From Fidelibacterota bacterium (lineage in GTDB: Bacteria; Fidelibacterota; Marinisomatia; Marinisomatales; UBA1611): 64,000 nucleotides of DNA. This document shows, one piece after another, positions 1 through 64,000 of the stretch. A model generated the notes under the pieces. That model saw nothing but the letters and a program-made list of their open reading frames with translations. It was not told the origin of the DNA and did not search any database. Location of the stretch: assembly GCA_002708715.1 (NCBI GenBank), contig PAPB01000017.1, forward strand, positions 2,760-66,759, given 5' to 3'. The position numbers and the translations under genes were made by a program. Position 1 is the first letter of the stretch. The number at the start of each line of letters is the position of its first letter.

Positions 1-1846
1 CTACTTGATTACCACTTATTTCATCATTTTCAATACTATTTGGAGAGTGCAAGAACGACTCCAAGGAAATATTAGTACCAAGATTTAATTTTTTTCTTAA
101 CCTGTATCGTTTATTTTCAATTGCCCGAACCGATAGCCCTGTTACTTGCGCGACATCTTTAGTATTCATATTCATTTTCAAATAACAACAAAGCTTAATA
201 TCGCCAGATCTTAAAAGAGGATACTCCGAAGTTAGATTCTCAATGAATTCAGGATATGCAGATGTAAACTGAAGCTGAAACTGGTCCCAATCAGCTGATT
301 CATCAATTTTGTCAAGAATTTTCTTCTTTAAAGGCCTCATTAAGAGACGATCTTTTTTATTTTCTATTAAAGATGTGTGATATTCTAAATCACGAACAAT
401 TGAATTAAGCAAATCGTTTTTTGAGACAACATACGTAGACATATGCGCAAGATCATTTTCTTTAATTTTCAATTTTTGCTTAACAAGTATTTTTTCTTGT
501 TTTGAAATTTGTGCTTGTTGATTAATATACTTCTTTTTAGTTCTAAGATTTAATGCCACAGTCCCAGTTAGAACAAGCAACACGCCTAATAAAATAGATA
601 TTAAAGTTTGTCGCTTCTTAGACTTAGTTAACTGCTCTTTCTTCAAAACAATCTCTGCTTTATGCTCAATATCATCAAAAAGGCTTGTCATCCTCTCTTT
701 TTGAATCTTAGTTTTTTCAATATTTATCAATTCCGCAATATCTAATGCACTCCTCTCAAGTTTATTCTTTTTTAATAAATCCAATTTCTTTTGCAATAAC
801 GATATCCTGCGTATATCTAATCCCTCAATATCACAAATTTTTAATCCTCGATCCAAGCTCTCTAGCGCGAGATACAACTCTTCCTGGGCACTATAAAAAT
901 CTGATTCAACTTCCATATGGTCAACCAAAGCATAAGGCCAATTTTTTAATAATTGTGAAGCGGTCCTAGATTGAACTAAAGCTTCTTCAAACTTTTTCAA
1001 TTTCATATTAATTAAAACTAGCAAAGAGAGATTTTCGCCCATATTTTTTTTTGCGCGTTTAATAGTTGATTTATTGATACCCAGTTCACTTTTTTCAATA
1101 ATAAATTTTAAAATTGAATCAGCTATATAAGATTCTTTAAGAGCCAAATTATATTGTCCCCATTTTAAATACAAACTTGCTATTAGATGGTGTTGGGAAG
1201 CCACTCCAATTGCAGTTCCTTCATAGACAGCTTTATTTTTCTCTTGTGCTTTTTTAAAAGCAATAAAGCGAGTAGAGTTTTCAACCACACTAAGAGCTTC
1301 TTTGAAATAGTCTAATGCCTCATCATAATTTTTAACTTTCACCTCGATTCGACCTAAATTGCTAAGTGATACCTTTCTACCCGTAAGACGATTTTCTTTG
1401 TCCTTTTTAAATGTATTAAAAATATCTAACGCCAGATTATAATATTTTTTAGCTCTGAGGTACTTTTCTTGCTGATAATAGACATTCCCTATATTGACTA
1501 TAAGCCAAGGTGAGGGGGCTATGCCCAATCTCTCCCTTATCAATTTAGCTTCAGTAAAATGAGACATAGCTTGACCATACATTTGCAGATCTAAAAATAT
1601 TTCACCTAATTTATTGTGAATTCTACCATCATACGTAACTGTGCTTTTCGGATCAATCTTTTCTAATAACCCTCTTCCATACCTAATAGCCCTTTTTGGA
1701 GATTTTTTTGCTAAAACGTTTAGAGAATCAACTGCATCTTTTTGCAAAATAGAAATATTATCATTGCCATAAATTATTGATGAGAATATAAAAGCTAGGA
1801 CCAGCCTATTAAAAAATCTGATAGTATTTATATAATTCAAAAACAT
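1..1846 (-). CDS. TPR-repeat, membrane-anchored LuxR-type HTH regulator (partial)
   Basis: The frame is open from an ATG at 1846 to the window edge (615 codons), so the C-terminus is cut off. The N-terminus is a signal-like hydrophobic stretch. About 330 residues of TPR-type helices follow (for example PWLIVNIGNVYYQQEKYLRA and YDEALDYFKEAL), then one transmembrane segment near 555-625 (SILLGVLLVLTGTVAL), a basic coiled coil, and an HTH near 110-200 reading DIKLCCYLKMNMNTKDVAQV and then TGLSVRAIENKRYRLRKKL. This is the layout of the Bacteroidetes-type TPR/LuxR one-component regulators: a periplasmic TPR sensor, one membrane span and a cytoplasmic DNA-binding end. The ligand and targets are not visible. 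It is divergent from the HTH gene at 1915, with under 70 bp between them. Confidence 0.85.
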   Translation of the reverse strand, partial: MFLNYINTIRFFNRLVLAFIFSSIIYGNDNISILQKDAVDSLNVLAKKSPKRAIRYGRGLLEKIDPKSTVTYDGRIHNKLGEIFLDLQMYGQAMSHFTEAKLIRERLGIAPSPWLIVNIGNVYYQQEKYLRAKKYYNLALDIFNTFKKDKENRLTGRKVSLSNLGRIEVKVKNYDEALDYFKEALSVVENSTRFIAFKKAQEKNKAVYEGTAIGVASQHHLIASLYLKWGQYNLALKESYIADSILKFIIEKSELGINKSTIKRAKKNMGENLSLLVLINMKLKKFEEALVQSRTASQLLKNWPYALVDHMEVESDFYSAQEELYLALESLDRGLKICDIEGLDIRRISLLQKKLDLLKKNKLERSALDIAELINIEKTKIQKERMTSLFDDIEHKAEIVLKKEQLTKSKKRQTLISILLGVLLVLTGTVALNLRTKKKYINQQAQISKQEKILVKQKLKIKENDLAHMSTYVVSKNDLLNSIVRDLEYHTSLIENKKDRLLMRPLKKKILDKIDESADWDQFQLQFTSAYPEFIENLTSEYPLLRSGDIKLCCYLKMNMNTKDVAQVTGLSVRAIENKRYRLRKKLNLGTNISLESFLHSPNSIENDEISGNQV

Positions 1847-1914
1847 GCTATTGAGTAGTTATGGCGTAATAATATTTAAAAAATTTGGGCCGAAATTTAT
1901 ACGCTTTTATCAAC

Positions 1915-2376
1915 ATGGCAAATATTAAAACAAATACTCTAACTTCTGCAAGAAGAGGCCTAGATAACACCTCTTCAAAAATTTTGCACGAAATATATTG
2001 CGCATATCCCAAAGAAATCCCACTTAAGGAAATAAGTAAAAAGTTGGAAGTAGTAGAAAGAACTATACAATCATCTATAAAAAAGATTAATCAATATGGC
2101 GTACCCATTGAGTATAAAATTAATAAAAATAAAGAAAAAATTATTCGTGCTAATATTAAGGAACCTATCTCATGGATACTTAAAGAAAAAATAGCCGCTG
2201 AAAATATGCTAAGTCTATTTGAGAGTATTGAACTAAATGGCAATGAGGTAGCAAATAATAAAAAAATAATAAATAAACGTATTTATACTGAATATCTTAA
2301 TTCACTTAATGATCTATTTGATAAATGGAGTTCTCTCCGCCTTTTTGAAAAATTAGACCAACCAACTTCAAAATGA
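1915..2376 (+). CDS. Small winged-HTH (HTH_11-like) protein
   Basis: This encodes 153 aa from the ATG at 1915. A TTG 30 bp upstream in frame is possible, but the first ten residues it would add are not protein-like. Residues about 20-70 (ILHEIYCAYPKEIPLKEISK, then LEVVERTIQSSIKKIN) resemble the HTH_11/DeoR-type helix-turn-helix used as N-terminal domain in WYL and BirA-type regulators. The rest is charged and helical with no recognisable effector domain, so it is short for a WYL regulator (usually about 300 aa). The stop overlaps the next start by ATGA. It may act together with the divergent TPR/HTH regulator, but that is inference only. Confidence 0.7.
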   Translation: MANIKTNTLTSARRGLDNTSSKILHEIYCAYPKEIPLKEISKKLEVVERTIQSSIKKINQYGVPIEYKINKNKEKIIRANIKEPISWILKEKIAAENMLSLFESIELNGNEVANNKKIINKRIYTEYLNSLNDLFDKWSSLRLFEKLDQPTSK

Positions 2377-2468
2377 ATCTCCCAAAATACTTGATTAGAT
2401 CAATAGCAATTTTTTTGATAATTATCGGGACTATAATTATATCGTATAATATATTTTACTTATTTTAA
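2373..2468 (+). CDS. Candidate 31-aa single-span membrane microprotein
   Basis: The ATG at 2373 overlaps the TGA of the HTH gene as ATGA, the arrangement of translationally coupled genes. The 31-aa product has a short basic N-terminus (MNLPKYLIRS) followed by about 20 hydrophobic residues (IAIFLIIIGTIIISYNIFYL). It ends at TAA 2466-2468, about 50 bp before the next gene. AT-rich DNA gives hydrophobic codons easily, so the support is the overlap and the clean one-helix topology. No family is recognised. Confidence 0.4.
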   Translation: MNLPKYLIRSIAIFLIIIGTIIISYNIFYLF

Positions 2469-2519
2469 GAAACATAATTAAAACTATCTTAGATTTGCTC
2501 TTAATATCAGTTAAGATAG

Positions 2520-3662
2520 GTGATAAAAATATTAAAAGTAAAAAATTATGTTAAGCATAATTATCTAATATTAGGGATTGCATTCCACCTTTCCTTTATT
2601 AGTGCAAAAGGTAAGGATTCCACAATCCTTCAATTCGACCATTTTATTAATTCATCAATGAAAAATTCTCATATTGCAGGACTCGGTATTTCCATATTTT
2701 CTAACGATTCAGTCCTATATAAAAAAGGATACGGCTACAAAGATATCAAACAAAAAGAAAAGTTTACAATTAATACAATTATGAATATTGCATCTATAAG
2801 CAAAACATTTGTAGGTATATCAATTATGCATTTAGTAGAAAGAGGTTTTATCAACCTTGATGAGGATGTAAACAACTACCTTCCATTTGAAGTTTATAAT
2901 CCTCATTCTAACATTGTTATCACCCTTAGACATCTTATGAGTCACACTTCAGGAATAATAGATGATGAAGATATATATTTATCTTCATATAATTATGGAA
3001 ATGATTCTCCAATTAGTCTAGAAAAATTTTTAAAAAATTATTTATCAGCAGATGGAAAACATTTTTCAAAAAGTAATTTTAACAATAAACAACCAGGAGA
3101 AGAATTTGCTTATTCAAATATTGGCACAGGACTAGCAGGATTAATAGTCGAGAAAATTTCTAAAAAACCATTAAATGTTTTTACTAAAGAAATTATTTTC
3201 ACACCGCTTAATATGAATAATACATACTGGTTTCTATCAGAGATGGATCAATCGAAACACTCTAGACTATATAAATTCAATTCTAAAAAGAATAAATTAG
3301 ACTTAGTAAAACCATATGGACTTACTACATATCCAGATGGTGGCTTAAGAACTACTGTGAACGACCTTACAAAATATTTTATTTTTTTTCTAAATAATAA
3401 TAAAATGCCAAAAATAAATATTTTAAAAAAAGAATCGATAAAAGAAATCTTTAAACCAGACTATTTTGATTATTATAGTAAGTTCTGGAATATTGGAGAT
3501 ACTATAGGCCATGGAGGTGGTGACCCAGGCGTTAGTACTGGCATGTTTTATAATAAAGAAAATGACATTGGCTATATATTTTTAATAAATACTAGTGGTT
3601 TTTTAAAAATGAAAGCATTTGAACAAAAGGTTATTGAGTTTGGAAAGTATTTAAAACAATAA
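2520..3662 (+). CDS. Serine hydrolase, beta-lactamase/PBP class C family
   Basis: This 380-aa protein has an N-terminal signal-like segment (LILGIAFHLSFISAKG). It carries the beta-lactamase-type (PF00144) motifs: SISK (SxxK nucleophile motif) in NIASISKTFVG, the second-motif YSN in FAYSNIGTG, and HGGG in IGHGGGDPG in place of KTG. RHLMSHTSG is also typical of the family. These proteins are periplasmic or secreted esterases, D-amino peptidases or carboxypeptidases, and the substrate cannot be told. The GTG start at 2520 has no well-placed Shine-Dalgarno, so the exact N-terminus is uncertain. Confidence 0.88.
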   Translation: MIKILKVKNYVKHNYLILGIAFHLSFISAKGKDSTILQFDHFINSSMKNSHIAGLGISIFSNDSVLYKKGYGYKDIKQKEKFTINTIMNIASISKTFVGISIMHLVERGFINLDEDVNNYLPFEVYNPHSNIVITLRHLMSHTSGIIDDEDIYLSSYNYGNDSPISLEKFLKNYLSADGKHFSKSNFNNKQPGEEFAYSNIGTGLAGLIVEKISKKPLNVFTKEIIFTPLNMNNTYWFLSEMDQSKHSRLYKFNSKKNKLDLVKPYGLTTYPDGGLRTTVNDLTKYFIFFLNNNKMPKINILKKESIKEIFKPDYFDYYSKFWNIGDTIGHGGGDPGVSTGMFYNKENDIGYIFLINTSGFLKMKAFEQKVIEFGKYLKQ

Positions 3663-3772
3663 TATTATAATTCTAAGAACGGTATAAAGTTTTAAAAAAA
3701 ATTAAAAAAAGGAAAAATATTAAATATATAGACTGCTGTAAATCATTATTATTTTAAAAATAATATTTATAA

Positions 3773-4372
3773 TTAATACCATTTTTCTATTTTTAATTCT
3801 CCAAACTCATGGATTTCATCTTTAATAATTTTTCCATTTTCATACCAATAATTCCATTGTCCATTTTTTTTCCCTTCTACCCAAAATCCTTCTAACTTTT
3901 TTTGGCCATTATCGTACCACTCAATACATTTACCATCTCTTTTTCCATTAACCCAAGTCAGTTCTCTTCTTTTTTGTCCATTATCATACCATAAAATCCA
4001 TAATCCATCTTCCTGACCATTCAACCATGTCACTTCGCCTTCTTTATTCCCATTTTCATACCAACCAATCCAAAAACCATCTTTTTGACCATTTTCATAT
4101 GCACCTTTTGAAATCTTTTTCCCATTTACATTCCATTCTCTCCATATTCCATGCTTTTTATCAGATTTATATGCACCCTCTATATATTTATTACCATTTT
4201 CAAAAAACTCTTCATATTTCACTTTTTTTATTCCATTATATGTTTTTTGATGATAGGTAAGACTTTTTACATTACCATTTTCAAAAATTTCAGAATGTAC
4301 TATAAATTGTGCAACTACGGTTACAGGTAGAATAATTTGAATAAATAAAAAGAAAAATTTTAATCCTATCAT
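3773..4372 (-). CDS. Exported MORN-variant repeat protein (YwqK-like)
   Basis: This 199-aa protein has a signal peptide (FFFLFIQIILPVTVVAQ) and then about six tandem repeats of roughly 23 residues with the pattern G-x-W-x-x-W-Y-x-N-G-x-K (for example DGFWIGWYENGNKEGEV and DGLWILWYDNGQKRRELTW). This is the MORN_2 repeat (PF07661) found in proteins annotated as YwqK-family antitoxins. The YwqK label refers to a Bacillus toxin-immunity gene. Here no toxin gene is adjacent and the protein appears exported, so a structural or surface role is at least as likely. It is monocistronic, in an AT-rich gap on both sides. Confidence 0.8.
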   Translation of the reverse strand: MIGLKFFFLFIQIILPVTVVAQFIVHSEIFENGNVKSLTYHQKTYNGIKKVKYEEFFENGNKYIEGAYKSDKKHGIWREWNVNGKKISKGAYENGQKDGFWIGWYENGNKEGEVTWLNGQEDGLWILWYDNGQKRRELTWVNGKRDGKCIEWYDNGQKKLEGFWVEGKKNGQWNYWYENGKIIKDEIHEFGELKIEKWY

Positions 4373-4459
4373 TATAAAATTTAAATCTTATAACGATATC
4401 AGGTTAATAATTTTGTATATAAAAAACTACAAACCTTATATAAGTGTTCTTATCAAATC

Positions 4460-5803
4460 TTATTTTGCTAGTGCCCCCATAGGATCCCATGGATCAAGAT
4501 GTATAGGTTCTTCTTTTAGATAAAGATCTAATAATTTTTGAGGTATATGGTCTTTATGCACTACTACTTCATAATTATACTCATCAAACCATTTATCTGT
4601 CATTATGTGGTAGCCTTTATCACCACCTTTATTTCCCCAACTATTTTCCACACGCCATTTTCTTGGATTATCTTTTGTATCCAAATCAACCCCCGTGAAT
4701 AACATAGCATGTGTCATTTGGCTATCTCCATATTCAAGTCGAGAAGCTTTATCCATACCAAATTTTAAATCATAAAATGAATCATAATCAAAAAGGTCAA
4801 TATCCATTACTCCTAGATCCCTATGAAAATGCTTACTAACATCACAACCAAACCATACTGGCTGATCATCTTTAAGTGAATTTATAGTAGCTCTTTTCAT
4901 ATCTTCACTTTCCACATTTAAATACCTAATACTATTACCTTCAATCACATTCCCTAAATAATTAACAGTATATACTTTATTATACTCTTTATCAGACATA
5001 GGGCAATTAATTAGACAAACATAATCATCTAATTTTAAACCTATGTGTTCATTATAAAATGAATTCGGATCTAAATTTTCAAACCGTAGAAAATTCTTTT
5101 TTTTATCTCTAGTCTGCCAGTCAAATGAATTTGGCGGATTACCTAGGTGTATCACCAACATTTTATATATTTGTTCAAGCATCTGGTTTTTTTCATTATT
5201 AATATCATCAAAAGAGGCATCTTTATTTTTTAAGCCTCTTAATATTATAGCATTTTCACGTAGTTTTCTTGTTATCATTCTATTCATACGCATTGATCGA
5301 CTAGATGAAAAAGATTCCGGCATTTCAGACTGAGGCACAACACCATATTTATTTACTAAGTTTACCCACATATCCCATTGCCCACCATCTTGTATGGGTG
5401 CATTAAGGAGATACATCACAAGCCTAGAGTTCCAATGTTTATCAGCCGTATTAATAATGGACTCTAAAAAGTAATTGGATTTTTCTAATTTATCCCAGAA
5501 CATGAAAAAACTTTGAGAAAATTGAAAATCTTTTAAATTATATTTTCTACCTAGATATATTCGAAAAAGATTGAGGCCAGCAAAACCCCAACAACGACCA
5601 CTTGATTTTTGATTAGTAGTTGGCATTTCCCCAGATACAATATTTGAAAAATTGTGATCTAGTTGACGAAAATACTCCCAATCCATTGAAATTTCTTGTA
5701 AATCATTCCTAAAGGAAGCATTCCTAACAGCAATGGTTCTTTTATCAGCTTGAGTATTTTTATTAAATACTCTAATTGTATTTTTATCTATGTTATTGTT
5801 CAT
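4460..5803 (-). CDS. pepC: Aminopeptidase C / bleomycin hydrolase (C1B cysteine peptidase)
   Basis: This 447-aa protein is the usual length of PepC. The catalytic Cys lies in QKSSGRCWGFAGLN near residue 70, the His in THAMLFTGVD near 380 and the Asn in RVENSWGNKG near 405, the three active-site positions of peptidase family C1B. There is no signal peptide, so it is an intracellular self-compartmentalising hexameric peptidase by family knowledge. The gene stands alone on the minus strand downstream of tRNA-Leu. The C-terminus (DPMGALAK) is compatible with the self-processing tail of the family. Confidence 0.95.
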   Translation of the reverse strand: MNNNIDKNTIRVFNKNTQADKRTIAVRNASFRNDLQEISMDWEYFRQLDHNFSNIVSGEMPTTNQKSSGRCWGFAGLNLFRIYLGRKYNLKDFQFSQSFFMFWDKLEKSNYFLESIINTADKHWNSRLVMYLLNAPIQDGGQWDMWVNLVNKYGVVPQSEMPESFSSSRSMRMNRMITRKLRENAIILRGLKNKDASFDDINNEKNQMLEQIYKMLVIHLGNPPNSFDWQTRDKKKNFLRFENLDPNSFYNEHIGLKLDDYVCLINCPMSDKEYNKVYTVNYLGNVIEGNSIRYLNVESEDMKRATINSLKDDQPVWFGCDVSKHFHRDLGVMDIDLFDYDSFYDLKFGMDKASRLEYGDSQMTHAMLFTGVDLDTKDNPRKWRVENSWGNKGGDKGYHIMTDKWFDEYNYEVVVHKDHIPQKLLDLYLKEEPIHLDPWDPMGALAK

Positions 5804-5891
5804 TTATTACATTAGTTAATTGTTCTATGATTAATATTCAATTTATAGTTTTTAAAACATAAAATTATTGATATAATAATTAAATAAGGCG

Positions 5892-5974
5892 TACCGCGGA
5901 AAGGGCTCGAACCTTCACGCACAAAGTGCACCAGATCCTAAATCTGGCGTGTCTACCAATTCCACCACCGCGGC
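5892..5974 (-). tRNA. tRNA-Leu(UAG)
   Basis: Read on the minus strand, an acceptor GCCGCGG pairs with CCGCGGT (closing G-U), followed by discriminator A. The D-arm TGGTGGAATTGGTAGACAC is class II-like, the anticodon loop TTTAGGA gives anticodon UAG, a long variable arm carries the stem TGCACTTTGTGCG, and the T-loop is GGTTCGAGCCC. CCA is not encoded. It lies 6 bp past the stop of the large secreted protein gene. Confidence 0.95.
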
Positions 5975-5980
5975 ATAATT

Positions 5981-8900
5981 TTACTTCATTAAGATCATTT
6001 TTTTATGAAAGACTTTATTAGAAACTTTCAACTTATAAATATATACACCTGCACTTACATTCATTCCATAATCATCTTTACCTATCCACGCTACATGGTA
6101 TTTCCCTGGATTTTGGAAAGTATCAACAACTAACTTTTTGATTTCTCTACCTCTTACATCAAAAATACTGAGCTGTACATCAGAGGCTTTTGCAAGGTCA
6201 TATGTAATTATTGTAGAAGGGTTAAATGGGTTTGGATAGTTTGCATACAACTTAAACTCTGTTGGCAGAGAAAGCTCCACATCCGCACTCAAAGTATTGA
6301 CAAATTGTCCAAAATTATCAGCAACAATGTCTAATGGAAGTGCGTTTACATCACCAGCTGATATCTGATCAATCATAAACACGACTGAGGGATTATCAAG
6401 TGTGTTATTGAATTGGACTTCCACTTCCATAATTGGACCAGATCCAGGCTCAATATAGGTGACAAAATCATAACCTAAAAAATAAAATGAGCCATCTTCT
6501 GCTTCTCCAGAGTTTCCATCAATTGTACCATCTTCAAAACGATCAAGTAAAGATATATTAGTAACCGTCATATAATCAGGCATATCTAAAATAGTAAACT
6601 CAAGCACATTTACAGTTTCTATATTTTCCATGTGAATCTCAAATGTACCAGTACCACCAGGGGACATTTGTCCAGAAACATTTTCTATAGTACAGCCAAC
6701 TGATGGCTGTCCAACAAAAAATGAATGCGGGGTACTTTCAGTATGCATTGGTAAATTATTCACATCAGCAAGCACTGCCTCACTGACTGAAATATTAACA
6801 ATTGTCGAGTCTGGAATTCCTCCAAATATTTCGTAGGTAACATCAACTAGATGCCCAACACCAGGTTGTATAGGACTTGTCAATGAATTATCATAAGCAG
6901 TGACACGATATCCAGTACCAAGATCAACACCCGCATAAGACCAGTTATCAAGATTCAAAATCTCATTAAAGTTTAAATCCACACCAGTAATAAATGGTGG
7001 ATCAGCAAGGATATCAAACTGAATAGCATAGAGAGGCTGTGTATTTTCAAGAAAAACTGAACCAATAGTTTGTGTACCAGCATCTCCATAACCACCATAA
7101 AGATTAAGATATTGTGTCTCTATACCAACCACGTAAGTAGCACCTTCTGCAGTCCAATTAAGGTCTACAAAACCTGCATCTTGTATTGAGGTACCAGCTG
7201 TATATGAAAGATTTACAGTCATTTCCTCATCAGCTACAGGGTATAATACAGCCCTACAAACTGCTCCATCACCTGGTGCAAGAGGTGTTCCAACACTTAT
7301 ACCTGTAATTGCAATTGTACCATCACCTTGATCGGCAATCTCAAGTGCCCAGTTGGAAGTTCTCTCAGTTGTTAAAATATTTAAACTATTCATAACATCA
7401 GGGTAGTCCATTATTTCAAAATAGAATAACCCTAAATCCGATTCATTATTAATGTAAAAATCAATCGTATCCATTTGACCAGATAAAGACGCTCCATCAT
7501 CCATCCACAACTCCACCCATTCAACAGGGGTAGCAGCCACAGTACCAGTAGGACCCGATTCTGAACCATCAGGATATATTGCAGTAACATAATAGTAATA
7601 AGTAGTACTATTAACTACATCTTCATCAAGATATGAAGTCACATCGCCACCAACTTCAACAATTTCTTCAAAACCCGTAGCACTATTTAAGGATCTATAA
7701 ACTTTAAACGCATCAATATCAACTGGCCTGCTTTGATTTAATACTGGCTCATCAAGATTTACTTTTAAATCATAAGGGATGCCCCCACCGAAACGAGAGA
7801 TGACCTCATCTTTAGGAGCAGATAGTGCCCATTCACCTAATTCTGTTAACTCATAGTGAACCAAACGGTCAACTTCTCTTGCAGCAAAAGTAATAAAAAC
7901 GTCATCAATAGCCCATCCAGAGGCCCACGCTCCATTATCATTAGAATGAAATACCACGTGCAAATTTGGGACACCTGCATATTCTGATAAATCAACAGAC
8001 TCTACTACCCATTCAGGACTAGGATCCAAAGAAGCAACTTCAGTAAAATTAACACCATCTGTGCTTACCAAAACATGCGCGGTTTGGCTATATGCACCAT
8101 CATAATAAGAAGCAAAATTCAAAGTTATCATTTGAGCACCACTTACATTCAGACCTGGTGTTATTAAGTAATCAACAGAGCCATCATCATCGGCCATATC
8201 ATCATTTGAGCACATATACCATGTATGAGAAGGGACAGTCCAAAAAGCACTAGAACCATCCTGCGTTATGAACCATCCTTGTGCAGAATTAGTTGTAGTT
8301 GTCCAGTCCTCTGGTATCACTCCTTCTTCGAAATCTTGTTCAAAATTTTCTGGGATAGGGCCATAAGGAGGATCCCAACTAAGAAGAACCTGAGCATCCA
8401 TTCCATCTTGCGCTTGGAGGTTATGCGGTTCTTCTATATAACCTGGAGTAACAGTTACCGTACCAGAATCAACACCAGCAACCCAGTAAGTACCACCAAT
8501 ACCATCTGTAACTGTAATATTCTCAAAATTCACACCAACATTAGAATTATATGCATTATCATGTATTACCATTTCCATATTGGCAATAGGGCCATCTCCT
8601 GCTGCAATATTTCCATTTTCTGGATTATATAATATGACTCGAGTAACACCATTTCCCAACTCATTAAAATCAATTGAAAACCCTTGCGTCCTATCAGTTG
8701 TTGTAAAACCTGTTACATCCAAATAATTAGGCGTATCATACATATCAAATTGAACGCCACCAACTAAACTTGAATTTTGTATACTAATATCAATAGACAC
8801 TTGATCTAGAACATCACCAGTATCCAATCCAGCACTAAGAAAAACAACATTCCCTATAGTGATAGATCCATCGCCAACACTCCCATTAATTATATCTCCA

Positions 8901-9322
8901 GATGCATCACTTACTGTAATATCGTAAGCATCAAGGTCAACTAAAGCAGAAAGAACATCCATTCCATTATAATGAAGATTTAATGCAACTACATCACTCC
9001 CCATGGGAAGACCATCTCCAGTATTGCTGTAAAACACAATCCTACCAGAACCATCATTCAGAATATTAAAATCTGCACTGAAATTATCTGAATCAACAGG
9101 ACTTGCACCTGAAAGAGTAACAACATTTGGTACCGAAACTACATCAAATTGGAATCCTCCAACTACTTCTGTCAAGTTCGTTACCGAAACAGGGACAATT
9201 ATATCTTCTGTATAACCATCTACAGAAACATCACCTAAAGAGACCGTAACATCGGCAAATGCTATATTAGTAGCAATTAAAAATAATATACTTTGAAAAA
9301 ATATTTTGTATCTGGATATCAT
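5981..9322 (-). CDS. Giant secreted surface protein: cohesin-like repeats, cleaved-adhesin and FN3 domains, C-terminal sorting module
   Basis: The product is 1113 aa from ATG 9322, chosen because AGGAG lies 8 bp upstream. A longer frame from a TTG would place that Shine-Dalgarno inside the gene. There is a signal peptide (IFFQSILFLIATNIAFA). About five cohesin-like beta domains follow: two near residues 24-290 and three near 600-1015, recognisable by recurring GFQFD / PGxGPI-type motifs. A cleaved-adhesin/MAM-like jelly roll (about 325-480, ending GWAIDDVFI) and an FN3 domain (about 540-605) sit between them. The last 85 residues (YPNPFNPSTIITYDL, VYIYKLKVSN) form a FlgD-like type IX-secretion-type sorting domain. 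It is probably exported and surface-attached or released. The partner is unknown. Confidence 0.9.
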   Translation of the reverse strand: MISRYKIFFQSILFLIATNIAFADVTVSLGDVSVDGYTEDIIVPVSVTNLTEVVGGFQFDVVSVPNVVTLSGASPVDSDNFSADFNILNDGSGRIVFYSNTGDGLPMGSDVVALNLHYNGMDVLSALVDLDAYDITVSDASGDIINGSVGDGSITIGNVVFLSAGLDTGDVLDQVSIDISIQNSSLVGGVQFDMYDTPNYLDVTGFTTTDRTQGFSIDFNELGNGVTRVILYNPENGNIAAGDGPIANMEMVIHDNAYNSNVGVNFENITVTDGIGGTYWVAGVDSGTVTVTPGYIEEPHNLQAQDGMDAQVLLSWDPPYGPIPENFEQDFEEGVIPEDWTTTTNSAQGWFITQDGSSAFWTVPSHTWYMCSNDDMADDDGSVDYLITPGLNVSGAQMITLNFASYYDGAYSQTAHVLVSTDGVNFTEVASLDPSPEWVVESVDLSEYAGVPNLHVVFHSNDNGAWASGWAIDDVFITFAAREVDRLVHYELTELGEWALSAPKDEVISRFGGGIPYDLKVNLDEPVLNQSRPVDIDAFKVYRSLNSATGFEEIVEVGGDVTSYLDEDVVNSTTYYYYVTAIYPDGSESGPTGTVAATPVEWVELWMDDGASLSGQMDTIDFYINNESDLGLFYFEIMDYPDVMNSLNILTTERTSNWALEIADQGDGTIAITGISVGTPLAPGDGAVCRAVLYPVADEEMTVNLSYTAGTSIQDAGFVDLNWTAEGATYVVGIETQYLNLYGGYGDAGTQTIGSVFLENTQPLYAIQFDILADPPFITGVDLNFNEILNLDNWSYAGVDLGTGYRVTAYDNSLTSPIQPGVGHLVDVTYEIFGGIPDSTIVNISVSEAVLADVNNLPMHTESTPHSFFVGQPSVGCTIENVSGQMSPGGTGTFEIHMENIETVNVLEFTILDMPDYMTVTNISLLDRFEDGTIDGNSGEAEDGSFYFLGYDFVTYIEPGSGPIMEVEVQFNNTLDNPSVVFMIDQISAGDVNALPLDIVADNFGQFVNTLSADVELSLPTEFKLYANYPNPFNPSTIITYDLAKASDVQLSIFDVRGREIKKLVVDTFQNPGKYHVAWIGKDDYGMNVSAGVYIYKLKVSNKVFHKKMILMK

Positions 9323-9449
9323 TATATTCTCCTGAAATATCAAATATGATATATTAAAAAAAATTTAGTCATGAGTCATTTACTTTAGAGTAATAACCAA
9401 TATACCTTTACATAAAATAACGATTTTCTACCGATAATTCACTCATAAA

Positions 9450-10613
9450 TTATTCTTCTAATGCTTGAGCTATATCAACAATAAGATCTTCTGAATCTTC
9501 AATACCAACTGATAATCTTAATAATTCCTGTGATAGTCCCATAGAGTTTTTCAAATCTTGAGGGACAGATGCATGAGTCATATCATAAGGAACGCAAATT
9601 AAGCTTTCTACGCCACCAAGACTCTCAGCCAAAGTAAATAATTTTATTTTACTTAAAAATTTATCTCGTGATTGGAGTGAATTACATTCAAAGGATACCA
9701 TAGAACCATAAATACTTTCACCTTTAGGGTTTTTTTGTTGTTTCGAAGCAAGTGCATGTTGACTGTGATTATCTAATCCAGGATAAACTACTACTTTTGC
9801 ATTAGAAGAGTCCTGGAGCATCTTTGCTATTTCCATTGCATTATCAGAATGTTTTTGCACTCTTAGACCAAGAGTTTTTGTACTCCTAAGTAACATCCAA
9901 CAATCAAATGGGCTAAGAATTGCACCACCAGATTTTTGAATAAAATAAAGTTGTTCGGCCAAAGAAGAATTATTTGTGATTAAAACTCCTGCAACTAGAT
10001 CGCTATGACCACCAATAAATTTAGTCGCGCTATGCATCACAACATCCGCTCCTAGTTTGAGCGGATTCTGCCCATATGGACTCATGAAAGTATTATCTAT
10101 CGCAAGTTTAATATTATTATCTAAACATAAATCAGATATCGCTTGAATATCACATAACTCTAGAAGAGGATTAGTAGGAGTTTCTGCAAAAATCCATTTC
10201 GTATTTGTTTTTATTGCAGACTTAATTTTTTGAATTGATCTTGTATCCACAAAATCAAATTCAAAACCATGATTTGTTAAAACCTCTACCGCCATACGAT
10301 ATGTTCCGCCATAAACATTCCTACCTATAATAACATGGTCTCCATTATTTAAAGTTTGAAAAAGTGCTGTAATTGCTGCCATACCACTGGCGAATGAGAC
10401 ACCAAACCTAGCTCCCTCTAAAGATGCAATGTTATTTTCAAATCGCTTTCTAGTTGGATTTCCAGCACGTGAATAATCAAACCCCTGATGTACTCCTACT
10501 GAATCTTGTTTAAATGTAGATGAAAAATGAATTGGAGGCGTAACTGCGCCAGTACTTATATCGGGATCATTGCCAATATGAATTGCTCTTGTTTGAAAAC
10601 CTTTTTTCTTCAT
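9450..10613 (-). CDS. Cystathionine gamma-synthase/lyase family PLP enzyme
   Basis: The 387-aa Cys/Met-metabolism PLP enzyme (PF01053) has length and motifs typical of MetB, MetC and methionine gamma-lyase. YSRAGNPTR and the PLP-lysine motif SATKFIGGHSD (K near residue 198) are intact, and SLGGVESLICVP near 340 is the usual C-terminal signature. It is cytoplasmic. The sequence alone does not separate synthase, beta-lyase and gamma-lyase. The gene starts one base after the secA stop, so it is probably cotranscribed with secA. Confidence 0.9.
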   Translation of the reverse strand: MKKKGFQTRAIHIGNDPDISTGAVTPPIHFSSTFKQDSVGVHQGFDYSRAGNPTRKRFENNIASLEGARFGVSFASGMAAITALFQTLNNGDHVIIGRNVYGGTYRMAVEVLTNHGFEFDFVDTRSIQKIKSAIKTNTKWIFAETPTNPLLELCDIQAISDLCLDNNIKLAIDNTFMSPYGQNPLKLGADVVMHSATKFIGGHSDLVAGVLITNNSSLAEQLYFIQKSGGAILSPFDCWMLLRSTKTLGLRVQKHSDNAMEIAKMLQDSSNAKVVVYPGLDNHSQHALASKQQKNPKGESIYGSMVSFECNSLQSRDKFLSKIKLFTLAESLGGVESLICVPYDMTHASVPQDLKNSMGLSQELLRLSVGIEDSEDLIVDIAQALEE

Positions 10614-10614
10614 T

Positions 10615-13600
10615 TTAAATTTGAGTAAATCCTTTTTTTAAATAATTTTGTAATTTTTTAAACTTAATTTCAATTTTTTCACCATCAGGGCTTTTTACCA
10701 TTATTTTTTCATTACGTCCTAATTTCTGATCAACCTGTACTGGAGTGCGAATTTGACTAGGTTGATTCATACTTTGTGGATTAGACTGTCCTTGAAGACC
10801 CATACCAGTTGTCTCTTTATGCGTAGCCTCAACATTCCTTACAGAAGATTTATTATGCATGGGAGACTGCTCCATTCCTTGAAGTTGCGTTCTAAATAGT
10901 CTTTGGATCGTTACAGCACTCATATCACTCATCATTTCCTGAAACATTTTAAAACCTTCTGATTTATACTCAAGTAATGGATTTTTTTGACCATATGCCC
11001 TAAGATTGATTCCTTCTCTAAGTTGATCCATAGCATATAAATGATCTTTCCATTTTTCATCAATAGTCCTTAAAGTAACAAATCTTTCAAACCCTCTAAT
11101 AACTTCCTCAGGAAGAAGAGCTTCCCGTGCTTTATATATGGATTCAGCCTCTTTAAAAATCCAATTAACAATCCTATTATTTTCGGGTTCCAATCCTCCA
11201 AGTTCGTTCTGCATTTTATCTAGTGATACATCTACTAAAATATGAGAAGCAAAACGTTGTTTTAAATATTCCCAATCCCATAATTCTAGTGACCCTAACT
11301 TGGTTTGTAAATCAATCTCATCAAAAACAAAATCATCTAATACCTGGTAGACAGAATCACGCATATTTTTTCCTGATAAAGCTTGATTCCTAATATCATA
11401 TATAACCTGACGCTGCTGATTCATTACATCATCATATTCAAGTAAATGTTTTCTAATACCAAAGTTTCTAACTTCAACTTTTTTCTGAGCACCAGAAATC
11501 GCTCTAGTTACCATTCCTGCTGATATAACTTCTCCTTCTTCAATCCCCATGCGATCCATAATAGAAGCTACTCTGTCCGAGCTAAATAATCTCATAAGGT
11601 CATCTTCTAATGACAAATAAAATCTAGAAGAACCTGGATCTCCTTGACGACCACTTCTACCTCTTAACTGTAAATCTATTCTCCTTGACTCATGCCTTTC
11701 TGTACCAATAATATGTAGGCCACCTAAATCGTTTATACCTTCAGCAAGCTTAATATCAGTACCTCGGCCTGCCATATTTGTAGCAATTGTAACAGCACTT
11801 TTCTGACCTGCACGCGCCACAACATCTGCTTCACTTTTATGCTGTTTTGCATTCAAAACATTATGTGGAATATTTTTCCGTTTTAACATGCGAGATAATA
11901 ACTCTGAAACTTCTACTGAAATTGTTCCTACTAAAACTGGCTGACCTTTTTGATAACAATCTGAAATTTCATCAATCGCTGCATTGTATTTTTCTCGCTT
12001 AGTTTTATAAACAAGATCATCTCTATCATCTCGAACTATTTCCCTATGAGTAGGAATTACAGTGACATCTAGACCATAAATTGAACCAAGCTCTTCTGCT
12101 TCTGTTTCTGCAGTTCCAGTCATGCCCGCTAATTTATCATAAAGACGAAAATAATTTTGAATCGTAATTGTCGCTAATGTTTGCGTCTCTCTTTCAATTC
12201 GTACATTTTCTTTAGCTTCAAGAGCCTGATGAAGTCCATCAGAATAACGTCTTCCAGGCAAAACTCGACCAGTAAACTCATCCACAATCATAACCTTTCC
12301 ATCTTGTAAAACATATTCAACATCTTTTTCATATAATGTATATGCTCTTAATAATTGATTAAAATTATGGATTGTACTACTTCTTTCCGCGTGAAGCTGA
12401 TGCGCCTTATCTTTCTCATATTCTTTTTCCTTATCAGAAAGATCATCCCTCTCTTCAACTTCTAACAATAATTCTCCTAGATCAGGAATCACAAAAGTAT
12501 CAGGATTATCAGGCGATAATAATTTTCGACCTTTTTCTGTTATATCCATTACATGACTTTTTTCTTCAATTGCAAAATAAAGATCATCATCAACCTCATG
12601 CATTTTTTTATCACGAGTATATATAGACTCTATATCTTGAGCAAGTTTAAGCATTCCTGATTCTTGAAATATTTTCATCACTTGACGATGTTTAGGCATT
12701 CCTCGTTGCGCTTGAAGTAATTTTAAACCTGCATTATCTTCATCATTTTGATCAATATATTTTTTAGCTTCCCTTACCAAATCTGACACCAGACTAGTTT
12801 GTTTTTTTACAAGACCTTGTACATCTGGCTTTAATTGTGTAAAAGTTTCATCCACAGGAGAATCTACAGCTCCAGAAATAATCAATGGTGTACGAGCTTC
12901 ATCTATTAAAACACTATCCACTTCATCCACAATGGCAAAAGCGTGTCCACGTTGTACTTTTTCTTCAGATTGAAGAGCCATATTATCTCTTAAATAATCG
13001 AAACCAAATTCATTATTCGTACCATAAGTGATATCTCGACTATACATTTCTCTGCGTTGAACATTATCCATTGAATTCAAAATAAACCCAACAGATAAAC
13101 CTAGTCTCTTATATACCTCTCCCATCCACTCTGCATCACGCTGAGCAAGATAATCATTAACTGTTATTACATGAACACCACGCCCTGTTAGTGCATTTAA
13201 ATATATAGGCATTGTTGCTACAAGTGTTTTTCCTTCTCCCGTTTTCATTTCGGCAACTTTTCCATTATGCAAAATGATAGCTCCTAAAAGTTGAACATCA
13301 TATGGAATCATTTCCCATTTTATTTCTTGCCCTGAAACACGCCAAGAAGAACCACACATCCTTTTACATACTTCTTTAACAATAGCAAATGCTTCAACCA
13401 TTATTAATCCAAGAGCTCCTTGCTCAGCTTTTAAAATTTCTTCAGCTCTAATATTTTTATCAGAATTTTTTTTAATTGACTCTTGTTTTTCATTACGAGT
13501 ATTTATCACAAACGTCCTTAGCTCCTTTGTTCTTTGAACTAAGTCATCATCTGATTTTGTAGCTAGAGATTCATAAGATTGATTAATCTGATCTAGTGTA

Positions 13601-13659
13601 GACGATAATTTTTTAATCTCACGTTCAGATTTTGTTCCAAATATTTTTGAGAATACCAT
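10615..13659 (-). CDS. secA: Preprotein translocase ATPase SecA
   Basis: The 1014-aa protein has the SecA motor: Walker A MKTGEGKTLVATMP near residue 140, DEVDSVLIDEARTPL near 245, NMAGRGTDIKL near 630, and LRGRSGRQGDPG near 670. It drives preproteins through SecYEG. An insertion near residues 270-350 is rich in K/E/D. The extreme C-terminus reads GRNEKIMVKSPDGEK and ends LKKGFTQI, so the usual GRNDPCPCGSGKKYK zinc-binding tail is absent. It sits between nusB and the PLP enzyme in a block with almost no spacers. Confidence 0.98.
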   Translation of the reverse strand: MVFSKIFGTKSEREIKKLSSTLDQINQSYESLATKSDDDLVQRTKELRTFVINTRNEKQESIKKNSDKNIRAEEILKAEQGALGLIMVEAFAIVKEVCKRMCGSSWRVSGQEIKWEMIPYDVQLLGAIILHNGKVAEMKTGEGKTLVATMPIYLNALTGRGVHVITVNDYLAQRDAEWMGEVYKRLGLSVGFILNSMDNVQRREMYSRDITYGTNNEFGFDYLRDNMALQSEEKVQRGHAFAIVDEVDSVLIDEARTPLIISGAVDSPVDETFTQLKPDVQGLVKKQTSLVSDLVREAKKYIDQNDEDNAGLKLLQAQRGMPKHRQVMKIFQESGMLKLAQDIESIYTRDKKMHEVDDDLYFAIEEKSHVMDITEKGRKLLSPDNPDTFVIPDLGELLLEVEERDDLSDKEKEYEKDKAHQLHAERSSTIHNFNQLLRAYTLYEKDVEYVLQDGKVMIVDEFTGRVLPGRRYSDGLHQALEAKENVRIERETQTLATITIQNYFRLYDKLAGMTGTAETEAEELGSIYGLDVTVIPTHREIVRDDRDDLVYKTKREKYNAAIDEISDCYQKGQPVLVGTISVEVSELLSRMLKRKNIPHNVLNAKQHKSEADVVARAGQKSAVTIATNMAGRGTDIKLAEGINDLGGLHIIGTERHESRRIDLQLRGRSGRQGDPGSSRFYLSLEDDLMRLFSSDRVASIMDRMGIEEGEVISAGMVTRAISGAQKKVEVRNFGIRKHLLEYDDVMNQQRQVIYDIRNQALSGKNMRDSVYQVLDDFVFDEIDLQTKLGSLELWDWEYLKQRFASHILVDVSLDKMQNELGGLEPENNRIVNWIFKEAESIYKAREALLPEEVIRGFERFVTLRTIDEKWKDHLYAMDQLREGINLRAYGQKNPLLEYKSEGFKMFQEMMSDMSAVTIQRLFRTQLQGMEQSPMHNKSSVRNVEATHKETTGMGLQGQSNPQSMNQPSQIRTPVQVDQKLGRNEKIMVKSPDGEKIEIKFKKLQNYLKKGFTQI

Positions 13660-13668
13660 ATTTAAAGA

Positions 13669-14103
13669 TTAAACCTTTTTTTGCTTTTGATAATCTTTAT
13701 AAACAGCATCAAGAATGCCATTAATAAATACTGGACTTTCATCAGTACTATAAATTTTTGAAATTTCCACCATCTCACTTATTGTTACTTTTGGCGGAAT
13801 ATCATCAATAAAATAAATTTCACAAATTCCCATTTTTAAAAGAATTTTATCAATTTGCGCAACTCTATCAATTTCCCAATTCTCTAAATGAGCCTTTATT
13901 AATTTGTCAGTCCATAACATATGTTTTATAACATAATTAAATAATAATACAATAAAATCTTTGTTTTTTTTTATTTCAGGATTTTTCTCAATTAACTGCG
14001 CTATAATTATAGAACCCTCATTATTTGAAAAATTATATGCAAAAACAGCTTTCAAAGTACATTCACGAGCTGCTCTACGTGGATGCAAACTAGTTATTGT
14101 CAC
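13669..14103 (-). CDS. nusB: Transcription antitermination protein NusB
   Basis: This 144-aa protein has the NusB fold signature: RRAARECTLKAVFAYNFSNN at the N-terminus, then VAQIDKILLKMGICEI and VTISEMVEISKIYSTDESPV with FINGILDAVYKD at the C-terminus. NusB binds boxA RNA with NusE (S10) in rRNA antitermination. The start overlaps the 3' end of the leucine dehydrogenase gene by 14 bp, implying coupled translation. Confidence 0.92.
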   Translation of the reverse strand: MTITSLHPRRAARECTLKAVFAYNFSNNEGSIIIAQLIEKNPEIKKNKDFIVLLFNYVIKHMLWTDKLIKAHLENWEIDRVAQIDKILLKMGICEIYFIDDIPPKVTISEMVEISKIYSTDESPVFINGILDAVYKDYQKQKKV

Positions 14104-15199
14104 GTCTACCCATCACATTTTTCTTTGGCAAATAAATATTTTTTAATTTTGAGACATCTTCCATTCTCTTTTCAGCTACTTTTAAAGCAGCAGCATGAGT
14201 TGTTACGCCATCATCTTCTGATCTTTTATAGATTGCTAACAAAGTATCATATATACCATCTTCTGCTTGTCGAAAAGCGCGATCTCTATTATATCCATCT
14301 ATCTCATTTGCAACATTTATTAAACCACCAGCGTTAATTGCATAATCAGGAGCATACAATATATCTCTATCTTTTAACATCTGAGAATGAATACTTTCCT
14401 TTTTTAATTGATTATTAGCAGCGCCAGCAACTATTGAACATCTTAATCTTGGAATAGTATCATCATTAAGAGTAGCGCCAAGAGCACAAGGTGCATATAT
14501 ATCAATATCTGCATCATATATATCATCTAAACCAATAGGCTTAGCACCAAATTCATTTACAACTCTTTCTATTGATTTATTATCAATATCTGTAACAAAA
14601 AGATTTGCACCCTCTTTTTTTAAAAAGTTACACAAATGATAACCAACATGTCCTACTCCTTGGATACCAATATTAAGTCCAAATAATGTATCTTTACCTA
14701 AATGTTTTTTTACTGTTGCTTTCATACCAGAGCATGTCCCTAATGCAGTAACTGGTGATGGATCGCCACTACCTCCTAAAGCACGAGAAATGCCAGTTAC
14801 ATATCGAGTTTCCATTCTGACCCACTCCATATCCTTAACACTTGTGCCTACATCTTCAGCAGTAATATATCTACCTGCAAGTCCCTGTACAAACCTACCA
14901 AAAGATCTAAATAATAATTCATTTTTTTGTTTTTTTGAATTTCCAATAATTACAGCTTTTCCACCCCCAAGATTTAAACCAGCAATAGCAGCTTTATAAC
15001 TCATTCCCCTTGATAAACGAAGCACATCTTTCAAAGCATCTTCTTCAGTTTCATAGTTCCACATTCTACAACCACCTAAGGCAGGGCCAATAGTAGTATC
15101 ATGTACTGCAATAATTGCCTTTAAACCAGTCTCTTGATCATGACAAAAAACTAATTCTTCATGTTCCTTTGACTCCATTTGTTTAAAAATAGGGATCAT
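14090..15199 (-). CDS. Leucine (Glu/Leu/Phe/Val) dehydrogenase
   Basis: The 369-aa protein matches NAD-dependent leucine dehydrogenases. The substrate-binding/catalytic region has ALGGCRMW, LSRGMSYKAAIAGLNLGGGK (catalytic lysines) and DVGTSVKDME. The Rossmann motif GIQGVGHVGYHL lies near residue 180, followed by APCALGATLN and AGAANNQL. It reversibly deaminates branched-chain amino acids to 2-oxo acids in the cytoplasm. It is next to a branched-chain transaminase, an acyl-CoA dehydrogenase and a thiolase, which fits leucine/valine/isoleucine catabolism. The tail overlaps nusB by 14 bp. Confidence 0.93.
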   Translation of the reverse strand: MIPIFKQMESKEHEELVFCHDQETGLKAIIAVHDTTIGPALGGCRMWNYETEEDALKDVLRLSRGMSYKAAIAGLNLGGGKAVIIGNSKKQKNELLFRSFGRFVQGLAGRYITAEDVGTSVKDMEWVRMETRYVTGISRALGGSGDPSPVTALGTCSGMKATVKKHLGKDTLFGLNIGIQGVGHVGYHLCNFLKKEGANLFVTDIDNKSIERVVNEFGAKPIGLDDIYDADIDIYAPCALGATLNDDTIPRLRCSIVAGAANNQLKKESIHSQMLKDRDILYAPDYAINAGGLINVANEIDGYNRDRAFRQAEDGIYDTLLAIYKRSEDDGVTTHAAALKVAEKRMEDVSKLKNIYLPKKNVMGRRDNN

Positions 15200-15211
15200 G
15201 TTAACGCTTTT

Positions 15212-16243
15212 TTAAATAATGATAGGTAATAACCAATCAAAAGGATTATCAATTTCATTTCGCTGTATATTTATCAATGTTTTTTGTAATTTTTTCGCAA
15301 TTGGCCCAATCTGCCCTTTATTAAATTTATAACATTTATCCTTATATGAAACCTTACCAATTGGTGTAACTTCTACTGCAGTACCTGTGCAAAAAGCTTC
15401 TTCAGCTTCAAATAAATCCTTTAAGAATATATCTGTCTCTTCAACTTTTAAACCCAATATATCCGATCCAATTTTACAAACAGAATCTCTTGTGACACCA
15501 TCTAGTATAGCTCCATTCAATTTGGGAGTTTTCAGTATACCTTTATTATATATAAACAAATTAGCTGACCCAATTTCTTCTATTCGATCTTCAGCTACAG
15601 AATCTAAGTAAATAACCTCATCAAACCCTTTTTGTTTTGCTTTTAATAATGGATATAGTGAAGCAGAATAATTACCTATTGCTTTAGCATTTCCAATTCC
15701 TTTTGGTGCAGCACGATGATAATTTGTCTCAATTTTTAAATTAAGAAGCTTGACCCCACCCTTAAAATAAGGTCCAACAGGAGAAACATATATTACAAAT
15801 GTATAATCAGATGCTGCTCGGACACCCAACGCAGGAGATGTGCCCCAAACAATTGGCCTTATATACATACTTCCTTTTCCATAAGGTGGCACAAAATCTA
15901 AATTATCTTTAACAGTAGAAATAACTGAGTTAACAAAAAAATCTGAATTTATTTGGGGGATACAAAGTCTTTTAGTTGAGAAATGCATTCTCCTTGCATT
16001 ACGATTAATCCTGAATAGTGATATTTGATCATTATATGTATGGAAAGCTTTAGTCCCTTCAAACACTCCTTGTCCATAATTCAAGACAACAGCTGCAGGA
16101 GAAAGCTCAATATTTCCAAATGGTACTAAGGAACCGTGTGCCCACTCCTCACCATTACGACATGTCGCCATATACATGCTTCGAGTTTTTACTAATTCAA
16201 ATCCTAATGAGTCCCAATCAATTTTTGCTTTTTTTAATTTCAT
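15212..16243 (-). CDS. ilvE: Branched-chain amino acid aminotransferase (class IV PLP)
   Basis: The 343-aa class IV PLP transaminase has the motifs LNYGQGVFEGTKAF, RPIVWGTSPALGV, and the PLP-lysine region GIGNAKAIGNYSASLYPLL. EEIGSANLF, GVTRDSV and FCTGTAVEVTPIG complete the BCAT signature. It transfers amino groups between glutamate and Leu/Ile/Val. The start ATG overlaps the acyl-CoA dehydrogenase stop by 4 bp (ATGA). Residues and length agree with BCAT type II of bacteria. Confidence 0.94.
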   Translation of the reverse strand: MKLKKAKIDWDSLGFELVKTRSMYMATCRNGEEWAHGSLVPFGNIELSPAAVVLNYGQGVFEGTKAFHTYNDQISLFRINRNARRMHFSTKRLCIPQINSDFFVNSVISTVKDNLDFVPPYGKGSMYIRPIVWGTSPALGVRAASDYTFVIYVSPVGPYFKGGVKLLNLKIETNYHRAAPKGIGNAKAIGNYSASLYPLLKAKQKGFDEVIYLDSVAEDRIEEIGSANLFIYNKGILKTPKLNGAILDGVTRDSVCKIGSDILGLKVEETDIFLKDLFEAEEAFCTGTAVEVTPIGKVSYKDKCYKFNKGQIGPIAKKLQKTLINIQRNEIDNPFDWLLPIII

Positions 16244-17382
16244 TTAATTAATTCTCTTGCAATTACTAAACGCTGAATTTCTGAAGTTCCTTCATAAATT
16301 TCTGTTATTTTCGCATCACGCATAAGTCTTTCTACTCCATATTCTTGCATATAACCATAGCCACCATGAATCTGCACACAATCTGAAGTAGCATCCATAG
16401 CAACTTTAGATGAAAATAATTTTGCCATTGAACTTTCTTTTTTATGATCCATACCTTGATCTTTTAAATAAGCTGCTTTCCATACTAATAATCTTGCAGC
16501 TTCCAAATTTGTAGCCATATCTGCTAATTTTTCTTTTAAAGCACCAAACTCAGCAATTTTTTTACCAAATTGTTTTCTATCATTTGAATATAAGACTGCT
16601 TTTTGCATTGCAGCACGAGCCAAACCAACTGCTTGAGCGGCAATACCAATTCTTCCACCAGTTAACGCACTCATTGCAATAGAAAAACCCTGACCTTGTT
16701 TTCCAATAAGATTAGTTTCAGGTATTTTGCAATTATCAAAATATAATTCACATGTATCCGAAGCGCGAATACCAAGCTTATCTTCTTTCTTACCTATTGT
16801 TAGACCTGGTATGCCTTTTTCAACTACAAAACAAGATATCCCTTTTGAACCTGAACCTTTATCTGTTAAAAAAAAACAAATTATGATATCACTATTTTCC
16901 CCACTTGTTACCCAATTTTTAGTTCCATTAATTATATATTTATTTCCATTTTTTTCAGCAACTGTATGCATATTACTTGCATCAGAACCTGATTGGGGCT
17001 CGCTTAAACTATATGCTCCTAATTTTTCACCATTCGCAAGAGGTATTAAATATTTCTTCTTTTGATGGTTGTTACCCCAATCTAATAACACCTGACAAAC
17101 TAATGAGTTATTTACAGACATAATTGTTGAAGTCGCTAATTCAACTGCAGCAATTTCTTCAATTACGTTAACATAAGAAATTGTATTAAATCCAGCACCA
17201 CCCCATTTCTCAGGAACCATTACTCCCATTAAACCCAATTCACCCATTTTTTTAATTTGTTTTTCAGGAAATTTTGAATATTCATCTCTATCAATTACAC
17301 CTGGAAGGAGCTCTGTTTCTGCAAATTTCCTAGCCATTTCTTTTAAAATTTGTTGTTCTGTGGATAAAGAAAAATCAATCAT
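16240..17382 (-). CDS. Acyl-CoA dehydrogenase
   Basis: This 380-aa FAD enzyme has the standard acyl-CoA dehydrogenase order: an N-terminal helical domain, AYSLSEPQSGSDASNM and WVTSGENSD in the beta domain, DRKQFGKKIAEFGALKEKLA, VQIHGGYGYMQEYGVERLMR, and the catalytic Glu in YEGTSEIQRLVIARE. Context suggests a short or branched-chain acyl-CoA as substrate, for example isovaleryl- or 2-methylbutyryl-CoA, but the residues seen do not decide it. It overlaps the genes on both sides by 4-8 bp. Confidence 0.94.
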   Translation of the reverse strand: MIDFSLSTEQQILKEMARKFAETELLPGVIDRDEYSKFPEKQIKKMGELGLMGVMVPEKWGGAGFNTISYVNVIEEIAAVELATSTIMSVNNSLVCQVLLDWGNNHQKKKYLIPLANGEKLGAYSLSEPQSGSDASNMHTVAEKNGNKYIINGTKNWVTSGENSDIIICFFLTDKGSGSKGISCFVVEKGIPGLTIGKKEDKLGIRASDTCELYFDNCKIPETNLIGKQGQGFSIAMSALTGGRIGIAAQAVGLARAAMQKAVLYSNDRKQFGKKIAEFGALKEKLADMATNLEAARLLVWKAAYLKDQGMDHKKESSMAKLFSSKVAMDATSDCVQIHGGYGYMQEYGVERLMRDAKITEIYEGTSEIQRLVIARELIK

Positions 17383-18559
17383 ATTTTTCTATAATTATAG
17401 CTGATGCTTCTCCTCCACCTATACAAAGGGTTGCAAGGCCTATAGCAGCACTATTTCTTTTCATCCCATTGATTAAAGTTGTTAAAATTCTTGCTCCCGA
17501 AGCACCAATTGGATGTCCTAGCGCAACAGCTCCACCATATATGTTTACTTTATCATCATGAATCTTAAAATCATCAATTGCAGCCATAGTCACAGCTGAA
17601 AAAGCTTCATTAATTTCCCAAAGATCAATATCCTCACTGGTCAAATTTGCTTTTCTTAATACTTTAGTAATAGCTCTCCCTGGCGCAGTAGTAAACCATT
17701 CAGGCTCATGCGCAGAAGATGCATGTGATATAATTTTTGCTATAGGATTTAACCCTAACTCCTTTGCTTTATCTTCACTAGCAATTAATAAAACTGATGC
17801 ACCATCATTTAATTTTGATGCATTAGCGGCAGTTATATTTCCATCTTTTTTAAATGCTGGTGAAAGATTAGGTATTTTGTCAAATTTTGCTTTCCCTGGC
17901 TCCTCATCTCTTTTAATCAATTTAGCATCTTCTTTAAAGGATACAATTTCAATAGGAACAATTTCAGTTTCAAATATTTTATCATTTATTGCTTTATGGG
18001 CCTTTGAATATGATTCAATTGCAAATTTATCTAAATCATTTCGAGTATAATTACGATCTGCAACCAATAATTCAGCACAATTCCCCATATGTTGATCGGT
18101 ATATACATCCCATAAACCATCATGAATCATACTATCAATAATTTCATTATGTCCTATTTTTTTTCCTTTTCTAGCATTTTTAAACAAATGAGGTGCATTA
18201 GACATACTTTCCATACCACCCGCAAGGATAAAATCGGCATCTCCACAGCGGATAGTCTGATCTGCTAACATGACTGATTTTAATCCAGATCCACACATCT
18301 TATTAATTGTTAATGATTCTATAGAATTTAAACAACCACCCTTTAATGCGGCCTGTCTCGCAGGAGCTTGGCCTTGACCACCTGATAAAACATTACCAAG
18401 AATAATTTCATTAATTATTACTGGATCAATTTTATTATTACGTAGAATATCTTTGATAACAAAAGAAGCAAGATCTGAAGCAGAAAAAGAAGATAAAGCA
18501 CCTAAGAAAGAACCAATAGGCGTACGTTTAGCATCAAGGATTACTGATTTAGAGGACAT
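17375..18559 (-). CDS. Acetyl-CoA C-acetyltransferase (thiolase)
   Basis: The 394-aa thiolase has an active-site Cys in NKMCGSGLKSVML near residue 88, NEAFSAV near 315, GGAVALGHPIGASGARIL near 345 and the second Cys in TLCIGGGEASA near 380. It cleaves or condenses acetoacetyl-CoA or 3-oxoacyl-CoA with CoA. It overlaps the acyl-CoA dehydrogenase gene by 8 bp and starts the catabolic set downstream of phoH after an 80-bp gap that could hold a promoter. Confidence 0.95.
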   Translation of the reverse strand: MSSKSVILDAKRTPIGSFLGALSSFSASDLASFVIKDILRNNKIDPVIINEIILGNVLSGGQGQAPARQAALKGGCLNSIESLTINKMCGSGLKSVMLADQTIRCGDADFILAGGMESMSNAPHLFKNARKGKKIGHNEIIDSMIHDGLWDVYTDQHMGNCAELLVADRNYTRNDLDKFAIESYSKAHKAINDKIFETEIVPIEIVSFKEDAKLIKRDEEPGKAKFDKIPNLSPAFKKDGNITAANASKLNDGASVLLIASEDKAKELGLNPIAKIISHASSAHEPEWFTTAPGRAITKVLRKANLTSEDIDLWEINEAFSAVTMAAIDDFKIHDDKVNIYGGAVALGHPIGASGARILTTLINGMKRNSAAIGLATLCIGGGEASAIIIEKYD

Positions 18560-18639
18560 TACTATTAAAATAAATTTTATAAATGTATCTGAAATTACTA
18601 AAAAAAATATCTAATCTGACAATGCTGAACATAATTTGT

Positions 18640-19578
18640 TTATAATTTATCATAAGCTTGTAAAATTTTCTTCACTAACGGATGTCTTACAATATCATTC
18701 TGATCCAATTTTACGAAATCAATGCCATTTATTTGCTTTAGAATATCTGCAACTTGTACTAAACCAGACTCTGCACTTGTTTTTAAATCAATTTGGGTTA
18801 CATCGCCCGTAATAATAGATTTTGAGCCAACTCCTAATCTAGTTAAAAACATTTTCATTTGACCGACTGTTGCATTTTGCGCTTCATCCAAAATCATAAA
18901 TGCATTATCAAGAGTTCGACCTCGCATATAAGCTAATGGCACAATTTCAATAACTTTAGAGTCTAATAATTTTATTAATTTTTTTTCATCATATAAAATA
19001 TTTAATGCATCATATAACGGCGCTAAATAAGGGTCGACTTTATCTTTAAGATCACCTGGAAGAAATCCTAAATTTTCACCTGCTTCAACTGCTGGTCGAC
19101 ATAATATAATTCTATCAATAATACCCTTTTCTAATGCAGATATAGCAAATGATACTGAAAGAAAAGTTTTTCCAGTACCCGCAGGCCCAATACAAAAAAC
19201 AATGTCATGATGATGCACTGATTTCACATATTCAATTTGTCCACTTGTTTGAGGTAAAATAGCACCTTTTTTACTATAACAAATTAAATATTCAGAGAAA
19301 TCTTTTGCATCTATATTATTATTATTTCCTTTAATTATAGATATAAGATGTTTTACATCTCCTTTACTCAATGTCCCTTTTCCATTTAATGTCTCTATCA
19401 TTTCATTAAAAATATTATAGACCCAAGTAACTTTTTCTTCCTCTCCTTTAATTTTTATTTCCTGCCCACGTGCTATAATATCTATGGGTATTTCTGATTC
19501 AATCAGTTTTATATAATTATCAGCAATACCAAATATTAAAACTGGATCTATAAATTTTAAATCAATGGTCTTTTCCAA
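18640..19578 (-). CDS. PhoH-like ATPase
   Basis: This 312-aa protein has an N-terminal KH-like/RNA-binding segment and a PhoH NTPase domain with Walker A GPAGTGKTFLSVSFA near residue 135, GRTLDNAFMILDEAQN (Walker B) near 220 and ITGDVTQIDL near 255. PhoH/YbeZ proteins act in RNA metabolism with the YbeY endonuclease; no ybeY is seen in this window. The start is a TTG at 19578, the first start in frame. The gene is divergent from the TatT-like gene with 59 bp between, so both promoters must overlap there. Confidence 0.93.
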   Translation of the reverse strand: MEKTIDLKFIDPVLIFGIADNYIKLIESEIPIDIIARGQEIKIKGEEEKVTWVYNIFNEMIETLNGKGTLSKGDVKHLISIIKGNNNNIDAKDFSEYLICYSKKGAILPQTSGQIEYVKSVHHHDIVFCIGPAGTGKTFLSVSFAISALEKGIIDRIILCRPAVEAGENLGFLPGDLKDKVDPYLAPLYDALNILYDEKKLIKLLDSKVIEIVPLAYMRGRTLDNAFMILDEAQNATVGQMKMFLTRLGVGSKSIITGDVTQIDLKTSAESGLVQVADILKQINGIDFVKLDQNDIVRHPLVKKILQAYDKL

Positions 19579-19637
19579 GATTCTATTTAACCTGTAAATT
19601 CATAAATATAAATTTAGGATTAATTATTATACTAAAC

Positions 19638-20495
19638 TTGAAACATATATTATGCCTGTTAACAATTTATCTTTTAAGTATATTTGGATTTAATTGTTTA
19701 GGAAAGAATATAAAATCACAATCAAAAACACAAAATATTGATTACCTTATAGAACAAGGAAATCAATTATGGGACCAAAGAATAGATTCATTAGCTTTTA
19801 ATAAAGCAGAACATTTTATTGCTCTAGCTCATAAACAACAACAGGATAATTTCGCACTATCCATTTTTTATAGTAAAATTATTTTCGCAAGAGCATATTT
19901 CCTAAATACTGATCATGTAGACTCAATGTTTTTACACGGTAGTAACGTATGCAAAAATGCAATAATGGTTCATAACGACTTTTTACCAATTTATAATCGA
20001 TCTGAAGGAGATAGCACCTTTAAATTATTATCTGCAATAGCAGAAGCTCCACAATCTGTTCTACCTGGTTTATATTGGTGGGGAATCAATCACGCCATGT
20101 ACTTACAAAATAAACCAGTACTTGAAAGAATTAAACAACGGGAACTTCTAGAAATAATTATGCACCGCGTACTTAGTCTTGATCCTAGTTTTTATTTTAG
20201 TGGACCATATAGATTTTTTGGATTATTCTATACTCGTATACCAGGGGTTGAACTCTCAAGGTCAAAAAATTATTTTGACCAAGCCATAGAAGCAAATCCT
20301 GAATATTTGGGAAATAAAGTTCAACTAGCACAATTTTATTACCAAAAATCGGGTAACAGAGAAAAATTCAATGAAACACTTGAAATGGTTATATCTACAG
20401 ACTTAACTAAATATCCAGAAATTATGGCAGATAACTTTTATTATCAAAAAAAAGCAAAAATTCTTTTAAAAAATGAGTCTTTACTTTTTGAATAA
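19638..20495 (+). CDS. TatT-like (TRAP transporter T-component) lipoprotein
   Basis: This 285-aa protein starts at TTG 19638. Its N-terminus looks like a lipoprotein leader (LLTIYLLSIFGFNC). The helical repeats and the segments GLYWWGINHAMYL, LDPSFYFSGPYRFFGLFYTR and YFDQAIEANPEYLGNKVQLA resemble TatT, the TPR-type periplasmic protein of the TRAP-associated family (PF16811). No TRAP dctPQM genes are near, so transport coupling is not shown. It is followed by another TPR-type protein and a lipoprotein, probably one envelope operon. Confidence 0.65.
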   Translation: MKHILCLLTIYLLSIFGFNCLGKNIKSQSKTQNIDYLIEQGNQLWDQRIDSLAFNKAEHFIALAHKQQQDNFALSIFYSKIIFARAYFLNTDHVDSMFLHGSNVCKNAIMVHNDFLPIYNRSEGDSTFKLLSAIAEAPQSVLPGLYWWGINHAMYLQNKPVLERIKQRELLEIIMHRVLSLDPSFYFSGPYRFFGLFYTRIPGVELSRSKNYFDQAIEANPEYLGNKVQLAQFYYQKSGNREKFNETLEMVISTDLTKYPEIMADNFYYQKKAKILLKNESLLFE

Positions 20496-20513
20496 GATAC
20501 AAGGTATATAAAT

Positions 20514-20825
20514 ATGAAAAAATTAATTATTAGTTTTTTTCTATTACTATTTTTAAATGCGGCTGGAAGTGATTCACTTAATAAAGCGGCTATCGCCATG
20601 AAAAATGGTAACTACAAAAAAGCCTTAGACCATATTAACAATGCCAATAAAACAAATTACAAGAATCCTGATTTATATAAAATGAAAGCATTAATTCACG
20701 AAATATTAGATGAGCCAAATCAAGCAAAAAAAGCATGGAAAAAATGCCTTAAATACTCAACTGATGAAAATATGAACCATGAAGCTAAAATACATATAAA
20801 AATCTTATCTAAAAAAAATGAATAA
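20514..20825 (+). CDS. Small exported TPR protein
   Basis: The 103-aa protein has a signal peptide (LIISFFLLLFLNAAGS) and about two TPR units (IAMKNGNYKKALDHINNANK, then DLYKMKALIHEILDEPNQAK). An AAGGT Shine-Dalgarno lies about 10 bp before the start. It overlaps the downstream lipoprotein gene by 8 bp (ATGAATAA). The likely role is periplasmic protein-protein contact; the partner is unknown but could be one of the two flanking envelope proteins. Confidence 0.7.
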   Translation: MKKLIISFFLLLFLNAAGSDSLNKAAIAMKNGNYKKALDHINNANKTNYKNPDLYKMKALIHEILDEPNQAKKAWKKCLKYSTDENMNHEAKIHIKILSKKNE

Positions 20826-21453
20826 AAATTATTTGATTTTATCATCCATTATAGCTTCATCATGCTGGTTTAGATCCAATGATCCCGCTATAAGTTCTAA
20901 TTATGATTTTAAAAACGTAGGTACTCTAATAATTAATAAAATTGATGATTTTCCAAAATCTCCAAAATCAGGACAACTGATTTTTTCTAACATAACCCAT
21001 AATTTTTTAAAATTTGGATATGATGTTAATGTTTTAGATTTTAATCAATCTTCCATCCATATCAAAAAAGATACTGGAAAACTATTATTATCTTGCGTTA
21101 TTACAGAATTTACTGATTCAAAAATGGTTGTAGTCCCTTATCGATATGAAGATCGGGGATACACTAAAACAATAGTAGAACAATCAGCAAATAATAATAA
21201 AAACGATGAGGAAGATTTAAAGTTCAATCAAATACAAACATCCACTACTACAACTCATGGTGGTAATATTAAAGAAGGAAATCGTATAGAGTATACCCAA
21301 AGTAGAGTTGGTATTATACTTAAAATTACAGATTATAATTCTGGAAATTTAGTTTGGTCAAATTCATATTGGTATAGTGGTCTAGAAATGCAAAAAACAA
21401 TTGAATCATGTGTAAAAACTGGTATTTATCAAATAACTAGATTATTTAATTGA
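20818..21453 (+). CDS. Lipoprotein of unknown function
   Basis: The 211-aa product has a short leader and lipobox-like IASSC near residue 16. The mature part has an N-terminal beta/alpha segment (FKNVGTLIINKIDD) and a C-terminal segment RVGIILKITDYNSGNLVWSN that recalls CsgG/TolB-N-like or GNA1162-type outer-membrane lipoproteins, but the match is by feel only. A hydrophilic Asn/Asp/Thr-rich insert lies near residues 125-145. It overlaps the TPR gene and is followed by DUF3147 after 11 bp. Confidence 0.6.
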   Translation: MNKNYLILSSIIASSCWFRSNDPAISSNYDFKNVGTLIINKIDDFPKSPKSGQLIFSNITHNFLKFGYDVNVLDFNQSSIHIKKDTGKLLLSCVITEFTDSKMVVVPYRYEDRGYTKTIVEQSANNNKNDEEDLKFNQIQTSTTTTHGGNIKEGNRIEYTQSRVGIILKITDYNSGNLVWSNSYWYSGLEMQKTIESCVKTGIYQITRLFN

Positions 21454-21464
21454 AATTCTAAAAA

Positions 21465-21815
21465 ATGTTACAAATAATAATAAAAATCATTATATCATCT
21501 AGCATAATTGTACTAGTATCCGAAATTGCAAAGAAAAGTACTTTTATTGGCGGACTCATTGCTTCTATACCTCTTGTTTCTGTTCTATCATTGATATGGC
21601 TCTACATTGAAACAAATAATATTGATACTGTAAAATCCTTGGCTAATGGAATTTTATGGATGATAATTCCATCAATGGCACTATTTATTACACTTCCAAT
21701 GATGATCAATTACGGTATTAACTTTTATTTTAGCCTCTTAATATCTATTATTGTAACCATTTTCTTTTATGGCCTCATCATATTTACTCTAAATTATATT
21801 GGAGTGAAAATATAA
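21465..21815 (+). CDS. DUF3147 family membrane protein
   Basis: This 116-aa protein has four predicted transmembrane helices. The sequences KKSTFIGGLIASIPLVSVLS and NGILWMIIPSMALFI are characteristic of DUF3147 inner-membrane proteins. The function is unknown. It sits between the lipoprotein and the FetB-like permease, same strand, spacing 11 and 32 bp. Confidence 0.75.
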   Translation: MLQIIIKIIISSSIIVLVSEIAKKSTFIGGLIASIPLVSVLSLIWLYIETNNIDTVKSLANGILWMIIPSMALFITLPMMINYGINFYFSLLISIIVTIFFYGLIIFTLNYIGVKI

Positions 21816-21847
21816 ATTCGATTCAATACTGATGGACTGGATATCTA

Positions 21848-22555
21848 ATGAATGAATTAATAACATTTATACCTTATTCACAATTATTAATAGTTTTTAT
21901 TCCTGTTGTATTAGTAAACCTTATTCTTCAATCCTGGTGTCTTAAATGGAAAAATTCTTTGTATGCTATTGGCCGAATGATAATCCAATTGATAATCATA
22001 GGCTATTTTTTGTCCTATATATTCTCATCAAATAATTCATTGTTTATCATATTAATTTTGATTTCAATGGTATTTATATCAAGTTGGATCGCATTAGGAA
22101 CAGTGTCAAAAGATAGATTGAGATTACTCAAATTCGCATTTATTGCAATTATCGCTGGTGGTGGTCTAACTCTACTATTAGTTACCCAATTTGTATTGCA
22201 ACTAGATCCATGGTACATGCCAAGATATATGATTCCCATAGCAGGCATGATATTCGCAAGTTCAATGAATGGTATAAGCCTAGCTGCTGAAAGATTAAAA
22301 GCCGAATTAGAAAGACATATAAATTATGAAAAAGCAAGAGCTATTGCCTTAAAAGCATCATTGATTCCTATAACAAATTCATTATTCGCCGTTGGCCTTG
22401 TTTCTTTGCCTGGAATGATGACTGGACAAATTTTATCTGGGATATCACCACATATAGCTGTACGCTATCAAATAATGGTAATGTGTATGATTTTTAGCGC
22501 CGTAGGTCTATCAACTTTTTTATTTTTAATCATGAACAAGCCAAAACAAAACTAA
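21848..22555 (+). CDS. FetB-like (UPF0014) ABC permease
   Basis: The 235-aa protein has about six or seven hydrophobic segments. The conserved UPF0014 block MIPIAGMIFASSMNGISLAA, then ALKASLIPITNSLFAVGLVS and LPGMMTGQILSGISPHIAVR is intact. In Escherichia coli FetB pairs with the ATPase FetA for iron export. No fetA-type ATPase gene is adjacent or elsewhere in this window, so the ATPase must be encoded elsewhere or the role differs. Confidence 0.85.
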   Translation: MNELITFIPYSQLLIVFIPVVLVNLILQSWCLKWKNSLYAIGRMIIQLIIIGYFLSYIFSSNNSLFIILILISMVFISSWIALGTVSKDRLRLLKFAFIAIIAGGGLTLLLVTQFVLQLDPWYMPRYMIPIAGMIFASSMNGISLAAERLKAELERHINYEKARAIALKASLIPITNSLFAVGLVSLPGMMTGQILSGISPHIAVRYQIMVMCMIFSAVGLSTFLFLIMNKPKQN

Positions 22556-22567
22556 ATATATAATTTT

Positions 22568-24319
22568 CTATTGCTTTTTAATTCTAATCCCTAATTCATT
22601 TAATTGAGTACTACTTACTGAACTTGGACTTTCATCCATTAGAGATGCTGCAGAGGTAGTTTTTGGGAAAGCAATAACATCTCGTATATTATCAGTCCCC
22701 GCTAATAACATTACTAGCCGATCAAATCCAAATGCAATCCCACCATGTGGGGGAGCACCATAAGAAAGAGCCTCTACTAAAAATCCAAATTTTTCTATGG
22801 ATTCTTTCTTACTAAGTCCAAGTAATAAAAATACTTTTTCCTGAACCTCAGGGGAATGTATCCTTATAGATCCACCAGCAATTTCGTAACCATTCATGGT
22901 TAAATCATATCCTCTACTCAAAGTTTCTAGAGGATTTGAATCCAAGAGATTAATATCATCAATTTTAGGAGCAGTAAAAGGATGATGCATTGCAATATAA
23001 CGCTTATGTTCGTCATCATATTCAAACATCGGAAATTCTGTTATCCAAACGGGTGAAAAATCATTTTTATTTATAAGACCTTCTTTATTTGCTATTTCCT
23101 TTCTTAATTGCCCTAATGCATTTAGCACAATTTTTGATTCATCACCTATTATAAAAAGAATATCTCCATATTCCATTTCCAATGCATTTTTCATTTTCTT
23201 TTGTAAATCTGTAGAAAAGAATTTTGAAATACCTCCTTCAAAACCATTATCATTCAATTTCATCCACGCTAATCCCTTAGCCTTATATTTTTTAACTAAT
23301 TCAGTTAATTCATCAATAACCTTCCTTGAATATTTTACCCCTCCTTTTACAACTAGGCCTTTGACTCTTTCTACTGAACTAAATGCATTAAATTCAGATA
23401 TATTAGTAAACTCTTGAACATCAACAAGTTTGAGATCATATCTTAAATCAGGTTTATCTGAACCATATGACTCCATTGCTTCTTTATAAGTTAATCTTGG
23501 AAATGAATCAGGCAAATCAAGCTGGGAAACTACTTTAAAAATATGCTTCGTAAGACCTTCCATGTATCCAAAAATATCCTCTTCATCTACAAATGAAATT
23601 TCTATATCAATTTGGGTGAATTCTGGCTGCCTATCAGCTCTAAGATCTTCATCTCTAAAACATTTAACAATCTGAAAATACTTATCATAACCAGATATCA
23701 TTAGAATCTGCTTATAAATCTGTGGTGACTGAGGTAATGCATAAAATTTTCCCTGATGCACCCTGCTAGGCACTAAATAATCTCGTGCTCCCTCTGGTGT
23801 GGATTTCATTAAGATTGGTGTCTCAACTTCAACAAAATTATTTTCAGATAAATAAGATCTAGTTGCCTGGTATGTGTTATGACGTATCAATAAGTTATGC
23901 TGAAGTTCCTCCATCCTAAGTTCAAGGTAACGATACTTTAATCTTAAATCTTCTTCAGCATTTTGACGGTCATTAAGCATAAAAGGCAAAGGAGCAGACT
24001 CATTTAACATTAAATATTTAGATACCAATACCTCTATTTGTCCCGTAGCTAAATTTGGATTTTTAGCAGATTCTACCCTAGCTCGAACCACTCCCCTTAT
24101 AGAAAGGACATCTTCCATCGATAATTTTTTTATTTTTTCAAAGTCACCTTTATATTCATCCGCATCAAAAACAATTTGCGTCTTACCATACCTATCTCGA
24201 AGATCTACAAAAACCACTTGACCATGTAGTCTAACTTTATTGATCCATCCATTTAATACAACGGTATTGTTTAAATCAGATGATCGTAACTCTCCACAAT
24301 TATTTGTACGCTTATACAT
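22568..24319 (-). CDS. aspS: Aspartyl-tRNA synthetase
   Basis: This 583-aa class II synthetase has an N-terminal OB anticodon-binding domain (VVLNGWINKVRLHGQVVFVD), motif 2 QIVKCFRDEDLRADRQPEFT near residue 215, a GAD-type insertion near 290-400, and motif 3 GGIAFGFDRLVMLLAG near 535. The length matches bacterial-type AspRS. It could be discriminating or also charge tRNA-Asn; no gatCAB is in the window to help. It starts only 22 bp beyond the ATP synthase terminator and has no clear Shine-Dalgarno. Confidence 0.97.
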   Translation of the reverse strand: MYKRTNNCGELRSSDLNNTVVLNGWINKVRLHGQVVFVDLRDRYGKTQIVFDADEYKGDFEKIKKLSMEDVLSIRGVVRARVESAKNPNLATGQIEVLVSKYLMLNESAPLPFMLNDRQNAEEDLRLKYRYLELRMEELQHNLLIRHNTYQATRSYLSENNFVEVETPILMKSTPEGARDYLVPSRVHQGKFYALPQSPQIYKQILMISGYDKYFQIVKCFRDEDLRADRQPEFTQIDIEISFVDEEDIFGYMEGLTKHIFKVVSQLDLPDSFPRLTYKEAMESYGSDKPDLRYDLKLVDVQEFTNISEFNAFSSVERVKGLVVKGGVKYSRKVIDELTELVKKYKAKGLAWMKLNDNGFEGGISKFFSTDLQKKMKNALEMEYGDILFIIGDESKIVLNALGQLRKEIANKEGLINKNDFSPVWITEFPMFEYDDEHKRYIAMHHPFTAPKIDDINLLDSNPLETLSRGYDLTMNGYEIAGGSIRIHSPEVQEKVFLLLGLSKKESIEKFGFLVEALSYGAPPHGGIAFGFDRLVMLLAGTDNIRDVIAFPKTTSAASLMDESPSSVSSTQLNELGIRIKKQ

Positions 24320-24340
24320 TATTATTTAATAATTATTTAC

Positions 24341-24372
24341 AAAAAAACCGCTCTTAAATTACAAGCGGTTTT
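24341..24372 (-). terminator. Rho-independent terminator of the atp operon
   Basis: On the minus strand, the 8-bp stem AAACCGCT/AGCGGTTT with an 11-nt loop is followed by seven T residues. It lies 24 bp after the atpC stop. It is nested inside a perfect 12-bp inverted repeat (24329-24340 and 24388-24399). Confidence 0.88.
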
Positions 24373-24395
24373 CTGAATTATCGTATTGTAAATAA

Positions 24396-24793
24396 TTATC
24401 TTTTTGATATCGTCAAACGATTAATTGCTCTAGCCAAAGAAGCTTCTATCCTAGCATCATTTAATTCTGAACTACGTTCTATTTTTCTTTTTTTTGCTCT
24501 ATTGAGTGATTTATTCGCACGGGCCAAATCAATCTCATTTGATTTTTCCAATGACTCTACGAGAAGTTTAACTGAATCATCTAGGATCTCTGCAAATCCA
24601 CCGCCAGTAGCAAAATATTCATTTGCACCATTCTGATTTATTTTAATCTCACCTATTGATAATGCAAATATGCCCCCTCTATGTTTTTTCATTACTCCAA
24701 AAGAACCATCCAATCCGGGACAACGTAAATATTCCACATCTTTGAATTTTATTCCTCGTATAGGAGTTATTATTTCAACAGTATATGAATTCA

Positions 24794-24794
<1 letters not shown>
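24396..24794 (-). CDS. atpC: ATP synthase epsilon subunit
   Basis: The 132-aa protein has the F1 epsilon N-terminal beta sandwich (FGVMKKHRGGIFALSIGEIK, YFATGGGFAEILDDSVKLLV) and a C-terminal helical hairpin rich in K/R. It starts at a GTG that shares its first base with the atpD TAG stop. It is the last gene of the operon, and the terminator follows. It couples F1 to the rotor and can inhibit ATP hydrolysis. Confidence 0.95.
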
Positions 24795-26203
<1,409 letters not shown>

Positions 26204-26210
26204 TTATTTA

Positions 26211-27062
26211 TTAACCCAAGGCCTCAGCACCACCCACTATTTCAAGCATCTCGGTAGTAATGGCTGCCTGCCTTGCTTTATTGAATTGTAAAGTTAAATC
26301 TTTAATCATATCCTGAGCATTAGAAGTTGCATTTTCCATTGACAACATACGCGCAGCTTGTTCACTAGCATATGATTCAAGCAAATATTTCCACATCTGA
26401 ACATTTAAATGCCTTGGAATTAACGTATTAACTAATGCCTCTTTTGATGGCTCGTAAAGACGATCTAAGCCTTTGCTATCACTAGAATCATAAGTTAGAG
26501 GCAAAAGTATTTCAGACTTTATTTCTTGTTGTGCAACATTTACAAAATAATTATATACCACATGAATCTCATCAACAGAACCATTAATAAAATGATCTAT
26601 AATACTCCTACCAATCATCATAGCATTATCAAAATCCATTTCTGCCCAGAAATCAATGTGACTCTCAATGATATTATAGTTCCTATAAGTAAAATGATCA
26701 CGAGATTTTTTACCAATACAAAAGAGATCTACATTATCTTTTCCAAAGGCATCTATCTCTCTTTGAGCCACCTTTAGAAGATTGGAATTAAATGCTCCCG
26801 CAAGCCCGCGATCAGCACAAACAACAAGGTATGCCTTTCGCTTAACTTTTCTAATTTCTAACAATGGCAACATATTTCTATCTATATCTGGTAAAAGGTG
26901 ATGTATTATCTCATCAAGAGAGTTACTATACGGCCGGGCTTGTTCCATTCGCTCCTGCGCCTTTCGCATCTTAGCAGCAGCAACCATCTTCATTGCTTTG
27001 GTTACTTTTTGAATACTTTTTACCGATTTAATCCGATCTCGTATATCCTTTAAATTTGCCAT
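26211..27062 (-). CDS. atpG: ATP synthase gamma subunit
   Basis: This 283-aa central-stalk subunit begins with RIKSVKSIQKVTKAMKMVAA and has VVCADRGLAGAFNSN near residue 80 and ARMLSMENATSNAQDMI with LTLQFNKARQAAITTEMLEI at the C-terminus, all diagnostic for AtpG. It rotates within the alpha3beta3 ring. It is 6 bp from atpA. Confidence 0.97.
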   Translation of the reverse strand: MANLKDIRDRIKSVKSIQKVTKAMKMVAAAKMRKAQERMEQARPYSNSLDEIIHHLLPDIDRNMLPLLEIRKVKRKAYLVVCADRGLAGAFNSNLLKVAQREIDAFGKDNVDLFCIGKKSRDHFTYRNYNIIESHIDFWAEMDFDNAMMIGRSIIDHFINGSVDEIHVVYNYFVNVAQQEIKSEILLPLTYDSSDSKGLDRLYEPSKEALVNTLIPRHLNVQMWKYLLESYASEQAARMLSMENATSNAQDMIKDLTLQFNKARQAAITTEMLEIVGGAEALG

Positions 27063-27068
27063 TTTACT

Positions 27069-28592
27069 CTATACTTTGAATCCTAATTTAAAGTCAGAAA
27101 TTGCCTTTTCAAGTCTCTCTGCAGTCTCATCTGAAATATTACCTTCAGTCACTATAGATTCAAGACTATCATTTGCATTTACATCCAAATATTCAAAGAG
27201 TCCTGATTCAAATTCAGAAACTTGATTAGCCTCAAGGTCATCTAGATGACCTTTCGATGCTGCAAAAATTATGGCTATCTGTTTTTCAACATTCATTGGA
27301 ACGTATTGATTTTGCTTTAGTATCTCTACCATTCGCTCTCCTCTAGTCAATTGAGCGAGTGTTGCCTTATCAAGATCAGAACCAAATTTTGCAAATGCTT
27401 CTAGTTCTCTGTATTGAGCCAAATCTAAGCGCAAAGTTCCTGCGACCGATTTCATAGCTTTTATTTGTGCGTTACCACCTACTCTAGATACTGATAATCC
27501 CACATCAATTGCAGGTCTAATACCTGAGTTAAAAAGATTAGTTTCAAGATAAATCTGACCATCAGTAATTGAAATTACATTTGTTGGGATATAAGCCGAA
27601 ACATCACCTTCCTGTGTCTCAATAATTGGCAATGCTGTGAGCGATCCACCCCCAAGATTCTCAGAAAGTTTTGACGCCCGCTCTAATAGACGGCTATGAA
27701 GATAAAAAACATCACCTGGGAATGCTTCTCTTCCAGGTGGACGACGCAATACCAAGGACATTTGACGATAAGCAACCGCTTGTTTAGAAAGATCATCATA
27801 AACAATTAAACCATGTTTCCCATTATCTCTAAAAAATTCACCCATAGCAGCACCTGAGTAAGGTGCTATGTATTGCATTGGAGCAGGGTCAGATGCATTT
27901 GCAGCAACTACTGTGGTATATTCCATTGCTCCATTACTTTCTAATTCTTTTACCAAAGCAGCAACAGTAGAAGCTTTTTGACCAATAGCTACATAAATAC
28001 AGTATACTGGCTCATCAGTACTATGAGTATACTTTTGATTGATAATTGCATCAATCGCAACTGCTGTTTTTCCTGTCTGCCTATCTCCAATAATTAATTC
28101 TCTTTGCCCCCTCCCTATGGGAATCATACTATCAACAGCCTTAATTCCTGTTTGCAGAGGTTCATTAACAGGAGAGCGTGCCATTACACCCAATGCTTTT
28201 CTTTCTATTGGTAATGAATGATCAGTATCAATGGGACCCTTACCATCTATGGGTTGCCCTAATGGATTAACAACTCTCCCAAGCATTGCATCTCCCACAG
28301 GGACCTCAACAACACGACCTGTCCTTTTAGCGAGGTCACCTTCTTTTACAAGACGCGATTCTCCAAAAAGAACAAGACCTACATTGTCTTCTTCTAAGTT
28401 TAATGCCATTCCAAAAACACCATTGGGTAATTCAACCAATTCGGAACTCATAACATTTTCAAGTCCTGAGACACGTGCTACACCATCTCCTACCTCTAAT
28501 ACTTCACCTACCTCTGAGATATCAACCGAGCCATCAAACTTCTCGATCTGTTCTCTAAGTAATTGCGTTAATTGATCAGTTTTTATTTCCAT
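27069..28592 (-). CDS. atpA: ATP synthase alpha subunit
   Basis: The 507-aa protein has [19 protein letters not shown] near residue 170, [20 protein letters not shown] near 270, [20 protein letters not shown] and ISVTDGQ-like [15 protein letters not shown] near 345. It is the non-catalytic nucleotide-binding partner of AtpD. Length and motifs are normal, with no truncation or frameshift. Confidence 0.98.
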
Positions 28593-28606
28593 AATTTCCT
28601 AGGGAT

Positions 28607-29176
28607 TTATATATGCAGAAGTTCTGTGCGAAGTATCTGCAATTGATTTTGAATAGATGCATCCAAAAAAGTATTCTCAATGCGTAGTTTGATACCACCA
28701 ATAAGGGCTGTGTCTACTTTAATGAATAATTTTGTTTGCTTACCAAGTAATGAATCAAGTGATTTCTTCAGCGAATCAATCTGTGATTCACTTAACTCAT
28801 GGGCAACAATTCCCTTAACCTCTAAGTAATTGCTACCTTTACGGTACTTTAATTGAAATAAACGATATGTCTCTCTAAGTATATTCGGTGCATTACTTCC
28901 AAAAAGATAAGAGATCATTTCATTAACTAATGGATGTCCAGAATCACCAAGAACAATATTCAATATCTTTGCTTTTTGATTACCCTTAATCTTTTTAGAT
29001 TGAACAAACACGCGAAACTGTCCATTGCTTGATACAATATCATTTAAAAATGCTAAAGCACTTTCGACCTCTTGTAGAATATTATTTTGCTCTGATACTT
29101 TGTACAGTGCTTCCGCCATAGTTCCTGGATTTAAATTAGGCTTCATACTCTCTAAGATTTTTAATCGATTTTTCAA
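28607..29176 (-). CDS. atpH: ATP synthase delta subunit
   Basis: The 189-aa protein has the OSCP/delta features: LYKVSEQNNILQEVESALAF near the N-terminus, NEMISYLFGSN mid-protein and ALIGGIKLRIENTFLDASIQ at the C-terminus. It links the peripheral stalk to F1. Its start overlaps the end of atpF by 41 bp if the first ATG is used. An internal start (MKPNLNPGTMAE, near 29146) would reduce the overlap. Confidence 0.93.
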   Translation of the reverse strand: MKNRLKILESMKPNLNPGTMAEALYKVSEQNNILQEVESALAFLNDIVSSNGQFRVFVQSKKIKGNQKAKILNIVLGDSGHPLVNEMISYLFGSNAPNILRETYRLFQLKYRKGSNYLEVKGIVAHELSESQIDSLKKSLDSLLGKQTKLFIKVDTALIGGIKLRIENTFLDASIQNQLQILRTELLHI

Positions 29177-29717
29177 TCAATTTCTGATTGTCTTCACTTG
29201 ATAAATTCTTTCCAATCACCTTCTCTGCAACAGACATTGTTAAGCTTACCACCTCTTGACGAATCTCAGAAATAGCCTTATCCTTTTCAACCTCTATTTG
29301 TGCTTGCGCATCATCCTTCAATTTTTTAGCATCTTTTTCAGCCTGATTTCTTAAATCTGCCTTTATCTTTTCAGCAGATACCTTCGCATCAGACCTGATA
29401 TCTTGCGCTTCTAAACGAGCTTTAGCTATTATCTTTTCCGATTCATCATTTAACCGTTCTAACTCATGTCTTGCCTTCTCTGCATCTTCAAGCGAAGAAC
29501 GTATATCATCTTCACGATCTTTTAATGCCTGTAGCAGTGGCCTCCATGCGAATTTCGCCAAGACACTTAAAAGAATTAGAAAAGTTATAATCGTCCATAT
29601 AAAAAGACCAGGATCTAATTGAACAAGTGGATTTGGCTGACTACCATGGTCCTCCTTATGAGATATCACCGTCGATTCGTGGTGACCTTTATTCTGATTT
29701 CCTTTTTGATAATCCAT
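29136..29717 (-). CDS. atpF: ATP synthase b subunit
   Basis: This 193-aa protein has one membrane span (LFIWTIITFLILLSVLAKFA) and a long charged coiled coil, as in Fo subunit b. A hydrophilic 30-residue extension rich in His, Gln and Ser precedes the membrane helix. It forms the peripheral stalk with AtpH. The C-terminal VIGKNLSSEDNQKLIEKSIK is typical. Confidence 0.94.
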   Translation of the reverse strand: MDYQKGNQNKGHHESTVISHKEDHGSQPNPLVQLDPGLFIWTIITFLILLSVLAKFAWRPLLQALKDREDDIRSSLEDAEKARHELERLNDESEKIIAKARLEAQDIRSDAKVSAEKIKADLRNQAEKDAKKLKDDAQAQIEVEKDKAISEIRQEVVSLTMSVAEKVIGKNLSSEDNQKLIEKSIKNLREYEA

Positions 29718-29731
29718 ATACTAAAAGACTT

Positions 29732-29947
29732 CTAAAGAATAAGCATTAAGAAGGTAAATACTTCTGCTAATATTGCTACACCCTCAAGAAGAAACAGTGG
29801 CAAATTCACAGCGCCTGTGATTTTATCTGCAGCTTCTGGTTGGCGTGCAATACTTTCAGCCGCAGCGGCTGTAAATTTTCCGATTCCGAGACCTGCTCCT
29901 AATACGATTAAACCCATTCCAAGAGGGATAAGTGTAGTTGCTGTCAT
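29732..29947 (-). CDS. atpE: ATP synthase c subunit
   Basis: This 71-aa two-helix hairpin has the glycine-rich helix 1 GLIVLGAGLGIGKFTAAAA and loop ESIARQPEAADKI. By alignment in mind with Bacteroidetes c subunits (ALIEGVALL), the ion-carrying carboxylate is E55 in FLLEGVAIL. A second acidic residue, E62, lies two turns further down helix 2. The sodium-type pattern (Gln in helix 1, Glu-Ser-Thr in helix 2) is not seen, so a proton-driven ring is more likely. Confidence 0.95.
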   Translation of the reverse strand: MTATTLIPLGMGLIVLGAGLGIGKFTAAAAESIARQPEAADKITGAVNLPLFLLEGVAILAEVFTFLMLIL

Positions 29948-29968
29948 TATTATATCCTTTTTATTTAT

Positions 29969-30895
29969 TTAATGATGTACATGAATTGCCATACCAACAA
30001 ACACTGCTGTCAATAATGTGAAAACATATGCCTGAACAAGTACAACAATAATTTCTAAACCAGCAATGGCCGCAGCCATTGGAACCGCTGCTAATGAGAC
30101 TCCTATCCCAGCAGCACTATTAAACATTTCACCAAAAATTGCCATCAGCGATAAAAGAGCAAGCAAAGCTATGTGACCACCTGTCATGTTTGCGGCCAAC
30201 CTCATAGTCAGTGCGAATGGTTTTACAAAAAGACCCATTACTTCAATAGGTATTAAAATAATATATACTGGCCATGCAAGACCATGTGGGACAAGATTCT
30301 TCCAGTGCTGAAAAAAACCATGGGCCATAACTCCAGCGATGATTATAGAAAAAAATGTTACTGTTGCTAAAGCGCCAGTAACATTAAAATTACCAGTTGC
30401 AGTAACTCCACCATGAAGCATCCCATTAATAATATTATGTGTATCTGAGTAGGGAACCCCTAGAAGAAAACGATTAATCAAACCTAGAATATCAAAGATC
30501 GGGATCATACCTATCCCATTTGCAAATAAAATAAAGAAAAAAAACGTCAAAAAAACTGGTGACCAAGTCATTACCCAATTATCACCTACATTAGGCCTAG
30601 CAATAGAGTCTCTAATAAATTTTACTATTGCTTCAACAGCATTAATCCATCCAACTGGTACAGATTTATTACTAGATAAAAACTTCCTAATAGGGAAAAT
30701 AATGAAAATTGAAACTAGAAAAGCAACTAACCAAAGCATAAAAACATGTTTTGTTACAGAAAAATCAATACCGAAAATCGTTGGAAGGTGGATTATTGGA
30801 TGTGAGATGTCAGAATTTGAAACGTGATGAATTATATTAGGACCAACTTGCTCCATTACAGTTACATTATGGTCAGTTGGCTGCGCTACACTCAT
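29969..30895 (-). CDS. atpB: ATP synthase a subunit
   Basis: The 308-aa protein has about six transmembrane segments. The essential arginine lies in KPFALTMRLAANMTGGHIAL near residue 230, and LVQAYVFTLLTAVFVGMAIH forms the C-terminal helix. It carries ions to and from the c-ring. A 206-bp AT-rich gap separates it from the atpZ-like gene, a plausible site for the atp promoter; I could not pick a convincing -35/-10 pair. Confidence 0.96.
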   Translation of the reverse strand: MSVAQPTDHNVTVMEQVGPNIIHHVSNSDISHPIIHLPTIFGIDFSVTKHVFMLWLVAFLVSIFIIFPIRKFLSSNKSVPVGWINAVEAIVKFIRDSIARPNVGDNWVMTWSPVFLTFFFFILFANGIGMIPIFDILGLINRFLLGVPYSDTHNIINGMLHGGVTATGNFNVTGALATVTFFSIIIAGVMAHGFFQHWKNLVPHGLAWPVYIILIPIEVMGLFVKPFALTMRLAANMTGGHIALLALLSLMAIFGEMFNSAAGIGVSLAAVPMAAAIAGLEIIVVLVQAYVFTLLTAVFVGMAIHVHH

Positions 30896-31101
30896 TTAAA
30901 TTTTTTCAGTATATTTTTAATATAGTTTTAGCAGAGAGCTATAATATAGTATTTAATTAAATATTTTTCGTTTAGAGCTAATAATATTACTTAAAAAGGG
31001 ACTTTATTAAAAAGGTAAAGTTTTAAAATAAATAGATATAATCAAACATGATTTATTTCAAGCATTGCACAAATGATCAAATTATTAAATATTCTTTCGT
31101 A

Positions 31102-31374
31102 TCATTTTTTATTTTGGATATGAAATATTTTAATTAACTGGTAAAAACCGATAACCAAACCAACTAACAAACCACATAAAATACCTAATGGAGCAATATT
31201 AAAATGGTTATCAATATATCTTCCCAAAAACATAAATATCAAAATAGAGGCAATTAAACCATAAGACCCAGAAGCTGCAGGGGCAGCCTGTTGTAAAATA
31301 TTTTGAAAAGACTTAATTGATTTTGAGAAATTGCCATTCTGTTTTACCTTTGAATTATTTACTTTAATAGACAC
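31102..31374 (-). CDS. AtpZ/AtpI-like ATP synthase accessory protein
   Basis: The 90-aa protein has two hydrophobic helices in the C-terminal half: AASGSYGLIASILIFMFLGR and PLGILCGLLVGLVIGFYQLI with the YIDNHFN loop. This fits the ATPase_gene1/AtpZ family (PF09527), which is coded just upstream of atpB in many bacteria. It helps assemble the c-ring or carries Mg/Ca. The position ahead of atpB supports the call. It starts 7 bp after the bactofilin stop. Confidence 0.8.
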   Translation of the reverse strand: MSIKVNNSKVKQNGNFSKSIKSFQNILQQAAPAASGSYGLIASILIFMFLGRYIDNHFNIAPLGILCGLLVGLVIGFYQLIKIFHIQNKK

Positions 31375-31381
31375 TTTTAAT

Positions 31382-31729
31382 TTAGTCTTTTTTTAAACTC
31401 AATATATCACATTTTCCTTCAAATTTTGCTCCATCTTCTATATGTAATTTCTGGTACGTGATATCACCTTTCAGGCTACATGTTTTTACTAAGGTAACCT
31501 GGCCATTTGAAATAATATCACCTTTAACTTCACCTCCAATTCGAATATCGCCACCAATAACATCACCATTTACAATTGCATTCTTTGCAATACGCACTGA
31601 ACCTTTGGTCTCAATTTTTCCATTAATTTTACCATAAACTATTATGCCATTACTCAAAACTATTGGACCATCAATTACAACATCTTCTCCAATCATTGTA
31701 TGAATATTTTTTATATCTTTTTTAATCAT
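31382..31729 (-). CDS. Bactofilin
   Basis: The 115-aa polymer-forming cytoskeletal protein (PF04519) has beta-helix rungs GEDVVIDGPIVLSNGIIVYG, GKINGKIETKGSVRIAKNAI, VNGDVIGGDIRIGGEVKGDI with short tails. Bactofilins self-assemble into filaments that localise cell-wall enzymes and, in Myxococcus, ParABS. Here it overlaps the M23 peptidase gene by 8 bp, and parAB lies just beyond. Confidence 0.9.
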   Translation of the reverse strand: MIKKDIKNIHTMIGEDVVIDGPIVLSNGIIVYGKINGKIETKGSVRIAKNAIVNGDVIGGDIRIGGEVKGDIISNGQVTLVKTCSLKGDITYQKLHIEDGAKFEGKCDILSLKKD

Positions 31730-32510
31730 TTTGGAAAGTTATATCAGATGTTGCATATTCAGGAAAATATTCTAAAGGGTCTACAGGTTGGAACTCTCTC
31801 CATATTTCAAAATGAAGATGAGGCCCTGATGAAATTCCTGTAGTCCCAACAAGGCCAATTATTTCACCTTTATTTACAAAATCCAGTTGCTGCTTTAAAT
31901 TTTTTTTATTGTGCCCATAATGTGTAAAATAATCATCGCCATGATAAATAATTACCATATTCCCATAATCATAAGTCCATCCAGAAAATACGATTACTCC
32001 CGAAGCTGCAGCTAGAATGGGCTCACCTTCTTTTGAAACAATGTCAATCCCATGATGCGTATCTTTCAAAAAATAACCTTTATTACTAAGTCGCTGACTT
32101 ATAAACCCTTGTATAGGAGGATAAGAAGGAACATTCTCAAGATATGAAATTTGTTTCACTGGCTCATCATATAAACCAGATATTGAATCTTCCATCAATA
32201 AAGGGTCCTCCAATTCAAGTGTAGAGCCCAAAGAATTACGAATCATTTCATCCATTTGACTTACTCTTTTTAAAATCGCATATAATTCTGCAACCTCTAA
32301 GCGTTCAGAAATTAATCTTTTGTATTCTTTTTCATATTTTTCATAAGTATTGATTCGCGGTATATAGATAGATAATATTAGCAAGCAGCTACTAACCAAA
32401 AATAATATAAGGAAACCAATAGCTTGCAAACTTAATTTTCGCAAATGGAAAGACCATGATTTTTTTTCATCATCTGGTATAATCATAATAGTATAATTTT
32501 TTGATTTCAT
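31722..32510 (-). CDS. Membrane-anchored M23 (LytM) peptidase
   Basis: The 262-aa protein has an N-terminal membrane helix (LQAIGFLILFLVSSCLLILS), a coiled-coil region (about 50-90) and an M23 domain with zinc-site HHGIDI near residue 155 and HLHFEIW near 230. These are endopeptidases acting on peptidoglycan, or degenerate regulators; here the His/Asp/HxH residues are present. It overlaps bactofilin, as M23 genes such as csd1 pair with ccmA in Helicobacter. Confidence 0.93.
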   Translation of the reverse strand: MKSKNYTIMIIPDDEKKSWSFHLRKLSLQAIGFLILFLVSSCLLILSIYIPRINTYEKYEKEYKRLISERLEVAELYAILKRVSQMDEMIRNSLGSTLELEDPLLMEDSISGLYDEPVKQISYLENVPSYPPIQGFISQRLSNKGYFLKDTHHGIDIVSKEGEPILAAASGVIVFSGWTYDYGNMVIIYHGDDYFTHYGHNKKNLKQQLDFVNKGEIIGLVGTTGISSGPHLHFEIWREFQPVDPLEYFPEYATSDITFQND

Positions 32511-32517
32511 AAGATAT

Positions 32518-33381
32518 TTATGTTTCTATAATATCTATAATACGATCCAAATCATCTATTGAAAAATATGAAATTTCAATCTTTCCGCCTTTTCTCAATG
32601 GTTTTAGTTTGACTTTTGTACCTAAAACTCCAATTAGTTGATTTTCTAAAAATTGTATCTGATGTAACTTATCACCTCGCTTTTTTATTCTTTTGTTTTT
32701 TAAGTTTTTCGTGTTTTTAACAATAGCTTCTGTTTCCCTAACTGTTAAACTTTTTTCAATAATTTTCTTCCATATTTTTTTCATTGCTACAGAAGATTTA
32801 GCTTGTAAAATTGCTCTCGCATGGCCTGCTGATATTTCTCCATCTTTTAAACTTTTTATAATTTCTGATGGCAACTTAAGTAATCTTAAAGCATTAGAAA
32901 TAGTTACTCTCTTTTTACCAACTGCCTTTGCAATAGACTCATGGGCCATATTATATTTTGTATTAAGAAGAGCGTAAGCTTCTGCCTCATCTATAGGATT
33001 CAAATCTTCTCTTTGAATATTTTCAATCAAAGCCATTTCAATAAAGTCTGATTCACTTTTTACATTGATAACATATGCTGGAGCTGTTCGCTTTTTAGCT
33101 TTTTTTAATGCTCTCCATCTTCTTTCTCCAGCAACTAACTCATATCCATTTTCAGTTTGACGTACAGTAATTGGGGTAATTAGACCTTTCTCCTTAATAG
33201 ATGCAGTTAATTCATCAAGAGAATTCTCATTAAAAGTTTTTCTAGGTTGATTTGGATTTGGGTTAATATCTTTTAACTTAATTGTAGTTATGGATGCTAA
33301 CTTTTTATCTTCTCTTTTATTTTGATCTTTCTCAGGACTAATTAATGCTTCTAATCCTTTACCTAATCTTTTAGCTGACAC
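32518..33381 (-). CDS. parB: ParB-type chromosome partitioning protein
   Basis: The 287-aa protein has the ParB N-terminal CTPase domain (NPNQPRKTF, LIPTPITVR-like LITPITVRQ, ELVAGERRWRALKKA), the central HTH (YNMAHESIAKAVGKKRVTIS) and a basic C-terminal dimer domain. It binds parS and spreads around it. I found no clear parS (TGTTTCACGTGAAACA-type) sequence in the window. It starts at GTG 33381 and overlaps parA by 11 bp. Confidence 0.95.
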   Translation of the reverse strand: MSAKRLGKGLEALISPEKDQNKREDKKLASITTIKLKDINPNPNQPRKTFNENSLDELTASIKEKGLITPITVRQTENGYELVAGERRWRALKKAKKRTAPAYVINVKSESDFIEMALIENIQREDLNPIDEAEAYALLNTKYNMAHESIAKAVGKKRVTISNALRLLKLPSEIIKSLKDGEISAGHARAILQAKSSVAMKKIWKKIIEKSLTVRETEAIVKNTKNLKNKRIKKRGDKLHQIQFLENQLIGVLGTKVKLKPLRKGGKIEISYFSIDDLDRIIDIIET

Positions 33382-34135
33382 GTTGTAATATCTCCTCTGT
33401 CAAGCTCATATAATTTTGTGCTCCTGTTGAATTAGCATCATATAATAACGCAGGTTTCCCAAAACTTGGTGCTTCACTTAAACGTACATTCCTATGAATA
33501 AATGTTTTAAACAATTTCTCCTTAAAAAAAGAATTCACTTCTTCAACGACCTGTTTTGATAAGTTTAACCTACCATCATACATTGTCATTAATATCCCAA
33601 CAATCTCTAATTTTTTATTTAAATGTCGCTGGACCAAGCGCACAGTATTTAATAACTGCCCTAGACCTTCAAGAGCATAATATTCACATTGGATTGGTAT
33701 TACTATAGCATTAGATGCAGTTAAAGCATTTATTGTTAATAATCCAAGTGATGGAGGACAATCAATAATAATTATGTCATATTTATTTTTTATAACTTTT
33801 AATGCCTTTTGCAATTGGTATTCACGAGCCATAACTGTAACCAATTCTATTTCTGCTCCAACTAAATCATTAGTTGATGTGATAATATCTAAATGGGAAA
33901 ATGTTGTTTTTGTTATTGAGTCTTTGATATTCTCTTGTTCTAAAATAACATCGTAAATATTACCATTGCTATCATTAAATAACTCAGATAAACCAGTTGT
34001 CGCATTAGCTTGAGGATCTAAATCAATTAAAAGAGTTTTTACTTCAGTTACCGCTAAACTTAAAGCGACATTAACAGCTGAAGTAGTTTTACCTACTCCA
34101 CCTTTTTGATTTGAGAATGCTAAAATATTTGACAT
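33371..34135 (-). CDS. parA: ParA/Soj chromosome partitioning ATPase
   Basis: This 254-aa ATPase has the deviant Walker A NQKGGVGKTTSAVN, LLIDLDPQANATTGL, IIIDCPPSLGLLTINALTAS and VGILMTMYDGR. It works with ParB to segregate origin regions. The 142-bp divergent gap to tdh contains the short palindrome CCCAAAAATTGGG (34146-34158), a possible operator by position only. Confidence 0.96.
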   Translation of the reverse strand: MSNILAFSNQKGGVGKTTSAVNVALSLAVTEVKTLLIDLDPQANATTGLSELFNDSNGNIYDVILEQENIKDSITKTTFSHLDIITSTNDLVGAEIELVTVMAREYQLQKALKVIKNKYDIIIIDCPPSLGLLTINALTASNAIVIPIQCEYYALEGLGQLLNTVRLVQRHLNKKLEIVGILMTMYDGRLNLSKQVVEEVNSFFKEKLFKTFIHRNVRLSEAPSFGKPALLYDANSTGAQNYMSLTEEILQRVS

Positions 34136-34277
34136 GTATTATAAGCCCAAAAATTGGGTATAAAATTTATTACTTATAAGAAGTATTTCAACTATCTCTA
34201 AATCTGATAATAAAATTAAAATTTACTTAAATTACACTACGCTATAATTCTTATTTTATTATAAACAATTAATTTTA

Positions 34278-35300
34278 ATGAAAGCACTAATTAAAAAATT
34301 CCCTGAAAAAGGCATATCTATGGAAGAAATGCCAACCCCAATATGTAGAGATAATGATATTAAAATAAAAATTACGCACACTTCGATTTGCGGAACTGAT
34401 TTACATATATACAACTGGGACTCTTGGGCACAAAGAACCTTAAAACTACCTATAATTATAGGGCATGAATTTTGCGGCATTGTTGAAGAAATAGGCAAAA
34501 ATGTAACTCATTACAAACCAGGACAACGCGTTTCTGGAGAAGGTCATATAGCTTGTGGATATTGCAGAAACTGTAGAGCTGGAAAAAAACATATTTGTCA
34601 TTCTTCAGAAGGAATAGGAGTACACAGAAATGGCGCATTTGCTGAATATCTTGTAATGCCAGAGTCAAATATCTGGCCGATAAAAGATGAAATTGAATCT
34701 GATATAGCTTCTTTTCTAGATCCTTTTGGAAATGCTGTTCACACATCAACTTATTTTAGAATAGTTGGAGAGGATGTACTTATAACTGGAGCTGGGCCAA
34801 TTGGTCTTATGTCAGTTGCAGTTTGTAAATTTATTGGGGCTCGTAATATTGTAATTACTGATATTAATGAATACAGATTAAGCCTAGCTAAAAAATTAGG
34901 TGCTACCAAAACTATAAATATAAATAATACTTCTATAAAAAGTTGTTACGAAGAATTAAACATAAGCCATGGATTTGATGTGGGATTAGAAATGTCTGGT
35001 CACCCAGATGCATTAAATAGCATCCTAACAAATATATACCATGGTGGGAAAATAGCATTACTAGGTTTATTGCCTAAAAATACTCAAATTAACTGGGATA
35101 ACATTATTTTTAAAGGACTCCAAATTAAAGGGATATATGGACGAGAGATGTATGAGACTTGGTATAAAATAGATCAACTAATCCAAAGTGGCTTGAATAT
35201 CTCCAGTATATTAACTCATAAATTTCCAATAGAAAACTATAAAGATGCTTTTGAAATCGTCAGTTCAGGAAAATGTGGAAAAGTAGTAATGGAGTGGTAA
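34278..35300 (+). CDS. tdh: L-threonine 3-dehydrogenase
   Basis: The 340-aa zinc-dependent dehydrogenase has the catalytic-zinc region TSICGTDLHIYNWDSWAQ, GHEFCGIVEEIG and the structural-zinc cysteines in CGYCRNCRAGKKHICHS. The NAD site is ITGAGPIGLMSVAVCKFIGA. The NWD segment is typical of Tdh. It oxidises threonine to 2-amino-3-oxobutyrate, which the next gene product cleaves. The stop abuts the kbl start with no spacer (TAAATG). Confidence 0.95.
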   Translation: MKALIKKFPEKGISMEEMPTPICRDNDIKIKITHTSICGTDLHIYNWDSWAQRTLKLPIIIGHEFCGIVEEIGKNVTHYKPGQRVSGEGHIACGYCRNCRAGKKHICHSSEGIGVHRNGAFAEYLVMPESNIWPIKDEIESDIASFLDPFGNAVHTSTYFRIVGEDVLITGAGPIGLMSVAVCKFIGARNIVITDINEYRLSLAKKLGATKTININNTSIKSCYEELNISHGFDVGLEMSGHPDALNSILTNIYHGGKIALLGLLPKNTQINWDNIIFKGLQIKGIYGREMYETWYKIDQLIQSGLNISSILTHKFPIENYKDAFEIVSSGKCGKVVMEW

Positions 35301-36485
35301 ATGAAAACATATCAAAAAATATACTTAAAAAATCTTGATAAAATAAAAAAAAATGGGTTATTTAAAAAAGAGCGAATTATCAAAACACCACAAGCTGTAG
35401 AGACAAATACCTTCAATCAAAATAAAACTTTAAATTTTTGTGCTAATAATTATCTTGGATTAGCTAACCATCCTCAATTAATTAAAGCAGCAAAATCTGC
35501 ACTTGACAGTCATGGTTTTGGAATGGCATCAGTACGTTTTATTTGCGGAACCCAAGACTTGCATATAACATTAGAAAAAAAAATATCACAATATTTTGGA
35601 ACAGATGATACTATTCTTTATAGTTCTTGCTTTGATGCAAATGGTGGACTATTTGAAACAATTTTAAATAATGAAGATGCAATAATTTCTGATGAATTAA
35701 ATCATGCTTCCATAATTGATGGTATTCGTTTATCTAAAGCAAATCGTTTTAGATATGATAATAATGATATGGCAGATCTTGAAAAAAAACTAATTAAAGC
35801 TAAATCATATAGATTAAAAATGATTGCTACAGATGGAGTTTTTTCTATGGATGGTCATATTGCAAAACTAAATAAAATCGTTCAGCTAGCAGAAAAATAT
35901 AATGCAATGGTGATGGTAGATGATAGTCATGCAACGGGTTTAATTGGAAAAAATGGAAGAGGGACGGCCGAATATTATGGAGTAATGAGTAAGATTGATA
36001 TTATCACTTCAACTTTAGGAAAAGCATTAGGTGGTGCTTCAGGTGGATTTACTACAGGAAAAAAAGAGGTCATTAATCTACTTCGCCAAAAATCTAGACC
36101 ATATTTATTTTCTAATAGCGTTGCGCCTGCAATTGTTGCCGCTGGATCAGCAGCTTTTGATATTCTAGAAACAAATACTGATTTAAAAAATACCTTAGAA
36201 AAAAATACTTATTATTTTCGAGAAAAAATGAAACAAAATGGTTTTGATATATTAGATGGTATCCACCCAATCATTCCTATAATGCTTTATGATGCTAAAA
36301 AAGCGAAAATAATGTCTTCAAAATTATTAGATGAAGGAATATACGTAATTGGATTCAGTTATCCAGTAGTCCCAAAAAATAAAGCTCGCATTAGAGTGCA
36401 AATTTCTGCTGCAATGGATATAAATCACCTAGACAAGGGAATCAATGCTTTTAAAAAAGTTGGCAAAGAAATGGGCATTATCTAA
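35301..36485 (+). CDS. kbl: Glycine C-acetyltransferase (2-amino-3-ketobutyrate CoA ligase)
   Basis: The 394-aa alpha-oxoamine synthase has NFCANNYLGLANHP, GFGMASVRFICGTQDLH, MVDDSHATGLIGKNGRGT, and the PLP lysine in STLGKALGGASGG near residue 240. It converts 2-amino-3-oxobutyrate plus CoA to glycine and acetyl-CoA. The coupling to tdh makes the KBL function, rather than BioF or HemA, secure. A 70-bp gap precedes secD. Confidence 0.96.
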   Translation: MKTYQKIYLKNLDKIKKNGLFKKERIIKTPQAVETNTFNQNKTLNFCANNYLGLANHPQLIKAAKSALDSHGFGMASVRFICGTQDLHITLEKKISQYFGTDDTILYSSCFDANGGLFETILNNEDAIISDELNHASIIDGIRLSKANRFRYDNNDMADLEKKLIKAKSYRLKMIATDGVFSMDGHIAKLNKIVQLAEKYNAMVMVDDSHATGLIGKNGRGTAEYYGVMSKIDIITSTLGKALGGASGGFTTGKKEVINLLRQKSRPYLFSNSVAPAIVAAGSAAFDILETNTDLKNTLEKNTYYFREKMKQNGFDILDGIHPIIPIMLYDAKKAKIMSSKLLDEGIYVIGFSYPVVPKNKARIRVQISAAMDINHLDKGINAFKKVGKEMGII

Positions 36486-36570
36486 CTATTAATTAAAATA
36501 CGTGAACTATTGCTACACAGATAATGCCTAAAGTATATTCACCGGCTTTTTTAATGTGATAAATAAGAAT

Positions 36571-38463
36571 ATGGGAAAAAACTTAACACCTAGATATTTA
36601 ATTATTGCCCTAATATTGGTATGGGCAATTTCTACTCTTTTACCAACTTGGAGATATCAACGCCTAACTGAAATCCAAAAAGAGGAAATGCGGAATAAAG
36701 GTGAATTAGAAAGTTTAGAATCAAAAGTAGTTCGACAAGGTTTAGATCTCAAAGGAGGCATGTATATTGTTCTAGAAGCCGACATTCCGACTTTAGTTGC
36801 TAACTTAGCATCAATTAAAGATGAACGACTTGATAATATTATCACCAAAACTAAACAAGAGTCTATAAAACCTAATCTTGATTTCTTTTCAATCTTTGAA
36901 AATGAAGTAAAAGCGGATGGAATAAAACTATCACGATATTATCATGAATATGGAGCCTCATTAGAGGATATCATTTCTGCATTAAGAACTGAAGCTGATG
37001 ATGCAATTAATCGAGTCTTAGAAATATTACAAAATCGAGTTGATCAATTTGGAGTCAGCGAACCAACAATTCAAAAACAAGGAAAACATCGTATCGTTGT
37101 TGAATTAGCTGGGATAAAAAATTCAGATCGTGCAAGGGCGCTACTCCAAAGTACCGCACTACTCGAATTTTATCTAGTGAAAAATAATTCTGTTACAAAC
37201 GATTTTATATCTCAACTAGATGACATTCTAAAAAGAGAAAATAATGACAGTGAAAAGCCATCTAAATCAGATTCATCACTAACATCTGATACCAAAAAAT
37301 CTGATAATACAAAACAAGTATCAGAATTGTTTGGCAATGATGAATCATCAAAAAATGATTCATCATTAACTGATAATGTTCAAGATTTATTTAGCAATGC
37401 GCCATTCTCTAGCCTTTTAACTGCACTTCCTGGTGATATCGGAATTGAAGAAAAAAATATTTATGCTTTAAAAAGATTTCTTGAAAACCCAGACATTCAA
37501 AAGAAATTAAAAAATGCTAATGGGCAATTACTTTTAAGTCAAGAAGCAAAATCAATCAATTCAAATTCTACAGAAAAATTTTATCGCTTATATTATCTAG
37601 AAGATCAACCAGAATTAACTGGTGGTATCGTAGAAGAAGCTAGAGCAGATTTAGGAACGATTGGTAGCGGATCTTCAGCTGGGCAAGCAATTGTTTCTTT
37701 ATCTATGAACAATGATGGATCAAGAACTTGGTCTCGTGTCACAGGAGCAAATATTGGAGAAAGAATAGCTATTGTATTGGATAATAAAGTACATATGGCT
37801 CCATCTATCAGAGAAAAAATACCAAGTGGTAGAACTCAGATAGAAGGATTTGCAAATATTAATGAAGCAAAAGATCTTGCAATTATTTTAAGAGCGGGAG
37901 CTCTTCCTGCCCCTGTGAAAATAATTGAAGAAAGAATAGTTGGCCCTAGCTTAGGAACAGATTCAATCACAAAAGGAACTCAAGCTGTCATTTTTGGACT
38001 TATTTTAATCTTAATCTTCATGATTATATACTATAGATTAGCTGGAACCATTGCAAATTTTGCACTTATTTGGAATATTTTATTAGTACTTGCAATATTA
38101 GCATCATTGCAAGCGACTCTCACCTTACCAGGAATTGCAGGATTGATATTAACAGTTGGCATGTCAATTGATGCTAATGTAATTATTTTTGAACGTATAC
38201 GAGAAGAGTTAAGAAAAGGCAAAACACCAAAAGCTGCAATCGATGCTGGGTATGATCGTGCAATTACAACAATTATTGATGCCAATGTCACAACATTAAT
38301 AGCATCTCTCGTCCTCTATCAATTTGGCACTGGACCAATCAAAGGTTTTGCAACAGTATTATTTTGGGGAATATTAATTAGTATGTTCACAGCAGTATAT
38401 ATCACTAGAACTATTTTCAATACATATATATCCAAAACAAATTCTACCAAACTAAGCATATAA
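36571..38463 (+). CDS. secD: Protein translocase subunit SecD
   Basis: This 630-aa product is taken from ATG 36571; a GTG at 36556 in frame is the alternative. It has an N-terminal membrane helix, the D1 motif LDLKGGMYIVLE (here GLDLKGGMYIV), a periplasmic P1 domain, TGANIGERIAIVLDNKVH and the RND-type six-helix bundle with MSIDANVIIFERIREELRKG. A Ser/Asp/Lys-rich segment of about 60 residues (about 220-280) is inserted in P1. SecDF uses ion motive force to assist export. It is separated from secF by only 2 bp. Confidence 0.96.
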   Translation: MGKNLTPRYLIIALILVWAISTLLPTWRYQRLTEIQKEEMRNKGELESLESKVVRQGLDLKGGMYIVLEADIPTLVANLASIKDERLDNIITKTKQESIKPNLDFFSIFENEVKADGIKLSRYYHEYGASLEDIISALRTEADDAINRVLEILQNRVDQFGVSEPTIQKQGKHRIVVELAGIKNSDRARALLQSTALLEFYLVKNNSVTNDFISQLDDILKRENNDSEKPSKSDSSLTSDTKKSDNTKQVSELFGNDESSKNDSSLTDNVQDLFSNAPFSSLLTALPGDIGIEEKNIYALKRFLENPDIQKKLKNANGQLLLSQEAKSINSNSTEKFYRLYYLEDQPELTGGIVEEARADLGTIGSGSSAGQAIVSLSMNNDGSRTWSRVTGANIGERIAIVLDNKVHMAPSIREKIPSGRTQIEGFANINEAKDLAIILRAGALPAPVKIIEERIVGPSLGTDSITKGTQAVIFGLILILIFMIIYYRLAGTIANFALIWNILLVLAILASLQATLTLPGIAGLILTVGMSIDANVIIFERIREELRKGKTPKAAIDAGYDRAITTIIDANVTTLIASLVLYQFGTGPIKGFATVLFWGILISMFTAVYITRTIFNTYISKTNSTKLSI

Positions 38464-38465
38464 TT

Positions 38466-39386
38466 ATGAGAATTATAAAAGATACAAATATTGATTTTAT
38501 GAAAAGAACTAGTTTTACAAAAATACTATCTTTATCAATTATAATTTTAGGTATTATATCCTTACTTATAAATAAGGGACCAAAATTAAGTATTGATTTT
38601 AAAGGTGGAACATTAGTCGCTGTAAACTATACTTCAGAAATAGATATAAATAATATTCGTTCTTCAATGGAAAATGTAGAGATTGGAGGAAAAAATTTTG
38701 ATTTTAGTAAAGCAGAGATTAAACACTTTGGGGATAAATCAAACGTAGCCATCCGTATAGCAAGCTTAGAAAATGAACCAGAAGATTTTACTAAATCACT
38801 TATAATTAAAATGTCCAAACTATATCCTAATCTAGTCCCTCAAGATAATGATGATTTTATATTAGCTATAGAAAAAGTAGGTCCAAAAATAGGAGCAGAA
38901 TTAAGAGGAGATGCAATTATGGCTATTATCAGCGCTCTTTTACTGATCTTAATTTATATTACTATTAGGTTTGAATTAAAATATGCTGTAGGTGCTATAG
39001 CAGCGCTAACTCATGATGTCCTCATTACTTTAGGTATTTTTTCATTATTTGGGTATGAAATTTCTTTAGCTGTCATTGCAGCTTTTCTTACCATAGTTGG
39101 TTATTCATTAAATGATACAATTGTAATATTTGATAGAATTCGTGAAAATGCCAAAATGCTTAAAAAATCCACCTTAAAATCTGTCATCAATCAAAGCATC
39201 AATGATTCACTAAGCCGAACAATTATTACTTCACTTACAACTTTCTTTGTTGTACTTATATTATTTATTTTTGGTGGTGAAGTTATTCATACATTTTCAT
39301 TTGCTATGATTGTTGGAGTTATTGTAGGAACGTATTCAAGTATTTTTGTTGCCAGTCCAGTTGTTATATATATGGCAAAAAAGTAA
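38466..39386 (+). CDS. secF: Protein translocase subunit SecF
   Basis: The 306-aa protein has SIDFKGGTLVAV near residue 40, EKVGPKIGAELRGDAIMA near 140, GYSLNDTIVIFDRIRENAKM near 215 and TSLTTFFVVLILFIFGGEVI, the full SecF set. It forms the membrane complex with SecD. It is not fused, in contrast to secDF of some Bacteroidetes. A weak ACCAAATTGGT inverted repeat follows but has no clear T-run. Confidence 0.96.
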   Translation: MRIIKDTNIDFMKRTSFTKILSLSIIILGIISLLINKGPKLSIDFKGGTLVAVNYTSEIDINNIRSSMENVEIGGKNFDFSKAEIKHFGDKSNVAIRIASLENEPEDFTKSLIIKMSKLYPNLVPQDNDDFILAIEKVGPKIGAELRGDAIMAIISALLLILIYITIRFELKYAVGAIAALTHDVLITLGIFSLFGYEISLAVIAAFLTIVGYSLNDTIVIFDRIRENAKMLKKSTLKSVINQSINDSLSRTIITSLTTFFVVLILFIFGGEVIHTFSFAMIVGVIVGTYSSIFVASPVVIYMAKK

Positions 39387-39461
39387 TTATACGTTCTCTA
39401 CTATTCTATACCAAATTGGTTTCTATATTAAACTTTTATATGAAAAATAGAATCAACCTCC

Positions 39462-39944
39462 ATGATCGATTTTTGTATAATTAATACTCCTATCGGCAAA
39501 TTACAAATAGAGTCTAATCTCAATATTTTAACAAAAATAAGTTTTAACATTAATAGAGTTACTTCAATACCCTCTACCTCAATAAAACACAATCTAGCAA
39601 TACAACAAACAATAGAAGAGCTCAATGAATATTTTTTTAGTGATCGAGAAATATTTACAATTAATTATAGATTAGAAGTCTCGCCTTTTTATAAAAAAGT
39701 TTTAAAAAAAGTATCAAAAATTCCTTTTGGTACAACTCAGAGCTATAAACAAATTGCAAAACAATTAAACAACAAAAATGCTTACCGAGCAGTTGGAAGT
39801 GCAAATGCAAATAACCCTCTTCCCATTATTATACCATGTCATAGAGTAATAAAATCTAATGGAAATCCTGGCGATTACGGAGGAGGAATGAAAAATAAAA
39901 AAATACTATTAAATCATGAAAACCCCTCGCCCTTCTTTTTTTAG
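39462..39944 (+). CDS. ogt: Methylated-DNA--protein-cysteine S-methyltransferase
   Basis: The 160-aa protein has the active-site PCHRVIKSNGNPGDYGGGM with the acceptor Cys near residue 125, preceded by FGTTQSYKQIAKQL and RAVGSANANNPLPIIIPCHR. It repairs O6-alkylguanine in a suicide reaction. The length is standard for Ogt/MGT. It is followed by DUF502 after 28 bp. Confidence 0.95.
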   Translation: MIDFCIINTPIGKLQIESNLNILTKISFNINRVTSIPSTSIKHNLAIQQTIEELNEYFFSDREIFTINYRLEVSPFYKKVLKKVSKIPFGTTQSYKQIAKQLNNKNAYRAVGSANANNPLPIIIPCHRVIKSNGNPGDYGGGMKNKKILLNHENPSPFFF

Positions 39945-39972
39945 AACATAATAAAACTTAATTTTCATTATA

Positions 39973-40566
39973 ATGAATTCAATTACACAAAACTTAAAAT
40001 CAAAATTATTTGCTGGTATAGCAATATTACTGCCTCTTTATCTTACATTTATTGTAATTAAAATTCTTTTTATTTCAATGGAAGAAATTTCAGAACCTCT
40101 ATTAAATAAACTTGGTCTTGATATTCTAGGATTGGGGATAATCTTAACTATCATTTTAATATATATCCTTGGCTTATTAATGACAAACTTTCTAGGTAGA
40201 AAAATCTTTAACTTAGGTGAGAACATTGTGAAAAAAGTACCAATAGTAAATATTATCTATACTACTTTAAAACAGATTACAGATACTTTCACGAAAGATT
40301 CTAATGATACTTTTAAAGGTGCGATTTATATTCAATATCCAAGAAGAGGATTATGGACAATGGCTTTTATTAGTGGAGAATCAGAAAGCAAAGAAGGGAT
40401 TGCATATTATCATGTTTTTGTACCAACAACACCAAACCCGACTTCAGGCTTCTTCTTAGTTGTCCCACAATCTGATTCAATCGCAACAGATATGTCAGTG
40501 GAAGAGGGATTAAAAACCATTATTTCTGGAGGATTACTCGCTCCAAAAAAAAATCCATTACCTTAA
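39973..40566 (+). CDS. DUF502 family membrane protein
   Basis: The 197-aa protein has two transmembrane helices (KLFAGIAILLPLYLTFIVIK, LGLGIILTIILIYILGLLMT) and a conserved C-terminal domain with IVNIIYTTLKQITDTF, FVPTTPNPTSGFFLVVP and VEEGLKTIISGGLLAP. These are the DUF502 landmarks. The function is unknown. It converges on the Omp85 gene, 19 bp away. Confidence 0.9.
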   Translation: MNSITQNLKSKLFAGIAILLPLYLTFIVIKILFISMEEISEPLLNKLGLDILGLGIILTIILIYILGLLMTNFLGRKIFNLGENIVKKVPIVNIIYTTLKQITDTFTKDSNDTFKGAIYIQYPRRGLWTMAFISGESESKEGIAYYHVFVPTTPNPTSGFFLVVPQSDSIATDMSVEEGLKTIISGGLLAPKKNPLP

Positions 40567-40585
40567 AGGAAAAATTAATTATAAT

Positions 40586-41818
40586 CTAAAACTTTTGTCC
40601 AGTACCAAAATGAAATGAGCCTGAATTCCATTTATTTTTTATAGCACCAATACCAAAATCTAAACGTAAAACTCCCACTAAAGGGAAGGGTATACGAACC
40701 CCTATACCAGTTCCATTCATTATCAATCTTTCAGGCCAATTATTCAACATATATCCAATATCTGTAAACAATACAATTACTAGACCAGATTCAATACCAT
40801 ATGTAGTTATATATTTAGGAATTATCTCATATCTATACTCTATAGAAGCATGCAAGTATTCATGTCCAAATCTATACGGTTCATTTTCATATGTCTTATA
40901 GTCAGGTATTGGCCATCCACGAATGGTATTTGAACTACCTATATAATTCTGCCAAAATTCATTTCGATCGCCCAATTTTTGTTTTAAAGATCCATTTAAA
41001 GCAATAATAGTCTTCTTTTTAGACCTATTTAAACTAAAATAAAACGAATAAGATTGATCCCAAATTAAATTATCTACTTTATAACCTTCTATATATTGAA
41101 TAGAATGATTAAAAAGTATGCCTTTCCCAGGGTTCCAATAAATATCACGAGAATCGTACTTTATAATTGAATGAATATCAATATATTTAAATAAAATAGG
41201 TTCTTTTTGATTTGAAAATTCTTTGGATTCTAAAGCAATTGCTATAGCAGTTTTTATATTATCACCAAACCATTTACCAAAACCAATTTTCAATCTATTT
41301 AAATCAACATCATGATTTAAAAATCTATGCTTAAACAAATTACGACTAATATTTAAATAAAAAGAAATATGGTTATTAAATATCCAAGGATCATTAAAAC
41401 TTATACCATATGTGTCTTCTCCTCCAATACTTCCAGAAATAGTTAACAACTGGTTTCTTCCTCTGAAATTATTTAATAACCATAAAGCGTTAAGAGACCA
41501 ACCTTTATTTTCATTATAAGTTGGGAATACCGTTGGTGGCGTTTTCTGAATTGACTCTTTAACAATATATTTTAAAATAATTGTACTATCTTCTAAAGAT
41601 ATAATATTCCAAGATACTCCACTAAATAATCCAAGATTTTCTAAACGGTTTATATCTTGATTTATTTTAGCTGAGTCAATTAATCCATTTATAGGATGCC
41701 GGATTTCGCGATGAATAATAAAATCTTTAGTTTTCGTATTTCCTTCAATTTCAATCCTAGATATCAATACTTTATTATTTGTTTGTAATCTTATAGATGT
41801 TAGAATTAAGAAAAACAA
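40586..41818 (-). CDS. Omp85/BamA-superfamily outer membrane protein with one POTRA domain
   Basis: This 410-aa protein starts with one POTRA-like domain (ISRIEIEGNTKTKDFIIHRE) followed by a 16-strand-type Omp85 barrel (VRGW-like TIRGWPIP near residue 300 and a final strand ending FHFGTGQKF). It is shorter than BamA or TamA, which have 3-5 POTRAs. The first canonical start is TTG 41818, inside the T-run of the terminator at 41817-41842. Upstream in-frame codons would encode KKRPYG, a good signal-peptide n-region, but no ATG/GTG/TTG is available there. The real N-terminus is therefore uncertain. Confidence 0.85.
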   Translation of the reverse strand: MFFLILTSIRLQTNNKVLISRIEIEGNTKTKDFIIHREIRHPINGLIDSAKINQDINRLENLGLFSGVSWNIISLEDSTIILKYIVKESIQKTPPTVFPTYNENKGWSLNALWLLNNFRGRNQLLTISGSIGGEDTYGISFNDPWIFNNHISFYLNISRNLFKHRFLNHDVDLNRLKIGFGKWFGDNIKTAIAIALESKEFSNQKEPILFKYIDIHSIIKYDSRDIYWNPGKGILFNHSIQYIEGYKVDNLIWDQSYSFYFSLNRSKKKTIIALNGSLKQKLGDRNEFWQNYIGSSNTIRGWPIPDYKTYENEPYRFGHEYLHASIEYRYEIIPKYITTYGIESGLVIVLFTDIGYMLNNWPERLIMNGTGIGVRIPFPLVGVLRLDFGIGAIKNKWNSGSFHFGTGQKF

Positions 41819-41842
41819 AAAAAGGCCGTACGGCCTTTTTTT
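41817..41842 (-). terminator. Perfect 26-bp palindrome, bidirectional terminator
   Basis: A perfect palindrome centred between 41829 and 41830 has seven A, GGCCGTACGGCC and seven T, so it forms a hairpin with a T-run on either strand. It lies 26 bp after the stop of the unknown exported protein gene, but it also overlaps the only canonical start of the Omp85 gene. Confidence 0.8.
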
Positions 41843-41868
41843 AAATTTTTGATTATTTATATTACAAA

Positions 41869-42657
41869 CTATATGTCTATTCCTTGTACCATTAAACGCT
41901 TCTTATATTCAATCCCTTGTTTAGAATAAGTATCATCAATAGCTTTTTCTAATTTATCAGTCACTTTTAAACTCTTTAATTCAACTTTAAGATTGCGCTC
42001 ATCTAATTCTCTTACTTTATATGTAGAATTAACATCTTCATATATGTGCCATACACCATCAAATTCCTTAGGAGTCCCATATTCCATTAAAACTTTGTGC
42101 TTTATAATATCAGATGAAGCCAATTGAGGAAAACCTGTATCTTTCAATTTAATTTTTTTCACAATCCCTTCTAATATAAAATGAGAATCATTATTATTAG
42201 TTGTACTATAAATAAAATCAACGTTTACAAAATCTAACATAATCAATTCATGTGTAAGACGTGATGTGTACTGAAACTCAACTGAAGCTCTTTTTATTGG
42301 TAAAACAAAACCTTCTCTAGTAGTCCTATTATCATCATGATAAACAACTTCAACTGTGGTATCTGGTATAATAGACAATACAGCTGGGAGATTAGATTCC
42401 CAAGGTGCTAATAGTTCATCGCGAAAAACCCAACCACCAGGTATCCGTTTTACTGGTATAACTGATTCAATATTTTTACGTGAGGAAACTTCAGATGATG
42501 AAAAATCTTCCTTAATATCATCTCGCTGATTAAGACTATTATTACTTGTATTATCCTTTTCAGATCCTTTTTTTGATCCAAACAGCTGTAGACCATCATC
42601 TCCTTTAATAGGTAGACATACAGCAGCAATAAAAATATATACTATAATTTTTTTCAT
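41869..42657 (-). CDS. Exported protein of unknown function
   Basis: The 262-aa protein has a signal peptide (IIVYIFIAAVCLPIKG), a Ser/Asn/Asp-rich linker (about 25-65), and a C-terminal beta-rich region including VIPVKRIPGGWVFRDELLAP and WHIYEDVNSTYKVRELDERN. I recognise no family. It is upstream of the Omp85 gene on the same strand, so a periplasmic or outer-membrane role is plausible but not shown. Confidence 0.65.
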   Translation of the reverse strand: MKKIIVYIFIAAVCLPIKGDDGLQLFGSKKGSEKDNTSNNSLNQRDDIKEDFSSSEVSSRKNIESVIPVKRIPGGWVFRDELLAPWESNLPAVLSIIPDTTVEVVYHDDNRTTREGFVLPIKRASVEFQYTSRLTHELIMLDFVNVDFIYSTTNNNDSHFILEGIVKKIKLKDTGFPQLASSDIIKHKVLMEYGTPKEFDGVWHIYEDVNSTYKVRELDERNLKVELKSLKVTDKLEKAIDDTYSKQGIEYKKRLMVQGIDI

Positions 42658-42745
42658 AATTATTCTTTTAATAGACTAATAAAACCTCGGATATCATAAT
42701 AAATAATATCCAGATAATTTACATAACTTAACACAATCTTCTATT

Positions 42746-42778
42746 AAAAAAAAGGCTCTCTAAAAAGAGAGCCTTTTT
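42746..42778 (-). terminator. Strong Rho-independent terminator
   Basis: A perfect 12-bp stem (AAAAAGGCTCTC with GAGAGCCTTTTT) closes a 6-nt loop. On the minus strand it is followed by an eight-T run. It lies 19 bp after the stop of the 75-aa repeat protein gene and must end that short transcript. Confidence 0.93.
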
Positions 42779-42797
42779 AGAAAAATAGATATTAAAA

Positions 42798-43025
42798 CTA
42801 TTTTCGACCTCTTGCCATTGGAGAACGAGAAACATTTCCATTTTTATCAATAAAATATAGATAACCTGATTCACGAGTCACTCCAGCATCGGCAACTTTT
42901 TCAGCATTACCGCCACCTTTTCCTGCGCGAGCCATTTGAGAACGCCATACATTCCCATCTTTACCTAAATAATATAAATACCCTTTATCTTTTGATACAC
43001 CTGTATTGGCAACTACTTCAGCCAT
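42798..43025 (-). CDS. 75-aa two-repeat protein, probably abundant
   Basis: The start is the ATG at 43025 because a strong GGAGGT lies 4 bp upstream; an ATG 12 bp earlier would use that site as coding. The 75-aa product is two copies of one motif: DKGYLYYLGKDGNVWRSQMA and ESGYLYFIDKNGNVSRSPMA, each followed by basic/Gly residues (RAGKGGG, RGRK). It has no signal peptide and no cysteines. A sigma70-type promoter (43101-43130) and a perfect terminator enclose it as a single-gene unit, which suggests strong expression. The fold is beta-rich by pattern; function unknown. Confidence 0.8.
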   Translation of the reverse strand: MAEVVANTGVSKDKGYLYYLGKDGNVWRSQMARAGKGGGNAEKVADAGVTRESGYLYFIDKNGNVSRSPMARGRK

Positions 43026-43100
43026 TGATACCTCCATTTTTAATATTTGATTGGTTTTTTGGCAGTGGATAGAGAGTAAACTCTATCTCTCTTGTGATTA

Positions 43101-43130
43101 ATTGTACGAATTATGATCTGTAAGTGTCAA
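43101..43130 (-). promoter_or_regulatory. Sigma70-type promoter of the 75-aa protein gene, with leader hairpin
   Basis: On the minus strand, TTGACA (43130-43125), an 18-bp spacer and TACAAT (43106-43101) match the consensus closely. Transcription would begin near 43094, leaving a leader of about 70 nt. That leader contains a 7-bp hairpin, GATAGAG/CTCTATC (43068-43087). The rest of the roughly 380-bp gap up to tRNA-Arg holds nothing I can identify. Confidence 0.75.
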
Positions 43131-43408
43131 GAGTTTTATATCCGCATACCTTACTAAGTAATTTTAGATAAATTCTGCAACTTTTAATACATGAATATCA
43201 TAATTTCCAGAAAACAATTATCTGTTTTATAAAATCAAGAAAATATAATTTATTCTTTTTATTATAATGATATTTCTATGAATAATAAAATTATAACAAT
43301 CAATAATTAAATCAATTTTGAAGAAAATCAAAAAAGAATTAGTATGTTTTTAGAAAGTTTAACTCACTAATATTAATATCGATATTTTTAAAATATTTAG
43401 TAAAAAGC

Positions 43409-43482
43409 GCCCCGGTAGCTCAGCTGGATAGAGCATCTGCCTTCTAAGCAGAGGGTCACAGGTTCGAATCCTGTCCGGGGTA
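43409..43482 (+). tRNA. tRNA-Arg(UCU), intact, integration target
   Basis: The acceptor GCCCCGG pairs with CCGGGGT and discriminator A, the D-arm is GCTCAGCTGGATAGAGC, the anticodon loop CTTCTAA gives UCU, and the T-arm is CAGGTTCGAATCCTG. CCA is not encoded. The half from 43441 onward is repeated exactly at 45701. A 6-bp hairpin (ATGAAC/GTTCAT, 43493-43510) follows and may be a weak terminator. Confidence 0.97.
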
Positions 43483-43484
43483 CT
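43441..43484 (+). repeat. 44-bp direct repeat, left copy (att-like, inside tRNA-Arg)
   Basis: This copy begins at the first base of the tRNA anticodon loop and ends two bases past the discriminator. It is identical over 44 bp to 45701-45744. Flanking bases differ on both sides, so 44 bp is the full match. Confidence 0.95.
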
Positions 43485-43617
43485 TATGAAAAATGAACTT
43501 ATCTGTTCATAATTTTATAGTTAAAAGATTTAAACTCTCCCTCTAACTTAATTACGATAATCAAAAATCTATTTAGAAATTTTTAAACTTTATTGAAATA
43601 AGTAAATTTTGTTCGAG

Positions 43618-44817
43618 ATGAAAAAACTCTATCCATTATTATCTTTATTATTTTTGATTTATTGGGGGTGTGAAGACTCTATAGATGATGAAAAATCCAT
43701 TACTAAGTCGTTTACGACTCTTTTTGGTGGAAATCAAGAAGACCTTGGTTTTTCTGTTCAACAAACCACAGATGGTGGATATATCATTACTGGATATACA
43801 TGGTCCTATGGGAATGGTGAGGAAGATATCTGGTTAATAAAGACAGACAGTCAAGGAAATGAAGAATGGAATCAAACATATGGTGGAAATGAAGATGATA
43901 AAGGTTTTTCTGTTCAACAAACCACAGACGGTGGATATATTATAACAGGGTTTACAGACTCCTATGGTTCTGGTGAATTTGATATTTGGTTAGTGAAGAC
44001 AGATAGTCAAGGAAACGAAGAATGGAATCAAACCATCGGTGGAACTAAAGATGACGAAGGTTTTTCTGTTCAACAAACTACAGATGGTGGATATATTATA
44101 ACAGGGTATACATTGTCTTTTGGAAATGGGGAAGAAGATATCTGGTTAATAAAAACAGATAGTCAAGGAAATGAAGAGTGGAACCAAACCTTTGGTGGAA
44201 GTGAAGACGACTATGGTTATTCTGTCAAACAAACTACAGATGGTGGATATATTATTACTGGATATTTATCAAATATTGAAAATAATAGTTATGATGTTTG
44301 GTTAATAAAAACAGATAGTCAAGGAAATGAAGAGTGGAACCAAACCTTTGGTGGAGATGAAGACGACTATGGTTATTTTGTCAAACAAACTACAGATGGT
44401 GGATATATCATTACTGGAGGGACACAATCTTTTGGAAATGGTGAACAAGATGTTTGGTTAATCAAGACAAATTCACAAGGGAATGAAGAGTGGAATCAAA
44501 CCTTTGGTGGAACTGATGGTGAATCTAGTTTTTCTGTTAAACAAACCACAGATGGTGGATATATTATTACGGGTGGTACCCGATCCTACGGTCGTGGTAG
44601 TTCTGATGTTTGGTTAATCAAAACAGATGGTCAAGGGAATGAAGAATGGAATCAGACTCTTGGTGGAAGTTATAATGACTTTGGTTATTCTGTTGATCAA
44701 ACCACAGATGGTGGATATATTATTACAGGAGGTATAGAATCCCCAGTATATGGTCGTTATGATATTTGTCTAATAAAAACAGACTCAGAAGGGACTACAG
44801 AACCTTACGGTGATTAA
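43618..44817 (+). CDS. Lipoprotein with seven exact-length propeller-like repeats
   Basis: The start is the ATG at 43618; an in-frame TTG 9 bp upstream is less likely. The 399-aa lipoprotein has the leader LLSLLFLIYWGC with the lipid-acceptor Cys at residue 18. The mature part is seven repeats of exactly 52 residues (156 bp), each with GG-x4-GFSV-x-QTTDGGYIITG, then DIWLIKTDSQGNEEWNQT. Seven units of beta-rich sequence suggest a seven-bladed propeller on the cell surface. No catalytic motif is seen. The gene stop abuts the next ATG (TAAATG). Confidence 0.9.
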   Translation: MKKLYPLLSLLFLIYWGCEDSIDDEKSITKSFTTLFGGNQEDLGFSVQQTTDGGYIITGYTWSYGNGEEDIWLIKTDSQGNEEWNQTYGGNEDDKGFSVQQTTDGGYIITGFTDSYGSGEFDIWLVKTDSQGNEEWNQTIGGTKDDEGFSVQQTTDGGYIITGYTLSFGNGEEDIWLIKTDSQGNEEWNQTFGGSEDDYGYSVKQTTDGGYIITGYLSNIENNSYDVWLIKTDSQGNEEWNQTFGGDEDDYGYFVKQTTDGGYIITGGTQSFGNGEQDVWLIKTNSQGNEEWNQTFGGTDGESSFSVKQTTDGGYIITGGTRSYGRGSSDVWLIKTDGQGNEEWNQTLGGSYNDFGYSVDQTTDGGYIITGGIESPVYGRYDICLIKTDSEGTTEPYGD

Positions 44818-45507
44818 ATGAAAGAACTCTATCCATTATTATCTGTATTATTTTTGATTTATTGGGGTTGTGACCCTGATTTTTTGTATGATTTAGAAGA
44901 TCGTTATTTTGATTCAGATTCAGATTCAGGACCTTCAGTTAATTTGTGGGGTGTCGATTATTCTATAGAAAAGACTACCCGATTGGAGTTACGACATAAT
45001 TATCTTACAGATTCAATCCCGTCAGAAATCGGTAATCTGACTAATCTGACTTATTTGGATTTATCATTCTGTCAACTTACCGGTTCAATTCCACCTGAAA
45101 TAGGGAATTTGATAAATCTTACTGAATTACACCTTGGTTACAATGATTTACAAGGAGATATTCCTACAGAAATTGGTAATCTATCCAATCTGAGTCAATT
45201 GATGTTGGATAAAAATCATCTCACAGGTTCAATTCCTCCAGAAATCGGTAATTTGTCCAATCTGAGTCAATTGATATTCGATGAAAACCAACTCACAGGT
45301 TCAATCCCATCAGAAATTGGTAATCTGTCCAATTTGGATTCTTTGAAATTAAAAGGAAATCAACTCTCTGGAGAGATACCAGAGGATATTTGTAATCTTA
45401 TTGAAAATAATTGTAATGTAATTATTTACTCTAACCGACTTTGTCCTCCATACCCATCCTGTATTGAAGATTATGTGGGAGAACAGGACACTAGTAATTG
45501 TGATTAA
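44818..45507 (+). CDS. LRR lipoprotein (plant-type leucine-rich repeats)
   Basis: The 229-aa lipoprotein has leader LLSVLFLIYWGC (Cys 18), an acidic linker, and about six 24-residue LRRs with the pattern LxxLxLxxNxLTGxIPxEIGNL (for example NLTELHLGYNDLQGDIPTEI). The C-terminal cap is Cys-rich (CNVIIYSNRLCPPYPSCIED). The first 56 bases differ from the start of the preceding gene at only three positions. It is likely a surface-exposed binding protein. It is the middle gene of the tRNA cassette. Confidence 0.9.
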   Translation: MKELYPLLSVLFLIYWGCDPDFLYDLEDRYFDSDSDSGPSVNLWGVDYSIEKTTRLELRHNYLTDSIPSEIGNLTNLTYLDLSFCQLTGSIPPEIGNLINLTELHLGYNDLQGDIPTEIGNLSNLSQLMLDKNHLTGSIPPEIGNLSNLSQLIFDENQLTGSIPSEIGNLSNLDSLKLKGNQLSGEIPEDICNLIENNCNVIIYSNRLCPPYPSCIEDYVGEQDTSNCD

Positions 45508-45699
45508 ATGAAAACTAAAAAGAAAAACACTAACACTAAATCAGAAAAAGTTTCAAAACTAACCAAAGAAGATGGACAGTCAGAAAAGTATGAGGAAAGG
45601 AGAATAAAGGTGAAAAAAGGATTTAGAAAAATATTTAGAACAAATTCTAAATATCAAATTATCGACAAGAAAAAAATTCTATTTTGGATGGAGAAATAA
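45508..45699 (+). CDS. 63-aa highly basic protein
   Basis: This is a Lys/Arg/Glu-rich 63-aa product (MKTKKKNTNTKSEKVSKLTK at the start; VKKGFRKIFRTNSKYQII later) without signal peptide or hydrophobic stretch. Its ATG abuts the LRR gene stop and its TAA ends one base before the right 44-bp repeat. It might bind nucleic acid (recombination directionality factor-like size and charge) or be a by-product frame. I recognise no family. Confidence 0.5.
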   Translation: MKTKKKNTNTKSEKVSKLTKEDGQSEKYEERRIKVKKGFRKIFRTNSKYQIIDKKKILFWMEK

Positions 45700-45700
45700 A

Positions 45701-45744
45701 CTTCTAAGCAGAGGGTCACAGGTTCGAATCCTGTCCGGGGTACT
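45701..45744 (+). repeat. 44-bp direct repeat, right copy (displaced tRNA-Arg 3' half)
   Basis: Identical to 43441-43484, covering anticodon loop, variable and T-arm, and acceptor 3' strand of tRNA-Arg. There is no 5' half here, so it is not a functional tRNA. Confidence 0.95.
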
Positions 45745-45775
45745 CTAAGAAACAACACCAATTTACCTATTAATA

Positions 45776-45804
45776 AAAGCCTCACTTAACTTTGAGGCTT
45801 TTTA
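45776..45804 (+). terminator. Rho-independent terminator, probably the original tRNA-Arg terminator
   Basis: The 9-bp stem AAAGCCTCA/TGAGGCTTT with an 8-nt loop is followed by a short T-run. It lies 32 bp after the displaced tRNA 3' half, the expected place for the ancestral tRNA terminator. The cassette insertion would have moved it 2.26 kb away from the functional tRNA. Confidence 0.8.
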
Positions 45805-45868
45805 GTTTATTCTTATAAAATACAGGTTAAAATAAATAAATGAATTGCATTACAAAAGGCTATAAATT

Positions 45869-47275
45869 TTAATTTTGCCTTTTTACTTTACTTGCTTTCA
45901 TTAATTTCAATAAAGAAAATTTTAATTTTTCTTTACCAAGACAATTATCTATCAAATAAATTAATGGATAAATAAATATAAAAATAACCAAAGGATTTAC
46001 TCCTGCTCTCATACGTAAAAATAGTTGATTTTGGTAAGTAAAAGATACAACACCAATCGCAAAGGCAAGGACTAATATACTCACTATAATTATACTTGAA
46101 TGTCTATTTAAAATATATTGACTTCTATAACTAAGAATAAAAGCTAATAATGAATAACTTAAGATTAATAAAAATGTAAATTTTTTGTGAAAAAAACTAT
46201 AACCAGCTTGATATAAATAATTTATATAACCATCTCTAAAAATTGTTACAGTACCATTTTCTGCAGAAGTAGTAAAAAACTTTGGTATTCTTTCACAAGT
46301 TTTAATGAAAAATGCCTTAAAATTATTTTTATTACTCAATGAACTTGCCCAAAATTCAGAATTAATGAGATATTTTTTTGGAATATTTTTAAAATTAGAA
46401 AATTCTTCATATTCATTTGGCTGATCCGTCCAATTACGTTCTGAAATTTGTTTTATCAATCCATTAGCATCTAAATATTTATACATCTGAGTATTTTCTG
46501 TGCCTTTTATTTTCCCTAATCTAAGAATAGATAAATTTAAGTTTATATCTTTCACAGAGGATAAACTATTGTATCCGTTCAATGTAAAATAAAATTGCAT
46601 TCCAATATAAAATATTCCAAAAAAAGCTCCAAAATATAAACTATTGGATTTCATGAAAGTTTTTTTAAATATCAATTTAATTACTATGAAAAGGTATATA
46701 CTAAATACTAATAAAAGCCAAATTGGTTTTAGGAGATATGCAAAAAAAGCTGAAAAAGCTGAAAAAAAACTAATATATAGAACTTTATATTTATTTCTAT
46801 CATTGTACGATGGAATTTTTTCAAATAATAGTAACGATAATAATGCAAAAAATAAAGGTGCAGATTCAGGAAGTAAAGCTAATGTAAAAGCTAATGATTG
46901 AGGATTTAAAAAACAGAATAACATTATTATACTCACTAAATAGATGTTAATATTCTGAAAAGTTCTTTTTATCATATACCAAAATATTATTGATGAAAAC
47001 ACATATAAAATAATTTGGAAATGAATCATAGCATATTCCCAATCACCATTGAAAACAGCTTTATGGAACCATATTAATATTGGATATCCAATTGATCTTC
47101 TATCAAAATTTTCCGCCTCAAACCACTTCTCTGATATAACAATATAATCTTCTGTATCAAGAAATTTGAGGGGAGTTAATTCTGTAAAACTAACACAAAA
47201 AATAAATATCAAAAGACCAGAAAAAATAGAGCTTAATAATTCATTAAAATCTATTATTGGAGTATTATCCTTCAT
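45869..47275 (-). CDS. Polytopic membrane protein, probable GT-C glycosyltransferase
   Basis: The 468-aa protein has about ten transmembrane helices. An acidic first-loop region (FLDTEDYIVISEKWFEAENF, then DRRSIGYPILIWFHKAVF) resembles the DxD/ExD first periplasmic loop of GT-C polyprenyl-phosphate-sugar transferases. A long soluble loop lies near residues 235-320. The exact family is not recognised. It lies at the start of the glycan cluster, on the minus strand, convergent with the tRNA cassette. Confidence 0.6.
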   Translation of the reverse strand: MKDNTPIIDFNELLSSIFSGLLIFIFCVSFTELTPLKFLDTEDYIVISEKWFEAENFDRRSIGYPILIWFHKAVFNGDWEYAMIHFQIILYVFSSIIFWYMIKRTFQNINIYLVSIIMLFCFLNPQSLAFTLALLPESAPLFFALLSLLLFEKIPSYNDRNKYKVLYISFFSAFSAFFAYLLKPIWLLLVFSIYLFIVIKLIFKKTFMKSNSLYFGAFFGIFYIGMQFYFTLNGYNSLSSVKDINLNLSILRLGKIKGTENTQMYKYLDANGLIKQISERNWTDQPNEYEEFSNFKNIPKKYLINSEFWASSLSNKNNFKAFFIKTCERIPKFFTTSAENGTVTIFRDGYINYLYQAGYSFFHKKFTFLLILSYSLLAFILSYRSQYILNRHSSIIIVSILVLAFAIGVVSFTYQNQLFLRMRAGVNPLVIFIFIYPLIYLIDNCLGKEKLKFSLLKLMKASKVKRQN

Positions 47276-47515
47276 GGAATTAAATATTTAACAAAAATTG
47301 CTATATTACAGTACAAATGATTCCAAAATTGAAAATATATAATTTTACTATTATATTAATTTTTCAAATTATTTTACTTCAGACTATACATATATTAATA
47401 AGAAAATCAAAAGCCTCACTTCATTACAATTTGCAATATCGCCATATTTATTTAAAATAAATTCATTTTTATTTTTTATTTGAAAAAAAAAAAAATCAAC
47501 ATATACTATATAATA

Positions 47516-48295
47516 ATGAATTGGAGTATTTCTAAACAAGCCATCAAATACTATTATAGAACTATAATACAAAAGAAGAAATTATATAGAAATCCTACTT
47601 ATCTAGAGATAGCCATTACTGACTTTTGTAATTTAACTTGTAGCTTGTGTTCTCAAGCAACGCCCTTGCAAAATGATAAAAAAACTATGAGTTTTAATGA
47701 AATTGAACGGATTAGTAAATTTTTCAAACCTTATGAATTTGATAGAATAAAAATTTCTGGAGGTGAACCTACGTTACATCCTGAATTCGCAAAAATTTCA
47801 CGTCACCTTAATAATCTTTTTCCAGCTGAAAAATATATTTTAGCCACTAATGGTAAAAAATTAAAAAAATATATAAATGATGTTGATATCTATGATGTTA
47901 TTGATCTAACTAATTATCCTGGATTAAATGATAATACATATCAAGAATTATTAGAATTTGATTTACCATATCTCAATCAAACCAAAGAAGAATATGCCGA
48001 ACTTGATGATGTAAATCTCAAAAATAATACTCATAAAAAAAATATTTACAAATCTTGTTCTTTTACTTTTACCAAAAAAATTGTTCAATCAAGAATATAT
48101 GCTTGTTGTATATCATTTGGCCAATCCATAAGACAAAATTTTGATAGGAACGAAGTAAGTGTGCCAATCGATAAAAATTGGAGAGAAAATATTAGAAAAT
48201 TAGAATTAGAATCACATTGTAGAAATTGTTGGGTGAAAGTAAATACTTCAAAATTCATTCCAAAAAAAGAATTAAAAAGAGCTTATGTAATATAA
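47516..48295 (+). CDS. Radical SAM protein with short C-terminal cysteine region
   Basis: The ATG at 47516 is preferred; a TTG 36 bp upstream in a poly-A run is the alternative. The 259-aa protein has the radical SAM cluster motif CxxxCxxC in TDFCNLTCSLCSQATP, ISGGEPTLHPEF (SAM-binding GGE) and a C-terminal SPASM-like set of Cys (YACC, SHCRNCW). It could modify a sugar, lipid or peptide; the cluster context favours a glycan. It is in a plus-strand position between two minus/plus membrane-protein genes. Confidence 0.85.
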   Translation: MNWSISKQAIKYYYRTIIQKKKLYRNPTYLEIAITDFCNLTCSLCSQATPLQNDKKTMSFNEIERISKFFKPYEFDRIKISGGEPTLHPEFAKISRHLNNLFPAEKYILATNGKKLKKYINDVDIYDVIDLTNYPGLNDNTYQELLEFDLPYLNQTKEEYAELDDVNLKNNTHKKNIYKSCSFTFTKKIVQSRIYACCISFGQSIRQNFDRNEVSVPIDKNWRENIRKLELESHCRNCWVKVNTSKFIPKKELKRAYVI

Positions 48296-48433
48296 TATCC
48301 ATTATCTGGTATTTTTATTTATAACACATATAAACAATTTAACTTTCATTAATTAATTTTAATAAGAATGTAGATCAGTGATATATTTTTTATCTTAATT
48401 AAAAAAACAATTCAAAATAATATTACAGTCTAA

Positions 48434-50422
48434 ATGCTTGAACAATCATTTAAAATCTCTATTAAATTTTTTAATGAATTTTATAAATACATCTTTTTTT
48501 TATTATTTATTCTATTATTAATTATTTATTATTCTCCCAATATAGGTTTAGGAAGTAAAAATACATTTTACTTTTATCAATTATTTGGAATTTATAGATC
48601 TACCATTTTTTTATATGTGCTATACAGTATATTTATCTGTTTAGTTTTATTATTTGGAATTAAACACCTTAGCATTTCAAACTCTCATCTTATTTCAAAC
48701 AAAAATACACGAAAATTATCATTTAATATTTGTATATTTTTAATTTTTTCAATATCCTGCACCAATTATTTATCTGATGGGTATAGATTCCAATTTAATG
48801 CCTTTAAATGGACCGCTTTTTCGAATTTCCCTGGTCTTGTTAATTCTATTTATGATGGTGTATTACAATATGATTTTTTTACAAATACGATTATAAATAC
48901 TCCAAGGATTATCATCATTAAATTATTACAGCTTCCTAGTAAAATTGGAATTCATTGGTATGATGGAGTCTATCTTTATGATGTGATTATAGGTATAATA
49001 TATATGCCTTTACTTTTTATTTGTTTTAATAATATTATAAATAAATTTTGCATAAATAAAAAAGATAATCTTTCCAAAATCTTATTTTTTCATTTTTTAA
49101 TATTTATATTAATCTGGTCAAAGATAATTGAATCATTACAACCTTACACTCAAAGCTTGATAGGTTGGTCATCTGCATTCCCTACTATTGGTGCCGAAGC
49201 TGATGAGCTTTCTTTAATAGTTGGTTTATTTTATCTACAGATTAGATTTAATAACAAATATAAATCAAAACAAATATTAAGCATATTACTGCTTGGCTTA
49301 TGTACTATGATACATATCTTATACGGTCTAGCAATATTTTCAGTTATGCTACTATATTACTTTTCTTATAAAAGAATCCATTATAATCATTCAATATTAT
49401 TAGAATTTTTAATAGGGATATTACTACCCGTTACTATTTTGATATCAATCTATGATAACCCATCCCCATTGAGTGCCAAAAATTTTATAGAAATTTATAA
49501 TTTAACTACTCATTCAATGCATTATAAGATTTCTGAATTACTTGGATGGGGTTTTATTAATTGGATATTTTTATATTTATGTCAACTAATTATATGTATA
49601 AAAATTAAAGACCAAAAATTGATAAAATTAAGTTTGCTATCTTTATGTTTTCTCATTTTACCTACTCTTTTTCAATTTGTTGGAACTGAAATCTGGAAAA
49701 TCAAAATTATCGGCATCCTTGGCTTAAATAGATTTTCAGGTTTTAATACTTTTATATTTTGCATTAATACTTTAATCATCATTGGGAGATCTAATATTAT
49801 TAATAAGATAGAAATCTTAATTAAAAAACTTATTTTTTTAATAAAATCTAGAAAACTTTTATATAATTCTAAAAATGAAATAATGATTTATAATAATATA
49901 AAATATTTTACATTTCATTTTTTTAATAATACTAAGCTTATATATATAACGATTTTCATTCTATTATCAACTATTTGGGGTTTCACCAAACATAACCCCT
50001 TACACAACCAAATAAACTCATCAGATTCTATAATGCACTATAAAAGATATGAGAGCTTACCATTATTATGTGATTGGATGAAAAATCACTTACCTAAAAA
50101 TGCAGTATTATTTATCAATGATAAAAACAATAATGATACAAATGTATCATTAAGTTTTGCAATAAAATGTTTTGGACATAGAGCCACTTTTACAGATTAC
50201 GTATTTCCATTTAATGAATCATCATTATTGGAATGGGGTGCAAGACTAGATTATTATAAAAATTTTGACAAACTAACAATAAATAAATTTCTTGAAATAA
50301 GCAAAGAATACTCAATTACACATTTATTAATAGCAAATTACACAAATGATAAATTTGCCAATTATCCTTATATTTGGAAAAGTAAGGATTTTATTTTATA
50401 TGATATAGAACAATTTCATTAA
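48434..50422 (+). CDS. Large polytopic membrane protein, GT-C-like
   Basis: The 662-aa protein has about twelve to fourteen transmembrane helices and a C-terminal soluble part with LCDWMKNHLPKNAVLFINDK, followed by FGHRATFTDYVFPFNESSLL and EWGARLDYY. That C-terminal pattern recurs in bacterial GT-C-type or DUF6798-type integral membrane proteins. It probably handles a lipid-linked sugar at the membrane. Extreme Ile/Phe/Lys/Asn use reflects the low GC of this cluster. Confidence 0.55.
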   Translation: MLEQSFKISIKFFNEFYKYIFFLLFILLLIIYYSPNIGLGSKNTFYFYQLFGIYRSTIFLYVLYSIFICLVLLFGIKHLSISNSHLISNKNTRKLSFNICIFLIFSISCTNYLSDGYRFQFNAFKWTAFSNFPGLVNSIYDGVLQYDFFTNTIINTPRIIIIKLLQLPSKIGIHWYDGVYLYDVIIGIIYMPLLFICFNNIINKFCINKKDNLSKILFFHFLIFILIWSKIIESLQPYTQSLIGWSSAFPTIGAEADELSLIVGLFYLQIRFNNKYKSKQILSILLLGLCTMIHILYGLAIFSVMLLYYFSYKRIHYNHSILLEFLIGILLPVTILISIYDNPSPLSAKNFIEIYNLTTHSMHYKISELLGWGFINWIFLYLCQLIICIKIKDQKLIKLSLLSLCFLILPTLFQFVGTEIWKIKIIGILGLNRFSGFNTFIFCINTLIIIGRSNIINKIEILIKKLIFLIKSRKLLYNSKNEIMIYNNIKYFTFHFFNNTKLIYITIFILLSTIWGFTKHNPLHNQINSSDSIMHYKRYESLPLLCDWMKNHLPKNAVLFINDKNNNDTNVSLSFAIKCFGHRATFTDYVFPFNESSLLEWGARLDYYKNFDKLTINKFLEISKEYSITHLLIANYTNDKFANYPYIWKSKDFILYDIEQFH

Positions 50423-50508
50423 CAATAATTCTTCTAAATAATAAAAATTGAACATTACACCGCAGTTAAAACAGAATAAAAAATAAATATATCAAGAATA
50501 TATTTAAA

Positions 50509-51519
50509 TTATTTCCCATACCTATAAAGATAAAAAAGATCTCTTAATGATAAACTTTTATCGTAGATGTATGAATATTTCCATAAGTAAAATATATCTT
50601 TGATCCTTGTTTTTATATTAAACTTTATTACTTTTAACAATCTTGAATAAAATTCCTTTTTCATATATTTATCATTAAAAATATTAAATTGAGAATTCGA
50701 TTCTAAAATAGAGTTACACCAATTAATAATATCAATAAATTTATAATTTGATAAATCAGAGATATTTTGATCTACTAAAGCAATGTGAATTTTTTGCAAT
50801 TTTATATTTGGCCTCAATTTTATTTCATTTAATAAATTAAGTCTTCTCTCATTAATATCATTTTTAATGTTAAGCCAATTACTCCCACATAAACTTTCCT
50901 CATATTTTCGAACTTTTACTAATGGTTCAATCATATGACCTGATTTCATACCTAATAACGCGAGATTTAAAAAATAATCATAATCTTCAGCTGGTCTATT
51001 CTGATAATCAATTTTATTAAGCTCTAAAAATTTTCTTTTACATAAAATTGTTTCATGATTGATTTCATAAAAAAACAAATGACTTAGTGTCTGGTTAGGA
51101 GCATAAAAACGACTAGCGTAATCCTGTATATAATTATCTTCTTGATCTATAAACACAATATTAGTATCAACCAAATCCAAATTATTATCATCTAAATATT
51201 TAAGTTGCAATAAAAATCTATTAGGTTCAGAAATATCGTCAGCATCTTGCCTTGCAAGATATTCTCCAGCAGCTAAAGCCTTACCTTTATTTAAAGATCC
51301 AGAAATACCAATGTTAATCTGATTATTTACAATTTTAATTCTTTTATCATTATAAGATTTAATAATGTTCAGTGTATTATCAGTTGAGCCATCATTAATT
51401 ATTATTAACTCAAAATTATCAATCGTTTGATTTAGAATACTATCAATAGATTTTTTTAAAAATAGCTCAGCATTAAAAACTGGCATAATTACTGATATTT
51501 TAGGTTTAGAATAATTCAT
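50509..51519 (-). CDS. Family 2 glycosyltransferase
   Basis: The 336-aa protein has the GT-A fold start ISVIMPVFNAELFLKKSIDS, IIINDGSTDNTL, and the DxD-like ARQDADDISEPNRF near residue 95. PAEDYDYFLNLALLG near 160 matches the ED motif of inverting GT2 enzymes. It transfers a nucleotide-activated sugar, acceptor unknown. It is a single gene on the minus strand between plus-strand genes. Confidence 0.93.
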   Translation of the reverse strand: MNYSKPKISVIMPVFNAELFLKKSIDSILNQTIDNFELIIINDGSTDNTLNIIKSYNDKRIKIVNNQINIGISGSLNKGKALAAGEYLARQDADDISEPNRFLLQLKYLDDNNLDLVDTNIVFIDQEDNYIQDYASRFYAPNQTLSHLFFYEINHETILCKRKFLELNKIDYQNRPAEDYDYFLNLALLGMKSGHMIEPLVKVRKYEESLCGSNWLNIKNDINERRLNLLNEIKLRPNIKLQKIHIALVDQNISDLSNYKFIDIINWCNSILESNSQFNIFNDKYMKKEFYSRLLKVIKFNIKTRIKDIFYLWKYSYIYDKSLSLRDLFYLYRYGK

Positions 51520-51638
51520 TTATAATTTTTTTTATATTATAATATTTTCTATAAATTGATAATAGATAAATTAATATTCCACATAATAACTATGATTATT
51601 TAAACCAAATTTAAAAATAAAAGAATACAATATTTAAT

Positions 51639-52793
51639 TTGAAAAATAATTTAAGATATTTTTTTGTGTATCTATTAAAAAGATTAGGAGTAACTAAAGA
51701 ATCATTACGAGCTTTAGCATTACGACTTATTAAAAAAAATAAATTACAAAGAGAGATTACACTTCTATATTACCAATTTATTGATGAGTATCCATTCCCA
51801 TCTTATGACAAGCTTAATAACAAAATATTTAAAAATTTTTTAGACTCAAATAATCAAAATATACCACTTTATAAGAATTTTAGAAATTATATCAAACCTG
51901 GATGGGAGGTATATTTTGATTCATCTAAAACCCTTCAAAAACCTCCGAATAAAGATCTTTTAAAAGATCGCATTAGTCTTTGCAAAAAGCAATTAAATAG
52001 TGTTGTAGATGTTCTTGCTAAACATTCTTTTCAAATATCAAACAAAACTCATATACTTGAAATTGGCACTTATGATGGAGCGATAGCATATGAACTCGCA
52101 TCTAGAGGAGCTGCATCGGTACAAGGTAGCGATATAGAATCCTATTACATAAACGAGACAAACCAAGATATAACAAATAAAACAATTAAAAATAAAAAAA
52201 GTGACTTAAATAATCTCAGAAATGCATATCGTGAATGCTATGAAGATGAAATTGCAAATATCGTATCATTTATTGATGATGATATTTGTCAATCATCTAT
52301 ACCCTCAAATTCAAAAGATCTTGTGGTAAGTTGGGAGGTACTAGAACATATCATTAATCCAAAAGCTGCATTTCAAGAAATATTTCGAATATTAAAGCCT
52401 GGTGGAATTTCATTTCATGAATATAATCCATTTTATAGCGTAAATGGTGGCCATAGCCTATGTACTCTAGATTTTCCATGGGGGCATGCTAGGTTATCAG
52501 CAAAAGATTTTGATAATTATTTAAAACTACTTCGTCCAAATGAACGTGAATTAGCGTTAAAATTTTTCCATAAAAACCTTAATAGATTAACTATAAAAAC
52601 TCTCCAGAGTTATTTACAAACAATCGGTTTTGAAATAATTCTACTATTACCATGGGTTGATAAAGACCATTTTAAAAGGATTGATATTAATATAGTTAAT
52701 GATTGTAAAAATTTATATCCAGATGTACAAATCACAGATCTAATAAGTCCTAGTATTTGGTTAATTATAAAAAAACCTGAACATCAGAATTAA
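51639..52793 (+). CDS. Class I SAM-dependent methyltransferase
   Basis: The 384-aa protein starts at TTG 51639 (no in-frame ATG for over 60 codons). The SAM-binding motif is HILEIGTYDGAIAYELASRG near residue 140. The post-motifs DLVVSWEVLEHIINPKAAFQ and EIFRILKPGGISFHEY are classic Methyltransf_11/23. A long N-terminal region of about 130 residues is unassigned. A sugar or lipid substrate is inferred from the cluster. Confidence 0.88.
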   Translation: MKNNLRYFFVYLLKRLGVTKESLRALALRLIKKNKLQREITLLYYQFIDEYPFPSYDKLNNKIFKNFLDSNNQNIPLYKNFRNYIKPGWEVYFDSSKTLQKPPNKDLLKDRISLCKKQLNSVVDVLAKHSFQISNKTHILEIGTYDGAIAYELASRGAASVQGSDIESYYINETNQDITNKTIKNKKSDLNNLRNAYRECYEDEIANIVSFIDDDICQSSIPSNSKDLVVSWEVLEHIINPKAAFQEIFRILKPGGISFHEYNPFYSVNGGHSLCTLDFPWGHARLSAKDFDNYLKLLRPNERELALKFFHKNLNRLTIKTLQSYLQTIGFEIILLLPWVDKDHFKRIDINIVNDCKNLYPDVQITDLISPSIWLIIKKPEHQN

Positions 52794-52865
52794 ATTATAA
52801 TCGAAGAATTATAATAATCTATTCTCCTTTGGATTTAGATATTTAAAAGTTCATTGAAAATATAA

Positions 52866-52994
52866 ATCTGTTTTAACATCTTTAAAAATTTTTATCCATT
52901 TATATTTAAACCACCATATAACGAAAATAGATTTGATATAAGATACTTTAAACCTTCTGTATTAAATATCCCTTGGAATCAAAGACAGCTATAA
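52866..52994 (+). pseudogene. Possible gene remnant in a 350-bp gap
   Basis: The 350-bp interval 52794-53144 has no normal gene. One 42-codon frame without a start reads KPPYNENRFDIRYFKPSVLN then IPWNQRQL and a stop, which has a protein-like amino acid mix (Pro, Trp, Arg, Asp) unusual for the AT-rich spacers here. It may be the C-terminal end of a decayed gene. The rest of the gap is AT-rich spacer with no structure I can name. Confidence 0.2.
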
Positions 52995-53144
52995 TTCCAA
53001 AAAATTTTAGTATTTTTTACAATATCTATGAAATTAAAAATATAATTATTATGCATATATAAAGTATAATGTATTATTAATCTAAAAAATGTATAATCAT
53101 TTATAACTTTTAGATTTAATAGACTCTTTATCAATGAGGAAAAA

Positions 53145-54146
53145 ATGAAAAAATTCTTTAATAAACCAGTTGATTTAAAAAAATTAAAAGCAAATGTTTT
53201 AAGAAACTTAGAAGAACAATCTAGTTATTGGGGTAATTACGCAAAAAAGCTACATAATTTTACAGAGGAAGTAAAAAATTGTCCTATTTGCAACTCAGAT
53301 CAATCAGCAGCAGTAGTTACAATTTATAACTTTAATTATTTACAATGCGAATCATGTACCCATGTATACAATTCAAGTAGATTAAATTCTAAAATGCGCA
53401 AAAGTTTTTATAGAGAAATTGATAAACCAATTAGCTATTCAGATACCTATACAGACAAAAAGGTTCAAAAATACAGACTTGAACATGTTGCACAAGGGAA
53501 GGTTGACTTTATACAAAAGCACATTAATAAAACTCCTTCAAAATGGCTTGATCTTGCCTGCGGAAATGGTGATATAATTTATTTGGCTGAGAAATTAGGT
53601 CATAATATCACTGGTGTAGAATCGAATGAAGACTGCATAAATTATGCAAAAGAATTCTATGGATTAAAAATTGATAAGTCCAAAATAGAAAATTATAATC
53701 CAAAGGAAAAATTTGATATTATTAGCTTATTAGGTATTACAGATTTAATACCTGATCCTAATGCATTACTAAAAAAATGTTATAACCTTCTTCAGCCTAA
53801 TGGAATTATTGCTGTAGAATTTCCTAATTATAATTCTTTATCAACTCTTATTCAAAAATCTTTTCCTAATCAAATCGTCTGTCGTCACATGTATCCAACG
53901 GTAATGAATATTTATACATATAAATCAGTAGAGTTATTACTAAAAAATATAGGATTAAATATTGATTCTATTTGGTGGTATGGGATGGATATTTATGAAT
54001 TGACAACCAATTTAATGCTAATCGAACCAAAAACGAAAATTTCAGGCCTTAGTGACTCATTATTTCTATATATGAATAATTTACAGGAAGCATTGGATAA
54101 AAATGAGCAATCAGATAATTTTCTTATTATTGCAAAAAAGCAATAA
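53145..54146 (+). CDS. SAM-dependent methyltransferase with N-terminal zinc ribbon
   Basis: The 333-aa protein has a zinc-ribbon CPICNSDQ ... CESCTHVYN (about residues 45-80), then a class I methyltransferase core with KWLDLACGNGDIIYLAEKLG and LLKKCYNLLQPNGIIAVEFP. This architecture (C-x2-C ... C-x2-C plus Methyltransf_23) is common among nucleotide-sugar C-methyltransferases of deoxysugar and O-antigen clusters. The first 40 residues are charged. A GAGGAAAAA Shine-Dalgarno precedes the ATG. Confidence 0.9.
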   Translation: MKKFFNKPVDLKKLKANVLRNLEEQSSYWGNYAKKLHNFTEEVKNCPICNSDQSAAVVTIYNFNYLQCESCTHVYNSSRLNSKMRKSFYREIDKPISYSDTYTDKKVQKYRLEHVAQGKVDFIQKHINKTPSKWLDLACGNGDIIYLAEKLGHNITGVESNEDCINYAKEFYGLKIDKSKIENYNPKEKFDIISLLGITDLIPDPNALLKKCYNLLQPNGIIAVEFPNYNSLSTLIQKSFPNQIVCRHMYPTVMNIYTYKSVELLLKNIGLNIDSIWWYGMDIYELTTNLMLIEPKTKISGLSDSLFLYMNNLQEALDKNEQSDNFLIIAKKQ

Positions 54147-54167
54147 TAAGATAGTCAAAATAATCGT

Positions 54168-55034
54168 TTAATAAAATTTAGTTTCTTCATCCCATCTTTT
54201 AAAAAAGTCAAGAACGTCAACATAATTATCTACCTGATAATTTTGTTTTATGATATTGCTAGGTTTTTTAGCAATAATACAAAGTACATCGGAATCTATA
54301 TACCGGTTTATATTTTCAATCTTAAAATTACTGACTTTTAATAAGTTAATAATAGAGTTACTACTAAAAAAATATGGGTTTAAATCTGCCGGCTTCTCAC
54401 TAAAATACATGCTTAGCGGCTTCTTAAAAGGCACTAAAATCCTACTGCCTTCTGCGATAACAATACGTCCCCCAACTTTTAACATATCATATGCTACTTT
54501 TACCATATTTAAACAAGATTGAGAATTAGTTAACGTCCACATTAATGTTACTATATCAAATTTATTTTTTTCAAATTGAGTACTTTTACTAAAATCTTCT
54601 ATGGTACCTTTAAAAAAATAATAATTATTCTTTTTTAACTGAGAACAATTTTTCTTTGAAGGCTCAATCCCAAATAAATTTGTCTTCAAACCATAACTTG
54701 AGATAATTTCAAAAAATTGTCCTTCTCCCGCACCAATATCGCATATTTTTTTATTATCCAAACCTATTTCTGTATCAATATAATCTGCAACGTATGTTTG
54801 ACGGGCTTTGACAGCAGGTATTCGCGCTGTATAAGTTTTGTCATTAAATTTTCCACCATAGATTTCATTAGACCATGCTTCCGCAATTTCTTTTGATGAC
54901 CTCAAATTTTTTACTCTCACTAGTCCTGTTGATATACAAACATGAATTGGCTGGTTTTTTGTATATTTTCTGCTGCATGGTATTTCAATCATATCCCCTT
55001 TACCATTTAAATCTTCAATTATTTTTTCTTTCAT
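54168..55034 (-). CDS. SAM-dependent methyltransferase, last gene of the amidotransferase operon
   Basis: The ATG at 55034 is chosen over the longer frame to 55076, which would start inside the upstream gene. The 288-aa protein has Cys-containing N-terminal segments (IPCSRKYTKNQPIHVCISTG), a YGGKFNDKTYTARIPAVKAR block and the SAM motif ICDIGAGEGQFFEIISSYGL, with LKVGGRIVIAEGSRILVPFK. It lies 8 bp after the N-acetyl-sugar amidotransferase gene, so the substrate is probably the same sugar pathway. Confidence 0.85.
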   Translation of the reverse strand: MKEKIIEDLNGKGDMIEIPCSRKYTKNQPIHVCISTGLVRVKNLRSSKEIAEAWSNEIYGGKFNDKTYTARIPAVKARQTYVADYIDTEIGLDNKKICDIGAGEGQFFEIISSYGLKTNLFGIEPSKKNCSQLKKNNYYFFKGTIEDFSKSTQFEKNKFDIVTLMWTLTNSQSCLNMVKVAYDMLKVGGRIVIAEGSRILVPFKKPLSMYFSEKPADLNPYFFSSNSIINLLKVSNFKIENINRYIDSDVLCIIAKKPSNIIKQNYQVDNYVDVLDFFKRWDEETKFY

Positions 55035-55042
55035 TTCTATTA

Positions 55043-56167
55043 CTATTTTTTTGGTAAGGGATATTTTAATTCCCACTCCTCATTTGTTTTTTTCCATATT
55101 TCATCATTCCGATGCTTATCAACAATGCTATAAAAATCATCTTTTGAGAGATCCAAGTATTTTAAAATTTCATCGAAATAATATTCAGGAAATTCACCAT
55201 CATATTTATGACATAATTCTAATGCCTCTTTCCTTTCCATATGGTTATTTTGTATAAATCTTGAAGTATCTCTAATACATCTACCAAAACCAAACTTAAT
55301 ATATTGCATATAGTAGTATAAGTCGTCAAATTTATCATCTAGGCTATCAAAACCTTGAAATGTTCCTAATGTACGACCACGAGGATTTTCATTGAAGTTA
55401 TATTTCTTTTTAACATATTTAAAATTTTCAAACATACTCCATTTCCTAAAATAAGAATAATAATAAGCTTTAATTCCAGCATCATTTAATTCTTTATTAT
55501 TTGGATATATATAGGGATTTAAGTCACGGAGAGAAACATTATCAGCTTCCCAATTACGAGGATCATCACCAATCTGATGCTCAATTACTTCAGTAAAATC
55601 TCTACTTCTCATTGATTCTTCACTTAATACTTTTCCGCCATATTCACTTTCACCATGCTCAGCATAAAACAATAATTTTATATTCATTTTTAAAGCTATT
55701 TTTACTGGGATAACATTTATACCAGCATCCCATGCAACTTTAGGGTTTCCTCTTTCAATAAAGAATCTCTTAGCCAAAATCCTATGTACTTTTTGATTAG
55801 GTCTAAAATAAATATGATCAAAACCAGCATTTATTAAAGCTTCTCGGTTTTCGTTTCCAATTTTATTTGGTAGCATTGGTGAAAAAGTTACTAATAGTGG
55901 ATTCATTTGATGCTCGTATTTCATTTTATATGCAATAGCACTACTATCCTTCCCTCCACTCCATGGTATAATACAATCCCAAGAACCATTATTCGCTCTA
56001 TGCTCATCTAATATAATATTCAGTTCATGGAGCCTATCCTCCCAGTTTATATTATCTTTTTGATTACTATTTAAACAAGCATTGCAAATTCCATTTTTAT
56101 TAAAAACTATTCTCGGTCTTGAACTAGGAGTAACACAGGATTTACAGTATATAATTATATTATCCAT
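55043..56167 (-). CDS. N-acetyl sugar amidotransferase (WbpG/PseA family)
   Basis: The 374-aa protein has an N-terminal zinc ribbon (YCKSCVTPSSRP and GICNACLNSN), then a PP-loop ATP site IIPWSGGKDSSAIAYKMKYE near residue 65, and HGESEYGGKVL near 170. That is the layout of the family that uses ammonia to form an acetamidino group on a sugar (WbpG in Pseudomonas LPS, PseA in legionaminic/pseudaminic acid work). Ammonia normally comes from HisH/HisF-like partners, which are the next two genes upstream. Confidence 0.9.
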   Translation of the reverse strand: MDNIIIYCKSCVTPSSRPRIVFNKNGICNACLNSNQKDNINWEDRLHELNIILDEHRANNGSWDCIIPWSGGKDSSAIAYKMKYEHQMNPLLVTFSPMLPNKIGNENREALINAGFDHIYFRPNQKVHRILAKRFFIERGNPKVAWDAGINVIPVKIALKMNIKLLFYAEHGESEYGGKVLSEESMRSRDFTEVIEHQIGDDPRNWEADNVSLRDLNPYIYPNNKELNDAGIKAYYYSYFRKWSMFENFKYVKKKYNFNENPRGRTLGTFQGFDSLDDKFDDLYYYMQYIKFGFGRCIRDTSRFIQNNHMERKEALELCHKYDGEFPEYYFDEILKYLDLSKDDFYSIVDKHRNDEIWKKTNEEWELKYPLPKK

Positions 56168-56186
56168 ATTGGAATCTCTTTATAAC

Positions 56187-56933
56187 CTATATTCTAACTT
56201 CAATATTTTTATTTTTCATATATTTTTTCGCATTTAAAATACTACTCTCTGTAAAATGATAGATATTTGTAGTACAAACAGCCGAACCTTTACCAATCTT
56301 TATTCCATCAACAAAATCTTGCCACTTCCCAGCGCCGCCTGAAACTAAAACAGGAATGGTCACTACATTTGAAATTAGAGAATTTAATTTATTATCATAC
56401 CCTTCCAGGGTTCCATCTTTATCAATAGATGTTATCATTATTTCACCAGCGCCATAATCTTGAGCTTTTTTGGCCCATGATTGTGGCTCTAACGATCTCA
56501 TTTTTGAACCAAAATTTGTGAATACTTTATATATATCATTTTCAGTGATTTTTGCATCGATTGAAACAACAACACACTGAGAACCATATTTTTCTGCAGC
56601 CTGAGTAATAAGTTCTGGATTTTCGTAAGCTTCTGTATTAATTACAATCTTGTCAGCACCTATATTTAATAGTTTAGAAAAATCATCTAATGATGTTACT
56701 CCTCCTCCAACAGAGAGAGGGACAAAACAATTAGCCGAAAAATCCTCAACCACTTTATAAAACTTTTCTTTTGAATTATCTTTTCCTCTAGTAATATCTA
56801 AAATTATTATTTCATCAACAGACCAACTATCAACAAAATTTATGGTATACCTGTAATCAGGTATAAAATCTCTAGTCCTAAATAGGACACCATCATTTAT
56901 AGTTAGAACAGTTATCAATCTTTTTCTTAACAC
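56187..56933 (-). CDS. HisF-like cyclase paralogue of glycan amidotransferase system
   Basis: The 248-aa TIM barrel matches HisF (VPLSVGGGVTSLDDFSKLLN, VVVSIDAK, GAGEIMITSIDKDGTLEGYD, VLVSGGAGKWQDF). Compared with Thermotoga HisF from memory, the catalytic Asp at position 11 (CLDVKDG) is Thr here (VLTINDG), while the Asp in SIDAK and in TSIDKDG remain. Loss of D11 argues against the imidazole-glycerol-phosphate cyclase reaction of histidine synthesis. The channel and docking face may be kept for ammonia delivery. It is 2 bp from the hisH-like gene. Confidence 0.92.
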   Translation of the reverse strand: MLRKRLITVLTINDGVLFRTRDFIPDYRYTINFVDSWSVDEIIILDITRGKDNSKEKFYKVVEDFSANCFVPLSVGGGVTSLDDFSKLLNIGADKIVINTEAYENPELITQAAEKYGSQCVVVSIDAKITENDIYKVFTNFGSKMRSLEPQSWAKKAQDYGAGEIMITSIDKDGTLEGYDNKLNSLISNVVTIPVLVSGGAGKWQDFVDGIKIGKGSAVCTTNIYHFTESSILNAKKYMKNKNIEVRI

Positions 56934-56935
56934 TT

Positions 56936-57553
56936 TTATTTTTTTTCAATAAAATTTTTTAAAACTTGCAAGCCAAAATACTGACTTTTTTCTGGATGAA
57001 ATTGAGTAGCGACTATATTCTTATCCTCAATAGCTGAAATAAAATCAATACCATAATGACATTTTCCAATTATTATTCTTTTATTGTTACATACGACATG
57101 ATAACTATGTACGTAGTAAAATAACGTATCCTTTGGAATTTCTTTCCACAAATATGAATCTTGAACTTTAATCATATCATTCCATCCAACATGGGGTATA
57201 ATTATTTGTTTATCATTTCTATTTATTTTTCTTACAATAGCATCAATAAAACCAAGACCTTTATGAGCCCCAAACTCACTACTTTCTTTAGCCAATAGCT
57301 GAAATCCTAAACATATTGCAAAAATAGGTTTTTTCTGTTCAATTATTAATTCTTTTAATGGTTCTATTAAACCCAGTTTCTTTAAACTTTCCATTCCATC
57401 TGCAAATGCACCAACACCAGGTAAAATCAGCTTATCTGACTGCTTTAATTCAGAAATATCATTTGTAATAGATACTTCACCTCCTATCCTTTCTATAGCT
57501 CCATAAACAGAACGAAGATTTCCTAAACCATAATCAATAATTGAAATTTTCAT
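56936..57553 (-). CDS. HisH-like glutaminase subunit
   Basis: The 205-aa class I glutamine amidotransferase has DYGLGNLRSVYGAIERIGGE, LPGVGAFADGMESLKK, the nucleophile in FAICLGFQLLAKESSEF near residue 80, and VATQFHPEKSQYFG with the catalytic His-x-Glu near 185. It releases ammonia from glutamine when docked on the HisF-like barrel. Position between asnB-like and hisF-like genes, and a non-histidine context, suggest it serves sugar amidation. Confidence 0.93.
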   Translation of the reverse strand: MKISIIDYGLGNLRSVYGAIERIGGEVSITNDISELKQSDKLILPGVGAFADGMESLKKLGLIEPLKELIIEQKKPIFAICLGFQLLAKESSEFGAHKGLGFIDAIVRKINRNDKQIIIPHVGWNDMIKVQDSYLWKEIPKDTLFYYVHSYHVVCNNKRIIIGKCHYGIDFISAIEDKNIVATQFHPEKSQYFGLQVLKNFIEKK

Positions 57554-57574
57554 AAATTCATAATTAACTTAAGT

Positions 57575-59401
57575 TTAATTTTGATCCAAAAAAATTTTAC
57601 TATTTATAAAATTAAATAAAAACTTACTATAACTGTTTTTCGTATTCCTGTTATTAAATAACTCTTTAATCATATTTCTATTTATTATCTGAAATATATC
57701 TGATGAGGGGTCTAATAAATAATCATAAAAGTTTTTATCATCAATATTAAATATAGAATAGAAAGAAGTATTAAATCCTTTTTTTGTTCTATCCAACCTT
57801 ACTTTATCATTTAAAATACCTTTCATCGCTTGACGTAAGATAAATTTCGAAAAACCATTATTAATTAAAAACTTTCCCGGTATTTTATAAGCAAAATCAA
57901 ATAATGCAGGATCTAAATATGGACTACGGTTTTCTATTGAATAATACATTGAGTTTAAATCATCTTCATGTAATATTACGGGTGTTATTTCATGAAACAT
58001 TTCGTTCAGCATCCTATTCCGCATAAGATTAGGAGTATAACATTCCTCATTAAAATTAGTATTTATTGGATTTGTCAAATATTTTGAAAAAATATCGCTA
58101 TCATCATATATATGCCCTCTAAATTTTGGATTATTAATAAATAAATGAGAGTCTTTTATCATTGGATTACTTATTAATGGATTTATATCTGATTTCCAAA
58201 AATTTAAATTTTTAATAAATAATGATTTATCCTGCTTAATTTCATTCAAATGCAGAAGAAAATGGTCATAATATCCTGTAAAAATTTCATCAGCTCCAGT
58301 TCCCGAGAATGCCACCCTGATATCTTGTTCTGAGATTTTCTCTGATAGCATTGAGTGTATTAAATATGAGATAGTTGATATCGGAGAATCATGATATTCT
58401 ACAAGATTTTCTAATCTATTTATCATATTATCATAACCAAGTTCAATAAGATTGCTACCACACCCATTATCCTCAATTGTGTTAATTATATTTTCTTTTT
58501 CATTATATCTAATATCTTTATCTATAATCGAAAATGTATTTACGCTATAATTAAAATGTTTTTTCGCAATAGATACAAGTGAAGAGGAATCGATACCACC
58601 ACTTAAACAGAAAGCCATTGGTGCATCAGAACGCAATCTAATTTTCATGCTATTTAAAAGATGTTCTCTTGTCCCTTCTATTGCATCGTGAATATTAATC
58701 TTTTTATCTGGACTATATACAGGTTCCCAATATCTATTTTTTTTTATATTTAATTTATTATTAACTAATAAATTTGTTCCATATCCTAACTGAAAAACTT
58801 GCTTAAAAAATGTCTGATTTTTTTTATTTAATGATTTATATCCAAGCCCCAAATAATTCGTTAACATAGATAGATTTATTTCAGTTTTATTTTTACTTAA
58901 TGATTGAATAAATTTTATTTCTGATCCAAAGTATAGTCCGTGATTTGTTTGATATATAAAAAGTGGCTTTTCACCAAATCTATCTCTGGATAAAAATAAT
59001 ACCCTTTCATTTTCATCCCATATTGCAAATGACCACATACCGTTAAAATACTGGACACATTTTTGGCCATATTCTTCATATGATTTGATTAGTACCTCAG
59101 TATCAGAATTAGTTCTGAAATGGTGACCTTTTTTTTTTAAATCATTTCTTAATTCTATGTAATTATAAATTTCACCATTAAAAATTAATGAATGATTCTT
59201 ATTTCTAAATGGTTGATTAGAGCGTTCATTCATATCAATTATACTTAAACGACTATGTAATAAATAAACATAAATATCATTAGTTTGAAAATCATTAGCA
59301 CTTTGATTATCGGGACCACGATTTTTCATCAAGCCTAGCGTATGATTTATTAAATGTTTATCAATCCTTTTTTTCCCTATATACCCAGCGATACCACACA
59401 T
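57575..59401 (-). CDS. AsnB-type glutamine-dependent amidotransferase
   Basis: The 608-aa protein has N-terminal Cys2 (MCGIAGYIGK) glutaminase domain with LMKNRGPDNQS, LSIIDMNERSNQPF, LIFNGEIYNY, and a C-terminal ATP-PPase domain with LSGGIDSSSLVSIA near residue 255 and SGTGADEIFTGYYDHF near 365. By sequence it is asparagine synthase family. In the first position of a glycan amidation operon it may instead amidate a uronic-acid sugar, as WbpS does in Pseudomonas; sequence does not separate the two. It heads the operon. Confidence 0.9.
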   Translation of the reverse strand: MCGIAGYIGKKRIDKHLINHTLGLMKNRGPDNQSANDFQTNDIYVYLLHSRLSIIDMNERSNQPFRNKNHSLIFNGEIYNYIELRNDLKKKGHHFRTNSDTEVLIKSYEEYGQKCVQYFNGMWSFAIWDENERVLFLSRDRFGEKPLFIYQTNHGLYFGSEIKFIQSLSKNKTEINLSMLTNYLGLGYKSLNKKNQTFFKQVFQLGYGTNLLVNNKLNIKKNRYWEPVYSPDKKINIHDAIEGTREHLLNSMKIRLRSDAPMAFCLSGGIDSSSLVSIAKKHFNYSVNTFSIIDKDIRYNEKENIINTIEDNGCGSNLIELGYDNMINRLENLVEYHDSPISTISYLIHSMLSEKISEQDIRVAFSGTGADEIFTGYYDHFLLHLNEIKQDKSLFIKNLNFWKSDINPLISNPMIKDSHLFINNPKFRGHIYDDSDIFSKYLTNPINTNFNEECYTPNLMRNRMLNEMFHEITPVILHEDDLNSMYYSIENRSPYLDPALFDFAYKIPGKFLINNGFSKFILRQAMKGILNDKVRLDRTKKGFNTSFYSIFNIDDKNFYDYLLDPSSDIFQIINRNMIKELFNNRNTKNSYSKFLFNFINSKIFLDQN

Positions 59402-59691
59402 AATTAATAAATATTACTCATACTAAAACTCTTTTTATGCGGAACAAATCAAATGATTAAATATTAATTTTAAAAACAAATTTAGTTGACATCGCAATTA
59501 AACACACATTAAACTGTGAAATAATTAAAATTTGTGTTAATGATTAATTAATTTAATAATTCTGATAAGATACCCCTTACGTTTACCAAGCTCGCTATAC
59601 TCTGAGCTATGATTAATTAAAATCCTAACTAAATTAAAATAATAACATAAAGAATGACTTTTTAACCTACTTAAATAATTTAAAACAAAGA
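59402..59691. other. 290-bp AT-rich gap between glycan cluster and FKBP gene
   Basis: No gene is seen. There is a 12-bp direct repeat ATGATTAATTAA (59540-59551 and 59609-59620). Between the copies, the minus strand has a TAGCTCAG D-arm-like stretch and a TTGGTAA loop-like stretch that suggest a tRNA, but the stems do not pair. Confidence 0.4.
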
Positions 59692-60378
59692 TTATTTATT
59701 AATAATATCTAATAATTCAACTTCAAAAATAAGTAGGCTATTGGCTGGTATTGTTGGTCGCGGTCTAGAGCCATAAGCAATTTTAGGATGAATAAAAAAT
59801 TCATACTTACTACCTACTTTCATTAATTGCAATCCTTCAGTCCATCCTTTTATAACTTGATTTAATCCAAACTCAGTTGGCTCACCTCTTTCTATTGAAC
59901 TATCAAATTCAGTACCATCCATCAATTTCCCAACATAATGAACTTTTACTTTATCAGTTTTAATGGGGCTATTACCCTTACCTTCATTTATTATCCTATA
60001 TTGTAGACCGGTTGGCGTTTCTTTTATACCTTTACTCATCTTATTTTTTATTAAAAACTCATTAGCTAACTTTAAATTGCTTTCCCCTTCTAAGTTTGCT
60101 TTTTCTCTTAGACTTTTTTGTAATGCTGTCATTACAGATCTTCTCTGCTTTTGATCTAATTTAACCATTCCTGTTTCCATACCATCCATTAATCCAGCCA
60201 TAAAAATATCATAATCTATTTCTACATTCTGCTTTTTAAGGTTTTCACCTAAATCTGCTCCCAATGAATAACTGGTTGAGTCTTTTAAAGTAGATAATGT
60301 AGAAACTGATTTACTAGATTGTTTTGAAGAACAATTTAGCATTGATGATATAATTAGTACTGAAAACAATAATTTCAT
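59692..60378 (-). CDS. FKBP-type peptidyl-prolyl isomerase lipoprotein (Mip/FkpA-like)
   Basis: The 228-aa protein has leader LLFSVLIISSMLNC (Cys 16 lipobox), the Mip-type dimerisation domain DSTSYSLGADLGENLKKQNV near residue 40, and an FKBP domain with VKVHYVGKLMDGTEFDSSIE, EFGLNQVIKGWTEGLQLMKV and IPANSLLIFEVELLDI. It assists folding in the periplasm or at the outer membrane. The overall length fits FkpA/Mip. Confidence 0.94.
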   Translation of the reverse strand: MKLLFSVLIISSMLNCSSKQSSKSVSTLSTLKDSTSYSLGADLGENLKKQNVEIDYDIFMAGLMDGMETGMVKLDQKQRRSVMTALQKSLREKANLEGESNLKLANEFLIKNKMSKGIKETPTGLQYRIINEGKGNSPIKTDKVKVHYVGKLMDGTEFDSSIERGEPTEFGLNQVIKGWTEGLQLMKVGSKYEFFIHPKIAYGSRPRPTIPANSLLIFEVELLDIINK

Positions 60379-60414
60379 AGAAAGCTCCTAAATATGAAAA
60401 GTTAAAATTAGATC

Positions 60415-60576
60415 TTAATCAAATGCTAATAAAAATACGCCTATACCAATCGCAATAAATGCGAAACTTAACCATGGGTGGTTACCAATAAATGAAAAAA
60501 TAGATGAAATAAAAGTGAGTAATACAATTGCAGTACCTCCAATAATTAAATATAATGCTATTTGCTTTTTTCCCAT
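60415..60576 (-). CDS. 53-aa two-helix membrane protein
   Basis: The ATG at 60576 opens a 53-codon frame with basic N-terminus (MGKKQIALYLIIGGTAIVLL) and two hydrophobic helices (the second SFAFIAIGIGVFLLAFD). The inside-positive start and glycine pattern look real. It lies 36 bp upstream of the FKBP gene on the same strand. Family unknown. Confidence 0.55.
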   Translation of the reverse strand: MGKKQIALYLIIGGTAIVLLTFISSIFSFIGNHPWLSFAFIAIGIGVFLLAFD

Positions 60577-60675
60577 GAATCAGTATTAATTAAGAATTGA
60601 TCTATTAATATGCAGTTTTTTTGTATGTTTATTATAATCAAATTACAGATTTTTCAACTTATTCGGGTAAAATTA

Positions 60676-61326
60676 ATGATTCCTGAAACAGATTTTTCAA
60701 TTCGCTATTTTATTGGTGGTTATGATAATAATATTACATATTTGATAACTTGCAATATATTAAAAACACAAGTCATCGTAGATGCAGCCATAGATATTGG
60801 CATGTTATTGCCATTTATTGATAGTGAACCAAGTGCAATACTGATAACCCATACTCATACAGATCATATAAGCTTTATTGATGAATATATTGAAAAATTC
60901 CCAAGTTTAACAATTATTGGGCATTCTGATTCAGCTAATCTTTTTAAAAGAAAAAATTTTAAATATATTAATCACAAACATATTATTAAAATTGGACAAT
61001 TACTATTTACTGCCATTCATACACCAGGACATTATTATGATTCGATATGTTACCTTTTAAAGCCAGTAATTTTTACTGGGGACACAATTTTTGTAGGTCG
61101 AACAGGTCGTGTAAAAAGCAGAAGTAGCAGTATAAATGAACTATATAATTCTGTTTATCATAAAATATTAACCTTACCTGACAATATAAGAATCTATCCA
61201 GGGCATGACTATGGTAAAAAGCTAACAATCCAAATTAAAGAAAATAAAAAAATTAGCCCACTCCTTAGAGCAAAAGATTTAAATGATTTTATTTCTATTA
61301 TGAAAGAATATGAAATGAATAGATAA
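60676..61326 (+). CDS. Metallo-beta-lactamase fold hydrolase (glyoxalase II-like)
   Basis: The start is the ATG at 60676 (MIPETDFSIRYFIGGYDNN); the longer frame from 60610 adds a non-conserved hydrophobic stretch. The 216-aa product has THTHTDHISF (HxHxDH), a metal His in TPGHYYDS, the bridging Asp in FTGDTIF, and YPGHDYG, the full MBL set for two metals. Thioester or persulfide hydrolysis is likely; the substrate is not clear. Confidence 0.92.
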   Translation: MIPETDFSIRYFIGGYDNNITYLITCNILKTQVIVDAAIDIGMLLPFIDSEPSAILITHTHTDHISFIDEYIEKFPSLTIIGHSDSANLFKRKNFKYINHKHIIKIGQLLFTAIHTPGHYYDSICYLLKPVIFTGDTIFVGRTGRVKSRSSSINELYNSVYHKILTLPDNIRIYPGHDYGKKLTIQIKENKKISPLLRAKDLNDFISIMKEYEMNR

Positions 61327-61350
61327 TTAAGAATATAATTGAGGAAAAAA

Positions 61351-61611
61351 ATGAAAAACATTAAAATCTTACTATTTATAATTATTTATCTTAGCTGCGA
61401 TTCTAAAACAGTAAATATAGATTGTAATGAATGCGGTGGTGGATTACTAGATGGGTATTTATATAAAGAAGTTAGCTTAATGGACATAGCTAATCTTAGT
61501 GAAATTAATATCGATGTAAATGTAGGTAATTGTATTCGCTTTAAAATGGATGGTGAAGACTTTTCCTCAGCTGAAATTGTTGATGATTGTTGCTGCAATC
61601 TATATAATTAA
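61351..61611 (+). CDS. Small Cys-rich lipoprotein
   Basis: The ATG at 61351 has GAGG 8 bp upstream. The 86-aa product has a leader ILLFIIIYLSC (lipobox Cys), then CNECGGG near residue 25, one Cys in NVGNCIRFKMDG near 65, and DDCCCNLYN at the end. Six mature cysteines besides the lipid Cys could form disulfides or bind metal. Its stop abuts the esterase ATG. Confidence 0.7.
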   Translation: MKNIKILLFIIIYLSCDSKTVNIDCNECGGGLLDGYLYKEVSLMDIANLSEINIDVNVGNCIRFKMDGEDFSSAEIVDDCCCNLYN

Positions 61612-62223
61612 ATGAAAATAAAGAATTTAAAAAATTCAAAAAAAGCTATTCTTGGACTCCATGGTTGGACAGGAGATAAAACATCTTTAGAACCTATTAT
61701 TAAACTATTTAATCTCCCAAATACAAAATGGATATGTCTTCAGGGGCCCTACAGAGTCAAACAAAATGGATATTCCTGGTTTGAAGGTAATGATAATGAG
61801 GGTTGGAAATATAAAAAGTCATTTAATAAGCTCAATAAATGTATTAAAGATTTAATTAAGCAAGATTACCAACATAACCAAATATATATATTAGGATTCT
61901 CGCAGGGTGCTTGTCTGGCAATGGAATTTATGATAAGGCAACCATATTCATTAGGTGGAATAATTCCAATAGCAGGTTTTATAAAATATAAAGATCGTTT
62001 TGTTAAAGATAATAATATTAAAAGTAAAAATACTTTAGTATTACTTCTACACGGGAATAAAGATAATATCATTAGCCCAAAAGAAAGTAAGATTGCTTAT
62101 AAATTTTTCAAAAATCTAGATTATAAAACACAATTACATCTTTTACCAGCCAAACATAAAATCCCACTACAAGCAAAATCTATAATATTAAACCAAATTT
62201 ATAATATTAAAATAAACAAATAG
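61612..62223 (+). CDS. Phospholipase/carboxylesterase-type alpha/beta hydrolase
   Basis: The 203-aa protein has LGLHGWTGDKTSL, CLQGPYRVKQNGYSWFEG and the nucleophile elbow LGFSQGACLAMEF near residue 100, with LLLHGNKDNIISPKES (Asp) near 145 and KHKIPLQ (His). That is the abhydrolase_2 family (small esterases). It has no signal peptide, so it is cytoplasmic. It abuts the Cys-rich lipoprotein gene. Confidence 0.9.
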   Translation: MKIKNLKNSKKAILGLHGWTGDKTSLEPIIKLFNLPNTKWICLQGPYRVKQNGYSWFEGNDNEGWKYKKSFNKLNKCIKDLIKQDYQHNQIYILGFSQGACLAMEFMIRQPYSLGGIIPIAGFIKYKDRFVKDNNIKSKNTLVLLLHGNKDNIISPKESKIAYKFFKNLDYKTQLHLLPAKHKIPLQAKSIILNQIYNIKINK

Positions 62224-62275
62224 ATATTTAACTGACTTTTTAGATTAATAAAAAATGATTTGTAAAAATTAAATA

Positions 62276-62479
62276 TTAATCGACTCTTACATTAATTGCT
62301 TTATCACCTTTCATGCCAAAGTCAATATCGAATGATACTTTCTGCCCTGAATGTAATCCTACAGATTTGAGATGCTCTCGCAAACCGCTTACATGAACAA
62401 AATAATCTTCATTATCATGACTAGTTATAAAACCAAAACCTTTAATTTTATCGTATTCTTTTACAATACCTTTTTTCAT
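62276..62479 (-). CDS. Cold-shock domain protein
   Basis: The 67-aa OB-fold protein has KGIVKEYDKIKGFGFITSHD (RNP1-like KGFGFI) and EDYFVHVSGLREH (RNP2-like FVHV). It binds single-stranded nucleic acid. The ATG overlaps the msrB stop by ATGA, an unusual pairing that suggests coupled translation. Confidence 0.93.
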   Translation of the reverse strand: MKKGIVKEYDKIKGFGFITSHDNEDYFVHVSGLREHLKSVGLHSGQKVSFDIDFGMKGDKAINVRVD

Positions 62480-62988
62480 TCATTATCTTTTTTATCAAAA
62501 TCCATAGAAACAGAATTAATACAATATCTAATGCCTGTTGGTTCAGGACCATCATTGAATACATGTCCCAAATGCCCATCACATTTACTACAAGTAATCT
62601 CTATGCGTTTCATACCTAAAGTATTGTCTTCATGCTCCTCTACTGCTCCAGGAATAGCGTCATAAAATGCTGGCCATCCACAACCAGACCTGTATTTTGT
62701 CTCCGATTCAAAAAGTTGACTACCGCAACCTGCACAATTATATACACCTTCTTGAAAATGACCATCATACTTACCTGTAAATGCACGTTCAGTACCCTTT
62801 TCCCTAAGAATTTGATATTCTTGATCCGATAAAATTCGTTTCCATTCCGCTTCAGTTTTCTTCATTTTTTTTTGTGAAATATTTTTATTAAGTGAATCTA
62901 TTTGATTTTTATTTATTGGTAATTGACAGGAATAAACATAAGCAAACATAATAATAATAAAAAATATTTTTTTAATATTATATATCAT
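62476..62988 (-). CDS. msrB: Peptide-methionine (R)-S-oxide reductase, lipoprotein form
   Basis: The ATG at 62988 begins a leader with lipobox-like MFAYVYSC. The 170-aa product has the MsrB domain: YNCAGCGSQLFESETKYRSG, GCGWPAFYD, CSKCDGHLGHVF (second zinc CxxC) and the catalytic Cys in RYCINSVSMDF. It repairs oxidised methionine in the envelope, if lipid-anchored as the leader suggests. It overlaps the cold-shock gene by 4 bp. Confidence 0.93.
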   Translation of the reverse strand: MIYNIKKIFFIIIMFAYVYSCQLPINKNQIDSLNKNISQKKMKKTEAEWKRILSDQEYQILREKGTERAFTGKYDGHFQEGVYNCAGCGSQLFESETKYRSGCGWPAFYDAIPGAVEEHEDNTLGMKRIEITCSKCDGHLGHVFNDGPEPTGIRYCINSVSMDFDKKDNE

Positions 62989-63110
62989 ACTAATTAATCT
63001 GCTTAGTAGATTTTTTTCCCATAACAAATTAAAACCTCAAAAAAAATATCTCTAAAATATGATTGGAAATAATTCATTATGTTATAATCATTTATTAACG
63101 ACTAATAGCT

Positions 63111-63299
63111 TTATTTATAGTAGTTTAATGTAGCTGATGCTGCAATACCAATACTTATAAAATATGCAACGCCACTAATCTCATCTGGGATATCAAAAAA
63201 AGAATCAACGATAATAACTGTTGTAGCAGACACAGCCATCCAAAAAATCATAGCCATTATTTTTTTTAAGGATTGAATCATCCTAAATGCGTTGACCAT
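63111..63299 (-). CDS. 62-aa two-helix membrane protein
   Basis: The product has an N-terminal amphipathic basic segment (MVNAFRMIQSLKKI) and two hydrophobic helices (MIFWMAVSATTVIIVDSFF and ISGVAYFISIGIAASATLN). It overlaps the 30-aa frame upstream. Family unknown; a small accessory subunit or just a small membrane protein. Confidence 0.5.
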   Translation of the reverse strand: MVNAFRMIQSLKKIMAMIFWMAVSATTVIIVDSFFDIPDEISGVAYFISIGIAASATLNYYK

Positions 63300-63370
63300 A
63301 TTAGCAAATAATTAAAAAATAAATACCCTAAAAGAAGAATAATTAAAACTCTAATAATATAAATTTTCAT
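63278..63370 (-). CDS. Candidate 30-aa membrane microprotein
   Basis: The ATG at 63370 opens a 30-codon frame (MKIYIIRVLIILLLGYLFFN at the start), one hydrophobic helix with inside-positive N-terminus. It overlaps the 62-aa gene by 22 bp and lies 3 bp after the hydrolase gene stop. AT-rich DNA makes such frames easily, so support is limited. Confidence 0.3.
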   Translation of the reverse strand: MKIYIIRVLIILLLGYLFFNYLLIWSTHLG

Positions 63371-63373
63371 ATT

Positions 63374-64000
63374 TCAATCAATTAAGTCTATAAGCATAAG
63401 AACATCAAAAAGAGATGTATTATTATTAAAATCTAAATCACTTGCCCAATATTGATATTGAGATAATTCATTTTGATTTATTACAGCTGAAGATAAAATA
63501 TCAAGATCTAATAGAGAAATATTAGAATCTCCATCTAAATCACCTTTTAAATTTATTAATTGATATTCAAGAATAATGTCAAAACCTGCTGAAAGACAAA
63601 TTGGGGCGACTTCTGCATGGCCACCAAGTGCAACTGGGTATAAAGTTAAATTAATATTTTGAGCACCATTAAAAATAAAAGTATCATAGGCAACTTGTGC
63701 ATTCTGATATGGCACTATATCGTCTCCTAATCCATGAAAAAAATAAGTAGGACTTTGAGGTATCCAATCTAATAAAGTGTTTTGTTCTAAAGTCTGACGA
63801 AAGAAATGATTATCATTATTTTCAAATTCTACTAAAACATCAGGTAATAATATGTCTAAAGGATTATCTGGCATAAGAATATTAATATCACTTCCAGAAT
63901 GAGTTCCATCAAATAAAACTGGTAATGTATCAGCCCAAAATGGTTCAAAGTATTGATTGAAATCAACATCTAATCCTTCATAATACCACAAATGACTGGT
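63374..64000 (-). CDS. C-terminal part of secreted alpha/beta hydrolase with dockerin (partial)
   Basis: The frame is open to the window end; codons upstream of the apparent TTG at 63991 continue (TSHLWYYEG), so the true start lies outside. The visible 209 residues end an alpha/beta hydrolase: YFFHGLGDDIVPYQNAQVAY (acid residue) and ALGGHAEVAP (His). A type I dockerin follows, with two calcium loops, DLDGDSNISLLD and DLDFNNNTSLFD. It is probably a secreted esterase or peptidase; the nucleophile part is missing. Confidence 0.85.
   Translation of the reverse strand, partial: TSHLWYYEGLDVDFNQYFEPFWADTLPVLFDGTHSGSDINILMPDNPLDILLPDVLVEFENNDNHFFRQTLEQNTLLDWIPQSPTYFFHGLGDDIVPYQNAQVAYDTFIFNGAQNINLTLYPVALGGHAEVAPICLSAGFDIILEYQLINLKGDLDGDSNISLLDLDILSSAVINQNELSQYQYWASDLDFNNNTSLFDVLMLIDLID

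Follow-up and report, generated by a model that had tools for sequence, protein, structure and literature searches.

A HisF-like barrel without its first catalytic aspartate in a predicted acetamidino-sugar gene run of a Fidelibacterota bacterium, and a broken aspartate pair in HisF homologues next to WbuX

The question raised by this locus is whether a HisF-like protein that carries a threonine in place of the first catalytic aspartate, and whose gene lies between those of a glutaminase and a sugar amidotransferase, still serves histidine synthesis. In HisF, the general acid and base of catalysis are provided by D11 and D130 (PMC11350729). The locus is located in a window of 64,000 nucleotides (the whole stretch of DNA that was analysed, from contig PAPB01000017.1 of a Fidelibacterota bacterium), which contains the following features.

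56187..56933, minus strand: hisF2-type gene, 248 aa, with Thr11, the equivalent of Asp130 and a short loop1; GTG start at 56933
56901..56903, minus strand: codon 11, act (Thr), aligned to the catalytic Asp11 of HisF
56556..56558, minus strand: codon 126, gat (Asp), aligned to the catalytic Asp130 of HisF
56936..57553, minus strand: hisH-type glutaminase, 205 aa, C/H/E triad intact (TIGR01855, 230.7 bits, cut-off 105.4)
55043..56167, minus strand: wbuX/pseA/wbpG-type N-acetyl sugar amidotransferase, 374 aa (TIGR03573, 311.1 bits, cut-off 203.2)
54168..55076, minus strand: SAM-dependent methyltransferase, 302 aa as listed, a candidate acetamidino N-methyltransferase
57575..59401, minus strand: AsnB-like amidotransferase, 608 aa, upstream of hisH (TIGR01536, 391.5 bits, above the cut-off)

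The five genes form a run transcribed in the order AsnB, HisH, HisF, WbuX (PseA, WbpG), methyltransferase. The gaps are 21 bp between AsnB and HisH, 2 bp between the hisH stop and the GTG start of the complete hisF ORF, and 19 bp between HisF and WbuX, while the methyltransferase ORF overlaps wbuX by 34 bp. The WbuX-type protein scored above its family cut-off and its translation contains the PP-loop SGGKDS and a CxxC...GxCxxC tetracysteine motif, the WbuX type being defined by a PP-loop SGGxDS and a tetracysteine motif (PMC10607449). The scores listed above thus bore out the sequence-only reading, which had placed a HisH-like glutaminase next to the HisF-like gene and a WbuX/PseA/WbpG-type amidotransferase downstream of it. 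The contig looks chromosomal, and a small mis-binned foreign contig is unlikely, because secA-like, ATP synthase and parA/parB-like genes were read from translations elsewhere in the window.

Alignment with the Thermotoga maritima HisF reference placed VLTINDG of the window protein over CLDVKDG, with a threonine as residue 11, and D126 over D130, as the same reading had described. The beta1-alpha1 loop (loop1) is shorter by five residues (11 instead of 16, T. maritima positions 19 to 34) and a threonine occupies the position of G20. Loop1 residues such as G20 are required for fast turnover in HisF, where the G20A substitution lowers kcat about 100-fold (PMC11350729). The A224-S225 phosphate site is replaced by T-N. 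The window protein is 36-42% identical to HisF (36% to that of T. maritima), and the barrel fold gave a TM-score of 0.90 to the T. maritima HisF structures 1thf and 1gpw. An AlphaFold2 model made from a three-row alignment was a usable barrel (pTM 0.82) in which loop1 was below pLDDT 50, and its loop geometry was therefore given no weight. IGPS channels ammonia through the HisF barrel, and structures titled for ammonia tunnelling were among the structural matches. The residues R5/E46/K99/E167, which form the ammonia gate of IGPS, are all retained in the window protein. It therefore resembles T. maritima HisF in its fold, its gate residues and its HisH partner, and differs from it in the absence of Asp11, the short loop1, the G20T and S225N changes and its location in a glycan locus rather than in a his operon.

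Comparison with the curated families showed that the window protein failed the cut-offs of HisF (TIGR00735, 214.3 against 294.55), WbuZ (TIGR03572, 236.3 against 299.7, still its best-scoring NCBIfam model) and AglZ/HisF2 (NF038364, 195.8 against 310), and because of these three failures it was filed under none of them by score. Of what characterizes HisF, it has Asp130, but it lacks Asp11, a full-length loop1 with G20, a score above the cut-off and a histidine pathway in its genome. With WbuZ it shares the gene trio, together with HisH (WbuY) and WbuX, in a saccharide locus, but a record named WbuZ (L117) belongs to a sister clade in which Asp11 persists and Asp130 has been lost. With AglZ/HisF2 it shares a HisF barrel devoid of Asp11 that adjoins HisH and WbuX in glycan loci, and it groups on the tree with the barrels lacking Asp11; it differs from AglZ/HisF2 by a threonine rather than a leucine at position 11, by a loop1 five residues shorter and by the linked methyltransferase. 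Judged from its sequence, the window protein groups with HisF2 and would work like it.

We then looked for the histidine pathway in the genome to which the window belongs (2.47 Mb, 45 contigs, 88.9% complete, so that the absence of a gene is not certain). Two full-length HisF-like genes were found, the window copy and one at positions 1059-1823 of contig C15. The C15 copy lies behind a HisH gene, has a leucine at position 11 and passes the AglZ/HisF2 cut-off (NF038364, 345.2 against 310); the end of a WbuX gene is located upstream of it, at the contig edge. The second, canonical hisF whose presence had been suggested as a check was thus absent from this genome, its only other full-length copy being of the HisF2 type. 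HisD and IGPD (HisB) gave no match in this genome, while 13 of the 14 control genomes were positive, and HisA was not found in the 88.9% of the genome that is represented. Two weaker, partial PF00977 matches do not look like HisA: the one on C9 reads, by eye, as a geranylgeranylglyceryl-phosphate-synthase-like barrel, and the one on C37 scored under the family cut-off. Because the second full-length HisF-like gene is of the HisF2 type as well and HisA, HisB and HisD were not found, the organism looks auxotrophic for histidine. The pathway is patchy in the family, since some genomes of the same family have hisA-hisF pairs. The possibility that the window gene is the sole hisF of a prototroph, which would have spoken against its repurposing, was rejected, as HisD and IGPD gave no match in this 88.9% complete genome and the C15 copy is present besides. 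A role of the window protein as a histidine enzyme is very unlikely given its Thr11, its short loop1, the glycan gene run, the Leu11 of the other copy and the failure to find HisA, HisB and HisD.

Contig C37 of the same genome also carries a nonulosonate-type cluster (L255:4265-9039) with cytidylyltransferase-like, Gfo/Idh-like, DegT-like aminotransferase, formyltransferase-like and NeuB genes, the names other than NeuB having been read by eye. It holds the single NeuB of the genome and is a candidate source of the sugar of the window cassette.

In order to determine how general the loss of a catalytic aspartate is, we compared 77 HisF homologues encoded within 6 kb of WbuX or fused to it, drawn from WbuX searches in three phyla, plasmid records and fetched neighbourhoods, with 34 HisA-neighbouring HisF (111 in total). 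Both D11 and D130 were present in none of the 77 WbuX-associated proteins and in all 34 of the HisA-neighbouring ones. Among the 77, Asp11 was lost in 60, Asp130 in 20 and both in 3. The states at positions 11 and 130 were LD (49), DE (13), DQ, ID and TD (3 each), and DH, EE, EQ, FD, LP and MD (once each). The gate residues read REKE in 111 of 111 barrels, and the C/H/E triad was intact in 80 of 80 HisH partners. The broken aspartate pair in the neighbours of WbuX is not due to chance. The loss of Asp11, which had been proposed as the signature of repurposing, holds for the window protein but was rejected as a universal mark of HisF2, since 17 of the 77 keep D11 and lose D130.

When the two trait columns were omitted from the alignment, the tree placed the barrels lacking D11, among them the window protein, on one side of a branch with a support of 98 (97 for the Thr11 group) and the WbuZ-type clade that loses D130 in a separate group with a support of 100, while a single origin of all HisF2 received a support of 33. 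Because the 77 fall into only two clades, they reflect a small number of ancient events passed on to many lineages and not 77 independent losses. The only exception among the glycan-locus copies is a WbuZ-type barrel on a plasmid of Azospirillum lipoferum 4B (L118, 3489-4265), which keeps both aspartates; no WbuX was present within its fetched flanks, and the WbuX-like gene of the record is about 13 kb away. On a plasmid of Rhodobacteraceae bacterium SC52 (L119:3501-4274), a gene named hisF in the record adjoins WbuX and has Leu11, and this name is likely a mis-annotation as a histidine gene.

The window protein is most probably, as judged from its residues and context, a HisF2 ammonia adaptor between a HisH-type glutaminase and WbuX that would no longer make imidazole glycerol phosphate. 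According to this model, the HisF2 barrel would take up the ammonia that the adjoining HisH-type glutaminase releases and carry it to WbuX, on which the exit of the barrel would dock; WbuX would activate the N-acetyl group of a sugar with ATP and swap its oxygen for NH, so that a sugar of a surface glycan acquires an acetamidino group, and the adjacent methyltransferase may then N-methylate this new group. The conduit reading is favoured by the fact that every WbuX-associated barrel has lost a catalytic residue while the gate ring and the glutaminase triad never change; the Thr11 group has lost, besides Asp11, G20 and five loop residues. Extended to the family, the proposal that acetamidino HisF2 are dead TIM-barrel conduits, disabled in two ways (an Asp11 and an Asp130 clade) with the gate kept, docking on or fused to WbuX, and that the Thr11 cassette leads to an N-methylated acetamidino sugar, is tentative. 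Several findings count against the adaptor model. The phosphate-site residues are partly retained in the Thr11 group, so that binding of a ligand may persist there. Some WbuX loci have no HisH/HisF in their fetched flanks, so that the pair is not always needed. The distribution of the 77 cases over two clades and the intact aspartate pair of the A. lipoferum barrel also count against the model.

Two natural single-chain fusions of HisF2 to WbuX (L212 and L214), in which about 50 residues link the two parts, suggest that ammonia is handed over directly. They are sisters on the tree and therefore probably result from one event.

HisF2 is unlikely to catalyse a new reaction or to act as a ligand sensor, with a phosphorylated sugar or nucleotide bound at the former PrFAR site that would either be acted on or switch HisH on. 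Such a function would account for the retention of most of the phosphate site in the Thr11 group (G82, N103, T104, G177 and G203) and for the nearly constant presence of one catalytic aspartate. However, the two clades keep different aspartates, loop1 is cut and S225 is an asparagine in the Thr11 group, and the groups showed no new active-site motif in common.

A direct supply of ammonia to WbuX by AsnB in the window operon, with HisH-HisF2 dispensable or auxiliary, is about as unlikely an explanation. At four loci (L089, L212, L213 and L239, the first from the same genus as the window genome), an AsnB of the same subfamily as that of the window lies immediately before WbuX, and HisH and HisF are absent within 5 kb, an arrangement that suggests interchangeable glutaminase partners for WbuX. 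In the window, however, HisH and HisF2 follow AsnB; they are intact, conserved across phyla and inserted between AsnB and WbuX with gaps of 2-21 bp. The other Thr11 cassettes have no AsnB adjoining HisH (that of L044 is about 4 kb off), and AsnB may amidate a carboxylate instead. A working histidine HisF that merely lacks Asp11 would fit the overall fold, the identity to HisF and the kept Asp130, but is scarcely credible against the cut loop1 and lost G20, the sub-threshold HisF score, the glycan operon with WbuX, the missing HisA, HisB and HisD, and the separate canonical hisF of a relative (genome G228) that has the same gene.

Other associations of glutaminases with WbuX-like sequences were observed. 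In contig C15 of the window genome, an ORF of 669 aa (L105:10154-12163) encodes a class II glutamine amidotransferase domain (MCG start, GATase_6/7) and, fused to it, a distant WbuX-like half that scored 116.6 bits with TIGR03573, under the cut-off. L223:3350-5191 has the same make-up, and further long ORFs with WbuX-like halves are present in L107, L108, L175, L176, L178-L180 and L250.

A scan of 84,980 species genomes with six short peptide patterns, which is not exhaustive, gave as its best match L044 (56% identity), from the proteobacterial metagenome-assembled genome G228. In L044, wbuX, hisH, hisF with Thr11 and the methyltransferase gene adjoin one another, close to NeuB and cytidylyltransferase genes, and G228, the closest relative, has a separate canonical hisA-hisF pair (L110) besides its Thr11 copy. 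A WbuX search in the phylum Planctomycetota gave L245 (genome G663), in which hisH, hisF with Thr11, wbuX and the methyltransferase gene are arranged in the order of the window. The Thr11 short-loop subclade is rare and was seen as three members in three phyla, each with the same methyltransferase. The identities among the three cassettes are 54-56% for HisF, 59-64% for WbuX, 49-55% for HisH and 45-52% for the methyltransferase, and the Thr11 proteins of L044 and L245, like that of the window, score below the HisF, WbuZ and AglZ/HisF2 cut-offs. Searches for the subclade in viral contigs, in 398 genomes of the phylum of G228 (with a strict threshold) and in the phylum of the window genome yielded nothing beyond L044, and no WbuX was found in a phage collection.

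The methyltransferase of the window gave methyltransferase domain matches, and its profile matched, among the loci scanned, only the three Thr11 cassettes and a broken remnant in L245. From gene order, it is possibly an acetamidino N-methyltransferase. N-methylation of the acetamidino group of legionaminic acid by a locus-encoded methyltransferase is described in Legionella and Campylobacter (PMC3766260, PMC13306086), and the window gene resembles Legionella ORF8 and Campylobacter PtmH, of the acetimidoyl N-methyltransferase step, by genetic context alone, as a methyltransferase in an acetamidino-sugar glycan locus. The window copy (54168-55076) is devoid of the N-terminal paired-cysteine (zinc-knuckle-like) motifs found in the L044 and L245 copies. 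The remnant (L245:8561-9421) is a degenerate chimera of the N-terminal part of WbuX and the C-terminal part of the methyltransferase, apparently left by a duplicated cassette with an internal deletion.

The operon context, the presence of the cassette in two other phyla, the kept gate and HisH triad, the fusions and the failure to find a histidine pathway all sustain the initial proposal of a repurposing for acetamidino-sugar synthesis rather than histidine synthesis. This proposal is right in kind but not new, the general function (WbuXYZ, AglXYZ, HisF2/AglZ) being already in databases and in the literature. A survey of 2021 (PMC8305728) reports, in the part of its text consulted, hisF2/hisH2 copies outside the histidine operon to which that part assigns no role. 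What our analysis adds is the quantitative rule on the aspartate pair and the gate, the two HisF2-WbuX fusions, and a Thr11 short-loop cassette that includes a methyltransferase. No such rule for HisF2 was described in the open-access literature found, which is weak evidence of novelty; the rule, the fusions and the Thr11 subclade appear new, judged against open-access literature only.

Genes of this kind that are named hisF, such as the Rhodobacteraceae plasmid copy, can introduce a false histidine biosynthesis into genome reconstructions. A rule by which the presence of both aspartates denotes HisF, and the absence of one together with a WbuX neighbour denotes HisF2, would help to re-annotate them by sequence alone. 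For structural studies, the fusions of HisF2 to WbuX are ready-made single-chain constructs. If the conduit model is true, an enzyme barrel would have become a simple pipe that delivers ammonia to a different acceptor, and nature would have provided in these proteins a test of how channelling is separated from catalysis in IGPS.
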